Below, piece by piece: positions 1-64,000 of a DNA stretch of 64,000 nt. The DNA comes from Serratia liquefaciens (lineage in GTDB: Bacteria; Pseudomonadota; Gammaproteobacteria; Enterobacterales; Enterobacteriaceae): positions 1 through 64,000 of the forward strand of contig JAAXZN010000003.1 of assembly GCA_012719855.1 (NCBI GenBank), read 5' to 3'. Each line of letters starts with the position of its first letter. Positions within the stretch are counted from its first letter, which is position 1. The translations under genes and the position numbers were made by a program. Below the pieces are notes generated by a model. That model was not told the DNA's origin, searched no databases, and saw only the letters and a list, made by a program, of their open reading frames with translations.

Positions 1-76
1 TATCAGGCGTTATGTGAGGTATCAGGATAAGAAGGACCAAGAATACGAACAGCAAATGGAGTTGTTACAGGATTAA
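1..76 (+). mobile_element. C-terminal end of a probable IS200/IS605-type transposase (partial)
   Basis: An open frame enters from the left edge (first complete codon at base 2) and ends at a TAA at 74-76. It encodes a short charged tail containing RRYVRYQDKKDQEYEQQ. This resembles the C-terminal tail of IS200/IS605-family TnpA proteins, where a helix with a YVxYQ-like pattern ends in an acidic/Gln-rich stretch. Two strong hairpins follow at once, as at the right end of such elements, which lack terminal inverted repeats. Only 24 residues are visible, so the family call rests on this tail plus the hairpins. It could instead be the end of an unrelated gene. Confidence 0.5.
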
Positions 77-85
77 AACGGACAA

Positions 86-140
86 GGCTCCCTTCTAGGG
101 AGCCCCATGTAAAGCCACCTCTTCAAGAGGTGGATTTTTA
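86..140 (+). repeat. Two consecutive hairpins at the element's right end / terminator-like
   Basis: GGCTCCC-TTCTA-GGGAGCC (86-104) and CCACCTC-TTCAA-GAGGTGG (115-133) each form a 7-bp stem with a 5-nt loop. The second is followed by ATTTTTATT, so on the plus strand it also looks like an intrinsic terminator. Subterminal hairpins are the recognition structures of IS200/IS605 transposases, which fits the preceding frame. The second hairpin lies only about 37 bases beyond the dtpA stop codon and may also stop dtpA transcription. Confidence 0.6.
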
Positions 141-170
141 TTACTACTGCGATGGAAACCTCGCGGGCGA

Positions 171-1691
171 TCAGTTGGCCGCAGCGGCCGCCTGTGCTTT
201 CTTGTTGGTATCTTCAGCGGTGTCCAGCGTCATACGGTACAGCTTCGGCGCGGTCAGCATCATCAGGATGGCGATCACGGCGGTAGCAATACCGATTTGC
301 ATAAACACATGGCTGTAGATAGCCAGCGATGCGTGGGCGTCGTTGACGTCGCTAGGCACGGCGGTCAGACCGGCGACCTTACCGGCAATCAGTGCGGCAG
401 CGGCGGTGGTCAGGAACCAGGAGCCCATGATAAAGCCCATCAGGCGTTGTGGTACCAGTTGTGCCACCATGGCCAGGCCCAGGCCGGAGATCATCAGTTC
501 GCCGATGCTCTGCAGCGCATAGCTCAGGATCAGCCAGTTAACCGACACGATACCCTGTTCGTTGGCGAAGCTGGCACCCCACGGCAGTACCAGGAAGGCA
601 CCGGAACACAGGATCATACCGAAAGCGAACTTGTGCGGCATCGGTAGACGGTCACCCATCTTGTTATACAGCGCCGCCAGAATAGGGCTGGCCAGCATGA
701 TCCAGAACGGGTTCAGCGCCTGATATTGCTCCGGTTCGAAACCAATGCCGAGGATGCTGTGTTCCACGTTGTGGATAGCGAAGAAGTTCAGCGAGGTCGG
801 CATCTGGCTATAGAGCACGAAGAAGACTACCGCTTCCAGCATCAACAGGAAGGCGACGATCATCTTGCGGCGAGCGGCACCGTGCAGCGCAAAGGTTTCT
901 TTGGCGAACACAATCACGATACCGACGGAGACAATCGCCAGTGCCCAGCGGGCAATAACCTGGTTGTGCAGCAACCAGCTGGAAAGGGCCACCAGAGCGA
1001 CCACGCCAACCAGCACCATCAGCAGCTTTTTCACCTGCAGGGGTTTAAAGTCAGGCTTGGAACCGTGCTGTTTAACCCACTTGTGGCACACCATAAAGTT
1101 GACCAGGGTGATCAGCATGCCCACCACGCTCAGTGAGAACGCGACGCTCCAACCGTATTTCGCCGCCAGCCAGGGGGTGGCCAACATGGAAAGGAAAGAA
1201 CCGATATTGACGGACATGTAGTACATGGTGAATGCACCGTCCAAACGCGGATCGTCTTTCTCATAGCAAGTTGACAGCAGGGAGGACGGGTTAGCCTTGA
1301 ACAGGCCGCTACCCACGGCGATGGTCGCCATACCCAGGTATACCCAGAAGATTTCATGGCCGGAGTAGGCCACCATGGCATAGCCGACGGCCAGCACCAG
1401 CGCACCCAGCACGATCACGCGCTTGGAGCCCAGTACTTTATCTCCGAGCCAGCCACCGATGGCGACAAAGCCGTACACCAGTGCGCTGAAGGAGGAGAAC
1501 AGGGTAATCGAGTCGGCTTCGCTCAGGCCAAGCATTTTGACCAGATATACCGCCATGATGCCTTGCAGGCCGTAATAGCCAAAACGTTCCCACAGCTCGA
1601 TGGAGAAGATCAGGTAAAACGCCTTGGGTTGTTTGAAGGCGTTAAGACTCACGCTTTCAGGTTGTTCGCTGTTGTTGTTTGCTGTTGACAC
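171..1691 (-). CDS. dtpA: Dipeptide/tripeptide permease A (POT family)
   Basis: Proton-coupled di- and tripeptide importer of the inner membrane (POT/PTR2 family, about 14 TM segments). The N-terminal ExxERFGYYG signature of the family is present (E32-L-W-E-R-F-G-Y-Y-G counted from the chosen start), as is the long conserved [20 protein letters not shown] stretch seen in E. coli DtpA. I chose the GTG at 1691, giving 506 residues, because AGAGG lies about 5 bases upstream and the protein then starts like E. coli DtpA. An ATG-type extension to 1742 adds 17 atypical residues. Gene order nth-dtpA matches E. coli. It is probably monocistronic behind a 600-base upstream region. Confidence 0.95.
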
Positions 1692-2296
1692 TGGTACCTC
1701 TGATTTTTCACTGCCCCGTCCCAGAGAGACGAGAAATTGCAAAAGGTGATGCAGGACTGCATCCTTCTGCGTTGTTATAGGATGGGATGACGGCGGTTAA
1801 TGTTCACTATCTTTGTCAACGAGGCAAGGCGTTTGTCATATCCTGTTACATATAACGCTCGCGGAGTGAAACAACCATGTTGCAAATGTTATGCAGCATT
1901 AACGTTCGTCTTTATTTGCTTTGCCGAGTTTTTGTTTTGATTAAAAGCTATACGGAATTTAAACAGTGATATATTCTGCTGAATGGAGTTTTATTAGTCC
2001 ATATCAATAGGTGGGGTGATTAATCCATTGGATTGTTGTGCATATGACGCATTTTGTAAAATTATAGAAATTTAAGAAAATGGGGCTGGCGCTTGTGACG
2101 GTAATGTGATCTTTAAAACGTGAGATTTACCGCAATTTTTGACTAATTTTTCGCTTGAAAATAAGCGGGAATTGGGTTTTCTACTGAAATCCGCGAGAAC
2201 ACCAAGGTTACTGCTGCTTGATATCACATTTCCGATAAAAAATAGGTCAATGGGGCGTGAGGAAGAGACGGGCGCTCGTTGCGCCCGGGGGAGCGA
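1692..2296. other. Long non-coding region upstream of dtpA
   Basis: About 600 bases without a credible gene, noticeably more AT-rich than the flanks. It must hold the dtpA promoter. E. coli dtpA is OmpR-controlled, and a GTTACATATAAC stretch near 1850 is vaguely OmpR-box-like, but I cannot establish a site. Its right end contains the nth terminator-like hairpin. I see no RNA gene with confidence. Confidence 0.4.
2269..2287 (-). terminator. GC-rich hairpin after nth
   Basis: A 7-bp stem CGGGCGC with loop AACGA (minus-strand reading) lies about 10 bases past the nth stop. It is followed on the minus strand by a pyrimidine-rich GTCTCTTCCT rather than a clean T-run. It plausibly ends the rsxDGE-nth transcript. 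Confidence 0.5.
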
Positions 2297-2938
2297 TCAG
2301 GCGTCGGGATAAACCTTCTCGTTAAACTCACAAAGATCTTCAATGATGCAGGAGCCACAGCGAGGTTTACGCGCGATGCAAGTATAGCGGCCGTGCAGGA
2401 TAAACCAGTGGTGACAATCGACCTTGAACTCGGCCGGCACCACCTTGAGTAGTTTCTCTTCAACCAGATCGACATTCTTGCCCGGAGCGAAACGGGTGCG
2501 ATTGCAAACGCGGAAGATATGGGTATCTACGGCAATGGTCGGCCAGCCAAAGGCGGTATTAAGCACCACGTTGGCGGTCTTGCGACCGACGCCAGGCAGG
2601 GCCTCCAGCGCGGCACGATCTTCCGGCACCTCGCCGCCGTGCAGCTCTAACAGCATGCGGCAGGTTTTGATCACGTTCTCGGCTTTGCTGTTAAACAGAC
2701 CGATAGTCTTGATGTAGTCTTTGACGCCGTCGACGCCCAGCGCCAGCAGGGCGGCCGGCGTATTGGCCACCGGATAAAGCTTGGCGGTGGCCTTGTTGAC
2801 GCTGACGTCGGTCGCCTGTGCGGAGAGCAGCACGGAAATCAGCAGTTCAAACGGCGTGCTGTACACCAGCTCCGTGGTCGGCTGCGGGTTGTTGTCGCGC
2901 AGCCGGGTAAGAATTTCCAGCCGTTTTTGCTTGTTCAT
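2297..2938 (-). CDS. nth: Endonuclease III (DNA glycosylase/AP lyase)
   Basis: Removes oxidised pyrimidines from DNA and cleaves the abasic site. It has 213 residues, close to the E. coli length. The helix-hairpin-helix motif LPGVGRKTANVV carries the catalytic Lys120, with catalytic Asp138 in AVDTH. A C-terminal [4Fe-4S] motif C187-x6-C194-x2-C197-x5-C203 is intact. Its ATG overlaps the rsxE stop (TGATG), so it is the last gene of the rsxDGE-nth operon, as in E. coli. Confidence 0.98.
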   Translation of the reverse strand: MNKQKRLEILTRLRDNNPQPTTELVYSTPFELLISVLLSAQATDVSVNKATAKLYPVANTPAALLALGVDGVKDYIKTIGLFNSKAENVIKTCRMLLELHGGEVPEDRAALEALPGVGRKTANVVLNTAFGWPTIAVDTHIFRVCNRTRFAPGKNVDLVEEKLLKVVPAEFKVDCHHWFILHGRYTCIARKPRCGSCIIEDLCEFNEKVYPDA

Positions 2939-3636
2939 CAGGCTTTCTCTGTCTGTCCTTGTCCCAGCGTCGGTTCAGCCAGCAAGGCTTTGGCCGTACG
3001 CGCTTTCATCCGTTCATCAATCAGGTATTTCAACGCCAACAGCAGGCCCAGGCCGATAAAGGCCCCCGGTGGCAGCATGGCCAACAGGAACGGGCTGTCA
3101 AAGTGAACCACTTCAATGCGCAATACCTTGGCCCAACTGCCCAACAGCATATCGGCACCGTCGAACAGGGTGCCGTTGCCCAGCAACTCACGCATCGCGC
3201 CTAGCGTCACCATCACGCCGGTTGCCCCCAGGCCGATTGCCATGCCGTCCAGCGCCGACAAACCGATGGGCTTTTTAGAGGCTACCGCTTCGGCGCGGCC
3301 AACCACGATACAGTTGGTGACGATCAGGGGAATAAAGATCCCCAGCGATTGATACAGGCCAAAGGCATAGGCATTGATCAACATCTGCACGATGCTGACC
3401 GCCGCTGCAATGATCATGACGTAAATGGGAATACGCACTTCATTCGGCACCCAGCGACGCACCGCGGAAATGGAGCCGTTGGTCAGCGTCAAAACCAGGG
3501 TGGTCGCCAGCCCAAGCCCGAGGGCGTTGGTCACGGTGGAGGTCACTGCCAGCAGCGGACACATCCCCAGCAACTGCACCAGTGCGGAGTTGTTCTTCCA
3601 CAACCCCTGGACAATCAGATCTTTGGCTTCACTCAT
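2938..3636 (-). CDS. rsxE: Electron transport complex subunit RsxE
   Basis: Integral membrane subunit of the Rsx/Rnf complex (NqrD/RnfE family, about 6 TM segments) that keeps SoxR reduced in E. coli. The 232-residue sequence starts [16 protein letters not shown] and contains the conserved GMCPLLAVT and [17 protein letters not shown] segments. The start at 3636 is favoured because its ATG overlaps the rsxG stop (ATGA) and aligns with E. coli RsxE; a five-residue extension exists. It is tightly coupled to rsxG and nth. Confidence 0.97.
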
Positions 3637-4262
3637 TCGCTGGCTCCACACACGGGTAAGCTATCAAGTTTAGGCGGCAGCGTTTCCATATACAATGCCG
3701 TGCGCCGAACGGCGTTGACCACCGCGCGCGGTGTGATGGTTGCGCCGGTGAATTGATCGAACATACCGCCATCTTTCTTCACCGCCCAGCGTTTATCGTC
3801 CGGGCCTTCAATTTTCTGGCCGCTGAAGAACGAAATCCAGTTCGAGATGCGCAGCTCAATTTTATCGCCCAATCCGGGCGTTTCATGGTGTTCGACCACG
3901 CGGGTGCCCAGCACGGTGCCGTTGAAATCGGCACCGACCAGCAGCTGAATGGCGCCGGAATAGCCGTCCGGCGCGGTGGTTTCTACCGCGGCTGCCGTAG
4001 GTTGACCGTTTTTACGCGCCAGATACAGGCGGTGAGGGGCGCTGTTGCCCAGCGCCGGATCGCTGATCAGGAAGCACTCGGTCTGCATGTCGTTGTCGTA
4101 GTGTTCCGGTGGCACCACTTGGTCAAGCAGGGCTTTTTGCTGCAATGCCGCCTGGTGGGCGATGGTTTTTTGCGTCAGGCTATGCACCACCGCGGTCAGA
4201 CCGGTAGTCACTGCGGCAAACACCGCCAGCGTGGTGCCATGCTTTCTCATTGAATTCAGCAT
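3633..4262 (-). CDS. rsxG: Electron transport complex subunit RsxG (covalent FMN)
   Basis: Periplasm-facing flavoprotein of the Rsx/Rnf complex with one N-terminal TM anchor (about residues 9-27). The flavinylation motif T172-G-A-T175 in [10 protein letters not shown] is present; the second Thr carries phosphodiester-linked FMN in this family. It has 209 residues. Two tandem ATGs occur; the second (4262) is about 6 bases from AAGGAG and matches the E. coli start. It lies 9 bases after rsxD and overlaps rsxE. Confidence 0.97.
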
Positions 4263-4271
4263 CATGGCTCC

Positions 4272-5357
4272 TTAGCGATGGCCGTACACGCGAGGCTGCG
4301 TGTAGTGGTCGATGAGCGGTACGGTAATGTTGGCCAGCAGAACGGCGAAGGCAACGCCGTCCGGGTAGCCGCCATAAACACGGATAAGCCACACCAGCAC
4401 GCCAATCAATGCGCCGTAAATCAGGCGGCCTTTTGGCGTGGTGGACGCGCTGACCGGGTCGGTAGCAATAAAGAAAGCTCCTAACATGCTGGCCCCGGAG
4501 AACAGGTGGATCAGCGGCGATGCCTGCTGCAGCGGGTCAAGCCACCAGGCCAGCCCGGAGCACACGGCGATAGCCGCCAACATGCTGAATGGGATCTGCC
4601 AGTGGATCAGGCGGCGAGCCAGCATAAACAGCCCGCCGGCCAGGAAACCGAGGTTGACCCATTGCCAACCGATACCGGCCAAAGCGCCGCCAAACAGCGG
4701 TTGCTGCAACACTTGTTCGACGCTATGACCACTGCGCAACCCGGTTTTGAAACCGTCCAGCGGGGTGGCCTGACTGATACCGTCGATGCCCATTTGCAGT
4801 TCATGAATGGTGGCGCCCTGCGAGGTATGGCCGCTGAAGATCGCCAGCAGGGTATCCTGGAACGACAGCGCGGTGGCTCGCAGTTCATCCGGCGGCAGCC
4901 AACTGGTCATTTGTACCGGGAAGGCGATCAGCAGCACCACGTAACCGACCATCGCCGGGTTGAACGGATTTTGCCCGAGGCCACCGTACAGCTGCTTGGC
5001 GATGACGATGGCAAAGAAAGTGCCGATGACAATCATCCACCAGGGTGCCAGTGGCGGCAGGCTGATACCCAGCAGCAAGGCGGTCAGCAGGGCAGAATTA
5101 TCTGCCAGACGCGTGCGAACCGGCAGCTTGCGCAAGGCGAGGATAGCGCCTTCGGCCAGCAGGGCGACCAGCATTGCCAGGGCGGTTTGAATCAGAGTGC
5201 CGTAGCCAAAGAACCACACTTGCGCCGCGACACCGGGAATACAAGCCAGCATGACCCACAGCATAATACGGCTGGTGCTCTGCTGGTTATGGGTGAAGGG
5301 GGAACTGGCGATGTGCAAGCCTTTGGCGGCTGTGGGTTGTACCGGCCTGAACTTCAT
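4272..5357 (-). CDS. rsxD: Electron transport complex subunit RsxD (covalent FMN)
   Basis: Membrane subunit of the Rsx/Rnf complex (NqrB/RnfD family), 361 residues with about 9-10 TM segments. The ISQATPLDG segment carries Thr198, equivalent to the FMN-bearing Thr187 of E. coli RsxD. Conserved [13 protein letters not shown] and [13 protein letters not shown] stretches are present. Start at 5357 (MKFRPVQP) adds about 11 residues compared with E. coli; the longer open frame to 5666 is rejected as non-homologous. Unlike in E. coli, rsxC is not directly upstream: a divergent Rob-like gene intervenes, so rsxD needs its own promoter in 5358-5737. Confidence 0.95.
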
Positions 5358-5737
5358 AGAATAACTACACCTATCTTTGCCGTACATCGGCAGGTTCAAC
5401 GCGCCTCTCAGAGGCGTCGCAGGAAAAATTATAGCGCTGCATTCTACCTGAATCACTGCGAGGGTAATACGTCTTAATTGTGCGGGTATTCGGCTTTTAG
5501 CACGGGGTGTACGCGAGGGGGAAATTTCTAATGGCGCAATTGGATTTTTTTTGCCGGCAAAAGCGGGGTAGCTTGGTCGGTCAAAAGAAAAATCGTCGGC
5601 ATCACTGGCCGGCAACAGGCGATAACCACTGGATTTGCAGGGTATTTTGGGGCCATTTTTTCGCACAAAATAACAACTTTTGCATAATCTATGTGGGTTA
5701 TTATCCCGTGTATTATTAAGTTAGTGAATGTACATTA
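5358..5737. other. Divergent intergenic region between rsxD and the Rob-like gene
   Basis: A 380-base non-coding region, AT-rich towards the right. It should contain both the rsxD promoter (minus) and the promoter of the Rob-like regulator (plus). A GCCGGCAA motif occurs twice (within 5554-5620). I could not define a marbox or promoter with confidence. Confidence 0.4.
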
Positions 5738-6631
5738 ATGACAAATGAAGATGTATTTTTTATTGAAGAACTGATTGAGTGGGTTGAGATACATCTGGAA
5801 AAACGGCCTAATCTGGACGAAGTCGCGCGTATTTCCGGCTATTCCAAGTGGCATCTGCAACGCAAATTTAAACGCATCACCGGTATTCAGCTCGCCACCT
5901 ATATTCGCGCACGTATTCTGACGCGTGCAGCGGTGGCACTGCGTATCACCCACCGGTCTATCATCGATATTTCAGACGAGCTGGGCTTTGATTCCCAACA
6001 AACCTTTACGCGCATGTTCAAACAGCGTTTCGACACAACGCCGAACCGGTATCGTTCGATGGACACGTGGGACGTAAAGAACCTGATGCCGCGCTTTAGT
6101 TTCGATGCCAATTTTGCCGCCGATTACTACCCTGAGATCAAACGCCTGACGCTGCCGGATATGCAGCTTGTGGGGGTTTCACGCCAGCTGGATTTCGCCT
6201 CGGAAACCGAGATCGAACATTCGTCCTGTATGGCGATGAAAGATGAAATTTTCACCGATTTCTTCCGCGGATTAAGCGTGGATTGCCATCGGGTGTACAG
6301 CATCCATTCAGTGCTCAAGCGGGGGGACACCGAATATTCGGCCACCCACATCATGGCGGTGGATCCCGAGAACAAACAGGATATTTTGTCGGGCTACCAG
6401 ATCGACACCATCCCTATAACCGGCCGTGAATATATTTCTATTAATCATCTGGGCACCGCGAAAGAATGTTCGCAATTCTTTGCTTATCTGATTACCCACG
6501 TGATGCCGGGACTGCGTGATAAAGTGAAAGGAAGCGTGGAGATGGAAATTATTCAACCCAAGGCGTGGAATCAGGACTCCAAAATGCGCCAGATTGACGT
6601 TGATTATACCTATCTAATTTCTATTGATTAG
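5738..6631 (+). CDS. AraC/XylS-family regulator of the Rob/SoxS/MarA type
   Basis: 297-residue transcription factor. Residues about 8-108 form the double helix-turn-helix DNA-binding domain of the MarA/SoxS/Rob group, including GYSKWHLQRKFKRITG (Rob has GYSKWHLQRMFKDVTG) and GFDSQQTFTRMFKQRF. Residues about 130-297 look like a GyrI-like effector-binding domain, the same architecture as Rob. The gene sits in reverse orientation between rsxC and rsxD, whose products reset SoxR in E. coli. A redox or stress regulatory link is therefore plausible but inferred. No good ribosome-binding site precedes the ATG. It is not the canonical rob locus. Confidence 0.85.
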   Translation: MTNEDVFFIEELIEWVEIHLEKRPNLDEVARISGYSKWHLQRKFKRITGIQLATYIRARILTRAAVALRITHRSIIDISDELGFDSQQTFTRMFKQRFDTTPNRYRSMDTWDVKNLMPRFSFDANFAADYYPEIKRLTLPDMQLVGVSRQLDFASETEIEHSSCMAMKDEIFTDFFRGLSVDCHRVYSIHSVLKRGDTEYSATHIMAVDPENKQDILSGYQIDTIPITGREYISINHLGTAKECSQFFAYLITHVMPGLRDKVKGSVEMEIIQPKAWNQDSKMRQIDVDYTYLISID

Positions 6632-6754
6632 GGCGCGACCCGAAGGGCGGGGCCATCTGAACGCGCCCTGTGTTACGAACCGACCGTTTGACCCACTCAC
6701 ACATCACGCGCTGGCGGCGCTCACGAATTCATTATTGAGTGACACAGCCAGGGC

Positions 6755-6775
6755 CGCCTTGCGTTTTGCAAGGCG
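6755..6775 (-). terminator. Hairpin between the Rob-like gene and rsxC ends
   Basis: CGCCTTGC-GTTTT-GCAAGGCG, a perfect 8-bp stem with 5-nt loop, lies in the convergent gap just past the rsxC stop. No clear T-run follows on either strand, so its terminator role is uncertain. Confidence 0.4.
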
Positions 6776-6785
6776 CCGCTTTCCG

Positions 6786-8897
6786 CTACTCTTTATCGGT
6801 TTCCGCCGTGGCCAGGTTTTGCTCGGCCTTTTTGGCCTTGACGCGCGCAATAGCTGCCGCAACCGCCGCCTTGCGTGGATCTTCTTCCTGCGCGGCAGTT
6901 ACCGGTTCTGTCGGCGATTCAACGGTTTCGGCCTGCTGGGCCGCTTTTTTGGCTTTGACCCGTGCCAATGCAGCGGCCACGGCTGCCTTGCGCGGATCTT
7001 CTTCCGGTGCCACAGCTATCGATTCAACAGGTGTTCCAACCGATTCGGCTTGCTGAGCAGCTTTCTTAGCTTTGACCCGTGCCAATGCAGCAGCCACGGC
7101 TGCCTTGCGCGGATCTTCTTCCGCTGCCACAGCTATCGGTTCGGCAGACGTTTCAACTGTTTCGGCTTGCTGAGCTTCTTTCTTGGCTTTAACCCGGGCT
7201 AACGCAGCAGCAACTGCAGCTTTACGTGGATCTTCGCCCTCTACAGCAGGAGACGTCGCTGGGGCGGCGGCTGCATCTTGCTGAGCACGACGTTCACGCG
7301 CCTGTGCTTTACGGGCTTCGCGGGCTGCGATCATCTCGCTATTGTCCGGAGCATCGCCGCTAATTGTTCCGGTTGCCGGCGCGGCATTTTTACTGCGCAC
7401 GCGGGCCAGGGCGGCTTGTACCGCATCCTGATCGCCGTCGGTCAATTTGACGGCCGCTTTCTTGTGACGCTCTTCGCGCGCCAGTTTTTCACGTTCCAGA
7501 CGAGCCAATTTGGCTTCGTAACGCGCCTTGGCTTCGGCGGTGCGCGCGGCTTCCTGATCGATGGCTTTGATTTCGGCCTTTTCCTGGCGATAGTACTGCA
7601 CCAGCGGAATATTGCTGGGGCAGACAAAGGCGCAGGCACCGCACTCAATGCAGTCGAACAGGTTATGTTTGCGGGCTTTTTCGTGTTCTTCGCCACGGCT
7701 GAACCAGTAAAGCTGCTGTGGCAACAGGCCTGCCGGGCAGGCATCAACACATAAACCGCAGCGAATGCAGGACTGTTCAGGTTCCTGAGGCGCCATTTCA
7801 GTGACGGAAGGGGCCAGAATACAGTTGCTGATTTTTACGATCGGCACGTTCAGCGCGGGCAGGGTGAAGCCCATCAGCGGGCCGCCCATGACCACCATTT
7901 GTTGGGCCTGCGGCTGGAAGCCGGCAAAGTTCAGCAGGTGCTGCACCGGCGTGCCGATGCGCGCCCACAGATTCCCCGGTTGGCTGAGCGCTTCACCGGT
8001 AAGGGTGACCACGCGCTCGATCAAGGGTTCGCCATCGACAATGGCGCGCTTGATGGCAAAGGCAGTCCCGACGTTTTGCATCAGCACGCCGATAGCGGAG
8101 GAGTGCTTGCCGTGCGGCACTTCCTTGCCGATCAGGATCTTGGTGAGCTGCTTGGCGCCGCCGGAAGGATATTTGGTTGGGATCACCCGCAGCGAGATGC
8201 CCGGTTGATCGCGCAATGCCAGTTTTAACGCTGCAATCGCTTCGGGCTTATTGTCCTCGATGCCGATCAGCGTCACTTTCGGCTGCAGCAGGTGACGCAG
8301 GATCTGGGTGCCTTCGATCACTTGATCGGCATGCTCCTGCATCAAACGGTCATCGGCAGTGATATAAGGCTCGCATTCCGCGGCATTGAGGATCAGCGTT
8401 TCTACCCCGTTCATGCCGCCCTGCAGCTTGCTGGCAGTGGGGAAACCTGCGCCACCCAAGCCGGCGATACCGGCCTGATGAATACGCTGGATCAGTTCAC
8501 CGGTAGGCAGTTGACGGTAATCCGCCACGGGTGCGCGTTCGCACCAACGGTCTTCGCCATCCGGCTGAATAATTACGCACAGTTCTGCCAGCCCTGAAGG
8601 GTGAGCGGTAATATGCGGTTTAATGGCGCTGATGGTACCGGAGGTCGGTGCGTGCACCGGCACGGTACGGCCGCGGCCGACGGTCAGCGGCTGGCCTTTC
8701 AGCACCTGCTCGCCGACTTTGACGCACAGCTCGCCTTCCGGTCCCAAATGCTGCTGCAAGGGGATCACAAAGGTGTCGGGCAGCGGGGCGATACGCAGCG
8801 GTACGCCGCTGGACTGGGTTTTCATTTCCGGGGGATGGATCCCGCCGTCGAAATCCCAAATCCGGTCTTTTTTGAAAGCGGCGAACAAATTAAGCAT
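6786..8897 (-). CDS. rsxC: Electron transport complex subunit RsxC with long Ala/Lys repeat tail
   Basis: NADH-binding, FMN/Fe-S peripheral subunit of the Rsx/Rnf complex (703 residues). The core carries a [12 protein letters not shown] nucleotide/FMN-binding segment (about residues 150-162). Two ferredoxin-type clusters, [12 protein letters not shown] and [12 protein letters not shown], lie near residues 375 and 416. The C-terminal third is a charged coiled region ending in 39-residue tandem repeats starting [19 protein letters not shown]. Such tails occur in gammaproteobacterial RsxC and vary in copy number. It overlaps rsxB by 8 bases. It is now the last gene of its transcript because rsxD is separated. 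Confidence 0.96.
6789..7235 (-). repeat. 117-bp tandem repeats inside rsxC
   Basis: Three full 39-residue units and a fourth shortened unit, each beginning [11 protein letters not shown](L/I)ARVKAKK. A more variable linker (e.g. [13 protein letters not shown]) separates them. The corresponding DNA repeats about every 117 bases and is highly similar between copies, so it is prone to copy-number change. Confidence 0.9.
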
Positions 8898-9462
8898 GTT
8901 GCTCCACGTGGATCACTTGCACCGGGATCGTCTTCATATCCCACTTCCAGTTGGCGGTAGTGGTGGCGACCGGTTTCATTTCAATACAATCGGTAGGGCA
9001 CGGTGCGACGCACAGGTCGCAGCCGGTACAAAGATCGGTAATCACGGTGTGCATGGCGCGGGTGGCGCCAACAATCGCATCCACCGGGCAGGCCTGAATG
9101 CACTTGGTGCAGCCGATGCAGTTGGCCTCATCAATATAAGCGACCTGGCGCACCGGCTCGGCGGCGGCTTCGCTGCCCAGCGGCTGCGGCTCGACGTTGA
9201 GCAATTCGGCCAATTTCAGCATCACTTGCTCGCCGCCGGGGGCGCATTTGTTGATCATCTCACCGTTGGCCACCGCCTCGGCGTAAGGGCGACATCCCGG
9301 GTAACCGCACTGGCCGCATTGGCTCTGCGGCAGGATCTCATCGACCTGCTCGGCCACCGGATCTTCTTCCACTTCAAAGCGGCGTGCGGCGAAGCCCAGC
9401 ACCAGCCCGAACAACAGGCCGAGGGCGCTGAGCGCAGCAATCGCAATCCATAACGCGGTCAT
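8890..9462 (-). CDS. rsxB: Electron transport complex iron-sulfur subunit RsxB
   Basis: 190-residue electron-carrying subunit of the Rsx/Rnf complex. An N-terminal membrane anchor (about residues 3-25) is followed by the [4Fe-4S] motif C49-x2-C52-x4-C57-x15-C73. Two ferredoxin-type clusters follow: [12 protein letters not shown] and [12 protein letters not shown]. The gene overlaps rsxC by 8 bases, and its ATG overlaps the rsxA stop by one base, so translation is likely coupled. Confidence 0.97.
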
Positions 9463-10043
9463 TAGAATTTCACCAGCCCGGTAAAGCCCATAAAGGCCAG
9501 AGACATCAACCCGGCAGTGATCAACGCGATGGAAGAACCACGAAATGGCGCAGGCACGTCGGCAACCGCCAGACGCTCACGGATCGCGGCGAACAGCACC
9601 ATGACCAGCGAAAAGCCGGCGGCGGCGCTGAAGCCATATACCGCAGACTGCAGGAAGTTGTAGCCGAGGTTGACGTTAAGCAACGCCACGCCAAGCACCG
9701 CGCAGTTGGTGGTGATCAGCGGCAGGAAGATGCCCAGCAAGCGATACAGTGCCGGGCTGGTTTTGCGTACCACCATCTCGGTAAATTGCACCACGACGGC
9801 GATCACCAAAATAAATGACAGCGTGCGCAGATACACCAGATCCAACGGAACCAGGATAAAGGTGTTGATCACCCAGGCGCTGACGGAGGCCAGCGTCATG
9901 ACAAAGGTGGTGGCCATCCCCATGCCGATGGCGCTTTCCAGTTTTTTGGAAACGCCGAGAAACGGGCACAGGCCGAGGAACTTCACCAGGACGAAGTTGT
10001 TCACCAGTACGGTGCCGACAAACAGGAGCAGGTATTCGGTCAT
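9462..10043 (-). CDS. rsxA: Electron transport complex subunit RsxA
   Basis: Integral membrane subunit (NqrE/RnfA family, 193 residues as in E. coli, about 6 TM segments). It contains [18 protein letters not shown] and [15 protein letters not shown], each with the paired Cys-containing half-helices typical of RnfA/RnfE. It is the first gene of the rsxABC transcript. The ATG at 10043 is preceded by AGGC at short spacing. Confidence 0.97.
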
Positions 10044-10126
10044 TGCGATGCCTAAAAAAATAAAAGCCGCCTATTATCGGGAATTGGCGGCCTGACCACA
10101 ACACAGTGATAGCAAGGTTATTGCTC

Positions 10127-10149
10127 TTTTCGCCCTTTTTTGGCGAAAA
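10127..10149 (-). terminator. Stem-loop between ydgK and rsxA
   Basis: TTTTCGCC-CTTTTTT-GGCGAAAA, an 8-bp perfect stem with 7-nt loop, in the ydgK-rsxA gap. No T-run follows on the minus strand. It may be an attenuator or transcript-stability element. Confidence 0.35.
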
Positions 10150-10187
10150 TTTACACAATCATACGCACAAAACGTGCCACAACGCGC

Positions 10188-10628
10188 CTAACGTTCGGTA
10201 AAGGTCCCTTTGACCCGCTTGGAACGCTTCATATAAGGCACCAACAGTGCCGCCATCAGCAGGGGCCAACCCAGGCTGCGTACGGCCAACTCATCCGGCA
10301 CCGGCGCAAAGGCAAAGGCTTTGACCGCCAGCAACACGGTAATCAGCAACCACAGCAGGAAAAACTTGGGGAAGCGTTGCGAACGATGGCAGAACAGCCA
10401 CAGCAGCCACAGCGTAAAGCACCACATTGCCATCGTGGTCAGCACTGAAAAATACCACTGTAGGCTAAATGCCTGAGCGTTGGTCAGCAGATATTCGCGC
10501 GATTCCGGCATGAAAATCGCCATGCAATACAGCAGCAGCATCAGGCTGGCGCTAAGCAGGGTGACGATCAGATAGGACATCGGGGCCAGCAACCAACCGC
10601 CAATACGGCTGTAATCAGCTTGAGACAT
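10188..10628 (-). CDS. ydgK: DUF2569 inner-membrane protein YdgK
   Basis: 146-residue predicted membrane protein with four hydrophobic segments. It starts MSQADYSRIGGWLLAP, and the RIGGWL(L/I)xP start is characteristic of DUF2569 proteins. Position directly upstream of rsxA matches E. coli ydgK. Function is unknown. I chose the ATG at 10628 over an upstream one 10 residues earlier because of family similarity. Confidence 0.88.
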   Translation of the reverse strand: MSQADYSRIGGWLLAPMSYLIVTLLSASLMLLLYCMAIFMPESREYLLTNAQAFSLQWYFSVLTTMAMWCFTLWLLWLFCHRSQRFPKFFLLWLLITVLLAVKAFAFAPVPDELAVRSLGWPLLMAALLVPYMKRSKRVKGTFTER

Positions 10629-10750
10629 AAACGGCTTCCTGGGTAAGACATGATTCAATGTGACAGCCGCATAGCTTAGCGGGTAATGCGGGCTTCGTCA
10701 TCAATATCAAGCGGATGGTCGGCGCCAGGAGGCCGGTGCAGCACGTTTGG

Positions 10751-10779
10751 CTACCGACGGCATGATAAGCCGCCGGTAG
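10751..10779 (-). terminator. Hairpin after araA
   Basis: CTACCGGCGGC / GCCGTCGGTAG (minus-strand reading) with a 7-nt loop and one G-T wobble lies about 10 bases past the araA stop. The T-run is lacking. It plausibly marks the end of the araBA transcript. Confidence 0.5.
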
Positions 10780-10787
10780 CAGGCCGA

Positions 10788-12293
10788 TTAACGGCGATTA
10801 AGCTGATAGTAGGCTTCGTTCCAGCGCAGCTCGTTTTTGAACGCCGGCAGGCTGGTATTGTGGTCGATCGTCACAAACTCGATGTTATGCATCTCTGCGT
10901 AAAGTCGCAGCAGGTCGGCATCCAACGCCTGTGAGAACACGGTATGGTGTGCACCACCCGCCAGGATCCAGGCTTCGGCGGCGGTGGCAAGCGTTGGCTG
11001 GGCCCGCCAGATGGCGCGCGCCACCGGCAGTTTGGGCAACGGATGCGGTTGTTCCACGGTGTCCACCTGATTGACCAGCAGGCGGAATCGGTCGCCCAGG
11101 TCGATCAGGCTGGCATTGATCGCCGCACCGGCCGACGTGGAGAAAATCAGCCGTGCAGGATCCGCCTTGCCGCCGATACCCAGCGGTTGTATATCCAACA
11201 GTGGCTTCTGTTCTTTGGCGATCGATGGGCAAACCTCCAGCATGTGCGAACCGACCACCAAATCGTTGCCGGAGTGGAAATGGTAGGTGTAGTCCTCCAT
11301 AAACGAAGTGCCGCCTTCCAGTCCTTCCGCCATCACTTTCAGGATGCGCAACAGTGCGGCAGTTTTCCAGTCGCCTTCGCCGCCGAAGCCGTAACCCTGC
11401 TGCATCAGGCGCTGTACCGCCAGTCCCGGTAACTGTTTCATGCCGTGCAAGTCTTCAAAATTGGTGGTGAAGGCCTGGAAGCTACCCTGTTCGAGGAAAC
11501 GCTTCATGCCTAATTCGATCCGCGCCGCGTCGAGCAGGTTTTCACGCTTTTCCCCGTTGATTTGCGCCGCATCGCTCAAAACATAGCTGGCTTCGTATTC
11601 TTCAATCAGCGTAGCCACATCGCCACGGCTGACCTCATTGATCACGCTGACCAAATCACCGATGCCATAGGCATTCACCGAATAGCCGAATTGGATCTGC
11701 GCCCCGACTTTGTCACCTTCGGTCACGGCAACCTCACGCATGTTGTCGCCGAAGCGGGCCACCTTCAACTGCTGGCTGGCTTGTTTGGCGGTGGCTGCCC
11801 GCATCCACTGAGCAATGCGTCGGTGCGCCTCGGGGTCTTGCCAATGGCCGGCTATCACGCTGTGCTGCTGACGCATGCGCGCGCCGATAAAGCCAAATTC
11901 GCGGCCACCGTGTGCGGTCTGATTGAGGTTCATAAAGTCCATGTCCATGCTGTCCCAGGGGACCTGAGCGTTGAACTGGGTATGGAACTGCAACAGCGGC
12001 TTGTGAAGGATAGACAGTCCGGCGATCCACATTTTGGCCGGCGAAAAGGTGTGCAGCCAGGCCATGATGCCGATGCACTGTGGCTGATAGTTGGCGTCGC
12101 GGCACAGTGCGGTGATTTCATCCGGCGTGGTGACCAGCGGTTTCAGCACCAGTTTTACCGGCAATGCTGCCTCGCGGTTGAGGTTTTCCACCACCTGCTC
12201 GGCGTGTGCCTTGACCTGTTGCAGGGTTTGCGGGCCGTACAGGTGCTGGCTGCCGATGGCGAACCAGACTTCGCGCTGCTTGAATGCGTCCAT
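10788..12293 (-). CDS. araA: L-arabinose isomerase
   Basis: Converts L-arabinose to L-ribulose in the cytoplasm with a Mn2+ cofactor. It has 501 residues (E. coli 500). The N-terminus [11 protein letters not shown] is typical. Metal-ligand regions are intact: [13 protein letters not shown] and FMEDYTYH (Glu ligands), [11 protein letters not shown] and GGAHHTVFS (His ligands). Start at 12293 is chosen for AGGAG 6 bases upstream. It follows araB by 34 bases and forms a two-gene operon. araD, the next gene in E. coli, is absent here. Confidence 0.98.
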
Positions 12294-12327
12294 GGAGACT
12301 CCTGAATTGTCATGTCGAAATGGGGGT

Positions 12328-14013
12328 TCAGCAGGCTGAACCGGCGTTTGGGGCATAGCGCGGCTCGGCGGCCTGGCACCATTGCTGATAGCGTTGATAA
12401 AGCTGTTGGTAACGGGCGACGCGCTGCGGATCCGGCTGGAGAGTGCGTTCGATGCCGCAGGCCATGTGGCGTTGTGCTTCGGGCACGCTGCGGAAATGGC
12501 CGGCCGCCACGGCGGCGAAGATAGCCGCGCCCAGCGCGCAACATTGGTCGGAGGCCACGATCTGCAGCGGTCGGTTCATCACGTCGGCGCAGACCTGCAT
12601 GATCGCCGGTGATTTACGCGCAATCCCCCCCAGCGCAAGTACGTTGTCCACCGGAATAGCCTGCTGTTCAAAGCACTCCATGATGGCGCGGGCGCCGAAG
12701 GCGGTAGCGGCGATAAAGCCACCGAACAGCGTCGGCGCATCGGTGCCGAGGTTGAGATCGGCGATCACGCCTTTCAGACGTTGATTGGCATAGGGCGTGC
12801 GGCGGCCGTTAAACCAATCCAGCACCACCGGCAGATGGTCCAGCGACGGTTTCTCGCTCCAGGCCTCGGTCAGCGCGGCCAGCATGCCGGCTTCTATCTG
12901 TTGCAATTGCGGTTGCAGCTGCGGTTGGCTTTTTGCCGCTTCGCGCAGCGGCCAGCTCAACAGGCGGCCGAACCAGGCGTACATATCGCCAAAGGCGGAC
13001 TGTCCTGCTTCCATGCCGATTAATCCTGGCACCACGCTGCCGTCGACCTGGCCGCAAATGCCTTCGATGGCGCGTCCGTCCACCCGCTGGCGATCGGCGA
13101 TCAGGATGTCGCAGGTAGAGGTGCCAATCACCTTCACCAGGGTATAAGGCTGGGCACCGGCGCCTACTGCGCCCATATGGCAGTCGAAGGCGCCACCTGA
13201 CAGCACCACTGTGGTTGGCAATCCGAGGCGTGCGGCCCATTCGGCACTCAGTGTGCCGACCGGCAGCTCCGCGGTGTGGCAGTCGTCAAACAGCGGGTAG
13301 GGCAAATGCTCAATCAGTAAGGGATCGAGTGCGGCAAAAAAAGGTTTTGGCGGCAGGCCGCCCCAGTCGGGGTGCCACAAGGTTTTGTGGCCTACGCTGC
13401 AACGCCCGCGTTTCAACTGCTGTGGGGCGGTGGTGTCGGAAAGTAACGCCGGCACCCAATCGCACAGCTCCACCCAGGAGGCTGCCGCCTGACGTACCTC
13501 GGCGTCCCGTCGCGTGACGTGCAGAATTTTGGCCCAGAACCATTCGGAGGAGTAAACGCCGCCGATATAGCGGGAATAATCGGGAAATTTGCCGCTGCGG
13601 CAGAGCCGATTGATGGCATCCGCTTCTTCGAGCGCCGTGTGATCTTTCCACAGCACAAACATGGCGTTTGGGTTGTCGGCAAATTCTGGCCGCAGCGCCA
13701 ACACCTGGCCCTGTTGGTCGATCGGTGCAGGGGTGGAGCCGGTTGAGTCGACGCCGATACCCACGACCTGCAGCCGTTGCGCCGGGGTCATGCGCTGCAC
13801 CAGACTGACGATCGCCTGTTCCATGGCTTCAATATAGTCGAGCGGATGGTGACGAAAGCGATTCTCCGACGCATTGCAAAACTCACCGCGCTGCCAGCGG
13901 GGGTAATAAACCACCTCGGTATCCAGCTCTGCACCGTTTTGGCAGTCGACCGCCAACGCCCGCACCGAGTCGCTGCCGAAGTCCAATCCCAGGGCAATAG
14001 CACCTGCCGTCAT
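12328..14013 (-). CDS. araB: Ribulokinase
   Basis: FGGY-family kinase that phosphorylates L-ribulose with ATP (561 residues). The N-terminal phosphate loop is [25 protein letters not shown] and [10 protein letters not shown] lie in the sugar/ATP interface, and [11 protein letters not shown] is the ATP-binding C-terminal motif. Start at 14013 has AGGAGT about 8 bases upstream. It is the first gene of araBA and divergent from araFGH across a 361-base control region. Confidence 0.97.
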
Positions 14014-14096
14014 GATGTTGACTCCTGATGTGTTAATACGCTGTGACAACCATAGGAGCCGAAGCGGTGGGCAGGTGAGGAGTCATTGGCTGGAAG

Positions 14097-14112
14097 TATG
14101 CACTTTTCTGCT
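14097..14112 (-). promoter_or_regulatory. Putative AraC half-site (upstream of araB)
   Basis: On the minus strand AGCAGAAAAGTGCATA fits the AraC half-site pattern AGC-N7-T(C/G)CATA. It lies about 84 bases upstream of the araB start. Confidence 0.5.
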
Positions 14113-14150
14113 TCCTCCAGTGGTTTTGTGACGGCGGTCATAAGTTGGCG

Positions 14151-14187
14151 CTTGGCGAAATTCGCTAAATATATGCACATATCTGCT
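14151..14187 (-). promoter_or_regulatory. Putative AraC tandem half-sites in the araB/araF region
   Basis: AGCAGATATGTGCATA (minus strand, 14172-14187) matches the same pattern as the 14097 site. A second AGC is spaced 21 bp closer to araB (14164-14166), the araI1-araI2 spacing, but the rest of that half-site is weak. A TGTGATAGCGCTCTACA stretch begins near 14201 and is a partial CRP-site match. Assignments rest on eye-matching only. Confidence 0.45.
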
Positions 14188-14374
14188 GTATTCCACGGAT
14201 GTGATAGCGCTCTACATTTCAGCAACAAATACCCGCTAAAACTTAAGCCGTCTTACCCCGGCTGTAAGGCAATGCCGCGAGATAAGCGCTACACCAACAG
14301 CCATTACTCTAATGATAACGTTTTCACCGCGAGCGGGTTTCGTCGCCACAGAGAACAAAATAGCGGAGAGCATC

Positions 14375-15358
14375 ATGCATAAATTCACTAAGGCGCTGGC
14401 GACACTGGGACTGGCGGCCGTTATGTCACATTCGGCTATCGCCGAGACCATGAAGCTGGGTTTTTTGGTCAAGCAGCCGGAAGAGCCCTGGTTCCAGACC
14501 GAATGGAAATTTGCCGATAAGGCCGGTAAGGATCTCGGTTTTGAGGTGATTAAGATCGCGGTGCCGGACGGCGAGAAGACCCTGAACGCCATCGACAGTC
14601 TGGCGGCCAGCGGGGCCAAAGGGTTTGTTATCTGCACGCCGGATCCGAAATTGGGCTCGGCGATCGTCGCCAAGGCGCGCAGTTACAATCTGAAAGTGAT
14701 CGCGGTGGACGACCAGTTTGTTACCGCCAAAGGCAAGCCTATGGACAGCGTGCCGCTGGTGATGATGGCCGCCACCAAAATCGGCGAACGCCAGGGGGAT
14801 GAGCTGTGGAAAGAGCTGAACAAGCGCGGCTGGAAGCTGCCGGATACCGCTGTGATGGCCATTACCGCCGATGAGCTGGACACGGCCCGTCGCCGCACCG
14901 GCGGTTCCATTGCCGCACTGAAAGCCGCCGGTTTCCCGGAAAAGCAGATTTACCGGGTGCCAACCAAATCCAACGACATCCCGGGGGCGTTCGACGCCGC
15001 CAACTCGATGCTGGTGCAGCATCCTGAAGTGAAGAACTGGCTGATTGTCGGCATGAACGACAACACCGTGCTCGGCGGCGTGCGCGCTACCGAAGGCCAG
15101 GGATTCAAGGCACCCAACGTCATTGGCATCGGGATCAACGGGGTGGATGCGGTCAGTGAGCTGTCCAAGGCTCAGGCGACCGGCTTCTACGGTTCGCTGC
15201 TGCCAAGTCCGGATATTCACGGCTACAAGAGCATCCAGATGTTGCATGACTGGGTCGAGAAAGGGGTAGAACCGCAAAAATTCACCGAAGTGACCGACGT
15301 GGTGCTGATCACGCGCGACAACTTTAAAACCGAACTGCAGAAGAAAGGCCTGATGTAA
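14375..15358 (+). CDS. araF: L-arabinose-binding periplasmic protein
   Basis: Substrate-binding component of the high-affinity arabinose ABC transporter (327 residues). A Sec signal peptide spans MHKFTKALATLGLAAVMS to about AIA|E. The mature start KLGFLVKQPEEPWFQTEW and GMNDNTVLGG are near-identical to E. coli AraF. Start at 14375 has GGAGAG at good spacing. It is first in the araFGH-araC plus-strand run. Confidence 0.98.
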   Translation: MHKFTKALATLGLAAVMSHSAIAETMKLGFLVKQPEEPWFQTEWKFADKAGKDLGFEVIKIAVPDGEKTLNAIDSLAASGAKGFVICTPDPKLGSAIVAKARSYNLKVIAVDDQFVTAKGKPMDSVPLVMMAATKIGERQGDELWKELNKRGWKLPDTAVMAITADELDTARRRTGGSIAALKAAGFPEKQIYRVPTKSNDIPGAFDAANSMLVQHPEVKNWLIVGMNDNTVLGGVRATEGQGFKAPNVIGIGINGVDAVSELSKAQATGFYGSLLPSPDIHGYKSIQMLHDWVEKGVEPQKFTEVTDVVLITRDNFKTELQKKGLM

Positions 15359-15418
15359 TTACCGAGCCGCCCACAGCACGTTGTCGGGCGGCATTTTTAA
15401 CTGCAGGAGGAAAACACT

Positions 15419-16954
15419 ATGACCACCGCGCTGCCGTATTTGGCGTTTAAAGGCATAGGCAAAACCTTCCCGGGCGTGAAGGCGCTGGATGACATCAGCT
15501 TTAGCTGTCAGGCCGGGCAGATCCACGCGCTGATGGGGGAAAACGGTGCCGGGAAATCCACGCTGCTGAAAATCCTCAGCGGCAACTATTCGCCTTCTCA
15601 GGGGGAAATTCAGCTGCAGGGGCGGCCGGTTACCTTCACCAGCACTACCGACGCGCTGGATGCCGGGGTGGCGATCATCTACCAGGAGCTGCATCTGGTG
15701 CCGGAAATGACCGTGGCGGAGAACATTTATCTCGGCCAACTGCCGACCCGGCGTGGGCTGGTGGATCGCAAGCTGCTGCGTTACGAGTCCCGGCTTCAAC
15801 TGGAGCATCTCGGGCTGGATATCGATCCGGATACGCCATTGAAATACCTGTCGATAGGCCAGTGGCAAATGGTGGAAATCGCCAAAGCGCTGGCGCGCAA
15901 CGCCAAGGTAATCGCGTTTGACGAGCCCACCAGTTCTTTGTCCGCTCGGGAGATCGAGCAGCTGTTCCGGGTGATCCGCGAGTTGCGCGCTGAAGGGCGC
16001 GTGATCCTGTATGTCTCGCACCGCATGGAGGAGATTTTTGCTCTTAGCGACGCCATCACCGTGTTTAAAGATGGCCGCTATGTACGCACTTTTGACGATA
16101 TGCGTCAGGTCGATAACGCGCAGCTGGTGCAGGCGATGGTGGGACGCGATCTCGGTGACGTGTACGGCTATCAGCCGCGTGAACTGGGGCCGGTGCGTTT
16201 GGCTCTCAAGGGGCTCCAAGCACCCGGCGTGAAAACGCCGATCGATCTGAGCGTGCGTGCCGGGGAGATAGTCGGGCTATTTGGCCTGGTCGGCGCCGGC
16301 CGCAGCGAGCTGATGAAGGGCATCTTTGGCGCCACACGGGTTACCACCGGGCAACTGATGCTGGACGGGCAGGCGATTGTCATTCGTTCGCCGATTGACG
16401 CGATCCGCGCCGGCATCATGCTGTGTCCGGAAGATCGCAAGGCGGACGGCATCATCCCGGTGCATTCGGTGCGCGACAATATCAACATTAGCGCGCGGCG
16501 TAACAGCATCCGTGCTGGCTGCCTGATCAACCCGGGCTGGGAGATCAGCAACGCCGAGCATCATATACGTGCGTTGAATATCAAAACGCCCAGTGCCGAG
16601 CAGTTAATTATGAACCTGTCCGGTGGCAACCAGCAGAAGGCGATTCTGGGCCGTTGGCTGTCGGAAGACATGAAGGTGATCCTGCTGGATGAACCGACAC
16701 GCGGCATTGACGTTGGCGCCAAACACGAGATTTATAACGTCATTTACCAGTTGGCGCAGCGCGGCATCGCGGTGCTGTTCGCTTCCAGCGATTTGCCCGA
16801 AGTTCTGGGGCTGGCGGACCGTATCCTGGTGATGCGGGAAGGGGCCCTGTCCGGTGAATTACTGCATGACGACGCCAGTGAGGAAAAGGCCCTCAGTCTG
16901 GCGATGCTGCGCACCCCCGAGATTGCCCCCGATGCCGCTGCGGCGGTGGCCTGA
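15419..16954 (+). CDS. araG: L-arabinose ABC transporter ATP-binding protein
   Basis: 511-residue double-ABC ATPase energising arabinose import. The first domain has Walker [10 protein letters not shown], signature [15 protein letters not shown] and Walker [10 protein letters not shown]. The second has a degenerate Walker A (GLVGAGRSE), signature [15 protein letters not shown] and [12 protein letters not shown], as usual for sugar importers of this class. GGAGG precedes the ATG. Confidence 0.97.
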
Positions 16955-16971
16955 AAGTGAAGGAGAAAGAG

Positions 16972-17955
16972 ATGTCGACCATAACGACCCATTCTGTGAA
17001 AAACCGCAGCGGCCAGGGGCTGGCGCGGATCTGGGACAGCTACGGCATGCTGGTGGTGTTCGCGGTGCTGTTTATCGCCTGCGCGCTGTTTGTGCCCAAC
17101 TTCGGCTCATTTATCAATATGAAAGGGCTGGGGTTGGCGATATCCATGTCCGGCATGGTGGCCTGCGGCATGCTGTTTTGTCTGGCCTCCGGCGACTTTG
17201 ATCTGTCCGTCGCGTCGGTGATCGCCTGCGCCGGGGTCACTACCGCGGTGGTGATCAATATGACCGAAAGCCTGTGGATCGGCGTGGGCGCCGGCCTGTT
17301 GCTGGGGATGGTCTCCGGGCTGATCAACGGTTTTGTTATCGCCCGGCTGAAAATCAACGCGCTGATCACCACCCTGGCCACCATGCAGATTTTTCGCGGG
17401 TTGGCATACATCATTTCCGACGGGAAAGCGGTAGGCATTGAAGACGAGCGCTTCTTTACGTTGGGTTATGCCAATTGGCTGGGGTTGCCTGCGCCAATCT
17501 GGATCACCGTAGCCTGTCTGATCCTGTTCGGCTTCCTGCTCAATAAAACCACCTTTGGCCGCAATACGCTGGCGATTGGCGGCAACGAGGAGGCGGCCAG
17601 ACTGGCCGGGGTACCGGTGGTACGCACCAAGATTGTGATCTTTATGCTGTCCGGGCTGGTTTCCGCCGCAGCCGGCATCATTCTGGCTTCGCGCATGACC
17701 AGTGGCCAGCCAATGACCTCGATCGGCTATGAATTGATAGTGATCTCCGCCTGCGTACTGGGTGGGGTTTCGTTGAAAGGCGGTATCGGTAAAATCTCCT
17801 ACGTCATCGCCGGCATCTTGATCCTCGGCACGGTAGAAAACGCCATGAACCTGCTGAATATCTCACCGTTCTCGCAGTATGTGGTGCGCGGTGTGATCTT
17901 GCTGGCGGCGGTGATTTTTGACCGTTACAAGCAGCAGGCCAAGCGTCGGATTTAG
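16972..17955 (+). CDS. araH: L-arabinose ABC transporter permease
   Basis: 327-residue BPD_transp_2-family permease with about 10 TM segments, partner of AraG and AraF. It contains [12 protein letters not shown] and the [14 protein letters not shown] cytoplasmic loop that contacts the ATPase. I chose the ATG at 16972 because AAGGAG precedes it; a five-residue extension exists. It is 17 bases after araG. Confidence 0.96.
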
Positions 17956-18059
17956 AAAATCGGCAACCCCGTTCACAGTTCTGTTATCGGCTCAGGCAGT
18001 TCTCTGCCGGGCCGATACACTTGTTCAGGACAGTTCTATCAGCCGTTCCGGGAGGACAG

Positions 18060-18977
18060 ATGTACCATCGCATGGCACAGGAACCGCAGCCGAACCCGCT
18101 GTTGCCGGGTTACACCTTTAACGCCTATCTGGTGGCGGGGTTGACGCCCATCATGGCGGACGGCCCGCTGGATTTCTTTATCGACCGCCCCGGCGGCATG
18201 AAGGGCTATATTCTCAACCTGACCATCAAGGGTCAGGGCAAGGTGTTTGACGGTGAGGACACCCTTTACTGCAACCCCGGCGATCTGCTGCTGTTTCCTC
18301 CCAAGGCGGCGCATTACTATGGGCGTTCGCCGGACAGCGACTGCTGGTATCACCGCTGGGTGTATTTCCGACCGCGGGCCTACTGGGCCGACTGGCTGGA
18401 ATGGCACAGCAAGACCCACGAAGTCGGGCGCTTGACGCTGCCGAATAACAACTTGCTGCTGGAGTTCGATCGGCTGTTCGCCAATATCGAGCAAACGCAG
18501 CGTTCCGGCCGGCGTTTCGCCGAAGAGTTGGGGATGAACCTGCTGGAGCGTTTGCTGCTGCGCGCGATGGAAGAGGACCCGCTCAGCCCGCAGAAAATCA
18601 TGGATCCCCGGGTGATAGAGGCCTGCCAGTTTATCACCGGCAACCTGGCCGGTGAGTTGCGCATCGACAAAGTGGCGCGCCACGTTTGCCTGTCGCCTTC
18701 GCGCCTGGCGCATCTGTTCCGTGAGCAGGTGGGCATCAATATTCTGCGCTGGCGCGAAGATCAGCGGGTGATCCGCGCCAAACTGCTGTTGCAGACCACG
18801 CAGGAGTCGATTGCCACCATTGGCCGGGTGGTGGGTTATGACGATCAGCTCTATTTTTCCCGCGTGTTCCGCAAACGGGTTGGGGTCAGCCCGAGCGACT
18901 TTCGTCGCCGCAGCCTGGAGATTAACTATCCGGCCAGGAATCAGCGTGAGGCCGCTTATGCTGCGGTCACAAATTAA
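18060..18977 (+). CDS. araC: Arabinose operon regulator AraC
   Basis: 305-residue arabinose-responsive activator/repressor. The N-terminal arabinose-binding cupin arm is [18 protein letters not shown], followed by [19 protein letters not shown]. The C-terminal HTH includes [16 protein letters not shown] and [12 protein letters not shown]. Start at 18060 has GGGAGG; E. coli AraC aligns from the later MAQEPQ Met, also possible. Here araC follows araH in the same orientation, whereas in E. coli it diverges from araBAD, so its control may differ. Confidence 0.96.
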
Positions 18978-19058
18978 CATTAAATTTACTTCTTGTTCCC
19001 GCCAGCGTCATGGTGTCAAATCTGACTGGTCTATTGCGAGCCAGTAAGAGGAAACACC

Positions 19059-20099
19059 ATGGCAGAAAAAATTCGGGTTGGGCTGGTCGGTTACGGCTAT
19101 GCCAGCAAGACCTTTCATGCGCCGCTGATTGTCGGCACCCCAGGCGTAGAGCTGGCTGCCGTTTCCAGCAGCGATGCCGGCAAAGTGCACGCAGACTGGC
19201 CATCGATGACGGTGGTCAGCGATCCGCAGGCGCTGTTTAACGACCCCTCTATCGATCTGATCGTCATTCCTACTCCCAACGATACCCATTTCCCTCTGGC
19301 GCAGCAGGCGATGGCGGCCGGCAAGCACGTGGTGGTGGACAAGCCTTTCACCGTGACGTTGTCACAGGCGCAGCAGTTGGAGCAGCAAGCGCAGCAGAGC
19401 GGCAAACTGCTGTCGGTGTTCCACAACCGCCGCTGGGACAGTGATTTTCTGACGCTCAAGGCATTGTTGAAAGAAGGCGCGCTCGGTGAGGTGGTTTATT
19501 TCGAGTCTCATTTCGACCGTTTCCGCCCGGAAGTACGTCAGCGCTGGCGTGAGCTGGGCGGTGCCGGTAGCGGCATCTGGTACGATTTGGGGCCACATCT
19601 GATCGATCAGGCACTGCAACTGTTCGGCAAACCGGAAACGCTGTTTGTCGATCTGGGTGAACTGCGTCCGGGCGCACAATCGGTGGACTATTTCCACGCG
19701 ATATTGAACTACGGCAAACGCCGGGTCGTTCTGCACGGCACGGTGTTGGCCGCGGCGGAAACCGCACGTTATATCGTGCACGGTACTCAAGGCAGCTTTA
19801 TCAAATTTGGGCTGGATCCGCAGGAAGACCGCCTCAAAGCGGGCGAGCGTTTGCCGCAGGCTGACTGGGGTTACGATATGCGTGACGGCGTAGTGACATT
19901 GTCACGTGATGGCGTGCTGGCGGAAAAACCTTTGCTTAGCATTCCAGGCAATTATCCAGCCTATTACGCCGCTATTCGCGATGCCATTAACGGTGAGGGC
20001 GAAAACCCGGTCACGGCCAGCGAGGCCATCAAAGTGATGGAAATGATCGAACTGGGCATGGAATCTGCGAAACAACAAAAGGCGCTGCCGGTCGCCTGA
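19059..20099 (+). CDS. ydgJ: GFO/IDH/MocA-family oxidoreductase YdgJ
   Basis: 346-residue NAD(P)-dependent oxidoreductase of unknown substrate. N-terminal Rossmann motif is VGLVGYGYASKTFHAPL, and VVDKPFTVT carries the conserved Lys of the family (E/D-K-P). The C-terminal alpha/beta domain includes HNRRWDSDF and SGIWYDLGPHLIDQ. It is very close to E. coli YdgJ. In E. coli it sits between add and ydgK; here YfeH-like and ara genes separate these neighbours. Confidence 0.95.
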   Translation: MAEKIRVGLVGYGYASKTFHAPLIVGTPGVELAAVSSSDAGKVHADWPSMTVVSDPQALFNDPSIDLIVIPTPNDTHFPLAQQAMAAGKHVVVDKPFTVTLSQAQQLEQQAQQSGKLLSVFHNRRWDSDFLTLKALLKEGALGEVVYFESHFDRFRPEVRQRWRELGGAGSGIWYDLGPHLIDQALQLFGKPETLFVDLGELRPGAQSVDYFHAILNYGKRRVVLHGTVLAAAETARYIVHGTQGSFIKFGLDPQEDRLKAGERLPQADWGYDMRDGVVTLSRDGVLAEKPLLSIPGNYPAYYAAIRDAINGEGENPVTASEAIKVMEMIELGMESAKQQKALPVA

Positions 20100-20165
20100 C
20101 CGCGGCGCTTTACTCTCAGGGTTCGGCGTGCCGGGCCCTTCTTACTCCTCGAGGGATCCTGACCC

Positions 20166-21158
20166 ATGTCCTGGTTGCAGCGTCTGCGTATTGATAAATT
20201 TTTGCTGGTATTGATTCTGGTAGTGATTGTCGCCTCGGTTTTCCCCTGCGAAGGGATATGGAAAACCTTCTTCGATCATCTGACCACCGCGGCTATCGCA
20301 CTGTTGTTCTTTATGCACGGTGCCAAGCTGTCGCGCGAGGCGATTCTCGCCGGTATGGGCCACTGGAAGCTGCATTTAGTGGTCTTTCTCAGCACCTTCG
20401 CGCTGTTCCCACTGCTGGGGCTGGCGATGAACCTGATGGTGCCGGGGCTGATGACACCGACGGTTTACCTGGGCTTCCTGTACCTGTGCGCACTGCCCGC
20501 GACGGTACAGTCGGCGATTGCCTTTACTTCTGCGGCGGGCGGTAACGTGGCGGCCGCAGTGTGCAGCGCTTCGGCATCCAGCATCCTCGGCGTTTTCCTT
20601 TCGCCGCTGCTGGTTGGGGCGCTGATGCATACCCAGGGCGGCAATACCGATGTGTTGCACGCCATAGGTTCGATCATTTTGAAACTGATGGTGCCCTTTG
20701 TGGTTGGGCATTTGGCTCGGCCGTTAATCGGCAAATGGGTCGATCGTCACCGCAAGCTGATCAATCTCACTGACCGGTCATCGATTCTGCTGGTGGTGTA
20801 TACCGCCTTTAGCGCCGCGGTGGTGGAAGGCATTTGGCACAAGATTGACGGCTGGTCGCTGTTGACCATTTTAGTGATGTCGCTGGTGTTGCTGACGGTG
20901 GTGCTGATTATCAACACCTATGCTGCGCGCTGGCTGGGGTTCAATACCGCCGACGAAATCACCATCGTGTTCTGCGGTTCGAAAAAGAGCCTGGCGAACG
21001 GCATCCCGATGGCCAACGTGCTGTTCCCGGCGGCGGCGGTGGGTGCCATGGTGCTGCCGTTGATGATTTTCCATCAGGTGCAGTTAATGGTGTGTGCCGT
21101 ACTGGCCCAGCGCTACGCGCGTAAAACGGCCAAACAGCGCGAGAGGCAGGCGTGTTGA
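20166..21158 (+). CDS. yfeH: Bile acid:sodium symporter family protein (YfeH-like)
   Basis: 330-residue membrane protein with about 9-10 TM segments. It shares with E. coli YfeH the segments TTAAIALLFFMHGAKLSRE, AFTSAAGGNVAAAVCSASAS and VFCGSKKSLANGIPMAN, the last typical of the SBF-like fold. It is a putative solute:Na+ or H+ symporter of unknown substrate. It lies 66 bases after ydgJ and may be cotranscribed. It is not at this position in E. coli. Confidence 0.88.
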   Translation: MSWLQRLRIDKFLLVLILVVIVASVFPCEGIWKTFFDHLTTAAIALLFFMHGAKLSREAILAGMGHWKLHLVVFLSTFALFPLLGLAMNLMVPGLMTPTVYLGFLYLCALPATVQSAIAFTSAAGGNVAAAVCSASASSILGVFLSPLLVGALMHTQGGNTDVLHAIGSIILKLMVPFVVGHLARPLIGKWVDRHRKLINLTDRSSILLVVYTAFSAAVVEGIWHKIDGWSLLTILVMSLVLLTVVLIINTYAARWLGFNTADEITIVFCGSKKSLANGIPMANVLFPAAAVGAMVLPLMIFHQVQLMVCAVLAQRYARKTAKQRERQAC

Positions 21159-21171
21159 CCGCGAAATAAAG

Positions 21172-21194
21172 AATGGGCGCCTGGTGCGCCCATT
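21172..21194. terminator. Bidirectional terminator between yfeH and add
   Basis: AATGGGCGC-CTGGT-GCGCCCATT, a 9-bp perfect stem in the convergent gap. It has A's before and TTT after, usable from both sides. Confidence 0.75.
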
Positions 21195-21199
21195 TTCAC

Positions 21200-22198
21200 T
21201 TAGCCCCGAACTTTATCGCGCAGCGCCTGTTTTTCCTGTTCGCTGAGGAACGCCATTTTCAGGCCGTTTTCCTGGGCGGTACGGATTTCAGCCGGCGTCA
21301 GGCCGGCTTGCGGTGCTGCCACGCGGTATTCGTGTTCAATTTCGATGCCCTGTACGGCCGGGTCGTCGGTATTGATCGACGCCATAACGCCGTGGCGCAG
21401 GAACTTCGCCAGCGGATGCTGTGCCAGAGAAGGCACGGTGCTGGTCTGAATGTTGGACGTCAGGCAAGACTCGATGCCGATGCCGTGTTCGGCCAGGAAA
21501 TCCATCAAGGCCGGATCTTCAATCGCTTTTACACCATGGCCGATACGCTCGGCACCCAGTTCGCGGATAGCCTGCCAGATGCTTTCCGGGCCGGCGGCTT
21601 CACCTGCGTGTACGGTGATGCGCAGGCCGGCGTCACGGGCGCGGTTGAAGTGGCTGAGGAACAGGCTGCCAGGGAAGCCCAGTTCGTCGCCGGCCAGATC
21701 CAGCGCGGTAATACCGTCGCGGTGCGCCAGCAGACCTTCCAACTCTTGCAAACAGGCCGCTTCGCCGAAGGTGCGGCTCATGATGCCGATCAGGCGCACA
21801 TCGATACCCAAATCACGGGAACCGGAACGAATGCCATCAATCACGGCTTCCACCACCCCAGCCACCGGCAGCTGATGCTTCATTGCCATGTAATACGGTG
21901 AGAAGCGCAGTTCGGCATAGTGCAGACCGGCGTTGGCTGCATCCTCGACGTTTTCGTAGGCAACCCGGCGGCAGGCGTCCAGGTCGCCCAGCACCGCTAC
22001 GCCCCAGTCCAGCTTTTGCAGGAAACTGATCAGATCCGGTTCGGCGTGGGTAATTTGCACGTGTGGACGCAGTGCTTCCAGTTCGTTAGCGGGCAGGGCA
22101 AGGTTGAACTGGCGGCCGAGGTCGAGAATGGTTTGCGCGCGGATGTTGCCATCGAGGTGACGGTGGATATCGGTCAAGGGGAGGCGTGGGTCAATCAT
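21200..22198 (-). CDS. add: Adenosine deaminase
   Basis: Zinc hydrolase converting adenosine and deoxyadenosine to inosine forms (332 residues). Zn and catalytic motifs are intact: [10 protein letters not shown] (HxH), [18 protein letters not shown] and SINTDDP. The ATG at 22198 aligns with the E. coli start; an upstream GTG adds three residues. The upstream region is AT-rich. Confidence 0.98.
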
Positions 22199-22375
22199 GA
22201 TGTGCACTCGTTATTTTGTTGTAGGTAAAGTGCAGATCAGTATAAAAACAAAATGATGAAAATTGCCATTGAGTTGCATAAAAAAGTGACGACAATCACA
22301 CTAATGTTGCTGGTTGCTGCCTTTATGCACTAAAGCGGGAGCACGCCACTCCCGCATTGATGTCGGTAACAGAGT

Positions 22376-22972
22376 TTATCCCACCCTCAGTTTTGCGATG
22401 TTTTTTTCCTGGTGATCGCCTACGCCGTGCTGCGCCAGCCAGTGGTTAGCCCTGTCGATATCCAACGGTTGTGCCTGCTCAATACGCAGCACCGGACCCA
22501 GGGCCATCGGCATGGCGCGATCGGCCAGCGCCCGCAGTTCGGGCAAGTATTCCGCACCAGGGTGGCCTTTGGGACGCTGGCCGGTGCGGGCCGCGTAGCG
22601 TTCGGCGGCCAGGTTAGCGGATATCTGATTCCACACTTCCAAAACTTGTGTGACGCCCGCTTCACGCAGGTACTGGCGTAGCTGTTCTCTGGACTGAAAG
22701 CCAAACCAGGCGTCGATGACATAGATACAGCGCAACGGCGCCTGCGCCACCATTGACCAGATAGCCTGGTATGCGGCATAGCCCAACTGACGGTTCAGCT
22801 CGCGGTCTATGTTATCCAGGCGCGCCATAAAAGGTTCTTTGATACCGTCGAGGGAGAGATAAGGCAGATCAAAATGGTGTGCCAGCGCGCGGGCGACGGT
22901 ACTTTTCCCTGAAGCCGGGACGCCATTGACCAAAATAACGGTTTTACCGACGTTGTCTGCTGTCGAAGTCAT
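22376..22972 (-). CDS. P-loop kinase/ATPase at the end of the PTS operon
   Basis: 198-residue predicted small-molecule kinase-type P-loop protein. Walker A is GVPASGKST (about residues 17-25), followed by LSLDGIKEPF and a CIYVIDAWFGF strand. The fold suggests a zeta-toxin or gluconate-kinase-like AAA group, but no specific substrate signature is recognised. Its ATG overlaps the EIIA stop (ATGA), so it is translationally coupled to a PTS operon. It may phosphorylate a sugar or derivative from that pathway; this is inference. Confidence 0.72.
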   Translation of the reverse strand: MTSTADNVGKTVILVNGVPASGKSTVARALAHHFDLPYLSLDGIKEPFMARLDNIDRELNRQLGYAAYQAIWSMVAQAPLRCIYVIDAWFGFQSREQLRQYLREAGVTQVLEVWNQISANLAAERYAARTGQRPKGHPGAEYLPELRALADRAMPMALGPVLRIEQAQPLDIDRANHWLAQHGVGDHQEKNIAKLRVG

Positions 22973-23409
22973 AATATTTCCACCACCTCTTGCCAGAGTT
23001 TTGCGGCGCGTAACCGCTCGAGCCGGGGCTTGTTATCCAGCAAATCCACAATCGCGCGGATGCCTTCCTCAATGTGGCTGTTACTGTCGGTCGCCCCGAA
23101 CAGGATCACGATGTCGGCCTCTTCACTGTCTTCGAAGGCGATCGGCTGCTCCAGCAGCACCATGCTGAAACAGTTTTTGATCACGCCGCATTCCGGGCGC
23201 GCATGGGGGATGGCAATGCCTTCGTCGAATACGTAATAAGCCCCATGGGCCAGCGTATTGCTGATCACCGCCTGATAATAGGATGCGTGAATATAGCCGT
23301 TTTCGACCAAGGGCCGGGCTGCCAGCTCAATCACCTTCTTCCAGTCGGTTTCCTGCACGCCGACCTGTATCGCACCGGCTTCTATCAGCAGTTGTTTAAT
23401 CGTCATCAT
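22969..23409 (-). CDS. PTS EIIA component, mannitol/fructose/Ntr type
   Basis: 146-residue PTS_EIIA type 2 protein. The phosphoryl-accepting His69 lies in GIAIPHARPE. It receives phosphate from HPr and passes it to the partner EIIB encoded upstream (25965-26279). The 88-residue protein gene ends 6 bases before it, and the gene overlaps the downstream P-loop kinase gene. Two tandem ATGs occur at the start with GAGGGA upstream. Confidence 0.9.
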   Translation of the reverse strand: MMTIKQLLIEAGAIQVGVQETDWKKVIELAARPLVENGYIHASYYQAVISNTLAHGAYYVFDEGIAIPHARPECGVIKNCFSMVLLEQPIAFEDSEEADIVILFGATDSNSHIEEGIRAIVDLLDNKPRLERLRAAKLWQEVVEIL

Positions 23410-23415
23410 ATTCCC

Positions 23416-23682
23416 TCAAAGAGACTTCCTGATAATATTGCGCAGCTCATCCATCTTAATAAAAATGCCATCGATCTGCTGGCGATAGCTTTTATTTTTG
23501 GCATAAATCTTTAATGCGCGATTATAAGCCAGCATTAAAGCCTTATGAATTTCGCCATCCGCCGGCGCTGTGGCCAACTGCTGTTCTAATAGATCAATTT
23601 CGGCCGATATTTCATTGGCTTCGGCATTCTGCTGGCCGTGATCAAGTTCTTTGTTTCGCGGGTTTTTCATAAAATTAAACAT
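23416..23682 (-). CDS. Small helical protein of unknown function in the PTS operon
   Basis: 88 residues, charged, predicted mostly alpha-helical (EISAEIDLLEQQLATAP... then KALMLAYNRALKIYAKNK). No signal peptide or membrane segment. I do not recognise a family. The ATG at 23682 has GGAG about 7 bases upstream, and the next gene (EIIA) starts 6 bases after its stop, so it is very probably a real operon member. It could modulate EIIA or the aldolase, but nothing in the sequence proves a role. Confidence 0.75.
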   Translation of the reverse strand: MFNFMKNPRNKELDHGQQNAEANEISAEIDLLEQQLATAPADGEIHKALMLAYNRALKIYAKNKSYRQQIDGIFIKMDELRNIIRKSL

Positions 23683-23689
23683 GACATTC

Positions 23690-23760
23690 TCCACAAATTA
23701 AGCGTGAACTTTCCAGCCCCGACGGGCGCCGGGGCACCAGGGTTGTGGGTTTTATAAAAA
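23690..23760 (-). other. Intra-operonic stem-loop between aldolase and small-protein genes
   Basis: In the roughly 93-base gap, GCCCCG-N8-CGGGGC can form a stem. On the minus strand it is preceded by a long T/A run (about 3749-3765 within the 20 kb block, i.e. 23749-23765) and is not followed by T's. It looks like an RNA-processing or stability element rather than a terminator. Confidence 0.35.
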
Positions 23761-23775
23761 AAAATAGGGCAGTGA

Positions 23776-24618
23776 TTATTTAAACAGGCCGATCTTTTCC
23801 GTTAATACCTGGGTAACGGCATTGTTGGCGGGGATCAGGAATTTGCGCACGCTGTCATTGACCTTGCCCTTTTCAAAGGTTTGTTTGCATCGGTCGACCC
23901 ATTGCACGTTCATCTCGGTGCCCACGTTCACTTTCTCGATGCCACCGGCTACCGCGAGCCGCATATCCTCATCGCTGACGCCGGTACCGCCATGCAGCAC
24001 CAGCGGGGTACCTGTGGCGGCGGTGATTTCCGCCAGACGCTGGTGTTGGATATGCGCCTTGCCGGTATAGAGTCCGTGGACGGTGCCTACCGAGACCGCC
24101 AACATATCGACCCCGGTTTCCTCCACAAAGCGTTTGGCATCTTCCACCGTGGTAAAGCAGATATCCTCTTCCGCCACCGCCTTGCCGTCTTCTGAGCCGC
24201 CGATGGCACCCAATTCGGCCTCCACCGACACGTTGCGCTGGCGTGCAATGTCGATGACCCGCTGGGTGTTGGCGATGTTCTCGTCCATTTCCAGGTGCGA
24301 ACCGTCGTACATTACCGAACTGAAGCCGGCCTCGATCGCCGTTTCTATCGAGGCAATGTCAGAACAGTGATCCAAATGCAGGCAGGTGGGAACCTCTTCG
24401 CTTTGGGCCAGTGAGCGCACCGAATCTACCAGCAGCCGGTAACCGAGATACTCGGCGGTCCCGGTCGAAATCTGGATCATCAGCGGGCTGTGCATGTTTT
24501 TGGCCGCTTTGAAAAAGGCCGGTAACATCTCCAGACAGTGGAGATTAAATGAGCCTATGGCTTTGAAATCACGAGCTTTGGCCACGGACAACAGCTCGTT
24601 GAAATTATAGAGTTTCAT
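23776..24618 (-). CDS. Class II ketose-bisphosphate aldolase
   Basis: 280-residue zinc aldolase of the FbaA/GatY/KbaY family, splitting a ketose 1,6-bisphosphate into dihydroxyacetone phosphate and an aldehyde. Motifs: LHLDHCSD (catalytic Asp and Zn His), YDGSHLEMDEN, EAELGAIGG, SVGTVHG (Zn His), LHGGTGVSDEDM (Zn His) and KVNVGTEMN. Fructose versus tagatose bisphosphate cannot be told by eye. Its start overlaps the EIIC stop by 14 bases. With the PFK-like gene of this operon it forms a phosphorylate-then-cleave route. Confidence 0.92.
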   Translation of the reverse strand: MKLYNFNELLSVAKARDFKAIGSFNLHCLEMLPAFFKAAKNMHSPLMIQISTGTAEYLGYRLLVDSVRSLAQSEEVPTCLHLDHCSDIASIETAIEAGFSSVMYDGSHLEMDENIANTQRVIDIARQRNVSVEAELGAIGGSEDGKAVAEEDICFTTVEDAKRFVEETGVDMLAVSVGTVHGLYTGKAHIQHQRLAEITAATGTPLVLHGGTGVSDEDMRLAVAGGIEKVNVGTEMNVQWVDRCKQTFEKGKVNDSVRKFLIPANNAVTQVLTEKIGLFK

Positions 24619-25972
24619 GGACTTTTTCCTCATGGTGCTTGGTTGATTTACCGTTAACAAACCACGCAATCAGCGTGACGAAGGCGATGAACAGAGCGAT
24701 GAACAGCCAGTTGCCCTGGAAAGCATGTCCCATCACCAGCCCGCTGCTGATGACGTCGGAGTCGCTGAAAGTCACCCCGACAAAGCCGTAGCTTTCCAGC
24801 ATTGGCACCAGAATGGCCGGCAGGAAGGTAATAAACAGGCCGTGAACCACGCCGCCTATCATTGCGCCGCGACGGCCACCCAGCGCATTGCCGAAGATGC
24901 CTGCGGTGCCGCCGGCAAAGAAGTTGGTCAGCAAACCGGGCAGGATCATCGCCAGTCCGAACATGGGGAAAACGATCATGCCGATGATTGAGCCGAGGGT
25001 GGTGGCGAGGAAGCCGACGATCACTGCGTTAGGGGCGTAGGGGAACAGCACCGGGCAATCCAGCGCCGGTTTGGCATCCGGCACCACGCGCAGGGCGATA
25101 CCGCGGAATGCGGGTACCAGCTCATTGAGCAGCAGGCGTACGCCGCTGTAGAGGATAAATACGCCGGCGACAAACTGGATGGCCTGCATAAAGGAATACA
25201 TCAGGTAGTTCATGCCGCCGGCATACTGGGCGATGTACTGCGGACCGGCAGCCAGCGCCGGGATCAGATACATCGGGATCATCACCACCGCCATCGACAG
25301 GTAGGTGTCCTGCAGGAACTTGAAGTTATCGGGCAGCTCCAGGTCTTCGGTAGAGCGGGAGCCCTTACCGACCACCTTGGCGACGGCAGCCTGTACCAGA
25401 TAGCCGATGGTGCAGAAGTGCCCCAGGGCCACATCGTCCGAACCGGTAATTTTGCGCACCACCGGCTGGGCCAGCGCAGGCATCAAGACCGCCATCACGC
25501 CGCCGAATATGCCGCCGGTCAGAATCAGCGGCATGCCGGTGAGCCCGGCCTTGAAGCCGATCACCGCCCCTATGGTGGCCATCCACAGCAATGCCTGGCC
25601 GGTCAGGAAGATATATTTGAATGGAGTAATGCGCGCAATGATGATATTCACCGCGAAAATCACCATCAGGGTCAACGCCACCTCTGAACCCAATTCGCGG
25701 TTGGCCAGGCCGGCGATGGCGGCGACGTCGGTGATGTAACCGGTCATGCCGAAGCCCTGGGTGAAAATGCTGTTCAGATAGGTCAGGGCGCCGACAATAA
25801 TGTTGATGCCGGCCATCATGATCAGGAAGCCCAGCAGGGTTTTGAAGGTGCCTTCGGCCACTTTGCCGATGGATTTCTTCTGCAGCAATAGCCCCAGCAT
25901 GGCGATAAATGCGACCAGAATGGAAGCCTGGCCCAACAGGTCTTTGACGATAAAGTCAATCAGGCTATTCAT
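24605..25972 (-). CDS. PTS EIIC component, ascorbate (UlaA/SgaT) family
   Basis: 455-residue integral membrane permease of the PTS ascorbate-galactitol superfamily, with about 11 TM segments. Recognisable segments include LLGFLIMMAGINIIVGAL, GHFCTIGYLVQAAVAK and LYSGVRLLLNELVPAFRGIA. It transports the (unknown) sugar with phosphorylation by the EIIB encoded 8 bases overlapping upstream. Because the pathway genes are an aldolase and a PFK-like kinase rather than the ula decarboxylase/epimerases, ascorbate itself is unlikely to be the substrate. Confidence 0.88.
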   Translation of the reverse strand: MNSLIDFIVKDLLGQASILVAFIAMLGLLLQKKSIGKVAEGTFKTLLGFLIMMAGINIIVGALTYLNSIFTQGFGMTGYITDVAAIAGLANRELGSEVALTLMVIFAVNIIIARITPFKYIFLTGQALLWMATIGAVIGFKAGLTGMPLILTGGIFGGVMAVLMPALAQPVVRKITGSDDVALGHFCTIGYLVQAAVAKVVGKGSRSTEDLELPDNFKFLQDTYLSMAVVMIPMYLIPALAAGPQYIAQYAGGMNYLMYSFMQAIQFVAGVFILYSGVRLLLNELVPAFRGIALRVVPDAKPALDCPVLFPYAPNAVIVGFLATTLGSIIGMIVFPMFGLAMILPGLLTNFFAGGTAGIFGNALGGRRGAMIGGVVHGLFITFLPAILVPMLESYGFVGVTFSDSDVISSGLVMGHAFQGNWLFIALFIAFVTLIAWFVNGKSTKHHEEKVHETL

Positions 25973-26279
25973 GGCGGGTTTCCTTCATGTCACGTTCTTT
26001 CAGGAAGGCCACGATCTTTTGCTCAATTTCCACTTTATCGGTAAGCCGGTGCAGAATAATCACCCGCTTTTTTTCCTCTTCGCTGGCGTCGGCATTTAAA
26101 ATATCGGCGAAGGTTTTTTGGGTAAGAATAATATCTGATTTAAAGGCGCTGGCCTCAGAGATAGTGGTGTGATCAATATCTGCCTCAATCTCCAATTTTT
26201 TCAGCACCGCTCTTGCGCTCATTTCGATGGCAAAGCTGGAGCCGAGGCCACAGCCACATACGCACAGTATTTTAAGCAT
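25965..26279 (-). CDS. PTS EIIB component, UlaB/SgaB type
   Basis: 104-residue phosphocarrier. The N-terminal Cys loop LCVCGCGLGSSF carries the expected phospho-Cys (C8, in CxxGLGSS). The rest is an alpha/beta EIIB fold. It overlaps the EIIC gene by 8 bases and lies 10 bases after the PFK-like gene. Confidence 0.9.
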   Translation of the reverse strand: MLKILCVCGCGLGSSFAIEMSARAVLKKLEIEADIDHTTISEASAFKSDIILTQKTFADILNADASEEEKKRVIILHRLTDKVEIEQKIVAFLKERDMKETRHE

Positions 26280-26289
26280 GGGTATCTCC

Positions 26290-27270
26290 TCAGATTATAT
26301 TTAATTGCCTGGCAAGTTTGTAATGGTGTCCTTCGGTATCAACCAAACGTTTCTGCATGCTGATTAAATCGATGGGAATAGGTTGGTTGCCGGCATTAAT
26401 AATAATTGCCTTGTTCTTCATTCCTGAATGAATACAGCGAACGACTTCGCTGGCCATAATGGTCCCCTGATAAATCTCTTCGCCGGTCGGCTCACCATTA
26501 CGCAGACCGTAACCCATAATCGTTTTACGAATACGTACGCCAATTTTGGGTTCCAATTGTTTAATCATGGTGTCGATGGCGCCTTGAAAACCGGGCGAGT
26601 ACTCTTTGGTATAGCCTTCTGAGCACAAAATAATCACGCTGTTTTGTTGCTCCAGCCGCTGGGTTATTTTTTCCGCCAGCTGAGTCAAGGCATATTGGCA
26701 CTCCGGGATCAGGGCAAAGTCCGCATTGGATTTGATCGCCGATTGCAGCGTCAGCTCACCGCAGTAGCCGCCCAGCAGCTCAATCATAAACACGCGTCCG
26801 GGCAGGGCGCGTCCGGTGTTTCTCAGTTTTGAGACTTCTTTTATCACCTGTTCGCAGGCGGTAGAAAAGCCAATGCTGTAATGGCTGCCGAAAACGTCAT
26901 TGTCGATAGTCATCCCCACGCCAAAACAATTAATGCCAAATTCGCTGAGCGTATTTAAAAACTGCAGCGACCCATCACCGCCGGCCATAATAAGCACGTC
27001 TATATGCAAAGCCTTAAGCTGTTTGCTGATGATTTCATATTCTCCAGCCGTCAATTTTCTGGCCGTGCGGCCGGAAGACATTATCGGCATTGATGAAATG
27101 GAAAAATCAACCAAATCGCGTTGGGCAATAGGACTGTGCGGATTAGCCAATAATCCGGGAATACCACCGTTAAACAGAATGATATCTGCCTGCGCCAACC
27201 TGGCGACCTGGAAAATAAAGTTATTGATCCCGGTGACATCGCCGCCGCTTATTACTACGCCAATCTTCAT
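26290..27270 (-). CDS. Divergent 6-phosphofructokinase-family kinase
   Basis: 326-residue PfkA-superfamily protein, first gene of the PTS operon. Conserved: SGGDVTGIN (residues 8-16), GR68 in MSSGRTARKL, GGDGS (97-101) and the catalytic TIDND (121-125). The usual MGR motif that contacts the sugar phosphate is replaced by LGG (166-168), which suggests a different substrate or altered kinetics. Start at 27270 has GGAG about 8 bases upstream. It probably phosphorylates the sugar phosphate delivered by the PTS before aldol cleavage (inference). Confidence 0.85.
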   Translation of the reverse strand: MKIGVVISGGDVTGINNFIFQVARLAQADIILFNGGIPGLLANPHSPIAQRDLVDFSISSMPIMSSGRTARKLTAGEYEIISKQLKALHIDVLIMAGGDGSLQFLNTLSEFGINCFGVGMTIDNDVFGSHYSIGFSTACEQVIKEVSKLRNTGRALPGRVFMIELLGGYCGELTLQSAIKSNADFALIPECQYALTQLAEKITQRLEQQNSVIILCSEGYTKEYSPGFQGAIDTMIKQLEPKIGVRIRKTIMGYGLRNGEPTGEEIYQGTIMASEVVRCIHSGMKNKAIIINAGNQPIPIDLISMQKRLVDTEGHHYKLARQLNII

Positions 27271-27654
27271 ATACCTGTCTCCAGCCAGTTGTGTGGAGCT
27301 CATTGTCATTTTTGGCATCGGTAAAATTTGCAGGCGATATCACAAAACAATCACAAATATTTTTATGGGCGACCTTGACAGGCTTGTCGGTGGGGTTAAT
27401 TTTGCGAAGGAGATCTCATTTTGTTTTAGGGGGGTTTGAGATATTTCCGATGATATTTTTAATAATCAATGTGTTGCGTTAACGTCGCGTTAAGTCTGGT
27501 TTTATCGCCATCAATGATGAGGCGGGGAGAAATAACTTTAATGAAGTGTGATAACTCTCGCATTTTTATTGGATACGCTGAGTGCGACGTTAATAAATAC
27601 GCGGATAAAAGAAATAGCCGCGTATTAATTAAGTTATTTAATGATTCAGGTTAT
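27271..27654. other. Promoter region of the PTS operon
   Basis: 384 bases, strikingly AT-rich, without a believable gene. It separates the PTS operon from the DeoR-type regulator, both on the minus strand. A direct repeat ATCACAAA lies at 27340-27358 (CACs 11 bp apart; minus-strand reading TTTGTGA...TTTGTGA) and is a candidate regulator site. No convincing sigma-54 or sigma-70 elements were identified. Confidence 0.4.
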
Positions 27655-28410
27655 TCAGGCTCTGACCACGGTCAAACCGGCCTGTTCCAGCGGGCCGGTC
27701 AGTGCGGCATCGGTGGAACGCTCGACGATAATACTTTGCGCCATGGAAATATCGCCAATGGCATATTGTGAGGCGGCATTGAGCTTGGCGGCCGAGGCCA
27801 ATACCACGGTTTCTGCCGCCCGTGCTGCCAGTGCACGCTTGATGTAAGCCTCTTCGAGATCGCCGGTGCTCAGACCGGCCGTAGGGTGTACGCCAGTCAC
27901 GCCCATAAAATAGATATCGGCGCGGATATGAGACATGGCTTCCACAGCGGCGGCGCCAACGCTGACGATCGAATGTTTGTACAAGCGTCCGCCGATCAGG
28001 ATCACCTCGACCTTCGGGTGGTCCACCAGACCCACGGCCACGCTGGGGCTGTGGGTGACGACGGTGGCTTCCAGCGTGGGCGACAGCTGTTTCACCAACT
28101 CGGCGGAGGTGGTGCCACCGTCCAGGATCACCACTTGACCGGGGGCGATCATCGCCGCTGCGGCTTTGGCAATCGCCCGTTTGGCGGCTGATTCCTGCCC
28201 GTTTCTTTCGGCAAAGGTGGCAATGGCCGGGGAGACCGGCAGCGCACCACCGTGCACCCGCTGCAGCAAGCCTTCACTGTCCAGTTCGCGCAGATCGCGC
28301 CGCAAGGTATCTTCGGACAACCCGAACATCTCGCTGAGCTGTTTGGCCAGAACCTGTCCGTCCTGAGCCAGTTTTTCCAGAATGATTTTTTTACGTTGGC
28401 TGGTGAGCAT
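27655..28410 (-). CDS. DeoR/GlpR-family transcriptional regulator
   Basis: 251-residue repressor-type regulator. N-terminal HTH is QLSEMFGLSEDTLRRDLRELDSEGLLQRVHGGA (split: QLSEMFGLSEDTLRRDL then RELDSEGLLQRVHGGA). The C-terminal sugar-phosphate-sensing domain has LDGGTTSAEL and VEVILIGGRLY. It lies immediately upstream of the PTS operon in the same orientation and is the likely local regulator. Its own upstream region contains CACGA direct repeats. Confidence 0.9.
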   Translation of the reverse strand: MLTSQRKKIILEKLAQDGQVLAKQLSEMFGLSEDTLRRDLRELDSEGLLQRVHGGALPVSPAIATFAERNGQESAAKRAIAKAAAAMIAPGQVVILDGGTTSAELVKQLSPTLEATVVTHSPSVAVGLVDHPKVEVILIGGRLYKHSIVSVGAAAVEAMSHIRADIYFMGVTGVHPTAGLSTGDLEEAYIKRALAARAAETVVLASAAKLNAASQYAIGDISMAQSIIVERSTDAALTGPLEQAGLTVVRA

Positions 28411-28435
28411 GACGTTTTCCCGTTAAATTTACACT

Positions 28436-28473
28436 GCACGAAATATCTTGATCATACACGAAAATGCACGATA
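28436..28473. promoter_or_regulatory. Direct repeats, candidate DeoR-type operator
   Basis: Three copies of (G/A)CACGA(A/T)A at 28436, 28456 and 28466, spaced 20 and 10 bp (helical phase), lie in the gap between the divergent DeoR-type regulator and the nudK-like gene. Repeated CACGAAA/TTTCGTG half-sites are common for DeoR-family repressors, so autoregulation is likely, possibly also affecting the nudK side. Confidence 0.5.
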
Positions 28474-28510
28474 GTATCAATTTCCTTTCCTGCTTGCGGA
28501 GTTGAACACC

Positions 28511-29107
28511 ATGATCGCTACCCAAGATCGGGTTCGCATTGTCGAAACCCGGGTGCTGTCTGATGACTGGTATTTGCTGAAAAAAACCACCTTTGATTTT
28601 TTGCGTCGCGATGGCGTATGGCAGCGACAAAGCCGTGAAACCTACGACCGCGGCGACGGAGCCACCATCTTGCTGTTTAACCGGCAAAGGCAAAAGGTAG
28701 TGCTGACGCGTCAGTTCCGCTTCCCGGTGTTCGTCAACGGGCACGACGGCATGTTGATAGAGGCTGCGGCCGGGTTGCTGGACAATGCGTCGCCGGAAGA
28801 ACGCATCCGGGCCGAGGCAGAGGAAGAAACCGGCTATATCGTGCAAAACGTGCAAAAGGTGTTAGAAGCTTACATGAGCCCCGGTTCGGTGACCGAGAAA
28901 CTGCACTTTTTTATCGGCGAATACCAGGCCGATGAACGGGTCAGTAACGGCGGCGGGGTGGAAGCCGAAGGCGAAGACCTTGAAGTGATAGAGCTGCCGT
29001 TGGCGGACGCTTTGCGCGCTGTCAGCCAGGGTACCATTGTCGATGCCAAAACCATCATGCTGTTGCAGTTTGTCGCCCTCAACCACACTTTGGAGAAGCC
29101 ATTATGA
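28511..29107 (+). CDS. nudK: Nudix hydrolase, NudK-like (GDP-mannose pyrophosphatase)
   Basis: 198-residue nucleoside-diphosphate-sugar hydrolase. REVYDRG-like RETYDRGDGATILLFNR and LTRQFRFPVFVNG match E. coli NudK. The Nudix box runs GLLDNASPEERI then RAEAEEETGY: the catalytic EAEEE part is intact, but the first Glu of the consensus (GX5E) is Ser. Start at 28511 has GGAG about 9 bases upstream. It overlaps the next gene by 4 bases (ATGA). The symbol is assigned by similarity; E. coli nudK lies elsewhere. Confidence 0.8.
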   Translation: MIATQDRVRIVETRVLSDDWYLLKKTTFDFLRRDGVWQRQSRETYDRGDGATILLFNRQRQKVVLTRQFRFPVFVNGHDGMLIEAAAGLLDNASPEERIRAEAEEETGYIVQNVQKVLEAYMSPGSVTEKLHFFIGEYQADERVSNGGGVEAEGEDLEVIELPLADALRAVSQGTIVDAKTIMLLQFVALNHTLEKPL

Positions 29108-29472
29108 ATGCCCAATTGATTCTGATCGCCGGCCCGTACCGCAGCGGCACCGGGGGCGATGCGCAGCGTATTGCCGACAATTTGCATCGGCTGGAGCAGG
29201 CAGCGCTTGCGGTCTACCAACGCGGGCATGTGCCGGTGATCGGCGAATGGTTGGCGTTGCCCTTGGCCGCGGCGGCCGGCTCGACCCAGCTGGGGGATGC
29301 GGTAAGTGAAGCCTTTCTCTATCCTGTAGCCCACCGACTGATAGCCCAGTGTCAGGCTATTTACCGCCTGGAAGGGGCGTCGGCCGGTGCGGATAACGAT
29401 GTACGCCTGGCTAATGAGCGGGGAATACCGGTGTATTATCGTCTGGATGATATCCCGCAGTTGACACCCTGA
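29104..29472 (+). CDS. DUF4406 / nucleoside 2-deoxyribosyltransferase-like protein
   Basis: 122-residue protein with the N-terminal AGPYRSG motif and the ANERGIPVYYRLDDIP end found in DUF4406 proteins, distant relatives of nucleoside 2-deoxyribosyltransferases. Its ATG overlaps the nudK-like stop (ATGA), suggesting coupled expression and perhaps a shared role with nucleotide or nucleotide-sugar substrates. No enzymatic activity can be stated. Confidence 0.75.
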   Translation: MNAQLILIAGPYRSGTGGDAQRIADNLHRLEQAALAVYQRGHVPVIGEWLALPLAAAAGSTQLGDAVSEAFLYPVAHRLIAQCQAIYRLEGASAGADNDVRLANERGIPVYYRLDDIPQLTP

Positions 29473-29482
29473 GAATGAAAAA

Positions 29483-29502
29483 AGGCAGGCTTTCGCCTGC
29501 CT
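29483..29502. terminator. Bidirectional terminator
   Basis: AGGCAGGC-TTTC-GCCTGCCT, an 8-bp perfect stem preceded by an A-run (good for the minus strand malY transcript). It lies between the converging DUF4406 and malY genes. Confidence 0.75.
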
Positions 29503-29516
29503 ACCAGCCCATCAGA

Positions 29517-30698
29517 TCAAACCTCGTCCAGCACAAACTTCAACCCATTTATCAGCTTGTCCATACCCGCTTCGACTTTGCTGCGCGGGCAGCCGACGTT
29601 CAGCCGCAGGAAGCCACGGCCTTCTTCGCCGTAGGTGAAACCGGGCATAATCGCCACCTTCTCGCGTTCGATCAGCACCTGCTGTAACTGGCGATCGTCA
29701 ATGCCCAACGGGCGCAGATCGATCCAGGCCAGATAGGTGGACTGCGGCGGCTGCCAGGCCAGGGCAGGAAAGGCCTGGTTCAGCCGCTCGGCAACGTACG
29801 TCAGGTTGTCCTGCAAGTAATCACGCAGCGCATCCAGCCAGGGTTCGCCGTGGCGATAAGCGGCAATATGTGCCGCCACCGCCAGCACCGCCGGGGAAGA
29901 TAAGCCGTCGCGCGCCTTCAACTGCTGGAAGTAAGCCTCGCGGCTGGCATCATCGCTGATAAAACCGTAGGCGCCGGTTAAGGCCGGGATATTGAAGGTT
30001 TTAGAGCCTGAGGTCAGCAATGCCCAGGGCGTAGTGGCGACCTGGCTCCACGGCGTGTGGCGGTTTTCGCCCCAGACCATGTCCATGTGGATCTCATCGC
30101 TGATCACCCGTACGTCGTGACGTTCACACAACTCGGCCATCTGCTGCAATTCTTCCGGGCACCATACCTTGCCGGTCGGGTTCTGCGGGCTGCACAGCAG
30201 CAGAATTTTGGTCTGCGGCCGTGCCAGCAAGGCTTCCAGGTGCGCCATATCGCACTGCCAGTCGTTACCCTGCTTATGCAGCGGGCAGGCCAACAGTTGG
30301 CGCTGATTTCCGAGGATCACCTTATAAAAGGCGTCATAGGCCGGCGTGTGGGTGACTACGTATTCACCCGGTGCCGACCACAGGCGAATCAGTTGCGCCA
30401 CCATATAAATCACCGACGGGCCATACACGGCGGTGTTGGTGTCGACAGGAGCCGCAAAGCGCTGTTGATACCAATGACGTACCGCCCCGAGAAAATCTTC
30501 ATGCTGCCAGCGGCTGTAGCCCAGCACGCCATGCTGCAGGCGCTGTTGCAGCGCCTCGATAATGCAGGGGGCCGTGGCGAAATCCATATCGGAAATGGTG
30601 AAGGGCAACAAATCGTCGCGGCCAAAGCGATCGGCGATGTAATCCCATTGCGTGCACCAGGTGCCGTGCCGATCAACCGGGGTAGAAAAATCAAACAT
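29517..30698 (-). CDS. malY: Pyridoxal-phosphate C-S lyase MalY (maltose-system modulator)
   Basis: 393-residue fold-type I PLP enzyme with cystathionine beta-lyase activity; in E. coli it also binds and inhibits MalT. Starts MFDFSTPVDRHGTWCTQWDY as E. coli MalY. CSPQNPTGKVW and the PLP Lys in TSGSKTFNIP are intact. It overlaps malX by 8 bases as the second gene of malXY. Confidence 0.96.
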   Translation of the reverse strand: MFDFSTPVDRHGTWCTQWDYIADRFGRDDLLPFTISDMDFATAPCIIEALQQRLQHGVLGYSRWQHEDFLGAVRHWYQQRFAAPVDTNTAVYGPSVIYMVAQLIRLWSAPGEYVVTHTPAYDAFYKVILGNQRQLLACPLHKQGNDWQCDMAHLEALLARPQTKILLLCSPQNPTGKVWCPEELQQMAELCERHDVRVISDEIHMDMVWGENRHTPWSQVATTPWALLTSGSKTFNIPALTGAYGFISDDASREAYFQQLKARDGLSSPAVLAVAAHIAAYRHGEPWLDALRDYLQDNLTYVAERLNQAFPALAWQPPQSTYLAWIDLRPLGIDDRQLQQVLIEREKVAIMPGFTYGEEGRGFLRLNVGCPRSKVEAGMDKLINGLKFVLDEV

Positions 30699-32310
30699 GG
30701 GACGCTCCCTGCAGGGCCGCGGCAGGGGATGCGGCGGCTATCAGTGAGTCTAATTCATCTTTCACCGATTGCACCTGCGGGCCGATCACCACCTGCAGGT
30801 TATGCTCGTTAAGGTGCACCACGCCAATCGCGCGGTTAGCTTTCAGCGCGGCATCGTCCACCTTGCTCATATCATCGACCGATAGCCGCAGACGGGTGAT
30901 GCAGTTATCCAGGGAAACGATGTTATCGCTGCCGCCCAGCGCCGCCAGGATCGCCGGCACGTTATAGCCGGATTTGCCGACGGCCCCAACCGGTGTGCTC
31001 TGGCTGCCAGTGGTTTCGCTCTCGCGACCGGGAGTTTTGATGTTAAAGCGCTGAATGGAGAAACGGAAAATGGCGTAGTAGGCAGCGAACCAGATGGCGG
31101 CCACGATCGGCACCAGATACCACTTGGTGGCGGTACCATGCAGGATGCCGAACACCACGAAGTCGATGATATTGCCGTCGGTATTGCCGATGGTCACCCC
31201 CAGCAGCGCCATCACGGTAAAGCCCAACCCGGTCAGGATAGCGTGAATGAAGTACAGGAAAGGCGCGACGAACAGGAACAGGAATTCGATCGGTTCGGTA
31301 GTCCCGCCGACCACGCAGGCCACCACGCCGGAGATCAGCAGACCCTTAATCTTATGGCGGTTTTCCGGCTTGGCGCAGTGATACATCGCCAACGCCGCCC
31401 CCGGCAGACCACCGAGGAATGCCGGCATTTTACCCTGTGACAGGAAGCGGGTAGCGCTTTCGGCAAAGCCGGTGGTGGTTGGGCAGGAGAGCTGAGCCTG
31501 GAAGATGGTCAGCGCGCCGCTGACGCTATGGCCACAAACGTCCAGCGTGCCGCCCGCTTCGGTAAAGCGGATTAATGCCACCAGAATGTGGTGCAGGCCG
31601 AACGGCAACAGCAGGCGTTCGCCGGTACCGAAAATCATCGGCCCAAAGGCACCAGCACCGTTAATCACCCAGCCCAACCCGTTGATGCCGGCGGCAAACC
31701 ACGGCCAGATCAGCGGGATCACCAGCCCACACAGGCCCAGTACCAGGGTGGTAACGATCGGCACGAAACGGGTGCCGCCAAAGAACGCCAGCGCATCCGG
31801 CAGGCGAATGGTATTAAAACGTTCATGCAGCAGGTAAACGATAATGCCGACGATCACCGCCCCCAGAATGCCGGTATCGATCGACTGAATGCCGAGGATG
31901 TTCTGGATGTTATTGGCTTTCAGCACCAGCGGATCGGTGGTGGGCAAAATGCCGGCGGTGGTCAGATAGAAGTTGGTGGCCAGGTTCAGCACCGCAAAGC
32001 CGACAAAGCCGGAGAACGCGGCAACCCCCTTGTTTTCACGCGCCATGCCCAGTGGAATAGCGATGGCGAACATCACCGGCAGGAAGCTGAAGGCGAATGA
32101 GCCAATCTTGCTCATCCAGGTGAACAACAACTGGAAGGCAGGGTGGCCGATAAACGGCATCAGGGTGATGACGTCGCGACTGCTCAGCGAACTGCCGATC
32201 CCCAGCATGATGCCGCAGAACGACAGCAAGGCGACGGGCAGCATGAATGTTTTGCCCAGGCTCTGGAAAAACTCCCAGAGCGTAATTTTTTGTTTTTTAG
32301 GTGCTGGCAT
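30691..32310 (-). CDS. malX: PTS maltose/glucose-type EIICB component MalX
   Basis: 539-residue PTS permease: an EIIC domain of about 10 TM segments and a C-terminal EIIB domain with the phospho-Cys in LDNCITRLRLSV (about residue 470). It resembles E. coli MalX and PtsG; the physiological substrate is uncertain even in E. coli. It is first gene of malXY, divergent from malI, with the MalI-type palindromes about 66 bases upstream. Confidence 0.95.
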   Translation of the reverse strand: MPAPKKQKITLWEFFQSLGKTFMLPVALLSFCGIMLGIGSSLSSRDVITLMPFIGHPAFQLLFTWMSKIGSFAFSFLPVMFAIAIPLGMARENKGVAAFSGFVGFAVLNLATNFYLTTAGILPTTDPLVLKANNIQNILGIQSIDTGILGAVIVGIIVYLLHERFNTIRLPDALAFFGGTRFVPIVTTLVLGLCGLVIPLIWPWFAAGINGLGWVINGAGAFGPMIFGTGERLLLPFGLHHILVALIRFTEAGGTLDVCGHSVSGALTIFQAQLSCPTTTGFAESATRFLSQGKMPAFLGGLPGAALAMYHCAKPENRHKIKGLLISGVVACVVGGTTEPIEFLFLFVAPFLYFIHAILTGLGFTVMALLGVTIGNTDGNIIDFVVFGILHGTATKWYLVPIVAAIWFAAYYAIFRFSIQRFNIKTPGRESETTGSQSTPVGAVGKSGYNVPAILAALGGSDNIVSLDNCITRLRLSVDDMSKVDDAALKANRAIGVVHLNEHNLQVVIGPQVQSVKDELDSLIAAASPAAALQGASHV

Positions 32311-32373
32311 AACCGGCGGCTCCTGGCGAAAAAGCGTGCAAAAGTGGTGTGTACCCCTGTTAGGTAAAAATAA

Positions 32374-32389
32374 GATAAAACGTTTTACC
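32374..32389. promoter_or_regulatory. MalI operator, malX side
   Basis: GATAAAACGTTTTACC contains the perfect palindrome TAAAACGTTTTA, matching the known E. coli MalI operator core GATAAAACGTTTTATC. It lies between malX and malI, closer to malX. Confidence 0.85.
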
Positions 32390-32450
32390 TAGCAAAAATG
32401 CGCCGCTAATCACAATTTCAAAGCCTGCTTTACGGTGAGAATGGAGGAGC

Positions 32451-32468
32451 CAGTAAAACGTTTTACTG
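32451..32468. promoter_or_regulatory. MalI operator, malI side
   Basis: CAGTAAAACGTTTTACTG is a perfect 18-bp palindrome with the same core as the first site, centred 78 bp away. Two operators, one per divergent promoter, is the E. coli arrangement. Confidence 0.85.
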
Positions 32469-32572
32469 ATCAAACAGATTCGGTATACCATTTGCTTCAA
32501 GAGACATCCCCCTGGTTTGCTGCCCTTGAGTGGCCTGGGGACAGAATGCCCAGGATCGGGCTCGCCGAGGTC

Positions 32573-33604
32573 ATGACCATCAAAAAAATCACCATCACTG
32601 ATGTTGCGCAGCAGGCCGGCGTCTCCGTCACCACGGTTTCTCTGGTGCTGAGCGGCAAAGGGCGCATTTCATCGACCACCGTCACGCGGGTGAATCAGGC
32701 GATTGAAAGCCTGGGCTATGTGCGCAACCGTCAGGCGGCGACGCTGCGCGGCGGAGAGTCGGGCGTGATTGGGCTGATCCTGCGTGATATTTGCGAGCCG
32801 TTTTATGCGGAAATGACCGCAGGACTGAGCGAAGTGCTGGAGGATCACGGCAAAGTGCTGTTCCTGACCCAAAGCGGTCGCGATGGCAAAGGGTTGATGC
32901 GTTGTTTTGATACGCTGCTGGAGCACGGCGTCGACGGCATGGTGCTGGCGGGCGGCGTGCGTATGGCCGAGGGGCTGAAGGAAAAGGCCGCAGAACAGGG
33001 GGTTCCTCTGGTTTGCGCCGCACGTTCCAATGGGCTGGAAGGCGTGGATGTGGTTCGGCCGGACAATATGCAGGCCGCCAAAATGGCCACTGAATTTTTG
33101 ATCAAACGCGGCCACAGCCAAATTGCCTATCTCGGTGGGCAAAGCAATTCACTGACCCGTGCGGAACGCCTCGGGGGCTTTTGCGCCACGCTGGTGCAGT
33201 ATGGGCTGCCTTTTCGATCTGAATGGATTGTCGAGTGCGACTGCCGGCAGCGGGCGGCGGCGGAAGCGGCTGAAAATCTGCTGCGCCAGTATCCGAACAT
33301 CAGCGCACTGGTGTGCCACAAGGCGTCGGTGGCCCTGGGAGCTTATTTTGGCATCGTGCGTAGCGGGCGCAGTATTGGCTCGGAAGGGGTGGATACCTAT
33401 TACGGGCAGCAGGTGGCGCTGATTGGTTTTGGCGACGTCCCCGAGGCCGAACTGACCGAGCCGCCATTGACGCTGGTTTCCAGTTCGGCGCGGGAGGTGG
33501 GCCGCAGCGCAGCCTCACGTTTGTTACAGCGGATCGCCGCCGCCGATTTGCCGCCGCAGAACGTTATTTTGCCACCGATGTTGATCAAACGTGGCTCTGC
33601 CTGA
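32573..33604 (+). CDS. malI: LacI-family repressor MalI
   Basis: 343-residue repressor of malXY. N-terminal HTH is ITDVAQQAGVSVTTVSLVL with hinge GKGRIS; the periplasmic-binding-like core has GLILRDICEPFYAEMTAGL and RPDNMQAA as in E. coli MalI. I chose the ATG at 32573, because the open frame from 32435 runs through an operator palindrome. The ribosome-binding GAGG is unusually close. The 3' end overlaps the convergent ampR gene by 20 bases. Confidence 0.94.
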   Translation: MTIKKITITDVAQQAGVSVTTVSLVLSGKGRISSTTVTRVNQAIESLGYVRNRQAATLRGGESGVIGLILRDICEPFYAEMTAGLSEVLEDHGKVLFLTQSGRDGKGLMRCFDTLLEHGVDGMVLAGGVRMAEGLKEKAAEQGVPLVCAARSNGLEGVDVVRPDNMQAAKMATEFLIKRGHSQIAYLGGQSNSLTRAERLGGFCATLVQYGLPFRSEWIVECDCRQRAAAEAAENLLRQYPNISALVCHKASVALGAYFGIVRSGRSIGSEGVDTYYGQQVALIGFGDVPEAELTEPPLTLVSSSAREVGRSAASRLLQRIAAADLPPQNVILPPMLIKRGSA

Positions 33605-34481
33605 TTTGCGCCGATTCTTCGTTGGCCTGTTGCTGTAGCCAACCGACAAAGACTTTCATCGCGGGCGTCATATCGCGCGACTTCAGGTAAGTGAGCCAGT
33701 AAGCGCCGAGGTTCGCTTCGGCGGCGAAGGGGCGCTGCAACACTCCCTCCTGCAATTCACGAGCAAACATGCGCGCCGGGGCCAGGGCCACGCCGCCGCT
33801 GTGAATGGCACCTTCGACCATCAGCCGTGAAGAGTCGAAGACCGGGCCATTGATTCGCCATGGCGTGACCTGCGCCGCCGTGAACCAACGTTCCCATTCG
33901 TCTTTGCGGTAGCTGCGCATCAGCAGTTCGTGTTGCAGATCCTGTGGCGTGCGCAGGCGTTTGGCGATTTCTGGCGGGCACAGTACCGTCAGCGGCGCGT
34001 CAAACAATTTAAGGTTGTGGGTAGCGGGCCAGCGTCCTTCGCCGAAACGGATAGCAAAATCCATTCCGTCAGCGGACAGGTTGACCAGGTTGTTGTTGGT
34101 CAGCACCCGCAGATCGATAAACGGGTGTGATGCTCTGAAGGCCGCCAGACGTGGCATCAGCCAGCCCACGGCAAAGGTACCCACCACCGCGACCGTCAGC
34201 ACCTCATGGAAATGCCCGCCCTCAAACTGCTGCAGCACCGATTCAATGCGATCGAAGGCATCGCTGAGTACCGGCAGCAACGCCTGTCCTTCTTCGGTCA
34301 GGTCCAGACCACGCGGTAGGCGACGGAACAGCTGAATACCCAACTGCTGTTCGAGCGTTCGCACCTGTTGGCTGACGGCAGCCTGGGTGACGCTCAGTTC
34401 CAGCCCGGCGCGGGTAAAATTCAGGTGGCGGGCAGAGGATTCAAACGCCCGCAGGGCATTGAGGGGAAGTCGGTTGCGCAT
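33585..34481 (-). CDS. ampR: LysR-family regulator AmpR
   Basis: 298-residue regulator of ampC that senses cell-wall muropeptides. The N-terminus PLNALRAFESSARHLNFTRA with QAAVSQQVRTLEQQLG is the AmpR-type HTH. VVGTFAVGWLMPRL and RSYRKDEWERWF match AmpR of Citrobacter/Enterobacter. It is divergent from ampC with a 204-base shared region, the classic inducible arrangement. Confidence 0.93.
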   Translation of the reverse strand: MRNRLPLNALRAFESSARHLNFTRAGLELSVTQAAVSQQVRTLEQQLGIQLFRRLPRGLDLTEEGQALLPVLSDAFDRIESVLQQFEGGHFHEVLTVAVVGTFAVGWLMPRLAAFRASHPFIDLRVLTNNNLVNLSADGMDFAIRFGEGRWPATHNLKLFDAPLTVLCPPEIAKRLRTPQDLQHELLMRSYRKDEWERWFTAAQVTPWRINGPVFDSSRLMVEGAIHSGGVALAPARMFARELQEGVLQRPFAAEANLGAYWLTYLKSRDMTPAMKVFVGWLQQQANEESAQIRQSHV

Positions 34482-34685
34482 AAGCTAAGCCATAAGTTTT
34501 TCTTTATGCTGGCTGAAATTATTATCGCTTGTCAATCCCCGGCTAAACCCCGATATTTTGCGCATCTGTTGCGGAGATAACGCAGTCAGTAAAGGAATAC
34601 CTTCATTAACCAGGGATGTCGTTGTGTCGAATGACAATAAAATCTTTTAGCATCGGCCGATACCCTATAACTCAAGAGCTTCATT
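34482..34685. promoter_or_regulatory. ampR-ampC divergent control region
   Basis: 204 bases between the divergent genes. Near ampR the motif CATAAGCTAAGCCATAAG lies in the place where AmpR usually binds, but I cannot assign a LysR box or the ampC -35/-10 with certainty. Confidence 0.5.
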
Positions 34686-35822
34686 ATGACCAAAATAAAT
34701 CGCCTCGCTGCGGCGTTGTTCGCCGCATTGATCCTGCCGGCCGGTCATGCCGCCGAGAAAGCCGACATTGACGCCATTATTCAGCCGCTGATGCAAAAAT
34801 ATGCCGTGCCGGGCATGGCAATTGCGGTGTCGGTCGACGGTAAACAACAGTTTTATCACTATGGCGTAGCGTCCAAACAGACCGGTAAACCGATCACCAA
34901 CCAGACGCTGTTTGAAATTGGCTCCCTGAGCAAGACCTTCACCGCTACCCTGGCGGCCTATGCGCAAAATGAGGGCAAAATGTCGTTTGCCGATCCGGCC
35001 AGTCGTTATTTGCCGGCGCTGCGCGGTAGCGCGTTTGACCAGGTTACCTTGCTGAACCTGGCGACCCATACTTCCGGCTTGCCGCTGTTTGTCCCGGATG
35101 ACGTGACCAACGATGCACAACTGATGGCCTATTACCGGCAGTGGCAGCCGCCGCATGCGGTAGGCAGCTACCGCGTTTATTCCAATCTGGGCATCGGCAT
35201 GCTGGGAATGATCACCGCCAAGAGCCTGAACCAGCCTTTTACCCAGGCAATGGAAAAAACGCTGCTGCCGGCACTGGGCATGGATCACACCTTCATTAAG
35301 GTGCCGGCCGAAGAAATGGCGAATTACGCCCAGGGTTACAACAAAAAAGACCAGCCGGTACGGGTCACGCCGGGTCCGCTGGATGCCGAAGCTTACGGCA
35401 TCAAGTCTAACGCTCAGGATCTGATCCGCTACCTCGACGCCAATATGCAGGTGGTCAAGGTAGGGCAGCCGTGGCGCAAGGCGCTGGCATCCACCCATAC
35501 AGGGTATTACCGGACCGGGGTATTCACGCAAGATTTGATGTGGGAAAGCTACCCGTACCCAGAGAAGTTAGCAACGCTGACGGAAGGCAACAATGCCGGG
35601 ATGATCATGAACGGAGCACCGGCCACGGCGATAACGCCGCCGCAGCAGGATCAGGGCGCGGCCTGGTACAATAAAACCGGCTCGACCGGCGGCTTCTCCA
35701 CCTATGCGGTGTTTATCCCTTCGCAAAAAATTGCGGTGGTGATGCTGGCCAACAAGTGGTTCCCGAACGATGATCGGGTGGCGGCCACTTACCAAATTGT
35801 GCAGGCGTTGGATAAACGCTGA
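34686..35822 (+). CDS. ampC: Class C beta-lactamase AmpC
   Basis: 378-residue periplasmic serine cephalosporinase. Signal peptide about residues 1-22 ([22 protein letters not shown]). Active-site motifs are all present: S80-L-S-K83 (GSLSKTF), Y165-S-N (YRVYSNLG) and K-T-G near residue 330 ([10 protein letters not shown]). With the adjacent ampR the enzyme is expected to be inducible. Confidence 0.97.
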
Positions 35823-35830
35823 TACTAATA

Positions 35831-35848
35831 GGGGCGCTTCGGCGCCCC
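35831..35848. terminator. Hairpin between ampC and the MFS gene
   Basis: GGGGCGC-TTCG-GCGCCCC, a 7-bp stem with a stable UUCG loop just after the ampC stop. No T-run. It is in the convergent gap, so it may serve both strands. Confidence 0.6.
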
Positions 35849-35867
35849 TGATCTCACTCGTTCTAAA

Positions 35868-37022
35868 TTAACTCCAGCCCTGCTGACCGCGACGCAAATA
35901 GGGTAAAATTGACAACAGTGCCAATATTGCCAATGCCATCCCAATCCACAAGGCCGAACGCAAGCCATAGCCGGAGGCGATCGCCATTCCCCCCAAATAA
36001 GAGCCGCCACCTAAACCAATATTAATCACTGAAGTATGAACAGCATTAACCATGGGCCCCGGATGAGCCACGCTAACAATTCTCGCCATCATGGCAGGAT
36101 TCATTGGCACACCGGACAGGCCAATCAGTATTACCGCACAAATGGCGATTAACGGATATTCGGCAAATAACGCCATGCCGAACAACGACAGGCTGAGAAT
36201 AGTCAGCCCCACCACCATAATCGCCAGGCTGTGGCGATAGGCCAGACGCCCGGTGATCATGTTACCGACAATATTGGCCAGGCCGTAAAGCATCAAAATA
36301 AAGGGGACGGCCTGCATGCTAAAGCCGCTGACGTCGACCAAAACGGGAACGAAATAACTGAAGGCCGCGAAGCTGGCGCCCAGAATTAAGCAGCTGGTGG
36401 TGCAGGCTTTCCAATAGGCCTTGTTTTTAAAAGCCTTGATTTCCTCTGCCATTTTAAGCGTCCTGCCTGCGGCAATAGCGGGTAACAGGCGCACCAGCGC
36501 CAGCAAACAGATAAAGACCAACACGGAGACCAGGCCGAAGGTGATGCGCCATCCCCAGTATTGATCGATGATGGTGGCAAGAGGCACCCCAAACACGTTA
36601 GAGACCATAAAACCGCCGATGACTATCGAGGCGGCGCGCGGACGATGTTGTATCGGAACCAACGCCATGCTGGTCGCCAGCGAAAGGCTCAAACACCCAG
36701 CGCACAAAATGCCCGTCACAATTCGGATAGCAACCAGAATAGAGTAATCGGAAATAAAGGCACTCAAACCTTGCACCACGACATACAGAGCTAATAGCCA
36801 CAATAAGGTGGTTCGGTAGGGAGCTTTAAATTTCAAGAAGAAATAGGTTAATACCGGGCCACCCAACATCACGCCAAAGGCATAATAAGAGATTAAATGA
36901 CCGACTTCCCCAACGGTGATGCTAAAGGCTTCGGACAAAGTAGACATCATGCCCGCTACCATTAATTCTGCTGTGCCAATTGAAAAAATGGCCAACCCCA
37001 ATATATACACTGCTAACGGCAT
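35868..37022 (-). CDS. MFS transporter, DHA1 (AraJ/YdhP-like) family
   Basis: 384-residue 12-TM major facilitator, first half typified by LAIFSIGTAELMVAGMM and RIVTGILCAGCLSL (motif B-like R near TM4). DHA1 members of this type export sugars or drugs; no substrate can be given. The TetR gene lies 77 bases upstream in the same orientation, and a matching operator-like site sits 23-38 bases before the ATG. Confidence 0.85.
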   Translation of the reverse strand: MPLAVYILGLAIFSIGTAELMVAGMMSTLSEAFSITVGEVGHLISYYAFGVMLGGPVLTYFFLKFKAPYRTTLLWLLALYVVVQGLSAFISDYSILVAIRIVTGILCAGCLSLSLATSMALVPIQHRPRAASIVIGGFMVSNVFGVPLATIIDQYWGWRITFGLVSVLVFICLLALVRLLPAIAAGRTLKMAEEIKAFKNKAYWKACTTSCLILGASFAAFSYFVPVLVDVSGFSMQAVPFILMLYGLANIVGNMITGRLAYRHSLAIMVVGLTILSLSLFGMALFAEYPLIAICAVILIGLSGVPMNPAMMARIVSVAHPGPMVNAVHTSVINIGLGGGSYLGGMAIASGYGLRSALWIGMALAILALLSILPYLRRGQQGWS

Positions 37023-37044
37023 AGCTTTACTGCTCTCCTGGATT

Positions 37045-37060
37045 TTGAATGATCGTTACA
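37045..37060. promoter_or_regulatory. Candidate TetR operator before the MFS gene
   Basis: TTGAATGATCGTTACA is 14/16 identical to the reverse complement of a site upstream of the TetR gene (37751-37766), with a GATC centre. Confidence 0.6.
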
Positions 37061-37099
37061 AAAATATTTAATACTCTTTATGAGATTTTTTTCTTTGTT

Positions 37100-37702
37100 T
37101 TATAAGTTGATTAACAGACCTGCGACGACGTCTTCGAGGGTATTTCTATCTGAAATGTTTTTGTTCAGCACGCGCAAACCGTAATAACCGGCCAAAAAGC
37201 CTCTGGCCATTTCAATCGCGGATGCTTTGCTACCGAGTTCTCCTGTTTGTTGGCCTTCGGTAAACACCGCGACCAGGGTTTGTTCTAAACGTTGTCGATA
37301 TTCTTGATTCAGACTGGCGACCGCCTGGTCTTTGCTGCCTCGCTCCAGTGCCGAGAACAAGACCATGGCATCATGTTGCTCAGGTTGCGAGAGATCTTCG
37401 GCAATACCCCATAGCAGCAGGGTACGTAGTCGTTCCTTCACCAGGCCAGGCTGTGTGAGAATGGCTAATTGCGCCGACATGGTGTGTTCATGGCTGCGCA
37501 ACAATGCTTGCTCGTACAGAGCTTGCTTGCTACCAAAGGCATTATATAGGCTTCCTCTCCCCAATCCGGTTCCGTTGCATAAATCTTGCGCAGAGGTGCC
37601 TGCATAGCCATTGACGCTAAAAACGGCCACGGCGGCATCAATGACATCCTCATCTTCGAACAGTCTCGGACGACCTGGATAGATAGGTTTTTCAGCACTC
37701 AT
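37100..37702 (-). CDS. TetR/AcrR-family regulator
   Basis: 200-residue repressor. N-terminal HTH: GYAGTSAQDLCNGTGLGRGSL followed by YNAFGSKQALYEQAL (split for length). The C-terminal ligand domain is not assignable. Located directly upstream of the MFS gene, and both genes have a shared operator-like sequence, so it most likely represses itself and the pump. Confidence 0.87.
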   Translation of the reverse strand: MSAEKPIYPGRPRLFEDEDVIDAAVAVFSVNGYAGTSAQDLCNGTGLGRGSLYNAFGSKQALYEQALLRSHEHTMSAQLAILTQPGLVKERLRTLLLWGIAEDLSQPEQHDAMVLFSALERGSKDQAVASLNQEYRQRLEQTLVAVFTEGQQTGELGSKASAIEMARGFLAGYYGLRVLNKNISDRNTLEDVVAGLLINL

Positions 37703-37750
37703 GGCGGATTGGGGGGCTTTAAATGAGTTGAGGCCGTATAGTATTGATTG

Positions 37751-37766
37751 TGGAACGATCAGTCAA
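37751..37766. promoter_or_regulatory. Candidate TetR operator before the tetR-type gene
   Basis: TGGAACGATCAGTCAA lies 49-64 bases upstream of the regulator's ATG. Its reverse complement TTGACTGATCGTTCCA matches the MFS-side site at 14 of 16 positions. Confidence 0.6.
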
Positions 37767-37864
37767 ATAATTTCCCTTCCAGTATTTTTCGAGTTACTTA
37801 AAGGATATATTTATATTTATCATTAAGTTATGTTAAGTTCCCGCACTGTGCCGCCCAAAAAAAC

Positions 37865-38794
37865 TCAGGGCGAGCTAATACGGTTTTCGAAAGGTGACTG
37901 TTGCGCTCGTTTTTCGCGCATAAAATCAATAAACACGCGCAGCTTGAGCGGCATATGCCGACTGGCGGGAAAATAGAGGAAAAACCCGGGGGCTTCACTG
38001 CCGTAATCGGCCAGAACTTCCACCAATTGCCCACTGCTCAGTTCAGGGTGTACCGTGCCGCTAAACCGCTGGGTGATACCCAATCCCGCCAGCGCGGCAT
38101 CTTTAATCAATCTGTCTTCGTTAAATATCAGGCTGCCGCCGACCTCCAGCGTTAGCTGCGCGCCATCCTGCCTGAAATACCAGGGTTCGAATTTACCGCT
38201 GCCGGGAAAACGGTAGCGCAGGCAGTCGTGATCGCTCAGCGCTTGCGGTGTTTGCGGTGTGCCGTGCTGCGCCAAATAGCCGGGGGCGGCGATCACCACC
38301 CGTTTCTGACCGTTGTCGATTGGGATCGCAATCATGTCTTTTTGCAGCATGGCGTGCATGCGGATACCGGCATCGAAGCTGTCCAGCACCAGATCGGAGA
38401 AATGGTCGTCGGTAAACAGCTCAAGCTGGATCTCGGGGAAACGTGCCTGAAACTCGGCCAGATGAGGGATAACCAGCAGCGAAGCCGCCAGCTGTGGCAG
38501 AGTGATGCGTAACAGCCCGGAAGGGCGGCCGCGCAAAGTTCGCAGGTCTTCCGCCGCCACGTCAATCTGACCCATAGCCGGTGCGACCCGTTGATAAAAC
38601 AGACGGCCTTCATCACTTAGCCGCACGGAGCGGCTGGTCCGGTTGAACAGCCGTACGCCCAGGCGGGTTTCCAGCGCCTGAATATTTTGCGAGACAGCCG
38701 GCGGCGTGACGCCCAATTGATTGGCCGCCTGAGTAAAACTGCCCAATCGGGCGACGGCTTCGAAAAACGGCAGCAGCTGCAACAGTGAGCTCAT
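37865..38794 (-). CDS. LysR-family regulator
   Basis: 309-residue regulator with N-terminal HTH LGSFTQAANQLGVTPPAVSQ and a LysR substrate domain. It diverges from the beta-lactamase-like hydrolase gene at 38896 across about 100 bases, suggesting it controls that gene. The ligand is unknown. Confidence 0.88.
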   Translation of the reverse strand: MSSLLQLLPFFEAVARLGSFTQAANQLGVTPPAVSQNIQALETRLGVRLFNRTSRSVRLSDEGRLFYQRVAPAMGQIDVAAEDLRTLRGRPSGLLRITLPQLAASLLVIPHLAEFQARFPEIQLELFTDDHFSDLVLDSFDAGIRMHAMLQKDMIAIPIDNGQKRVVIAAPGYLAQHGTPQTPQALSDHDCLRYRFPGSGKFEPWYFRQDGAQLTLEVGGSLIFNEDRLIKDAALAGLGITQRFSGTVHPELSSGQLVEVLADYGSEAPGFFLYFPASRHMPLKLRVFIDFMREKRAQQSPFENRISSP

Positions 38795-38895
38795 TTATCA
38801 GTAATTCCTGCTTAATGATCCGTTAAGAAATGCGGCATTTAATTTTATAATAATCGCTATAGACTGATTTTATTATCCTCAGAGAGCAACAAAAC

Positions 38896-40062
38896 ATGTC
38901 TACAGCGGATCAGTCATTAGCAAAAAGAGTGCAGGCCGTCAGCCAACAGGCGATTGATGAAGGGCGTATTGTTGGCAGCGTGGTGCTGGTCGCGCGGCAT
39001 GGTCGCGTGGTTTACGCCAATGCCAGCGGTTATGCCGATCGTGAACAGCGGCGGCCCATGCGGCGTGAGACCCAATTTCGGCTGTCGTCGGTGTCCAAGC
39101 CTTACATTACGCTGGCGGCCATGCGTATGGTCGAACAGCAAAAGCTGGGGCTGGATGATACCGTCAGCCGTTGGCTGCCGTGGTTCATCCCGGCGCTGGC
39201 CAACGGGGTTCGTCCGCAGATTAAAATCCGTCATTTGCTGAGCCACACTGCCGGGCTGGATTACCGCCTGAGCCAGCCTGCGGAGGGACCGTATCATCGG
39301 CTCGGCATTCAAGATGGTATGGAGTTGTCTTCGTTGACGCTGGAGCAGAATTTGCGTCTGTTGGCGCAGGCGGACCTGTTGGCGGCGCCGGGCAGCGAGT
39401 TTCGCTATTCACTGGCAATCGATGTGCTGGGGGCGGTGCTGGAACAGGTGGCGGGCGAGCCCTTGCCGCAGGTGTTCAAGCACTGGGTTGCCCAACCTTT
39501 GGGGTTGCGTAATACCGGTTTTTACACCGCCGATGCCGATAATCTGGCAACGGCGTATCACGACACCGCTTCGCCGCCGGAACCTATACAAGATGGCATG
39601 TTGCTGACCCTGCCGGAAGGGTTCGGCTTCGAGATTGAACTGGCCCCCTCGCGCGCACTGGACGCTCAGGCCTATCCTTCTGGCGGCGCTGGCATGGTCG
39701 GTGATGCAGACGATGTGTTGCAGTTGGTGGAAACCTTGCGCAGTGGCAAGGAAGGCATTTTACAGCCGACCACCGCAGCGCTGATGCGTCAAGCGCATGT
39801 CGGGTCGCATGCCGAGACTCAGGGGCCTGGCTGGGGATTTGGTTTCGGCGGTGCGGTACTGGAAGATGCGCAGTTGGCAGGGACGCCTCAGCATAACGGC
39901 ACCATGCAGTGGGGCGGGGTCTATGGCCACAGTTGGTTTTACGATCCGCAAGCGGCGATTAGCGTGGTAGCCTTGACCAATACGGCCTTTGAAGGCATGA
40001 GTGGGCTTTACCCGCAACAAATCCGCGATGCTGTCTACGGGGTAAGCGAACCTACTCGCTAA
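38896..40062 (+). CDS. Serine hydrolase of the beta-lactamase (class C / EstB) superfamily
   Basis: 388-residue protein with the S65-V-S-K68 nucleophile motif (LSSVSKPY), the Tyr motif YSL in FRYSLAID (near residue 171) and a WGGVYGHSWF motif (near 340) in place of KTG. This pattern is that of EstB-type esterases and 6-aminohexanoate-hydrolase-like proteins. There is no signal peptide, so it should be cytoplasmic and an esterase or amidase rather than a resistance enzyme. Likely regulated by the divergent LysR gene. Confidence 0.85.
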   Translation: MSTADQSLAKRVQAVSQQAIDEGRIVGSVVLVARHGRVVYANASGYADREQRRPMRRETQFRLSSVSKPYITLAAMRMVEQQKLGLDDTVSRWLPWFIPALANGVRPQIKIRHLLSHTAGLDYRLSQPAEGPYHRLGIQDGMELSSLTLEQNLRLLAQADLLAAPGSEFRYSLAIDVLGAVLEQVAGEPLPQVFKHWVAQPLGLRNTGFYTADADNLATAYHDTASPPEPIQDGMLLTLPEGFGFEIELAPSRALDAQAYPSGGAGMVGDADDVLQLVETLRSGKEGILQPTTAALMRQAHVGSHAETQGPGWGFGFGGAVLEDAQLAGTPQHNGTMQWGGVYGHSWFYDPQAAISVVALTNTAFEGMSGLYPQQIRDAVYGVSEPTR

Positions 40063-40076
40063 GCATCTCCTGCTAG

Positions 40077-40394
40077 GGGTTTGGCTTCAGACAAGCTGGA
40101 TCACTGTACGCCTGGGCACTGCCGATCGCGGTTTTTTCTTCGGTAGTGGGGGCCTGGGCGTGGAATCAGGCCTCTCGCAATTTGCCGATGGTGCTGTCGG
40201 GGCAGTTAATCGCATTGGAATCGCTTTTCGCCACGTTGCTGGGATTGTTCATTCATCGACGCTTTCCCTCCTTGCCCGAAGCTGCCGGTTTGTTGGCGGT
40301 GTTAGCCGGTGCCACCGTCGCGGTGCATATTATTTTGACGATTAACGCCAGACAGGAAAGAAAGGCAAAGCAGGAAATAGGGTGCGACGGATAA
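40077..40394 (+). pseudogene. Remnant of a DMT/EamA-family transporter (C-terminal part)
   Basis: The frame opened after a stop at 40074 reads on through LYAWALPIAVFSSVVGAWAW, NQASRNLPMVLSGQLIALES and LFATLLGLFIHRRFPSLPEA to a stop at 40394. This is typical of the last three to four TM segments of EamA/RhaT-type exporters. No N-terminal part is present upstream, where the hydrolase gene ends 15 bases before. It is therefore a truncated relic; an internal start at 40146 could still give an 82-residue peptide. Confidence 0.7.
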
Positions 40395-40420
40395 AAAAGA
40401 GGCCCGATCGTCGGGCCCCT
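40392..40420 (-). terminator. Terminator of ydgA
   Basis: On the minus strand GGCCCGA-CGA-TCGGGCC (stem 7) is followed by TCTTTTTTA: a good intrinsic terminator 20 bases past the ydgA stop. Confidence 0.85.
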
Positions 40421-40437
40421 TGAGCGTGAATCAGCTT

Positions 40438-41961
40438 TTACTGTGCAGGGGCGGGTACCGCGTCCTGTGCCGGTGCGCCTTCATCCGCCGGTGCGCCCAA
40501 CAGGCCGAACATACCGATGAATTCCTGCAGCGACATTTTGTTGCCGTTCAGATCAACCTGGTTATCGGCGTAGTGGAAGCTGCTGCCGATCACGTCGTCT
40601 TTCAGGGTGGTCAGTTTGAACATCTGGCCCATTGCCGCCAGCCCTTGCACCTGCTGTTGCGCCAGTTTCTGCGCTTCTTCCGCGCTGTAACCCTGCAACA
40701 ATGCGGTTTGCGAAGTGGTTTCGGTGGCCATCGCCACTGGAATGCTCAGAGTGGCATCCAGTTTTTTCACCGAGCGGGCTACCTGTTGATCCGGTGACTC
40801 GGCAGGAGACCCAGCTTGAGCCGGATCGGTCAGATCCAGATTCAGGGTAAAGGTACTTTCACCCTTGCTGTTTTTCCAGCTCAGCGGCGCGATGCTGATG
40901 GACGGATTGCCCTTCAACAACAGCGGCAGGTTTTGCAACAGAATGTCGGTGGTTTGCTGCTGGTATGCGACAGGATCCATCGTTTGCGCCTGTTGCAGCA
41001 TGGTCATCGCCTGTTGGTTGTAACGGTCGGCGAACTCTTTCAGCGATTTGGCGTCCAGCTGGTCGATTTTCAGCGACAGTTTGCCGGAACCGAAGTCGCT
41101 GTTTTGGACCTTCAGCGAATCAATGGTGTAATCAAGCTGACCGTTCAGGTTGGTGCCTTTCTCACCGAATTGGCTTGCCAGCTTGAAGCCGTCCAGCAAC
41201 AGGGTGTCTTTGCCGTCAACGGCGACCTTGATTTGCTTGAGCACCAGATCCTGGTTGCCCAGGCTGAGATCAAACTGGCCGGCATGGGTCTGGCTTTTGA
41301 GCGAGGTGCCCAGCAACTGGACCTGCTCGGTCTGACCGAACTGATTAGGGCCGCTGATCACGGCGCTGTCGCTGCTGGCATCCAGGGTGATGGCTTTCAT
41401 GTCGCGTGACACATCGGCATTGATGGTCGCACCGCTAAACTTCAGCGCCGACTTGTCTTTTTGGTAATCCAGCGGGATCACGTCAATGGCGGACGAGGTG
41501 TCACCGTTGTAGGAAATGCGAGATTCAGCGGTAAACAGCGACTTGCCCTTGGTGATGTCAAACAGGCCTTTGGTCGCCGGGGTGTTTTCCAGTTCTGTGT
41601 GCACCGAGGCCATGCTTGGCAGCAGGTTGAATTTTTTCAATTGAGCAAACGGGAAGGGACCATGGTCGATGGTTTCCTGGAACGCCACTTCGTCACCCGG
41701 CTTCAGCGGAGCATCGTCGGTAGTGACGCTGCCATCGGCACGCAGCACATAGCGAATTTTACTGCTGAAAATACCGCGCTGATAATTTTCATAACCCAGT
41801 TTAACGCCGGCTTTCGGCAGATAGGCTTTCAGCTGGCTGTTGGCGTTATCAACCACTTCACCCATCCGTTGTTCGATCAGTTTGCCGGTGTACCAGGAAG
41901 CCCCGGTCCATGCCGCGCCAAGAACCACAATGACGCTAACAGCGACTAACGATTTTTTCAT
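40438..41961 (-). CDS. ydgA: DUF945 family protein YdgA
   Basis: 507-residue protein with an N-terminal membrane anchor (MKKSLVAVSVIVVLGAAWTG) and a large periplasmic DUF945 region rich in beta-strand repeats. It matches E. coli YdgA in start, length and position next to manA. Function is not established. The ATG at 41961 was chosen over one four residues earlier that overlaps the AAGGA. Confidence 0.92.
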   Translation of the reverse strand: MKKSLVAVSVIVVLGAAWTGASWYTGKLIEQRMGEVVDNANSQLKAYLPKAGVKLGYENYQRGIFSSKIRYVLRADGSVTTDDAPLKPGDEVAFQETIDHGPFPFAQLKKFNLLPSMASVHTELENTPATKGLFDITKGKSLFTAESRISYNGDTSSAIDVIPLDYQKDKSALKFSGATINADVSRDMKAITLDASSDSAVISGPNQFGQTEQVQLLGTSLKSQTHAGQFDLSLGNQDLVLKQIKVAVDGKDTLLLDGFKLASQFGEKGTNLNGQLDYTIDSLKVQNSDFGSGKLSLKIDQLDAKSLKEFADRYNQQAMTMLQQAQTMDPVAYQQQTTDILLQNLPLLLKGNPSISIAPLSWKNSKGESTFTLNLDLTDPAQAGSPAESPDQQVARSVKKLDATLSIPVAMATETTSQTALLQGYSAEEAQKLAQQQVQGLAAMGQMFKLTTLKDDVIGSSFHYADNQVDLNGNKMSLQEFIGMFGLLGAPADEGAPAQDAVPAPAQ

Positions 41962-42023
41962 AGTTCTGTTCATCCTTAATTAAGCCATCTGTCTCTCGCA
42001 GATGGATGGGCAAATTTGGGCCA

Positions 42024-42050
42024 ACAAAAAAACGCCCGCAGGCGTTTAAT
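42024..42050 (-). terminator. Terminator of manA
   Basis: Minus strand AAACGCC-TGCG-GGCGTTTTTTT: stem of 6-7 bp followed by a seven-T run. Strong intrinsic terminator. Confidence 0.92.
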
Positions 42051-42103
42051 TGTGAAGGTAAGCCACTCTTTCAGCAACTAATTTGCGGAAATTTACCGAG
42101 CGT

Positions 42104-43282
42104 TTACGCCAACAGATTATAAACACGCGCGATTCGACCGGTGCCACTGACGCTGACCGGCGATTCGAAAGCGCCGATAAAGCAGGATTCACCGGGCTTA
42201 AGCACCAGTTGCTGATCCTGTTTGCTCAGCAGCGCTTCACCTTCAACGCAGAAAACAATGGCCGCGCTATCTTGCGCCAACGCCTGTGGGGCGGCGGAAA
42301 GATCGTGCAGCGAGAAGGCGAAATCCTCTACCGGGATCGGGAAGAACAGCTCGTCACCCCGTTTTTGCGGCTGGGTCAGCAGCCCCGAAGCCGGTTGCGG
42401 GCGGAACTGCAGGTTGGCCAACAGTTCCGGGATGTCGATGAATTTTGGCGTAAGACCGGCGCGCAGCACGTTGTCCGAGTTGGCCATCACTTCCAGCGCC
42501 ACGCCTTTCAGGTAAGCATGTGGCGTTTCGGCATACAGGAACATCGCTTCGCCCGGTTGCAACTTCACCACGTTCAGCAGCAGCGGCGAGAACAGGCCGC
42601 TGTCATCCGGATAGAAACCGGCAATGAAGCGCACCGTGTCCCAGGTTTCACCCTGTTGGTTATTCAGCGCGGCTTTCAACACCCCCAGCGCCAGCGATTT
42701 CTGCTCGCCGCTCATCGCCAACAGGCTGGCAAACAGAGCCGACAGATGGCTGACATCCGGTTGTTGCAGGAAGGCAGCGATATCATGGTGTGCACCGGCA
42801 ATCGGCTGCAGCAGGGAAACAATGTCCGACAGTTCGCGGAAGCCATTCATCGCCAGGAAAGGCGTCAGGGCAAATACCAGCTCCGGCTTGTGATTGGGAT
42901 CCTTGTAATTGCGCTCGGCCGCATCCAGCGGAATGCCGGCCGCGTTTTCTTTGGCGAAGCCCGTTACGGCGGCGGATTTGCTTGGATGCACCTGAATCGA
43001 CAACGGCTGATCGGCGCACAGCACTTTGAACAAGAACGGCAACTCGCCGAAACGACGCGCTACTTCGGCCCCCAGCTGCTTAGGCTGATCTTCATCAATA
43101 ACATCGCGCAGCGAGCGCAAATTACCGTCGGTACCGGCCACGCGAGAGCTGCTCTTCGGGTGAGCCCCCATCCACAGTTCCGCCATCGGCAGCCCTTGTG
43201 GGTTGGCAATGCCATACAGCTGGGTTAACGCGTCGTGGCTGCCCCATGCATAGTTTTGCACTGCGTTGGTCATTTTTTGCAT
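42104..43282 (-). CDS. manA: Mannose-6-phosphate isomerase
   Basis: Zinc enzyme interconverting mannose 6-phosphate and fructose 6-phosphate (392 residues). Zn-site motifs LSIQVHPSK, HKPELVFAL and AETPHAYLKG are intact. Start MQKMTNAVQNYAWG at 43282 aligns with E. coli; upstream in-frame ATGs give non-homologous extensions. The order ydgA-manA-fumC is as in E. coli, except that fumA is missing. Confidence 0.97.
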   Translation of the reverse strand: MQKMTNAVQNYAWGSHDALTQLYGIANPQGLPMAELWMGAHPKSSSRVAGTDGNLRSLRDVIDEDQPKQLGAEVARRFGELPFLFKVLCADQPLSIQVHPSKSAAVTGFAKENAAGIPLDAAERNYKDPNHKPELVFALTPFLAMNGFRELSDIVSLLQPIAGAHHDIAAFLQQPDVSHLSALFASLLAMSGEQKSLALGVLKAALNNQQGETWDTVRFIAGFYPDDSGLFSPLLLNVVKLQPGEAMFLYAETPHAYLKGVALEVMANSDNVLRAGLTPKFIDIPELLANLQFRPQPASGLLTQPQKRGDELFFPIPVEDFAFSLHDLSAAPQALAQDSAAIVFCVEGEALLSKQDQQLVLKPGESCFIGAFESPVSVSGTGRIARVYNLLA

Positions 43283-43807
43283 TTTGATAAACATCCTTTG
43301 CATTCGCCGCCAGGTGACGGTAATTGGCTGACTGTAAAACAAATAAATTTTGTGCGTCTTATCCTACACCCGAAAGAGGGTGAATAAATGGTGCGCGATC
43401 AAACAAGTGGCGCAGTGGTCGGCGGTAAAGGTATTCGCGCCGGGCTGCAGCTCAGGGTGGGTAAAGTATAACGAGATAACGACCTCTGTCACCCTCCAGA
43501 TATCGCTGATCATCGGCCCGAACGGTTTAAAAAACGCCATTTTCGTTTGCGGGCGAGTCGGCTGTGGCAATAACAAATTTTCATATGGCCTGAGCTCACA
43601 TATAAATGTCATTTCTTGGCTTTATTTATACGTAATATTTCAAGCTGTGTTTTTTGACGCAAATTATTACCTGCTGAATATCTCTATCACCATAATGATT
43701 TGGTTTGAATTGCCAACCACACGAATGGCTTAAATTAACGGATGGCACCGCTATACAGTGCAGGCCAATAAAATGGTTCTCCGATTATTCCTAACGCCGA
43801 GGCGCTA
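43283..43807. other. AT-rich intergenic region upstream of manA
   Basis: About 525 bases separating divergent manA and the small exported-protein gene. An open frame of about 127 codons on the plus strand (43350-43733) has no family resemblance and poor composition, so I do not call it. The region should hold promoters for both neighbours; none could be fixed. Confidence 0.4.
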
Positions 43808-44140
43808 ATGAAAAAATTTTTGCTGGTTCTGCTGAAGTGTACTTCCGGTGCCAATGCGGCCGTGGTGGTGACCCATGCTTACGGTTACGGTGTCCGCCCG
43901 GTTGTCGTTGCACCTCGTCCGGTGGTGGTGGTACCGCGCCCGGTGGTGATCGCACCGGCTCCGGTGGTGGTGACGTCAGCACCAGTGGTGACTACCGCGC
44001 CAGTAGCCCACCCGGTTGCCGCCGTGGTCGGAGCGGTAGGGGCGGGAGTCTACCGTCATAATGAACGCCAGGATGCCTATGACGAAATCAATCACCTGCA
44101 AGACCAAAGAATTAATGCTTATAATCAACATCACCCTTAA
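43808..44140 (+). CDS. Small Val/Pro-rich exported protein of unknown function
   Basis: 110 residues. N-terminus MKKFLLVLLKCTSGANAAVV looks like a signal peptide with a cleavage near ANA, although the Lys/Cys in its centre is unusual. The middle consists of about six Val/Pro-rich units of the type VVVAPRPVVVVPRP. The C-terminus is a charged helix (HNERQDAYDEINHLQDQRIN). Similar short repeat proteins of unknown role occur in enterobacteria. A clear terminator follows. Confidence 0.72.
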   Translation: MKKFLLVLLKCTSGANAAVVVTHAYGYGVRPVVVAPRPVVVVPRPVVIAPAPVVVTSAPVVTTAPVAHPVAAVVGAVGAGVYRHNERQDAYDEINHLQDQRINAYNQHHP

Positions 44141-44166
44141 TTCCCGCGTGAGAAATTAATAAAGAG

Positions 44167-44187
44167 AGCGCCAGCCGGCGCTTTTTC
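44167..44187 (+). terminator. Terminator after the Val/Pro-rich gene
   Basis: AGCGCC-AGCC-GGCGCT followed by TTTTCT, 27 bases past the stop. Confidence 0.85.
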
Positions 44188-44400
44188 TATTGTTGGCACT
44201 CAGCGATGTCATGAAAAGGCCGGGGTGACCCGTCAGAAAATAATATCCGTACAATCACCCTGACAATGGAAGAAAAATGCTGTGAGGCAACTCTCTTAAT
44301 GCGAATAGTTATTATGTCACTATACTGGATGGGTGTGTCGGCGGGCTCGCGCGCGCTGGCGTAATCGTACATTTTTAGGAATTGTACTAAGGAGATAGTG

Positions 44401-45798
44401 ATGGCAGCCGTTCGTATTGAAAAAGACTCTATGGGACCCATCGAAGTGCCGGCCGATCGGTTATGGGGTGCACAAACGCAGCGTTCCCTGGAGCACTTCC
44501 GCATTTCTTCCGAAAAGATGCCGACCGCGTTGATTCATGCGCTGGCATTGACCAAACGCGCCGCTGCCAGCGTGAATATGGACCTGGGGCTGCTGCCTGC
44601 GGAGCGGGCCAACGCCATTATCAGCGCCGCCGATGAGGTGCTGGCTGACCAGCATACGAACGAGTTCCCGCTGTCGATCTGGCAAACCGGCTCCGGTACC
44701 CAGACCAACATGAACATGAATGAAGTGCTGGCCAACCGCGCCAGCGAGCTGTTGGGGGGCGTGCGTGGGGAAGAGCGGCGGATCCATCCGAACGACGATG
44801 TGAACAAGAGCCAAAGCTCCAATGACGTGTTCCCGACGGCGATGCACGTGGCGGCGGTGATCGCCGTGCGCGAACATCTGATCCCCGAGCTGAAAGTGCT
44901 GCATAAAACCCTGAGCGACAAAGCGGAAGCCTATCGCGATATCGTCAAAATTGGCCGCACCCATTTACAGGATGCCACGCCGCTGACCCTGGGGCAGGAG
45001 ATTTCCGGCTGGGCGGCGATGTTGGCGCACAACCTGCAGCATATTGAAGCCAGCATTCCACATATTTGCGAACTGGCGCTGGGCGGCACCGCCGTGGGCA
45101 CCGGTTTGAACACGCATCCGGAATACGCGGTTCGCGTAGCCAAGGCCCTGGCCGATCTGACCCGGCAGCCGTTTGTCACCGCTCCTAACAAATTTGAAGC
45201 GCTGGCCACCTGCGACGCACTGGTGCACGGCCATGGCGCATTGAAAGGGCTGGCGGCTTCGCTGATGAAAATTGCCAATGACGTGCGCTGGCTCTCTTCC
45301 GGCCCACGTTGCGGCATTGGCGAGATCTCGATCCCGGAAAACGAGCCGGGCAGCTCCATTATGCCGGGCAAGGTCAACCCAACCCAGTGTGAAGCGATGA
45401 CCATGCTGTGTGCTCAGGTGCTGGGCAATGATGTGGCCGTCAATATTGGCGGTGCCTCCGGTAACTTTGAGCTAAACGTGTTCCGGCCTATGGTGATCCA
45501 CAACTATCTGCAGTCGATCCGCCTGCTGGCTGACGGCATGCAGGGCTTTAATGAGCATTGTGCTGTGGGCATTGAACCGAATCGCGATCGCATCAGCCAG
45601 TTGCTTAATGAGTCGCTGATGCTGGTTACCGCGCTGAACACGCATATCGGCTATGACAAAGCGGCCGAAATTGCCAAGAAAGCGCATAAGGAAGGCCTGA
45701 CGCTGAAAGCCTCCGCGTTGAAGCTGGGCTACCTGACCGAAGAGCAGTTCGACCTGTGGGTACGTCCGGAAGACATGGTTGGCAGCATGAAGAAATAA
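44401..45798 (+). CDS. fumC: Fumarate hydratase class II
   Basis: Iron-independent TCA-cycle fumarase (465 residues). Signature [15 protein letters not shown] and the catalytic [14 protein letters not shown] segment are intact. The ATG at 44401 lies 6 bases after AAGGAG. In E. coli fumC is SoxS-induced and lies next to tus; here two small genes separate them. fumA is absent. Confidence 0.98.
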
Positions 45799-45819
45799 TT
45801 GATTGCTCGGCTTGTAAAG

Positions 45820-45843
45820 GGCTTACTGAGGTAAGCCTTTTTT
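45820..45843 (+). terminator. Terminator of fumC
   Basis: GGCTTAC-TGAG-GTAAGCC followed by TTTTTT: 7-bp stem, strong T-run. Confidence 0.92.
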
Positions 45844-45856
45844 ATGGAGAAAATGC

Positions 45857-46546
45857 ATGTCACGCACCGAGCGTCTACTCGATCTGATGCAGATCCTGCG
45901 ACGGCATCGCTACCCGGTTGCCGGCCACGCGTTGGCGCAGGAAATGAATATCAGCATGCGCACGCTGTACCGCGATATCGCCACCTTGCAACAGCAGGGC
46001 GCCGAGATTGTTGGGGAGGCGGGAGTGGGGTATGTGCTGCGACCGGGGTTTATGCTGCCGCCGATGATGTTCTCACAGCAGGAAATTGAAGCGCTGGTGT
46101 TGGGCATGCGCTGGGTAGGCCGCCGGGGCGACAGTCAGTTGGCCGAAGCGGCAAGTAATGCCCTGGTGAAAATTGCCGACGTGCTGCCGGCAGCATTACG
46201 CGACGAGCTAGAGGCCAGCACGTTGTTGATTGGCCCATTGGACCTGATCAAGGTAGCGGACGAAACCCTGGTGCTGCTCCGCGAAGTCATTCGCCAGGAA
46301 CGCAAACTCGAGGTGCATTACTGCGATAACGACGGCAATGAAAGCGAGCGTATCCTCTGGCCTTTTGCCCTCGGCTATTTTGAGCAGGCGAGGATGCTGG
46401 TGGCCTGGTGTGAACTGCGTCAGTCATTCCGCCATTTTCGTCTCGATCGTATCCGGCTGGCTACGTCGCTGGCGCAACGCTATCCAGGTGGTCGCCGCCT
46501 GCTGATGAAAGAGTGGCATCAATCACAGGGCATCCCTTCGCAGTAA
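45857..46546 (+). CDS. YafY-type HTH/WYL-domain regulator
   Basis: 229-residue regulator. Helix-turn-helix of the DeoR/HTH_11 type near residues 19-45 (GHALAQEMNISMRTLYRDIA) and a C-terminal WYL domain (WPFALGYFEQARMLVAWCE). WYL proteins sense small ligands or nucleic acids. GGAG lies 7 bases before the ATG. The VOC-protein gene follows by 89 bases and may be in the same transcript. Confidence 0.86.
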   Translation: MSRTERLLDLMQILRRHRYPVAGHALAQEMNISMRTLYRDIATLQQQGAEIVGEAGVGYVLRPGFMLPPMMFSQQEIEALVLGMRWVGRRGDSQLAEAASNALVKIADVLPAALRDELEASTLLIGPLDLIKVADETLVLLREVIRQERKLEVHYCDNDGNESERILWPFALGYFEQARMLVAWCELRQSFRHFRLDRIRLATSLAQRYPGGRRLLMKEWHQSQGIPSQ

Positions 46547-46635
46547 TCCCACACTGCTGCCAAAAACTGTCAGTAGGGGCGATTAGCCTTAAGGTCTCGG
46601 GAGCCAACCGGTTCTCTCACCCAAAGGTTAATGCG

Positions 46636-47004
46636 ATGACAACCCCAAATATGACTCTTCTCTATGTCGATAACCCGGAACAAAGCGCCTTTTTCTACCG
46701 TCAGTTACTGGGGCAGGAGGCGGTGGAGCTTTCACCCACTTTTGCGCTGTTTGTATTGAGTAACGGCCTCAAGCTGGCGATGTGGTCGAAACATACCGTC
46801 CAACCGAATGCGACAGCGGCCGGCGGCGGTGGTGAGCTCGGTTTTCTGTGCGAATTGCCGCAGCAGGTGGACGCGCTTTATCAGCAGTGGCGCGACCGGG
46901 GGCTGAACATTATTCAGCCGCCGGTAACGCTGGACTTCGGCCATAGCTTCGTCGCCACCGATCCTGACGGCCACCGTCTGCGGGTTTACAGCCTCAGCGA
47001 GTAG
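46636..47004 (+). CDS. VOC (glyoxalase/bleomycin-resistance) family protein
   Basis: 122-residue protein with the beta-alpha-beta-beta-beta repeats of the vicinal-oxygen-chelate fold: LLYVDNPEQSAFFYRQLLG at the start and TLDFGHSFVATDPDGHRLRV at the end. Similar to phenazine-antibiotic-resistance-like proteins. Substrate unknown. Start at 46636 has AAAGG upstream; the longer frame to 46513 overlaps the preceding gene and lacks homology. It overlaps convergent tus by 11 bases. Confidence 0.85.
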   Translation: MTTPNMTLLYVDNPEQSAFFYRQLLGQEAVELSPTFALFVLSNGLKLAMWSKHTVQPNATAAGGGGELGFLCELPQQVDALYQQWRDRGLNIIQPPVTLDFGHSFVATDPDGHRLRVYSLSE

Positions 47005-47932
47005 GGGCGTCGGTATACAGGTGGAGCCGTTTGACCAGCAACCTCAACGGCTTGGCGTCCGGTTTGTATTTGTGTTTGACCGTCGCCGCGTCGTAATTGA
47101 GCAGTTCGCCAATCTTCGGCACCTGGGCGCCATTTTCCACCTGGCATAGCGCAATCAGCGGCAGCGGGCAGGGGTGCTGCACCTGTTTTTGCTGCGGCTG
47201 ATACCAGACCCGGGCAATGGGTTGAACCTTCACGGGGCGCTTGATTTTCAGCGCCGCATGCTGGGGCAGGCGGCTGACATCATCGATCTCACGGCTGACC
47301 AGTTCTGCCCACTGTTCACGGTTATGCGGCGGTACGGCACGACCGGCTTTCAGGCTCTTTTCCAGCTGCGCCAGAATATCGTCGCGCTTTACGTTCTTGA
47401 TAATGTGCTTGTTGGCCCAGCCGAAACGCACCGAGTCCGGATCCGTCAGAAGGGTCAGGCTGCGGTAGGCACTGAGCGTGATCAAACCATGCAGATGGGT
47501 ATGGACGAAGTCAAAGCGTTGTTCCGGCGCCAGGCCGGAATCGACGGTAATAATCTGTTCCAGCTCGGCCTTCAGCCGGTTTATCAGACCAATTTGCGTC
47601 TGGATCTGCAGATATTCCGGCTGCTCTACCGCCAGGCAAATAACGCCGGGCAGGCGTACCGCCGCCTTGCTGCTGACGTTGTGTTTATTGTGATGGATAA
47701 ACAACCGCTGATAATGCTCGAGCGCCAGGTCGCGTGCGGCCTGGCCGATATGCTGCTCGACGGCAATCTGTTCTACCGTCGCATGTTCTTTGCCTTTCTC
47801 GATTTCCGGCAGGCTGAACACCCGACCGGCCAGCAAACGCAACGGTAAAACCTGCTGGTGGAGGGCTGTCAGCGCCTGTTCCAGTTGGTTAAAACAACCA
47901 TTCATCCTGCCAATTAAATCGTATTTATCCAT
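46994..47932 (-). CDS. tus: Replication terminus site-binding protein Tus
   Basis: 312-residue polar fork-arrest protein that binds Ter sites and blocks the DnaB helicase. It retains the DNA-contacting core of E. coli Tus: SSKAAVRLPGV, RFGWANKHIIKN, KIKRPVKVQPIARVWY and QKQVQH, and the end GELLNYDAATV. A Ter site lies 11 bases before its start, as TerB does in E. coli, where it autoregulates tus. Confidence 0.97.
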   Translation of the reverse strand: MDKYDLIGRMNGCFNQLEQALTALHQQVLPLRLLAGRVFSLPEIEKGKEHATVEQIAVEQHIGQAARDLALEHYQRLFIHHNKHNVSSKAAVRLPGVICLAVEQPEYLQIQTQIGLINRLKAELEQIITVDSGLAPEQRFDFVHTHLHGLITLSAYRSLTLLTDPDSVRFGWANKHIIKNVKRDDILAQLEKSLKAGRAVPPHNREQWAELVSREIDDVSRLPQHAALKIKRPVKVQPIARVWYQPQQKQVQHPCPLPLIALCQVENGAQVPKIGELLNYDAATVKHKYKPDAKPLRLLVKRLHLYTDAPTR

Positions 47933-47943
47933 CTGGCACCTCT

Positions 47944-47967
47944 CATTTTAGTTACAACATACATTAA
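47944..47967 (-). promoter_or_regulatory. Ter site (replication fork trap) upstream of tus
   Basis: Minus-strand sequence GTATGTTGTAACTAAAA matches the Ter core, including the G that pairs with the C6 needed for fork lock. The C6 (non-permissive) side faces higher coordinates. A fork moving from right to left in this window would be arrested and one from left to right would pass. Overlap with the tus promoter implies autoregulation. Confidence 0.92.
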
Positions 47968-48080
47968 GGGAACGACAAACGGAAGGGCAACATCGGCTAA
48001 GGTGAGGAATGAGACGCCGAGTGGTCCAGGCTAACCAGAGGGGTTAAGGCCCCCCGCACCCGTGGGTACAGGGGGGAGGG

Positions 48081-49376
48081 TTAAACGCGAGCCGCTTCCG
48101 GCAGTTTTTTCAGGTAATGCACGACCAGCAGGGCGAGTAACAACATCACGCTGATAAATGCCACGACGCCATTCCAACCGAAGCTGTGCCAGAAAACACC
48201 GCCGAGGGTCCCGGCGACGCTGGAGCCCACGTAATAACAGAATAAATACAGCGAGGATGCCTGCCCCTTGGCGCGGCGTGCGCGACGTCCGATCCAACTG
48301 CTGGCAACCGAATGGGCGGCAAAGAAACCGGCGGTGAACAGCATCATGCCGATAAAAATCACCGCGACCGGGGCCAGGGCGGTAATCAGGATGCCGATCA
48401 GCATAATCAGGGTCGAAGCCAATAGCACAGGCCCACGGCCAAAGCGGGACGTCATGGCACCGGCCTTTGGCGAACTGTATGAACCGGTCAGATAGACCAC
48501 CGACAACAGGCCGACAATTGCCTGGCTGAGGTGATAAGGATCAGCCAGCAGGCGGTAGCCAATATAGTTGAACATGGTGACAAAGCTGCCCATCAGCAGA
48601 AAGCCTTCGGCAAACAGCAGCGGCAGCCCTTTATCGTGCCAATGCAGCCGGAAGTTGATGAGCAGGGTGCGCGGGCGCAACGAACTGGCGCGAAAATGTT
48701 TTGAAGTGGGCAAAATACGCCAGAACATGCAGGCGGCGGCCAGAGCGAACAGCCCGATCACCGCCAGTGACACACGCCAGGAGAAGAAGTCGGTCAGCAC
48801 CCCGGTCACCAATCGACCGCTCATGCCGCCGATGGAATTCCCGCTGATATACAGCCCCATGGAAAAGGCGACAAAGCTGGGGTGGATCTCTTCGCTCAGA
48901 TAGGTCATGCCAACGGCCGCGACGCCGCTCAGAGAAAGCCCGATCAGCGCACGCATTAGCAGGATGCCTTGCCAACTGGTCATAAAGGCGCAAATCAGGG
49001 TACAGATTGCCGCCAGCAGCAGCGCCACAACCATCACCGGTTTTCGGCCGATAGCATCAGACAGCGGGCCGGTAAACATCAGGCCCAGGGCCAGCAACCC
49101 GGTAGATACCGACAGCGACAGGCTGCTTTCCGCCGGGGATATGCCAAAGTCTTGCGACAAAACGGGCAGAATCGGTTGTACGCAATACAGCAAGGCGAAG
49201 GTAGCCAGCCCGGCGGAAAACAACGCCAGGGTGACGCGCATAAACTGCGGCGTACCGCGCTCGATGTAGGGAAGTTTGCTAAGGGTGGAACGTCGGGTTT
49301 TTGGCGCAGCAGCCGCATCGTCGTTGGCGGCCAGCGTCGACGGCATACCGGCCGCAGAACGCACAGGGGTTGTCAC
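48081..49376 (-). CDS. ynfM: MFS transporter YnfM
   Basis: 431-residue 12-TM transporter, orthologue of E. coli YnfM. Shared stretches: ERGTPQFMRVTLALFSAGLA, LLYCVQPILPVLS, GPLSDAIGRKPVMV (motif A) and GLSLSGVAAVGMTYLSEE. Resistance or efflux role in E. coli is only loosely defined. It is divergent from the LysR gene ynfL, the same pair as in E. coli. Confidence 0.92.
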   Translation of the reverse strand: MTTPVRSAAGMPSTLAANDDAAAAPKTRRSTLSKLPYIERGTPQFMRVTLALFSAGLATFALLYCVQPILPVLSQDFGISPAESSLSLSVSTGLLALGLMFTGPLSDAIGRKPVMVVALLLAAICTLICAFMTSWQGILLMRALIGLSLSGVAAVGMTYLSEEIHPSFVAFSMGLYISGNSIGGMSGRLVTGVLTDFFSWRVSLAVIGLFALAAACMFWRILPTSKHFRASSLRPRTLLINFRLHWHDKGLPLLFAEGFLLMGSFVTMFNYIGYRLLADPYHLSQAIVGLLSVVYLTGSYSSPKAGAMTSRFGRGPVLLASTLIMLIGILITALAPVAVIFIGMMLFTAGFFAAHSVASSWIGRRARRAKGQASSLYLFCYYVGSSVAGTLGGVFWHSFGWNGVVAFISVMLLLALLVVHYLKKLPEAARV

Positions 49377-49475
49377 AGTCTTTCCTTACACAGCTCTTGA
49401 TGAATTAACAAAATGATAGGGAGAGGCCAGTTTTTTGTCTAATATATTAATAATTCAAATTAAGACGTTTAAAGT

Positions 49476-50366
49476 ATGAATATCGAGTTGAGGCATCTGC
49501 GCTATTTTATCGCCGTGGCGGAAGAGTTGCATTTTGGTCGTGCAGCGGAACGGCTGCGCATTTCACAACCGCCGCTCAGCCAACAAATCCAGGCGCTGGA
49601 AGATATGGTCGGAGCGCGGTTATTGGCGCGCAACAACCGCAATGTCAGCCTGACGCAGGCGGGGGAGATGTTCCTGAAAGAAGCCTATCAGGTGCTCGAT
49701 CAGGTCGGTCGTGCCGCGGAAAAAGCGGCGCGGCTGGAGCGTGGCGAACTGGGGGAGTTGACCATTGGCTTCACCTCTTCGGCCCCTTTTATCAGCGTAG
49801 TGTCGCGCAGCCTGCGGGCTTTCCGCCAGCAGCACCCGCAGGTGCACATCAAGATGCGAGAAGTGAACACCAAGCAGCAGATCGAACCCTTGCTCAATGG
49901 CGATCTCGATCTGGGCGTGATGCGTAACACGCGCTTGCCGGACGTGCTGAAACATCAGCTTCTGCTGTGCGAGCCCCTGGTAGCGGTGGTGCCGGAAGGG
50001 CATCCGCTGACCCACGTGGCCTCCGGGACCTTGCGTTTCCAACATTTGGCGGAAGAGCCCTTTGTGTTTTTCTCGCGTGAGGTGGGGACCGCGTTGCATG
50101 ACGAAATTTTGTCGCTGTTAGCCAAGGCGGGGATCACGCCCTATATCACTCAGGAAGTTGGTGAGGCGATGACCATTATTGGTCTGGTGTCTTCCGGACT
50201 GGGCATCTCTATTCTTCCGGCGTCTTTCGCCCGGGTCAAAATCGACGGCGTACAATATCTGCCGCTGGCGGAGCCGGAGGCGATGACTGAAGTTTGGTTG
50301 GTGCACCATCGTCAACGGCCGTTGACGGCGGCGGCAAAATCCTTGATGGCGTTACTGTTGCCCTGA
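49476..50366 (+). CDS. ynfL: LysR-family regulator YnfL
   Basis: 296-residue regulator starting MNIELRHLRYFIAVAEELHF with HTH ISQPPLSQQIQALE. ITQEVGEAMTIIGLVSSGLG is shared with E. coli YnfL. It lies divergently from ynfM and probably controls it. Confidence 0.9.
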   Translation: MNIELRHLRYFIAVAEELHFGRAAERLRISQPPLSQQIQALEDMVGARLLARNNRNVSLTQAGEMFLKEAYQVLDQVGRAAEKAARLERGELGELTIGFTSSAPFISVVSRSLRAFRQQHPQVHIKMREVNTKQQIEPLLNGDLDLGVMRNTRLPDVLKHQLLLCEPLVAVVPEGHPLTHVASGTLRFQHLAEEPFVFFSREVGTALHDEILSLLAKAGITPYITQEVGEAMTIIGLVSSGLGISILPASFARVKIDGVQYLPLAEPEAMTEVWLVHHRQRPLTAAAKSLMALLLP

Positions 50367-50487
50367 GGGGCCACTGGGTAAATAAAACACAATCCGTAGC
50401 GAAAGCAGGGTGAATTTGTGCAGCAAATCACATAACGAATCAAATAGTTGACGCTGTATTCCAAAAGCCCCACCATAGCCGATAGTC

Positions 50488-50510
50488 TTTATTTAGAAGC
50501 GCGAAAAATA
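50488..50510. promoter_or_regulatory. Putative Mlc operator before mlc
   Basis: A TTTATTTAGAA half followed by GCGCGAAAAATA resembles the Mlc-binding consensus (TTATTT... then GCGAAAA). It lies 15-37 bases upstream of the mlc start and would give autorepression, known in E. coli. Confidence 0.6.
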
Positions 50511-50524
50511 GTAGGAGCAGGTTT

Positions 50525-51742
50525 GTGATTGCTGTTGGGCAGCCTGGGCATATTGATCAAATCAAGCAAACAAATGCAGGGGCAGTTTATCGGTTAATCG
50601 ATCAACTGGGCCCAATTTCGCGCATCGAACTGTCAAAACGGGCACAGCTGGCGCCCGCCAGCATCACCAAAATCGTGCGGGAGCTGTTGGAAGCCCATCT
50701 GGTTAAAGAAACCGAATATCAGGAAGTGGGCAGCCGAGGCCGCCCGGCGGTGGGCCTGGTGCTGGACACCGAAGCCTGGCATTACCTTTCTGCCCGCATC
50801 AGCCGTGGCACCATTACGCTGGCGCTGCGGGATATCAGCAGCAAGCTGGTAGTAGAAGAGCTGCTCCCCCTGGCCGCCGAACATCCCGACCCCCTGCTGA
50901 AACGCATTCTCGCGGAAGTCGATCAGTTCTTTATCCGCCACCAAAGCAAACTGGAGCGGTTAACGGCCATTGCCATTACGCTGCCGGGGATGGTGGATGC
51001 GATTTCCGGCGTGGTGCATCGCATGCCGTTTTACGACGTGGAAGATATGCCTTTGGGGCCGGCGTTGGAAACGCGCACTGGCCTGCCGGTTTATCTGCAG
51101 CACGACATCAGCGCCTGGACCATGGCCGAAGCCTTATACGGCGCTTCACGCGGCAGTCAAAACGTCATTCAGGTAGTGATCGACCATAACGTTGGCGCCG
51201 GCGTCATCACCGGGGGGCGGGTGCTGCATGCCGGTAGCCGCAGCGTGGTAGAAATTGGCCATACTCAGGTCGATCCCTACGGCAAACGCTGTTACTGCGG
51301 CAACCACGGTTGTCTGGAAACCGTGGCCAGTATCGAAAATATGTTGGAGATCGCCCGCACGCGCCTCGGGACCTCGATGAGTTCCAGCCTGCACGGCATG
51401 CCGCTGACGGTCGAATCGCTTTGTGACGCAGCGCTGGCGGGCGACCAACTGGCCAAAGATATCATCCTTGGCGTGGGCCACAGCGTAGGCCGTATCCTGG
51501 CTATCATGGTCAACTTGTTCAACCCGGAAAAAATCCTGGTCGGTTCCCCCCTAAACCGCGCGGCGGAAATTCTGCACCCGGCCATTGCCTCCTGCATTCG
51601 CCAGCAATCGCTGCCGGCGTATAGCGAACATATGCAGGTGGAGTCCACCCAGTTCTTCAATAAGGGCACCATGCCCGGCGCGGCTTTGGTGAAAGAGGCG
51701 CTATACAACGGTTCATTGCTGGTTCAGTTGTTGCAAGGCTAG
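50525..51742 (+). CDS. mlc: ROK-family glucose-responsive repressor Mlc
   Basis: 405-residue global repressor of PTS and sugar genes, sequestered by unphosphorylated EIIB-Glc. HTH is RIELSKRAQLAPASITKIVR (near residues 33-52). The zinc-binding CYCGNHGCLE motif of the ROK family and DHNVGAGVI are intact. It starts with GTG, as in E. coli, preceded by GGAG. Sites it could control in this window include its own promoter. Confidence 0.96.
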   Translation: MIAVGQPGHIDQIKQTNAGAVYRLIDQLGPISRIELSKRAQLAPASITKIVRELLEAHLVKETEYQEVGSRGRPAVGLVLDTEAWHYLSARISRGTITLALRDISSKLVVEELLPLAAEHPDPLLKRILAEVDQFFIRHQSKLERLTAIAITLPGMVDAISGVVHRMPFYDVEDMPLGPALETRTGLPVYLQHDISAWTMAEALYGASRGSQNVIQVVIDHNVGAGVITGGRVLHAGSRSVVEIGHTQVDPYGKRCYCGNHGCLETVASIENMLEIARTRLGTSMSSSLHGMPLTVESLCDAALAGDQLAKDIILGVGHSVGRILAIMVNLFNPEKILVGSPLNRAAEILHPAIASCIRQQSLPAYSEHMQVESTQFFNKGTMPGAALVKEALYNGSLLVQLLQG

Positions 51743-51941
51743 GTTGCGCCATCCGCGGTACTCAAGCGCCGCCATGGGGACCAGCCTTTCACCAATCAGG
51801 AATACTTATCGTTTAACGACAAAATGTTGCGCTACCTCAAGCCCGTGCCTGTCGGCATCCTCTAGACTTTTCCCCGTTCTACTCTTTCGCCGTAAACCCG
51901 GCGATATTTTGGTTAACGGTGTATCTCGGGGCAATTAAGTC
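51743..51941. other. mlc-bioD2 gap with an in-frame coding-like stretch
   Basis: Read in the mlc frame after its TAG, the DNA encodes about 40 further codons before TAG at 51863: ...LKRRHGDQPFTNQEYLSF then NDKMLRYLKPVPVGIL. The composition is protein-like, but I do not recognise it. It may be the tail of a decayed gene. No start codon is evident. Confidence 0.35.
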
Positions 51942-52613
51942 ATGTTAACGCGTTTATTTGTTACAGGAACGGATACCGATGTCGGTAAAACCGTGGTTTC
52001 TCGCGCTTTGTTGCAGGCCTTTGCCGCACAGGGCCGCTCTGTGGCCGGCTACAAGCCGGTTGCCGCACGCTGTCAGGAAACCAGCGAAGGCCTTCGCAAT
52101 AAAGACGCTTTGGTGCTGCAGGCCTCTTCAACTCTGCCGCTGTCATATCAGGAAATTAATCCCATCACCTGTCTGGAAGAAGTGTTTCACGCGCAACCGA
52201 CCGACGATATCAACTATGGTGTGATGAGCAGCGGACTGCAGCATTTGTCGGCCATGGCCGATACCGTGGTGGTCGAGGGCAGTGGCGGTTGGCGCGTGCT
52301 GATGAACGACATGCGGCCTTATGCCGAATGGGTGGTGCAGGAGCAACTGCCGGTAGTATTAGTGGTGGGCATTAAATTGGGCTGTGTCAGCCATGCGTTA
52401 TTAACGGCCCAGTCGATCATTAATGACGGCTTACCTTTGCTGGGTTGGGTGGCAAACCGTATCAATCCGGGGCTGGCGCACTATGCCGAAACCATCGATG
52501 CGTTGCAGCAGCGCATTCCTGCGCCGTTGCTGGGTGAAATTCCTTATCTGCCGCGTGCCGAGCAGCGAGAATTGGCGCATTACCTGGATATCTCACCGCT
52601 GCTGAACCGCTAG
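51942..52613 (+). CDS. bioD2: Dethiobiotin synthetase homologue BioD2 (YnfK)
   Basis: 223-residue ATP-dependent carboxylase-type P-loop protein. Walker [16 protein letters not shown] and the Lys in GYKPVAA match Bio[12 protein letters not shown] is the acidic active-site loop. Located between mlc and clcB like E. coli ynfK, which is a second, non-biotin-operon bioD. Its TAG overlaps the convergent clcB stop. Confidence 0.93.
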
Positions 52614-53890
52614 GCATTGTGATAGACCGATACCGAGCGCAAACCGCGCGAAACGGTAGTGGCGATCACGCAGGCCAGCAAAATCCCCGGCAGCAGGGTG
52701 TATTCACCGGTCATTTCGAACACCATCAACGCAGCCATGATTGGCGCGTGGGTGGTTGCGGCCAGCAGCGTGGCCATACCGGTCAGAGCCATTAGCAGCG
52801 GCACCGCGCTGCCCAGTTCCGGCCAGGTGGCGCACAGTTGCCCAACCACCGAACCCAGGGCTGCCCCGACGAACAGCGTCGGCGTGAATACGCCGCCGGG
52901 TGCGCCGGAACCGCTGCTGGCGAGCACCGCCAACAGCTTGCAGATCAGAATGGCGCCAACCAGCAATACGCCGGGCGGCGCACTGAGCAGTGACTGCACC
53001 ACGCTGTAGCCATTGCCCCACACCTCAGGAAACAGCAGCGAAAGCAATCCCACGATCAACCCGCCGAGCGCCAATTGCAAAGGGGGCTTCAGGCGTAGCG
53101 AACGGAATGCATGGCCGGTGGCATTCATCGCCCATAAAAATAGCGGACCGCAAATGCCGGCCAATACGCCCAGTAGCGCCATCAGCAGATATTGCACCGG
53201 CCAGGGCGCGGGCAGGGGCTCAACCAGATACAGCGGCGCCTGACCACCGTTAAGCAAATTGGTCACCAGCAGCGCGCAAACGGCGGCAATCACCACCGGG
53301 CCCAGCGAGGCCAGCATCAGCGTGCCAAACAGGATTTCCGCAATAAACAGGCTGCCTGCCAACGGGGCGTGGTAGGCGCTGGCCATCCCGGCAGCCGCGG
53401 CGCAGGCGACCCACAGTTTCCATTCTTTCTCGTGGGTGAAGCGTTGTGCAAACACGGACCCCACCAGCGCCGCCAGCAGGATCATCGCACCTTCGCGCCC
53501 GATGGCGCTGCCGCTGGAGACCACCAGCAGCGAAGCCAGACATTTCACCAGGCTGGCACTGACGTCCAGCCGCCCGTCGCCGGTTTCGATCGCTTCCATA
53601 TAATCGGTTGGCGCTATCTGTCGTTGATGCTGATAGCGTTGGTAAACCCACAGCAGCGTGCCTGCCGCCAGGCCGCCTAACGCCGGGGTCAGCGCTCTGC
53701 GCCAGGCCGGTAACGCGGAGGCGGCTGCGACAAGGCTGCCGCTTTCATGGTCGAGCAACAGCCATTCCAGTCCCAGCATCGCACGGTGAAACAGCCAAAC
53801 CACCAACGCGGCGGCGATACCAAGAAAGATGGCAATAAACAGGCGGCGCAGCAGGGCGCGATAGTGGTGCAGGTGGACCCATCGTTTCAT
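52610..53890 (-). CDS. clcB: Voltage-gated ClC-type chloride channel ClcB
   Basis: 426-residue ClC-family anion channel/antiporter. Motifs [10 protein letters not shown] (with the gating Glu), [15 protein letters not shown] and GNGYSVVQS are intact. In E. coli ClcB supports extreme acid resistance together with ClcA. The first residues lack a good ribosome-binding site. The stop codons of clcB and bioD2 share the palindrome CTAG. Confidence 0.93.
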
Positions 53891-54118
53891 GCGTCAGTAA
53901 AATCAGGAGAAAAATGAAAGGTTCAGCTGAGTATTGTGCTTGGCGTGTCAGCCGAAGGCCAGTGAATCTTTGCAGAATTGGCGGAGGTTTCATGGTTTGG
54001 CGGGGGGCAGGGATAGATCTTGGTTTTTTGTGACGATGTCACTTGAAGTTCAAATGGTGCGTTTTTCGCCAGCAAAAACAGCTAAGTAGACAGAGGTAAC
54101 GGCAGTGACTCATCGGGC

Positions 54119-54127
54119 TGATATAAT
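54119..54127 (+). promoter_or_regulatory. Extended -10 promoter of the first DHA2 exporter
   Basis: TGATATAAT is a perfect extended -10 (TGnTATAAT), 37 bases before the ATG. No good -35 is needed for such promoters, and none is seen. Confidence 0.6.
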
Positions 54128-54164
54128 GGGATGAAAATGAGAATTCAAGGTTTGTAACCACGCT

Positions 54165-55652
54165 ATGACAAATAACGAAGCGCCAGCGCCACTCCCTCAT
54201 CGCCCGTTGATCCTGATTGCCTGCATGCTGGCGATGTTTATGTCAGCCATTGAGGCGACGATTGTCGCCACGGCGATGCCCACAATTATCGGCGATCTGG
54301 GCGGGTTTTCTCTGCTGGGCTGGGTGTTTGCGGTGTATTTGTTGGCCCAGGCCATTACCATTCCGATTTATGGCCGGCTGGCGGATTTTCTGGGGCGCAA
54401 GCGAGTATTTTTCTTTGGCGCAACGCTATTTTTGCTGGGATCGGTACTGTGCGGTTTCTCACCCAATATGTACTGGCTGATAGGTTTTCGGCTGCTGCAG
54501 GGGCTGGGGGCCGGGGCGATTATGCCGATAGCCACCACCATCATCGGCGACGTTTACAGCGCCACCGAACGGCCGAAGGTGATGGGCTATCTGTCCAGCG
54601 TCTGGGGTGTTTCGGCGATCGTTGGCCCGCTGTTGGGCGCGTTTATTGTTCAGCATCTGCCTTGGGCGTTGGTGTTCTGGGTTAATTTACCCATTGGCCT
54701 GTTGGCGATGTTTTTCCTTGGCCGCTATTTGCCTTCCCACCAGCAGCTACGCAAGCATGCGTTGGATCTGGCGGGCACGGGCTGGCTGACGCTGTTTGTT
54801 TCGGCGCTGTTGTTGTCGCTGCTGCAGGCCGAAAACCTCGGGTGGTGGGTGCTGCCGCTGTTGGGATTGGCGGCCGTTGCGTTGATGCTGTTGGTTCGTC
54901 AGGAGCGACGTGCGCCTGAGCCATTGTTCCCGTTGGCGCTGTGGCAAAGCCGGGTGATTGTGGCGGGCAATATTGGCGGTCTGGTGATTGGTGCGGCGAT
55001 GATGGGGATCAGCGCTTTCCTGCCAACCTTTATTCAGGGCGTGATGGGTGGGACACCGCTGGAAGCCGGTACCACGCTGGCGCTGATGTCGATTGGCTGG
55101 CCGCTGGCCAGCACCTTCAGCGGGCGGCTGATGCTGATGACCTCTTATCGCACGACGGCGCTGCTTGGCGCGCTGCTATTGGTGGTCGGGGGGCTGATCT
55201 TATTGCTGATGCAACCGAGCGGCGGTTTGCTATGGGGCAGAGTGGCAGCCTTTATGATCGGCGCCGGTATGGGGTTGTGCAACACCACGTTTCTGGTTTC
55301 GGTGCAGAACGCTGCGCACCACAGCATCCGTGGTATCGCCACTGCTTGCACGGTGTTTACCCGCATGATGGGCTCGGCGATCGGCACCGCCATTTTGGGT
55401 GCGACGCTGAACATTAACCTTCAGTTTCGCTTGCCGCAAACGGCCGATCCGGTACAACAGCTGATGGAGCCGGCTACGCGGGGTGCCATGGCGCCGGAGA
55501 TGCTTGCAGACATGACGCAGCAGGTTGCCGCCTCACTGCATTGGGTATTTTTGGTCTCCGCCATTATCTCACTGTTGGCACTGGCGGCCGCGATGTTGAT
55601 CCCCGCGCGGCATCGGCCGCAGGGTGAAGGAGAAGAGGCGGAACAGGCATAA
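54165..55652 (+). CDS. MFS drug exporter, DHA2 (14-TM) family
   Basis: 495-residue transporter with the EmrB/QacA-type motif SAIEATIVATAMPTI (motif D1) and GRLADFLGRKRV (motif A). The antiporter motif C appears as SSVWGVSAIVGPLLGAFI. Probably a proton-driven multidrug exporter. It stands alone without an EmrA-type adaptor. A bidirectional terminator follows. Confidence 0.86.
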   Translation: MTNNEAPAPLPHRPLILIACMLAMFMSAIEATIVATAMPTIIGDLGGFSLLGWVFAVYLLAQAITIPIYGRLADFLGRKRVFFFGATLFLLGSVLCGFSPNMYWLIGFRLLQGLGAGAIMPIATTIIGDVYSATERPKVMGYLSSVWGVSAIVGPLLGAFIVQHLPWALVFWVNLPIGLLAMFFLGRYLPSHQQLRKHALDLAGTGWLTLFVSALLLSLLQAENLGWWVLPLLGLAAVALMLLVRQERRAPEPLFPLALWQSRVIVAGNIGGLVIGAAMMGISAFLPTFIQGVMGGTPLEAGTTLALMSIGWPLASTFSGRLMLMTSYRTTALLGALLLVVGGLILLLMQPSGGLLWGRVAAFMIGAGMGLCNTTFLVSVQNAAHHSIRGIATACTVFTRMMGSAIGTAILGATLNINLQFRLPQTADPVQQLMEPATRGAMAPEMLADMTQQVAASLHWVFLVSAIISLLALAAAMLIPARHRPQGEGEEAEQA

Positions 55653-55657
55653 AGGAA

Positions 55658-55676
55658 AGGGCGCTAATAGCGCCCT
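55658..55676. terminator. Bidirectional terminator
   Basis: AGGGCGCT-AAT-AGCGCCCT, an 8-bp perfect stem between the convergent exporter and ynfD genes. Confidence 0.75.
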
Positions 55677-55685
55677 GGTTCAGGA

Positions 55686-55985
55686 TTACTGCGCGGTTTT
55701 GGTGTCTTGACTGGTGCCGGTCTGGGCCGCGTCACCGCCGTCATCGCCGTTGCTCAGGCGGGTATAGACAATCTTCTGGGTGTCGTTTTCGCAGTGGCCC
55801 ACCACCAGCCCGCCGGCCTGTTGGACCTGATCGTTAGGCACGATATCCAGCTTGAAGCCGGATTCCGGCACGCCGTTGTTGATAATTTTCTGCGAAATGT
55901 CCGCCTTCACGCTCTCGCACGAGGCCAGGGCGGCCAGGGGGGCTGCGGCCATCAGCAGTGCACCCAAGATAAGCGCTTTTTTCAT
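55686..55985 (-). CDS. ynfD: DUF1161 periplasmic protein YnfD
   Basis: 99-residue small secreted protein. Signal peptide about residues 1-21, ending ALA|SC. Two Cys (SCESVKADI and VVGHCENDT) probably form a disulfide. IINNGVPESGF and IVPNDQVQQ are the DUF1161 hallmarks. Start at 55985 with AAGGA upstream. Function unknown. Confidence 0.88.
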   Translation of the reverse strand: MKKALILGALLMAAAPLAALASCESVKADISQKIINNGVPESGFKLDIVPNDQVQQAGGLVVGHCENDTQKIVYTRLSNGDDGGDAAQTGTSQDTKTAQ

Positions 55986-56073
55986 CAATTCGTCCTTTTT
56001 GAGAATGGGCTTCCTTTGTCAGGATAGCATCAACGACGCCAGAGGGTAATCGCCGGCGCTTGCTGCGACCAGA

Positions 56074-56442
56074 TTAAGGATTAATCTGACGACCGGTCTG
56101 GCGATCGAGACACTTACGGGTATTAGGCTCCCAGTAAGCGTTAACGTTCAGGCTGTCGTTGCAGCGGTCTTCGTTATCAATCGCCTTGTCTACCTTGTCG
56201 AACTCCTTCTCTACGCGGGTGTTAACCTTATGGCGCAGGGACTTGGTGTCGTTAAATTGCTCTTTGCTCTGGCGGGCCGCTTCGGTGCCCATGGCGCCGC
56301 TGTTGCTGCCGTCGACGGTCACGCAGGTGCTGCCCTGTGTGCAGGTGGCAGCCAGCGCCGGTGCCTGCCAGGCGCCCATCAGCATCAGCATGGCGACCGG
56401 TAGCATCCCGCGCAGCAGTCGTTGGGTCGAAAGTGTCTTCAT
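56074..56442 (-). CDS. ynfB: UPF0482 (DUF1283) periplasmic protein YnfB
   Basis: 122-residue protein with signal peptide (cleavage near ALA|AT). The C-terminal half has [19 protein letters not shown] and [20 protein letters not shown], which matches E. coli YnfB. Function unknown. It diverges from ynfA as in E. coli. Confidence 0.9.
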
Positions 56443-56590
56443 CGTTTCATCCTTATGAGTTAGTGTGGCCTGAAAACGGCAACACTGGCTTTACCGCGCC
56501 CGCAGGCGTGTTGATAAATATACCACCGCGCCATTAGACTGCACCAGTTAAGCACTGCATCGTTTACTTTACAGAGAGAAAGCCTTTTCC

Positions 56591-56917
56591 ATGTTAAAGA
56601 CCACCCTGTTATTTTTCGCCACGGCGCTGGCTGAAATCGTCGGCTGTTTCTTACCTTATCTGTGGTTGAAAAAGGGCGCCAGTGCCTGGCTGCTGCTGCC
56701 GGCGGCGGCCAGCCTGATGCTGTTTGTTTGGTTATTGACGCTGCATCCGGCGGCAAGTGGACGCGTATATGCGGCATATGGCGGGGTCTACGTTGCGACT
56801 GCACTGCTGTGGCTGCGAGTGGTTGACGGGGTGAAACTGTCGGCGTTGGACTGGTTGGGCGCAGGGGTGGCATTGACCGGCATGCTGATTATTGTTGCCG
56901 GCTGGCGAGCGGCCTGA
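56591..56917 (+). CDS. ynfA: UPF0060 membrane protein YnfA
   Basis: 108-residue protein with four TM segments, related to small multidrug-resistance transporters. [14 protein letters not shown] and [20 protein letters not shown] are typical. Homologues are reported to export toxic dyes; the role here is inferred. Confidence 0.93.
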
Positions 56918-56952
56918 CAAGCGGCGGCAGGGGCTGGCCCTGCCGCATAAAA

Positions 56953-57702
56953 TCAGGCTTCGCGGTGGATATTCAATCCGGCGAAGGATTGGCTGACCGG
57001 CATGATCTCCAGCGAGTTGATGTTAACGTGGGCCGGCAGGGTCGCCACCCAGAACACCGACTCGGCAATGTCTTCCGGCGTTAACGCATTGGCGCCGTCG
57101 TAGACCTTATCCACCTTGCCGTCGTCACCTTTGAAACGCACGTTAGAAAATTCTGTTCCGCCCACCAGGCCTGGCTCAATGTCGGTTACGCGGATGCGCG
57201 TGCCGTGCAAGTCGGCGCGCAGACCGAGGCTGAACTGCTTGACGAAGGCCTTGGTCGCCCCGTAGACGTTGCCGCCGGCATAGGGCCAGTTGGCCGCCAC
57301 GGAGCCGATATTGATCACATGGCCGACGTTGCGTTCAACCATTGCCGGCAGCAGGGCACGGGTCATGTTCACCAGGCCTTTGGCATTGGTGTCGATCATG
57401 GTTTCCCAATCATCGGTGTTGGCTTTGTGCGCGGGTTCCAAACCCAACGCCAGCCCGGCATTATTCACCAGCACGTCAATCTGGCGCAGTGCCGCAGGCA
57501 GTTCATCAATCACCTGCTGAATTGCCGCACGGTTTCGCACGTCCAGACGGACGATGTGCAGCGCCTCGCCCAACTCGTCTTTCAACTCTTCCAGACGTTC
57601 AATACGGCGGCCGGAGGCGATCACCTGATGGCCTTCGCGGATAAAACGTCGTGTGATGGACTCACCAAAACCTGAGGTGGCGCCCGTGACAAAAATGATC
57701 AT
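56953..57702 (-). CDS. ydfG: NADP-dependent 3-hydroxy acid / L-allo-threonine dehydrogenase YdfG
   Basis: 249-residue short-chain dehydrogenase. Rossmann motif FVTGATSGFGESI, NNAGLALG, catalytic Ser in INIGSVA and Y-x3-K in VYGATKAFV. It is nearly identical in motif layout to E. coli YdfG, which acts on serine, allo-threonine and malonic semialdehyde. Start at 57702 with GAGG about 9 bases upstream. Confidence 0.95.
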   Translation of the reverse strand: MIIFVTGATSGFGESITRRFIREGHQVIASGRRIERLEELKDELGEALHIVRLDVRNRAAIQQVIDELPAALRQIDVLVNNAGLALGLEPAHKANTDDWETMIDTNAKGLVNMTRALLPAMVERNVGHVINIGSVAANWPYAGGNVYGATKAFVKQFSLGLRADLHGTRIRVTDIEPGLVGGTEFSNVRFKGDDGKVDKVYDGANALTPEDIAESVFWVATLPAHVNINSLEIMPVSQSFAGLNIHREA

Positions 57703-57792
57703 GCTACTGTTCCTCAACTGTTTTTAACCACATGCTAATAGCATTAGCATAATCCCGGTTTAAGTGGCAGTGGTTATCGGCGTCCACATAAA

Positions 57793-57827
57793 AAAACCGC
57801 CATCGCTGCTGCCAGACGGGCGGTTTT
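57793..57827. terminator. Bidirectional terminator
   Basis: AAAACCGCC ... GGCGGTTTT, a 9-bp stem with a 17-nt loop and A/T runs on both sides. It lies upstream of ydfG and downstream of the acetyltransferase, serving the latter. Confidence 0.8.
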
Positions 57828-57879
57828 TTGGTCAGTGAGTGATGCAAGTCGGGCCGAAAGTGCCCGATCTGAAATGCCG

Positions 57880-58401
57880 TTACAACTGCGGTGGTACGTG
57901 ATACACCACGCAGTCGTATTTGGTGTTTTCCCGCCGGCCGACCACTACGCCGCCCAGGGATTCGGCGATGCGACGGCTGGGGACATTTTGTTCTGCCACC
58001 GGATAGACAAAGTGGCGTGGCCGGTAGCGCTCGCTGGCCCACACCGCCATGGCATGAACGATTTCGCGGCCGTAGCCGTTACCGTGCAGGCTCTCTTTTA
58101 CCCAGATACCCAGCTCCGGGGTAGTGTTGTGCAAGTCATGCAGGCCACCCATGCCGACAAACTCTTTGCTGTCGCGCAGGCGGGCGACGAAAATCAGCTC
58201 CTCACCTTCGCGGATCAGCGGCAGCCAGGTTTGCCAAACGTTGGCGAAGGCCTCCGGCGACTCTTCAGGCTCAAAATTCATAAAGCGCGTGAGTGTAGGG
58301 GTAATCGCCTGGTAAACATCGTCGGCATCTGCTGCGGTAAAGGGGGCAATCAACAACCGGTCGGTGTTCACGCGGCACTGAGAAAGGTCACTGTGGATCA
58401 T
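57880..58401 (-). CDS. GNAT-family N-acetyltransferase (RimJ/RimL type)
   Basis: 173-residue acetyl-CoA-dependent acetyltransferase. N-terminal TDRLLIAPFTAADADDVYQA and the acetyl-CoA loop LHGNGYGREIVHAM (motif A, Q/GxxGxG/A). Substrate unknown; it is not SpeG, although E. coli has speG near ynfB. The ATG at 58401 has GAGG 8 bases upstream; the longer frame to 58599 overlaps the exporter gene. Confidence 0.85.
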   Translation of the reverse strand: MIHSDLSQCRVNTDRLLIAPFTAADADDVYQAITPTLTRFMNFEPEESPEAFANVWQTWLPLIREGEELIFVARLRDSKEFVGMGGLHDLHNTTPELGIWVKESLHGNGYGREIVHAMAVWASERYRPRHFVYPVAEQNVPSRRIAESLGGVVVGRRENTKYDCVVYHVPPQL

Positions 58402-58498
58402 TATTATTACCTCGCTTTTCAGGCCAAAACGGCAAAAAATCCGCACCGGTGAAACGGGGCGGATCATCGATATTACGTTGATTGGCGTCAGATGCGAC

Positions 58499-59941
58499 TT
58501 ATTTCTGCAATCGCTGAGGCGAGAGCGGCAAAGGTTCGGCCGCCGGTTTTCGTTGACGGACTTCACTGCCGGCATTGGGATCCAGTGTAAAACTGTCAAT
58601 CACCGCCAGCAGCGCGATAACGCCGATGACCACAAACGCCAGTTGGAAATCGACCAATGGGATGCGCTCTGTGGGTTGCGGCATCAGCATTTCCGCCAGT
58701 CGCAGTGCCAGCGCGCCGATGGCAATACCCAGCCCGCTGCCCATTTGCTGCGACACATTAAACAACGTATTGGCGCCGTTCATCTGCGGCTGTGGCACTT
58801 CGGAAAACGCCAGCGTGTTGAGCGCGGTGAATTGCATGGAACGCGTCAGTCCACTTACGAACAGCAGCCCCAGAATCAGCCAGGTCGGCGTCTGCGGCGT
58901 CAGCAACGCGCAGGCGAAAATGGTGGCGGCATTCAGCAAACCATTCACCACCAGCGTAGTCCGGAAGCGAAAACGGTACAGCACTGCCGAGGTAAAAGGC
59001 TTCATCACCAGATTTCCGGCGAACACCGCCAGCACCAACAGCCCGGCATCGAAGGCGTTAAGGCCAAACCCAATCTGGAACAGCAGTGGCAGCAGGAAGG
59101 GCACGGCGCCGATGGCGATGCGGAACAGCGTTCCACCCCAAATGGTGACGGCGTAACTTTTTATCCGCATCGCCCACAGGTTGATTAAAGGGTGTGCCGT
59201 CCGCCTGGCATGGCGAACCGCCAGCGCACCCAGTGCCAGGCTGCCAAGAATGCACAGCGCTGGCACCAGCCAGGACAGCTGCGGGTGATTAATCAGATCC
59301 AAACCGAACATCAGGCCGAAGCAGGCAATGCCGGTGAGCACGAAGCCGAGAGCGTCAAAGGGAACGCCTTTCTGCGGCGCTTCCTGAGGGATCAGTCGCC
59401 AGGCCAGCCACAGCGCGGCGATGCCCAGCGGCACGTTCAGAATGAAAATCCAGTGCCACGAGGCATAAGTAGTAATAAATCCCCCGACCGGCGGGCCGAG
59501 GATCGGGGCCACCAGCCCCGGCCAGGTAATGGTGGCGATGGCTTTGATCAAATCGGGTTTGGCGGTATTGCGCAGCACCACCAGCCGCCCGACCGGCACC
59601 ATCAACGCACCGCCGAAGCCCTGCAGAATTCGGGCGGCAGTAAACGTCGGCAGGTTAACGCTGGCGGCACAGAGTACCGAGGCCAGGGTGAAAATCAGCA
59701 CTGCCGCCGCGAAGATATTGCGCGCGCCAAAGCGGTTGGCAATCCAGCCGCTGGCAGGAATAAAGACCGTCAGCGTCAGAATATAGGCCGAAATACCAAT
59801 GTTCATGTCCACCGGTCGCACGCCGAAAGCTGCCGCCATCTGCGGCATCGCGGTGACGATCACTGTCCCGTCGAGGTTTTCCATAAAAAAGGCGCCGGCC
59901 ACCAGCAGTGGCAGTGCACTGGCGCGTGAGAAGAAACTCAT
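58499..59941 (-). CDS. MFS exporter, DHA2 (MdtD/EmrB-like) family
   Basis: 480-residue, 14-TM-type transporter. FFMENLDGTVIVTAMPQMA (motif D1) and ILQGFGGALMVPVGRLVVLR are present, with motif C near WPGLVAPILGPPVGGFITT. It resembles MdtD and other multidrug exporters. The ATG at 59941 lacks a clear ribosome-binding site; a TTG at 60001 extends it by 20 residues. Immediately downstream of fecA and the same strand, but a hairpin separates them. Confidence 0.85.
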   Translation of the reverse strand: MSFFSRASALPLLVAGAFFMENLDGTVIVTAMPQMAAAFGVRPVDMNIGISAYILTLTVFIPASGWIANRFGARNIFAAAVLIFTLASVLCAASVNLPTFTAARILQGFGGALMVPVGRLVVLRNTAKPDLIKAIATITWPGLVAPILGPPVGGFITTYASWHWIFILNVPLGIAALWLAWRLIPQEAPQKGVPFDALGFVLTGIACFGLMFGLDLINHPQLSWLVPALCILGSLALGALAVRHARRTAHPLINLWAMRIKSYAVTIWGGTLFRIAIGAVPFLLPLLFQIGFGLNAFDAGLLVLAVFAGNLVMKPFTSAVLYRFRFRTTLVVNGLLNAATIFACALLTPQTPTWLILGLLFVSGLTRSMQFTALNTLAFSEVPQPQMNGANTLFNVSQQMGSGLGIAIGALALRLAEMLMPQPTERIPLVDFQLAFVVIGVIALLAVIDSFTLDPNAGSEVRQRKPAAEPLPLSPQRLQK

Positions 59942-60078
59942 GGCAAAGCACGCCGGGCGAAGCGCGGACAGGATACGGACATGACAGAAACCCCGTTTCA
60001 AAAATGTTAACGCCGGAAGAGTTTTTGAGGATAGCGCATTGCGCTGAGGTTAAAAAGAGGTTGAGCGGGTGATAATTA

Positions 60079-60101
60079 GCGGGCGCAGCGCTTGCGCCCG
60101 C
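60079..60101 (-). terminator. Terminator-like hairpin after fecA
   Basis: GCGGGCGCA-AGCGC-TGCGCCCGC (minus strand), 9-bp stem, 10 bases past the fecA stop. TAATTATC follows, without a T-run. Confidence 0.6.
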
Positions 60102-60110
60102 ACAGGGAAA

Positions 60111-62441
60111 TCAGAACTTCACCGAACCTTGCAGATACAGGGTTCGTGGCTGACCGATGTATAGCCCCTTGTTGTTATCGTCGTAAGCGCGGGTGAAATA
60201 TTCGTGGTTAAACAGGTTTTTAACCCCCAGGCCCAGATTCAGTCCGGCCATTTCCGGTCCAAAATCATAGGCGGCACGCAGGCCCCACAGCATATAGCCA
60301 GGAATGCGGCCGGTACTGCCGTCGGCGCTTTCCGCCACGGTATTGGCATTGTCGGCGAACTGGCTGGACTGGAATTCACTGTTGAGGTTAAACGTCCAAC
60401 TGCCCGGCGTGTAATCCAGTCCCAGCGTACCTTTATGCTTCGGCGAGAACGGCACCTGGTTGCCTTTGTAGGCGCCTTCCTCGCGGATGGTGGCGTCGAC
60501 ATAGGCATAGCTGGCGTAAACCGTCACGTCGTCCAGCTTGGGTGTCAACTGCGACAGATCGTAACGCAGGTTGCCTTCCAGCCCGGCGTGTCGCGTTTTG
60601 CCACGTGCGGTAACGCTGTCGGTGACCTGGTTTGAGTCATATTGATTGTTGAAGTTGATCAGGAACAGGCCAATCTCACCTTGCAGCGCATCGCCTTCGT
60701 AACGGGTTCCCAGTTCCCAGGTTCGCGCTTTTTCCGGTTCGATGTTGCCGCTGTCGACCGCTTTACCCATCTGGCTGTATTGCACCGTGCCGAACGAGCC
60801 TTCGGTATTGGCGTACAGGTTCCAGTATTCGTTCAGATGGTACATGACATTCAGCGCCGGCAGCGGGGCGTTGTAACTGACGTCGAGGCGGTTATTCTTG
60901 ATGTAGTTGTTCTGATAGGAAGAGATATGCTCATAGCGCATGCCCGGCGTGATGGTCCAGTCGCCGATATCTATGCGGTCGTCAATGTAAAAGGCGTGGG
61001 CGTCGGTGCCGGACTGAGTATCGCGATCGTAAGGGCTGCTGGTTGAAGGCAATACGCCGCTGCTGGCCTTGCTGTAGTAGCGTAACTCATGGGTCGATTC
61101 GCTGACGTAGCGATAACCTACGCCGACTTCATGTGCCGACTGGCCCCAGCGGAAGCTTTGGCTGTAGCGTGGCTCCACGCCGCGGACCCAATACTCGCGC
61201 GGCGAAAGCGTCAGGTTCTTGCCCTGATCGAGATAGCCGCTGCGCAGGGTATAGGTGTAGAAACTCTGCACGTCGAATTTGTGCTGCTGATCCGGCTGAT
61301 ATTGATAGCCAAAGTTGGCCAACTGGCGACGGCCCCAGAATTTGTCATAAGGACGCGTGGACTGGAAAGGATTGGCGTTGTAATCCGCCCGGCTTAATCC
61401 CCCCGGCATATCGGCCTGGCCTTCGTAATATTGCAATAAGCTATTAAAGGTGTGCACTTCGTTTGGCGCATAGCGGCTTTTCAACATCACGTCGTCGATT
61501 TTGGTCGAGCTGTGTTCGCGCCAGTCGCTGCCGCGGGTGCCGGAATAAAGCAACGCGCTGCCAAAGCCGTTGTCGGCGGTGCCACCGATCATCAGGTTGC
61601 CGGTGCCTTTAGGGTGATCCTGCCGGGAGGTCGGGCTAAGCTGGCCCTGCATGCCGGCTTCCATACCGAAGGTTTTCGGGATAGCCCTGGTGACAAAGTT
61701 CACTACGCCGCCGACGCTTTGCGGCCCATAACGTACGGCACCGCCGCCGCGGACCACATCTACCGCATCCATATTGCCGAGGGATACCGGTGCCAGCGAC
61801 AGCTGCGGTTGACCGTAAGGGGCGAAAGGCACCGGAATGCCGTCCATCAGCACCGTCGAACGGCTGGCCAGCCGTGGGTTTAAACCTCGAATGCCAAAAT
61901 TGAGTGCCATATCGTGGCTGCCGGTGCCGTTATTTTCCGGGGCAACCACGCCCGGCACGCGGTTCAGCGCTTCTCGCAAGGTGGTGGCACCGGTTTTGGC
62001 AAACTCCTCTCGGCGCACCACGTCGCGAGCGCCGGCGTGCTCGAACACGTCAATCTGGCGGCCTTCTGCCAGCCAGTCGCCGACCACGGTGATGTCTTGT
62101 TCTTGCTGCACTGTCGGCTGTCTGACCAGCGTAAAGCCATTCGCCCCCAACGCCTTGGCCTGTAAGCCGCTGCCCGCCAGCAGTGCGTTCAGCCCCTGAT
62201 TAACGTCGTAGTTGCCTTTCAGCCCTGGAGAACGCTTGCCGGCGGTCAAACTTCCGTCAACGGACAGTGCAATGCCGGCATGGGCGGCAAAGGCATTTAA
62301 CGCGCCATCCAGATCGCCTGCTGAGATCTGATAAGCGGTCGCGGTGACCGGTGTTGTCTGCGCTGCCATCAAGGGTGAAGCGAATGCCAGACCCACGGCG
62401 ACCGCCAGCGGTTGAAGCGGTTTTCCCCAAAAATTGTTCAT
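60111..62441 (-). CDS. fecA: Ferric citrate outer-membrane receptor FecA
   Basis: 776-residue TonB-dependent transducer. Signal peptide (ends LMA|AQ), N-terminal STN signalling domain about residues 38-90 ([20 protein letters not shown]) for contact with FecR, and TonB box-like DITVVGDWL at about 116. Plug domain contains [20 protein letters not shown], and the 22-strand barrel ends in a Phe (QGSVKF). Near-identical segments to E. coli FecA indicate ferric dicitrate as ligand. Directly downstream of fecR with a 110-base gap. Confidence 0.96.
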
Positions 62442-62551
62442 ACCTTCTCCTGATTATTCTATTTTTTGCTGCAGTGTTTTAACTGGAGTCGAATGAAAAC
62501 GGAAAAGGGACAATCAAGAATGCGATTTTTTATCATTTTCATTTAAATAAA

Positions 62552-63508
62552 TCAGGCGGGGACCACTTTTAACCAATAACGGGTAAAACTTTGCAGCCGG
62601 ATCGGCAGAGTTTGGCTGAGCAACAGGAGTGCGCGATCGGGCTCCCGCAGTGGGAAACTGCCGCTAACGCGCAACCCGGCGATGGCCGGATCGCATTCCA
62701 AACGGCCGTGACGGTAACGCGCCAGTTCGGCAAGCACCTGATCCAGCCGCCATTGGCTGACGCTCAGCACGCCGCCGGTCCAGCTGCCGCCGTTGCCGGC
62801 TGCCTGTCGTTGGCCGAATGCCACGTCGCTGAAGCTGATTTGTTCTCCGGCGTTAATCCGCCGTTTTTCCTGAGGGAACTGAGCCAGTTGGGCTTCCACG
62901 GCATGTTCAAGCACCGTCAGTTGCGTTTGACCGTCGTTTTCTCGCACCAGAAAATGGGTGCCGAGCGCGCGCATGGCACCTTGTCGGCTTTCGACCCAAA
63001 ACGGCCGGTCGTCGCGACCGGTAATCAAACTGATTTCTCCGCTGTGCAGCAGGATCAGCCGTTTTTCGGCGCTGTAGCGAACATCGACTGCGCTGGCGGT
63101 ATTGAGGACCAACTGGCTGCCGTCGCTGAGGACGATGGGTTTTATTTCACCGGTGGCGGTGCGGTAGTCGGCGCGCAACTCGCGGCCCAACGGGGACTGA
63201 TAGCCCAACCAACTGCCGCCGACGCCCAGCAACAGCAACAGACTTTTCAGCAGGGTGCGGCGATCCAGCGTCGACTGACGGCCGGCCTGATCGAGCGTGC
63301 GGTAGCTGAATTTGCCCGGTACGCCCTGCAGCTGGCTTTGCAGCGCTTCAACGCGTTGCCAGGCCCAGCGGTGATCATCGTTTTGTTGATGCCAGGCCTG
63401 CCACTGTTGTTGCTGACGCTCGGTGACGTTTTCATCGCACAGCAGGGCAAACCATTGGGCGGCCATTTTCAGCGCCTGGCGCTGTTCGGGGGTAAGGGTG
63501 TGACTCAT
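62552..63508 (-). CDS. fecR: Ferric citrate anti-sigma/signal transducer FecR
   Basis: 318-residue inner-membrane protein. The N-terminal cytoplasmic part binds FecI (QWFALLCDENVTERQQQQWQ), a TM segment is near residues 88-103 (LLKSLLLLLGVGGSWLG) and the periplasmic FecR domain follows (RALGTHFLVRE). In E. coli FecR conveys the FecA-citrate signal to FecI. Its start overlaps the fecI stop by one base. Confidence 0.96.
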   Translation of the reverse strand: MSHTLTPEQRQALKMAAQWFALLCDENVTERQQQQWQAWHQQNDDHRWAWQRVEALQSQLQGVPGKFSYRTLDQAGRQSTLDRRTLLKSLLLLLGVGGSWLGYQSPLGRELRADYRTATGEIKPIVLSDGSQLVLNTASAVDVRYSAEKRLILLHSGEISLITGRDDRPFWVESRQGAMRALGTHFLVRENDGQTQLTVLEHAVEAQLAQFPQEKRRINAGEQISFSDVAFGQRQAAGNGGSWTGGVLSVSQWRLDQVLAELARYRHGRLECDPAIAGLRVSGSFPLREPDRALLLLSQTLPIRLQSFTRYWLKVVPA

Positions 63509-64000
63509 TACGGGTATTCGGTTTCCAGACTGAACAACAGGCAGTGCTCGGCGGCTTTGGCCATGTATTTTTTTACCGAACTGACCGAGACGCCGAGGCG
63601 CAGTGCGATCTCGGCATAACCCAGCCCTTCGAGCTGCGACAGCAAAAAGGCCTGTTTGATCTTCGGCCCCAGCCCGTCGAGCATGCTGTCGATGTGTTGC
63701 AGACTTTCAAGCAGGCTGTGACGCTGTTCGGGTGAGGGTGCCAGTGCCTCCGGCATCAGCGCCAGCATATCCAGATAAGCGCGTTCCAGCGTTTTACGGC
63801 GGAAGAAATCGACCATCACCCGTTTGGCGAGGGTGACCAGAAAATCTTTGGGTTCGCGGATAGTGGCGGCGGAGTCGTTCTTCATGACACGCATGAACGT
63901 GTCCTGCGCCAGATCGTCGGCGTCAAAAGCGCAACCGAGTCGACGTTGCAGCCAGCCCCGCAGCCAACCGTGGTGGGTTGCGTAGAGGCGTGTAAGCGCA
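63508..64000 (-). CDS. fecI: ECF sigma factor FecI (5' end beyond the window)
   Basis: Extracytoplasmic-function sigma-70 factor directing fecA transcription. The visible part begins inside region 2 (GWLRGWLQRRLGCAFDADDL then AQDTFMRVM) and runs to the end through region 4 (LSQLEGLGYAEIALRLGVSV then SSVKKYMAKAAEHCL). About 164 codons are visible, so only roughly 10 N-terminal residues are missing. Confidence 0.95.
   Translation of the reverse strand, partial: ALTRLYATHHGWLRGWLQRRLGCAFDADDLAQDTFMRVMKNDSAATIREPKDFLVTLAKRVMVDFFRRKTLERAYLDMLALMPEALAPSPEQRHSLLESLQHIDSMLDGLGPKIKQAFLLSQLEGLGYAEIALRLGVSVSSVKKYMAKAAEHCLLFSLETEYP

Follow-up and report, generated by a model that had tools for sequence, protein, structure and literature searches.

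In Escherichia coli K-12, the Rsx genes and nth form a continuous operon, rsxABCDGE-nth, in which rsxC and rsxD abut (positions 6642 and 6643 of locus L080); that rsxABCDGE is continuous in E. coli had been stated in a preliminary description of the DNA analysed here. According to the available part of a review (PMC12174285), SoxS activates rsxABCDGE, rseC and apbE in E. coli and Rsx reduces SoxR; the available part of PMC11729352 likewise describes this relation between Rsx, SoxR and SoxS. Related regulators are described from Yersinia. In Yersinia pestis, overexpression of RobA (y3723), a Rob-type regulator like the one considered below, made the bacteria more tolerant of drugs and solvents, increased efflux-pump transcripts and left susceptibility to superoxide generators unaffected, as given in the part of PMC2500020 that was available. 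The Yersinia proteins MarA47 and MarA48 are MarA-like (available parts of PMC6176095 and PMC8272246), and both regulate drug sensitivity and virulence according to one of these two sources. Rsx is named for reducing SoxR, yet many rsx-bearing genomes encode no SoxR above the curated cut-off; a lineage that has rsx, lacks SoxS and carries a SoxS-like regulator in the operon is a natural place to study Rsx without SoxR, and is also suited to asking how the rsx genes are controlled.

Here we describe such a locus from Serratia, contained in a 64-kb window (the whole stretch of DNA analysed). It holds the same genes in the same order as the continuous E. coli operon but is cut by a plus-strand gene for a Rob-like AraC-family regulator, which sits between minus-strand rsxC and rsxD, so that these two genes are not contiguous as they are in E. 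coli. The regulator gene (5738-6631, plus strand; 297 codons, 297 amino acids) is intact and is separated from rsxD by a divergent gap of 380 bp and from rsxC by a convergent gap of 154 bp. All the flanking genes lie on the minus strand. NCBIfam equivalog models identified rsxC (8897-6786; NF003454, 855 bits against a cut-off of 345), rsxD (5357-4272; NF002011, 599 against 415) and rsxG (4265-3633; NF002519, 345 against 178), and a subfamily model identified rsxE (from an approximate start at 3651 or 3633 to 2938; NF009070, 350 against 184). Matches to relatives, together with gene order for rsxA (10043-9462) and rsxB (9462-8890) and with position for nth (2938-2297), and not family searches, gave the remaining three names. 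The order and strands reported earlier, with rsxABC and rsxDGE-nth as two minus-strand blocks parted by a plus-strand gene of Rob architecture, were confirmed.

The regulator consists of a MarA/SoxS/Rob-type DNA-binding domain (residues ~1-108) and a GyrI-like C-terminal domain (~126-297). HTH_18 and HTH_AraC scored above their Pfam cut-offs and a GyrI-like match fell just below its own; the best solved relative by sequence is Rob. Both domains of a structure model matched by fold, the C-terminal one to the GyrI-like fold, although confidence was low in the DNA-binding half (mean pLDDT ~51-57 over residues 1-50). The fold comparison raises the case for a Rob-like fold, and by this model the regulator is of Rob-like two-domain architecture, with a predicted GyrI-like fold of multidrug-binding type. 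It has the dual helix-turn-helix and the conserved recognition helices of the MarA/SoxS/Rob DNA-binding subfamily: the segments SGYSKWHLQR and GFDSQQTFTR do not vary among 23 orthologues and are almost the same in Rob, and its DNA-reading helices would be of the marbox-reading type.

The regulator is nevertheless not RobA, against whose equivalog cut-offs it falls far short (205.2 against 380 bits and 181.1 against 426; NF012228/NF011701). Twelve sampled orthologues form a clade with 100/99 support and the Rob rows lie elsewhere, in a tree many of whose deeper forks are weak. A true Rob is encoded elsewhere in the window's genome, and E. coli rob adjoins creA whereas the regulator gene lies in rsx. 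Since y3723 of Y. pestis also adjoins creA, we regard it as a true Rob and not as an orthologue. SoxS was likewise rejected (117.9 bits against the NF007584 cut-off of 174), and the score for MarA is also under the cut-off. The DNA-binding domain is 52.0% identical to E. coli SoxS and 45.2% to E. coli MarA, but unlike either the regulator has a second domain, and its gene is flanked by rsxC and rsxD, not by soxR or marR.

The Yersinia orthologue may be MarA47 or MarA48, with YPO2243 as its putative locus tag. The original MarA47 and MarA48 papers are reportedly those of Udani and Levy (2006) and Lister (2010). The tag YPO2243 did not appear in the literature searched. In the N-terminal part that aligns, four Yersinia orthologues share 43.8-48.1% identity with E. 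coli MarA, values that would fit these names but do not point to this gene in particular, as Yersinia Rob copies are 47-48% identical. If MarA47 or MarA48 is the orthologue, a phenotype of the Yersinia form is already in print; this would agree with the explanation that we prefer below and make the finding less new. Among the papers listed by literature searches, which covered mainly open-access journals, none looked relevant to an AraC-type regulator within the rsx or rnf genes of Serratia or Yersinia.

We then examined how widely the arrangement is distributed. A species-level scan with one genome per species gave 30 loci (18 Serratia, 10 Yersinia, 1 Hafnia and 1 Citrobacter). The regulator adjoins rsxD in all 18 Serratia and all 10 Yersinia loci, and rsxC lies on its other side in 21 of these 28, the other seven stored loci stopping before rsxC; the Hafnia and Citrobacter matches are confined to the DNA-binding domain, in loci that show no rsx genes. 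Across 392 family genomes from 154 genera, an orthologue at E ≤ 1e-60 was present in 17 genomes, the window's included, from 6 genera, and both rsxD and rsxC flank it in all 17 carriers. Combining the two sets, with the window counted once and some species represented twice, gave 45 loci (the rows of the comparisons below), 30 of Serratia type and 15 of Yersinia type. The regulator stands beside rsxD in every one and is full-length in 43; one of the remaining two copies is frameshifted near its start, and the other comes from a record in which the match to rsxC is broken as well. Comparison with six other Serratia copies gave dN/dS values of 0.043-0.096.

The comparison of the rsxC-rsxD junction across Serratia and Yersinia proposed in the preliminary description thus found the regulator gene to be common to both groups. 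An insertion peculiar to one strain and showing decay, which that description had held out as the contrary outcome, is rejected by the occupied junction in 45/45 loci, the 43 intact copies and the low dN/dS, and because the arrangement recurs in every locus it reflects neither chance nor a misassembly. On these sequence comparisons, the regulator gene is ancient and under purifying selection. As it holds the same place in all loci examined, a one-component regulator of the Rob/MarA/SoxS family probably entered rsx in the common ancestor of Serratia and Yersinia and stayed there.

Spacing was compared in a family sample of 149 genomes, 107 of which have rsxD (7 carriers and 100 non-carriers); it was measured in 99 of the 107, the 8 others having the two genes on different contigs or strands. 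In the 7 carriers, the stretch between the end of the rsxC frame and rsxD measures 1211-1667 nt. In 89 of the 92 measurable non-carriers it is at most 134 nt, so that the two genes are practically adjacent. Three genomes depart from this: G496 (510 nt), G408 (1924 nt, with an rsxC match that is cut short) and G520, whose pieces are far apart and fall outside the spacing bins. No remnant of the regulator was detected at E up to 1 in the unusual rsxC-rsxD gaps of G496, G153 and G408.

What does the regulator control? The reading that we favour, with moderate confidence, is that it acts as a one-component stress and efflux regulator, self-activating in Serratia, within a split rsx operon. The evidence closest to the gene is a marbox-like site, GCACAAAATAACAAC (5663-5677, plus strand), 75 nt before the regulator ATG in a class II position. 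With a matrix built from all 33 MarA sites of enterotoxigenic E. coli (ETEC) given in the available part of PMC5684230, it ranks first of 732 intergenic positions and 49th of 127972 positions in the whole window; with a second matrix, in which 32 of the ETEC sites are joined by 45 Salmonella sites chosen by eye, it ranks 12th in the window. The score alone is unremarkable, as about a quarter of regions of equal size would hold a site as good. With the 33-site matrix, the site scores highest in its intergenic region in 20 of the 30 Serratia-type rows and comes second or third in the other 10. Among the 366 15-mers of an alignment that comprises 26 distinct Serratia-type rows, its 15 bases share first place for conservation. 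Allowing three variable bases, the word is present in all 30 Serratia-type rows, exactly in 24 and with one or two changes in 6; it occurs in none of the 15 Yersinia-type rows.

A candidate -10 element, TTAYTAT, starts exactly 20 nt after the end of the marbox in 30/30 Serratia-type rows (in the window the likely -10 is TATTAT at 5699-5704, plus strand, read by eye), so the marbox would overlie the -35, the arrangement of class II promoters, an argument from geometry made after the fact. A general promoter scan chose a different -10 for the regulator, CATAAT at 5683-5688, in a scan that found promoter-like sites no more often than in shuffled sequence (2 versus 2.3). Given a class II marbox-like site in Serratia, self-activation, or activation by Rob or MarA kin, is the best candidate mechanism; GCACAAAATAACAAC is a candidate site for marbox binding and activation, and most likely the regulator acts there, where the site overlaps the -35, to activate its own gene. 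As its C-terminal domain has a GyrI-like multidrug-sensor fold, the regulator would probably answer to a lipophilic or drug-like ligand, and it most likely acts chiefly on the general mar/sox/rob stress and efflux genes and not in a SoxR loop.

That a conserved marbox-like site is found only at the regulator's own promoter, and that the rsxD and rsxA upstream regions bear other conserved elements, would also fit a regulator that arrived there by chance and is unconnected with the control of rsx, being conserved for a stress or efflux role of its own while rsx merely adapted by gaining a promoter. We consider such a detached regulator unlikely, if the strongest of the alternatives. The retention of the arrangement in 45/45 loci speaks against it, though weakly, because a neutral gene order can persist.

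The regulator divides rsx into rsxABC and rsxDGE-nth, and a conserved probable promoter in the divergent upstream region makes it most likely that rsxDGE-nth is a separate transcription unit. With the split, one can clearly test whether the two halves of a single membrane complex are made under different controls. Read in the sense of rsxD, the cores CGTATTAC and GGTAGAAT fall within a block whose length is exactly 32 nt in 42 of the 45 rows, across both groups, in a search that required only the two cores. At the end of the block in the window is a likely -10 of the rsxDGE-nth promoter, TAGAAT (5441-5446, minus strand, read by eye), and the conserved upstream element is ATTAAGACGTATTAC (5464-5478, minus strand), of which CGTATTAC is the invariant core. 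By its sequence, the block resembles a sigma-70 promoter that has a poor -35 and is accompanied by an activator site; the general promoter scan, whose sites did not exceed those in shuffles, missed it. The upstream element ATTAANNCGTATTAC has one exact match in each of five carrier genomes, with no second exact copy in any of them, and with up to one mismatch gave 26 matches against 30 in a reversed control. Further upstream is a weak marbox-like site, ACACCCCGTGCTAAA (5496-5510, minus strand), centred 69 nt upstream of the assumed rsxD start (read by eye). No match to Rfam was found in 5300-6900 at E up to 1.

Such a promoter raises the alternative that the regulator directly activates the divergent rsxDGE-nth promoter in place of SoxS, the pump then responding to whatever ligand the C-terminal domain senses and not to SoxR. 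We judge this direct control of rsxDGE-nth to be rather improbable. A divergent region of 295-667 bp is shared by the regulator and rsxD in 45/45 rows, a conserved upstream element with a poor -35 is what an activated promoter would have, and SoxS, the activator of rsx in E. coli according to the available part of PMC12174285, passes its cut-off in none of the carriers. The conserved element is, however, unlike a marbox, and the weak marbox-like word occurs in just 10 of 45 rows, is absent from the other 35, and is oriented forward, against the rule that class I sites are in reverse orientation as set out for class I and class II marboxes in the available part of PMC10268841. Nor is there a good marbox upstream of rsxA, either in the window or in the aligned rsxA upstream regions. 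Some local effect of the regulator on rsxDGE may nonetheless occur.

The distribution of SoxR and SoxS, where absence means a score below the curated cut-off (TIGR01950 at 116.9 bits for SoxR; NF007584 for SoxS), bears on the same point. The window's genome (completeness 100) encodes neither protein above its cut-off, the best SoxR match reaching 50 bits; an E. coli control passes both. Among the 17 carriers, SoxR passes in 4 and fails in 13, and SoxS passes in 0. In the 149-genome sample, the 7 carriers include 1 with SoxR and none with SoxS, and the 100 rsxD-bearing non-carriers include 55 with SoxR, 51 with SoxS and 45 with neither; altogether 51 of the 107 rsxD-bearing genomes have no SoxR above the cut-off. 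The 45 non-carriers that have rsxD and neither SoxR nor SoxS still lack the regulator gene, which counts against its replacing SoxS: a lack of SoxS accompanies the regulator gene but also occurs without it, a pattern for which common descent could be a sufficient explanation. It is doubtful that in a SoxS-less lineage a ligand-sensing Rob-like regulator took over the control exerted by SoxS and drives rsxDGE-nth from the divergent promoter. Were such a takeover real, an Rnf-type redox pump and a DNA-repair enzyme (nth) would be coupled to a multidrug or membrane stress signal, and rsxABC would be under a different promoter from rsxDGE-nth.

The preliminary description had placed a Rob/SoxS-type factor physically inside rsx, a placement that stands, and had proposed from it a feedback circuit through the SoxR switch, which the data do not support: although Rsx reduces SoxR and SoxS activates rsx in E. 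coli (available parts of PMC12174285 and PMC11729352) and four carriers have SoxR above the cut-off, a SoxR-SoxS-Rsx loop containing the regulator is highly improbable, because with SoxR and SoxS both below cut-off it cannot, barring a highly diverged SoxR, operate as stated in the window's organism, carriers lack SoxS throughout, and in L084, the one SoxR locus inspected by eye (1486-1956), no SoxS-like gene adjoins SoxR. In L084, SoxR lies between a LysR-type gene and a gene for a small membrane protein, and with these neighbours SoxR may act on them directly.

Under the preferred reading of a split operon with a self-activating regulator, a hairpin would insulate the converging regulator and rsxC in many Serratia. 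The window has such a hairpin at 6750-6780 (arms 6750-6762 and 6768-6780), a possible bidirectional terminator with a perfect stem of 8 bp, equalled in 2 of 300 shuffles. Just before the rsxC stop, a perfect stem of at least 7 bp is present in 16 of the 24 Serratia-type rows with a measurable stop-to-stop gap and absent from 8; it occurs in none of 12 Yersinia-type rows, three of which have just 4 nt between the convergent stop codons. This fuller stem count lowers the case for the hairpin, which for the overall reading about offsets the gain from the fold comparison. A consensus fold of 12 Serratia-type rows, chosen by hand and trimmed, has 11 pairs with changes on both sides at 6. Because a terminator scan rejected the hairpin for want of an acceptable T run, we confine the suggestion of bidirectional termination to Serratia.

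The locus also has several minor features. The convergent gap of 154 bp in the window compares with 30-39 bp in many Serratia, and the extra stretch (6660-6750) is bounded by the short inverted repeats CTGTGTTAC and GTGACACAG; L009 and L014 carry a similar GGCTGCGTC...GACACARCC element, and from its sequence the stretch looks like a small miniature mobile element. Upstream of rsxA (10044-10100), a block around GATAATAGGCGGCTTT is strongly conserved in 9 Serratia and 5 Yersinia rows and is unlike the rsxD promoter block; inspection by eye revealed no motif that the rsxA promoter shares with that of rsxD. The word TTAAGACGTATTAC has 6 matches in the window with up to three mismatches, against 1.75 expected and a count of 6 reached in 0 of 100 shuffles, two of the six being one palindromic place counted on both strands. 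At the protein level, the first ~13 residues of RsxD (5318-5357) are unmatched in many other family genomes, whose alignments begin only at residue 13-15. The C-terminal tail of RsxC (6786-7500) is made up of near-identical repeats, and the length of the open RsxC frame varies widely across the family sample.
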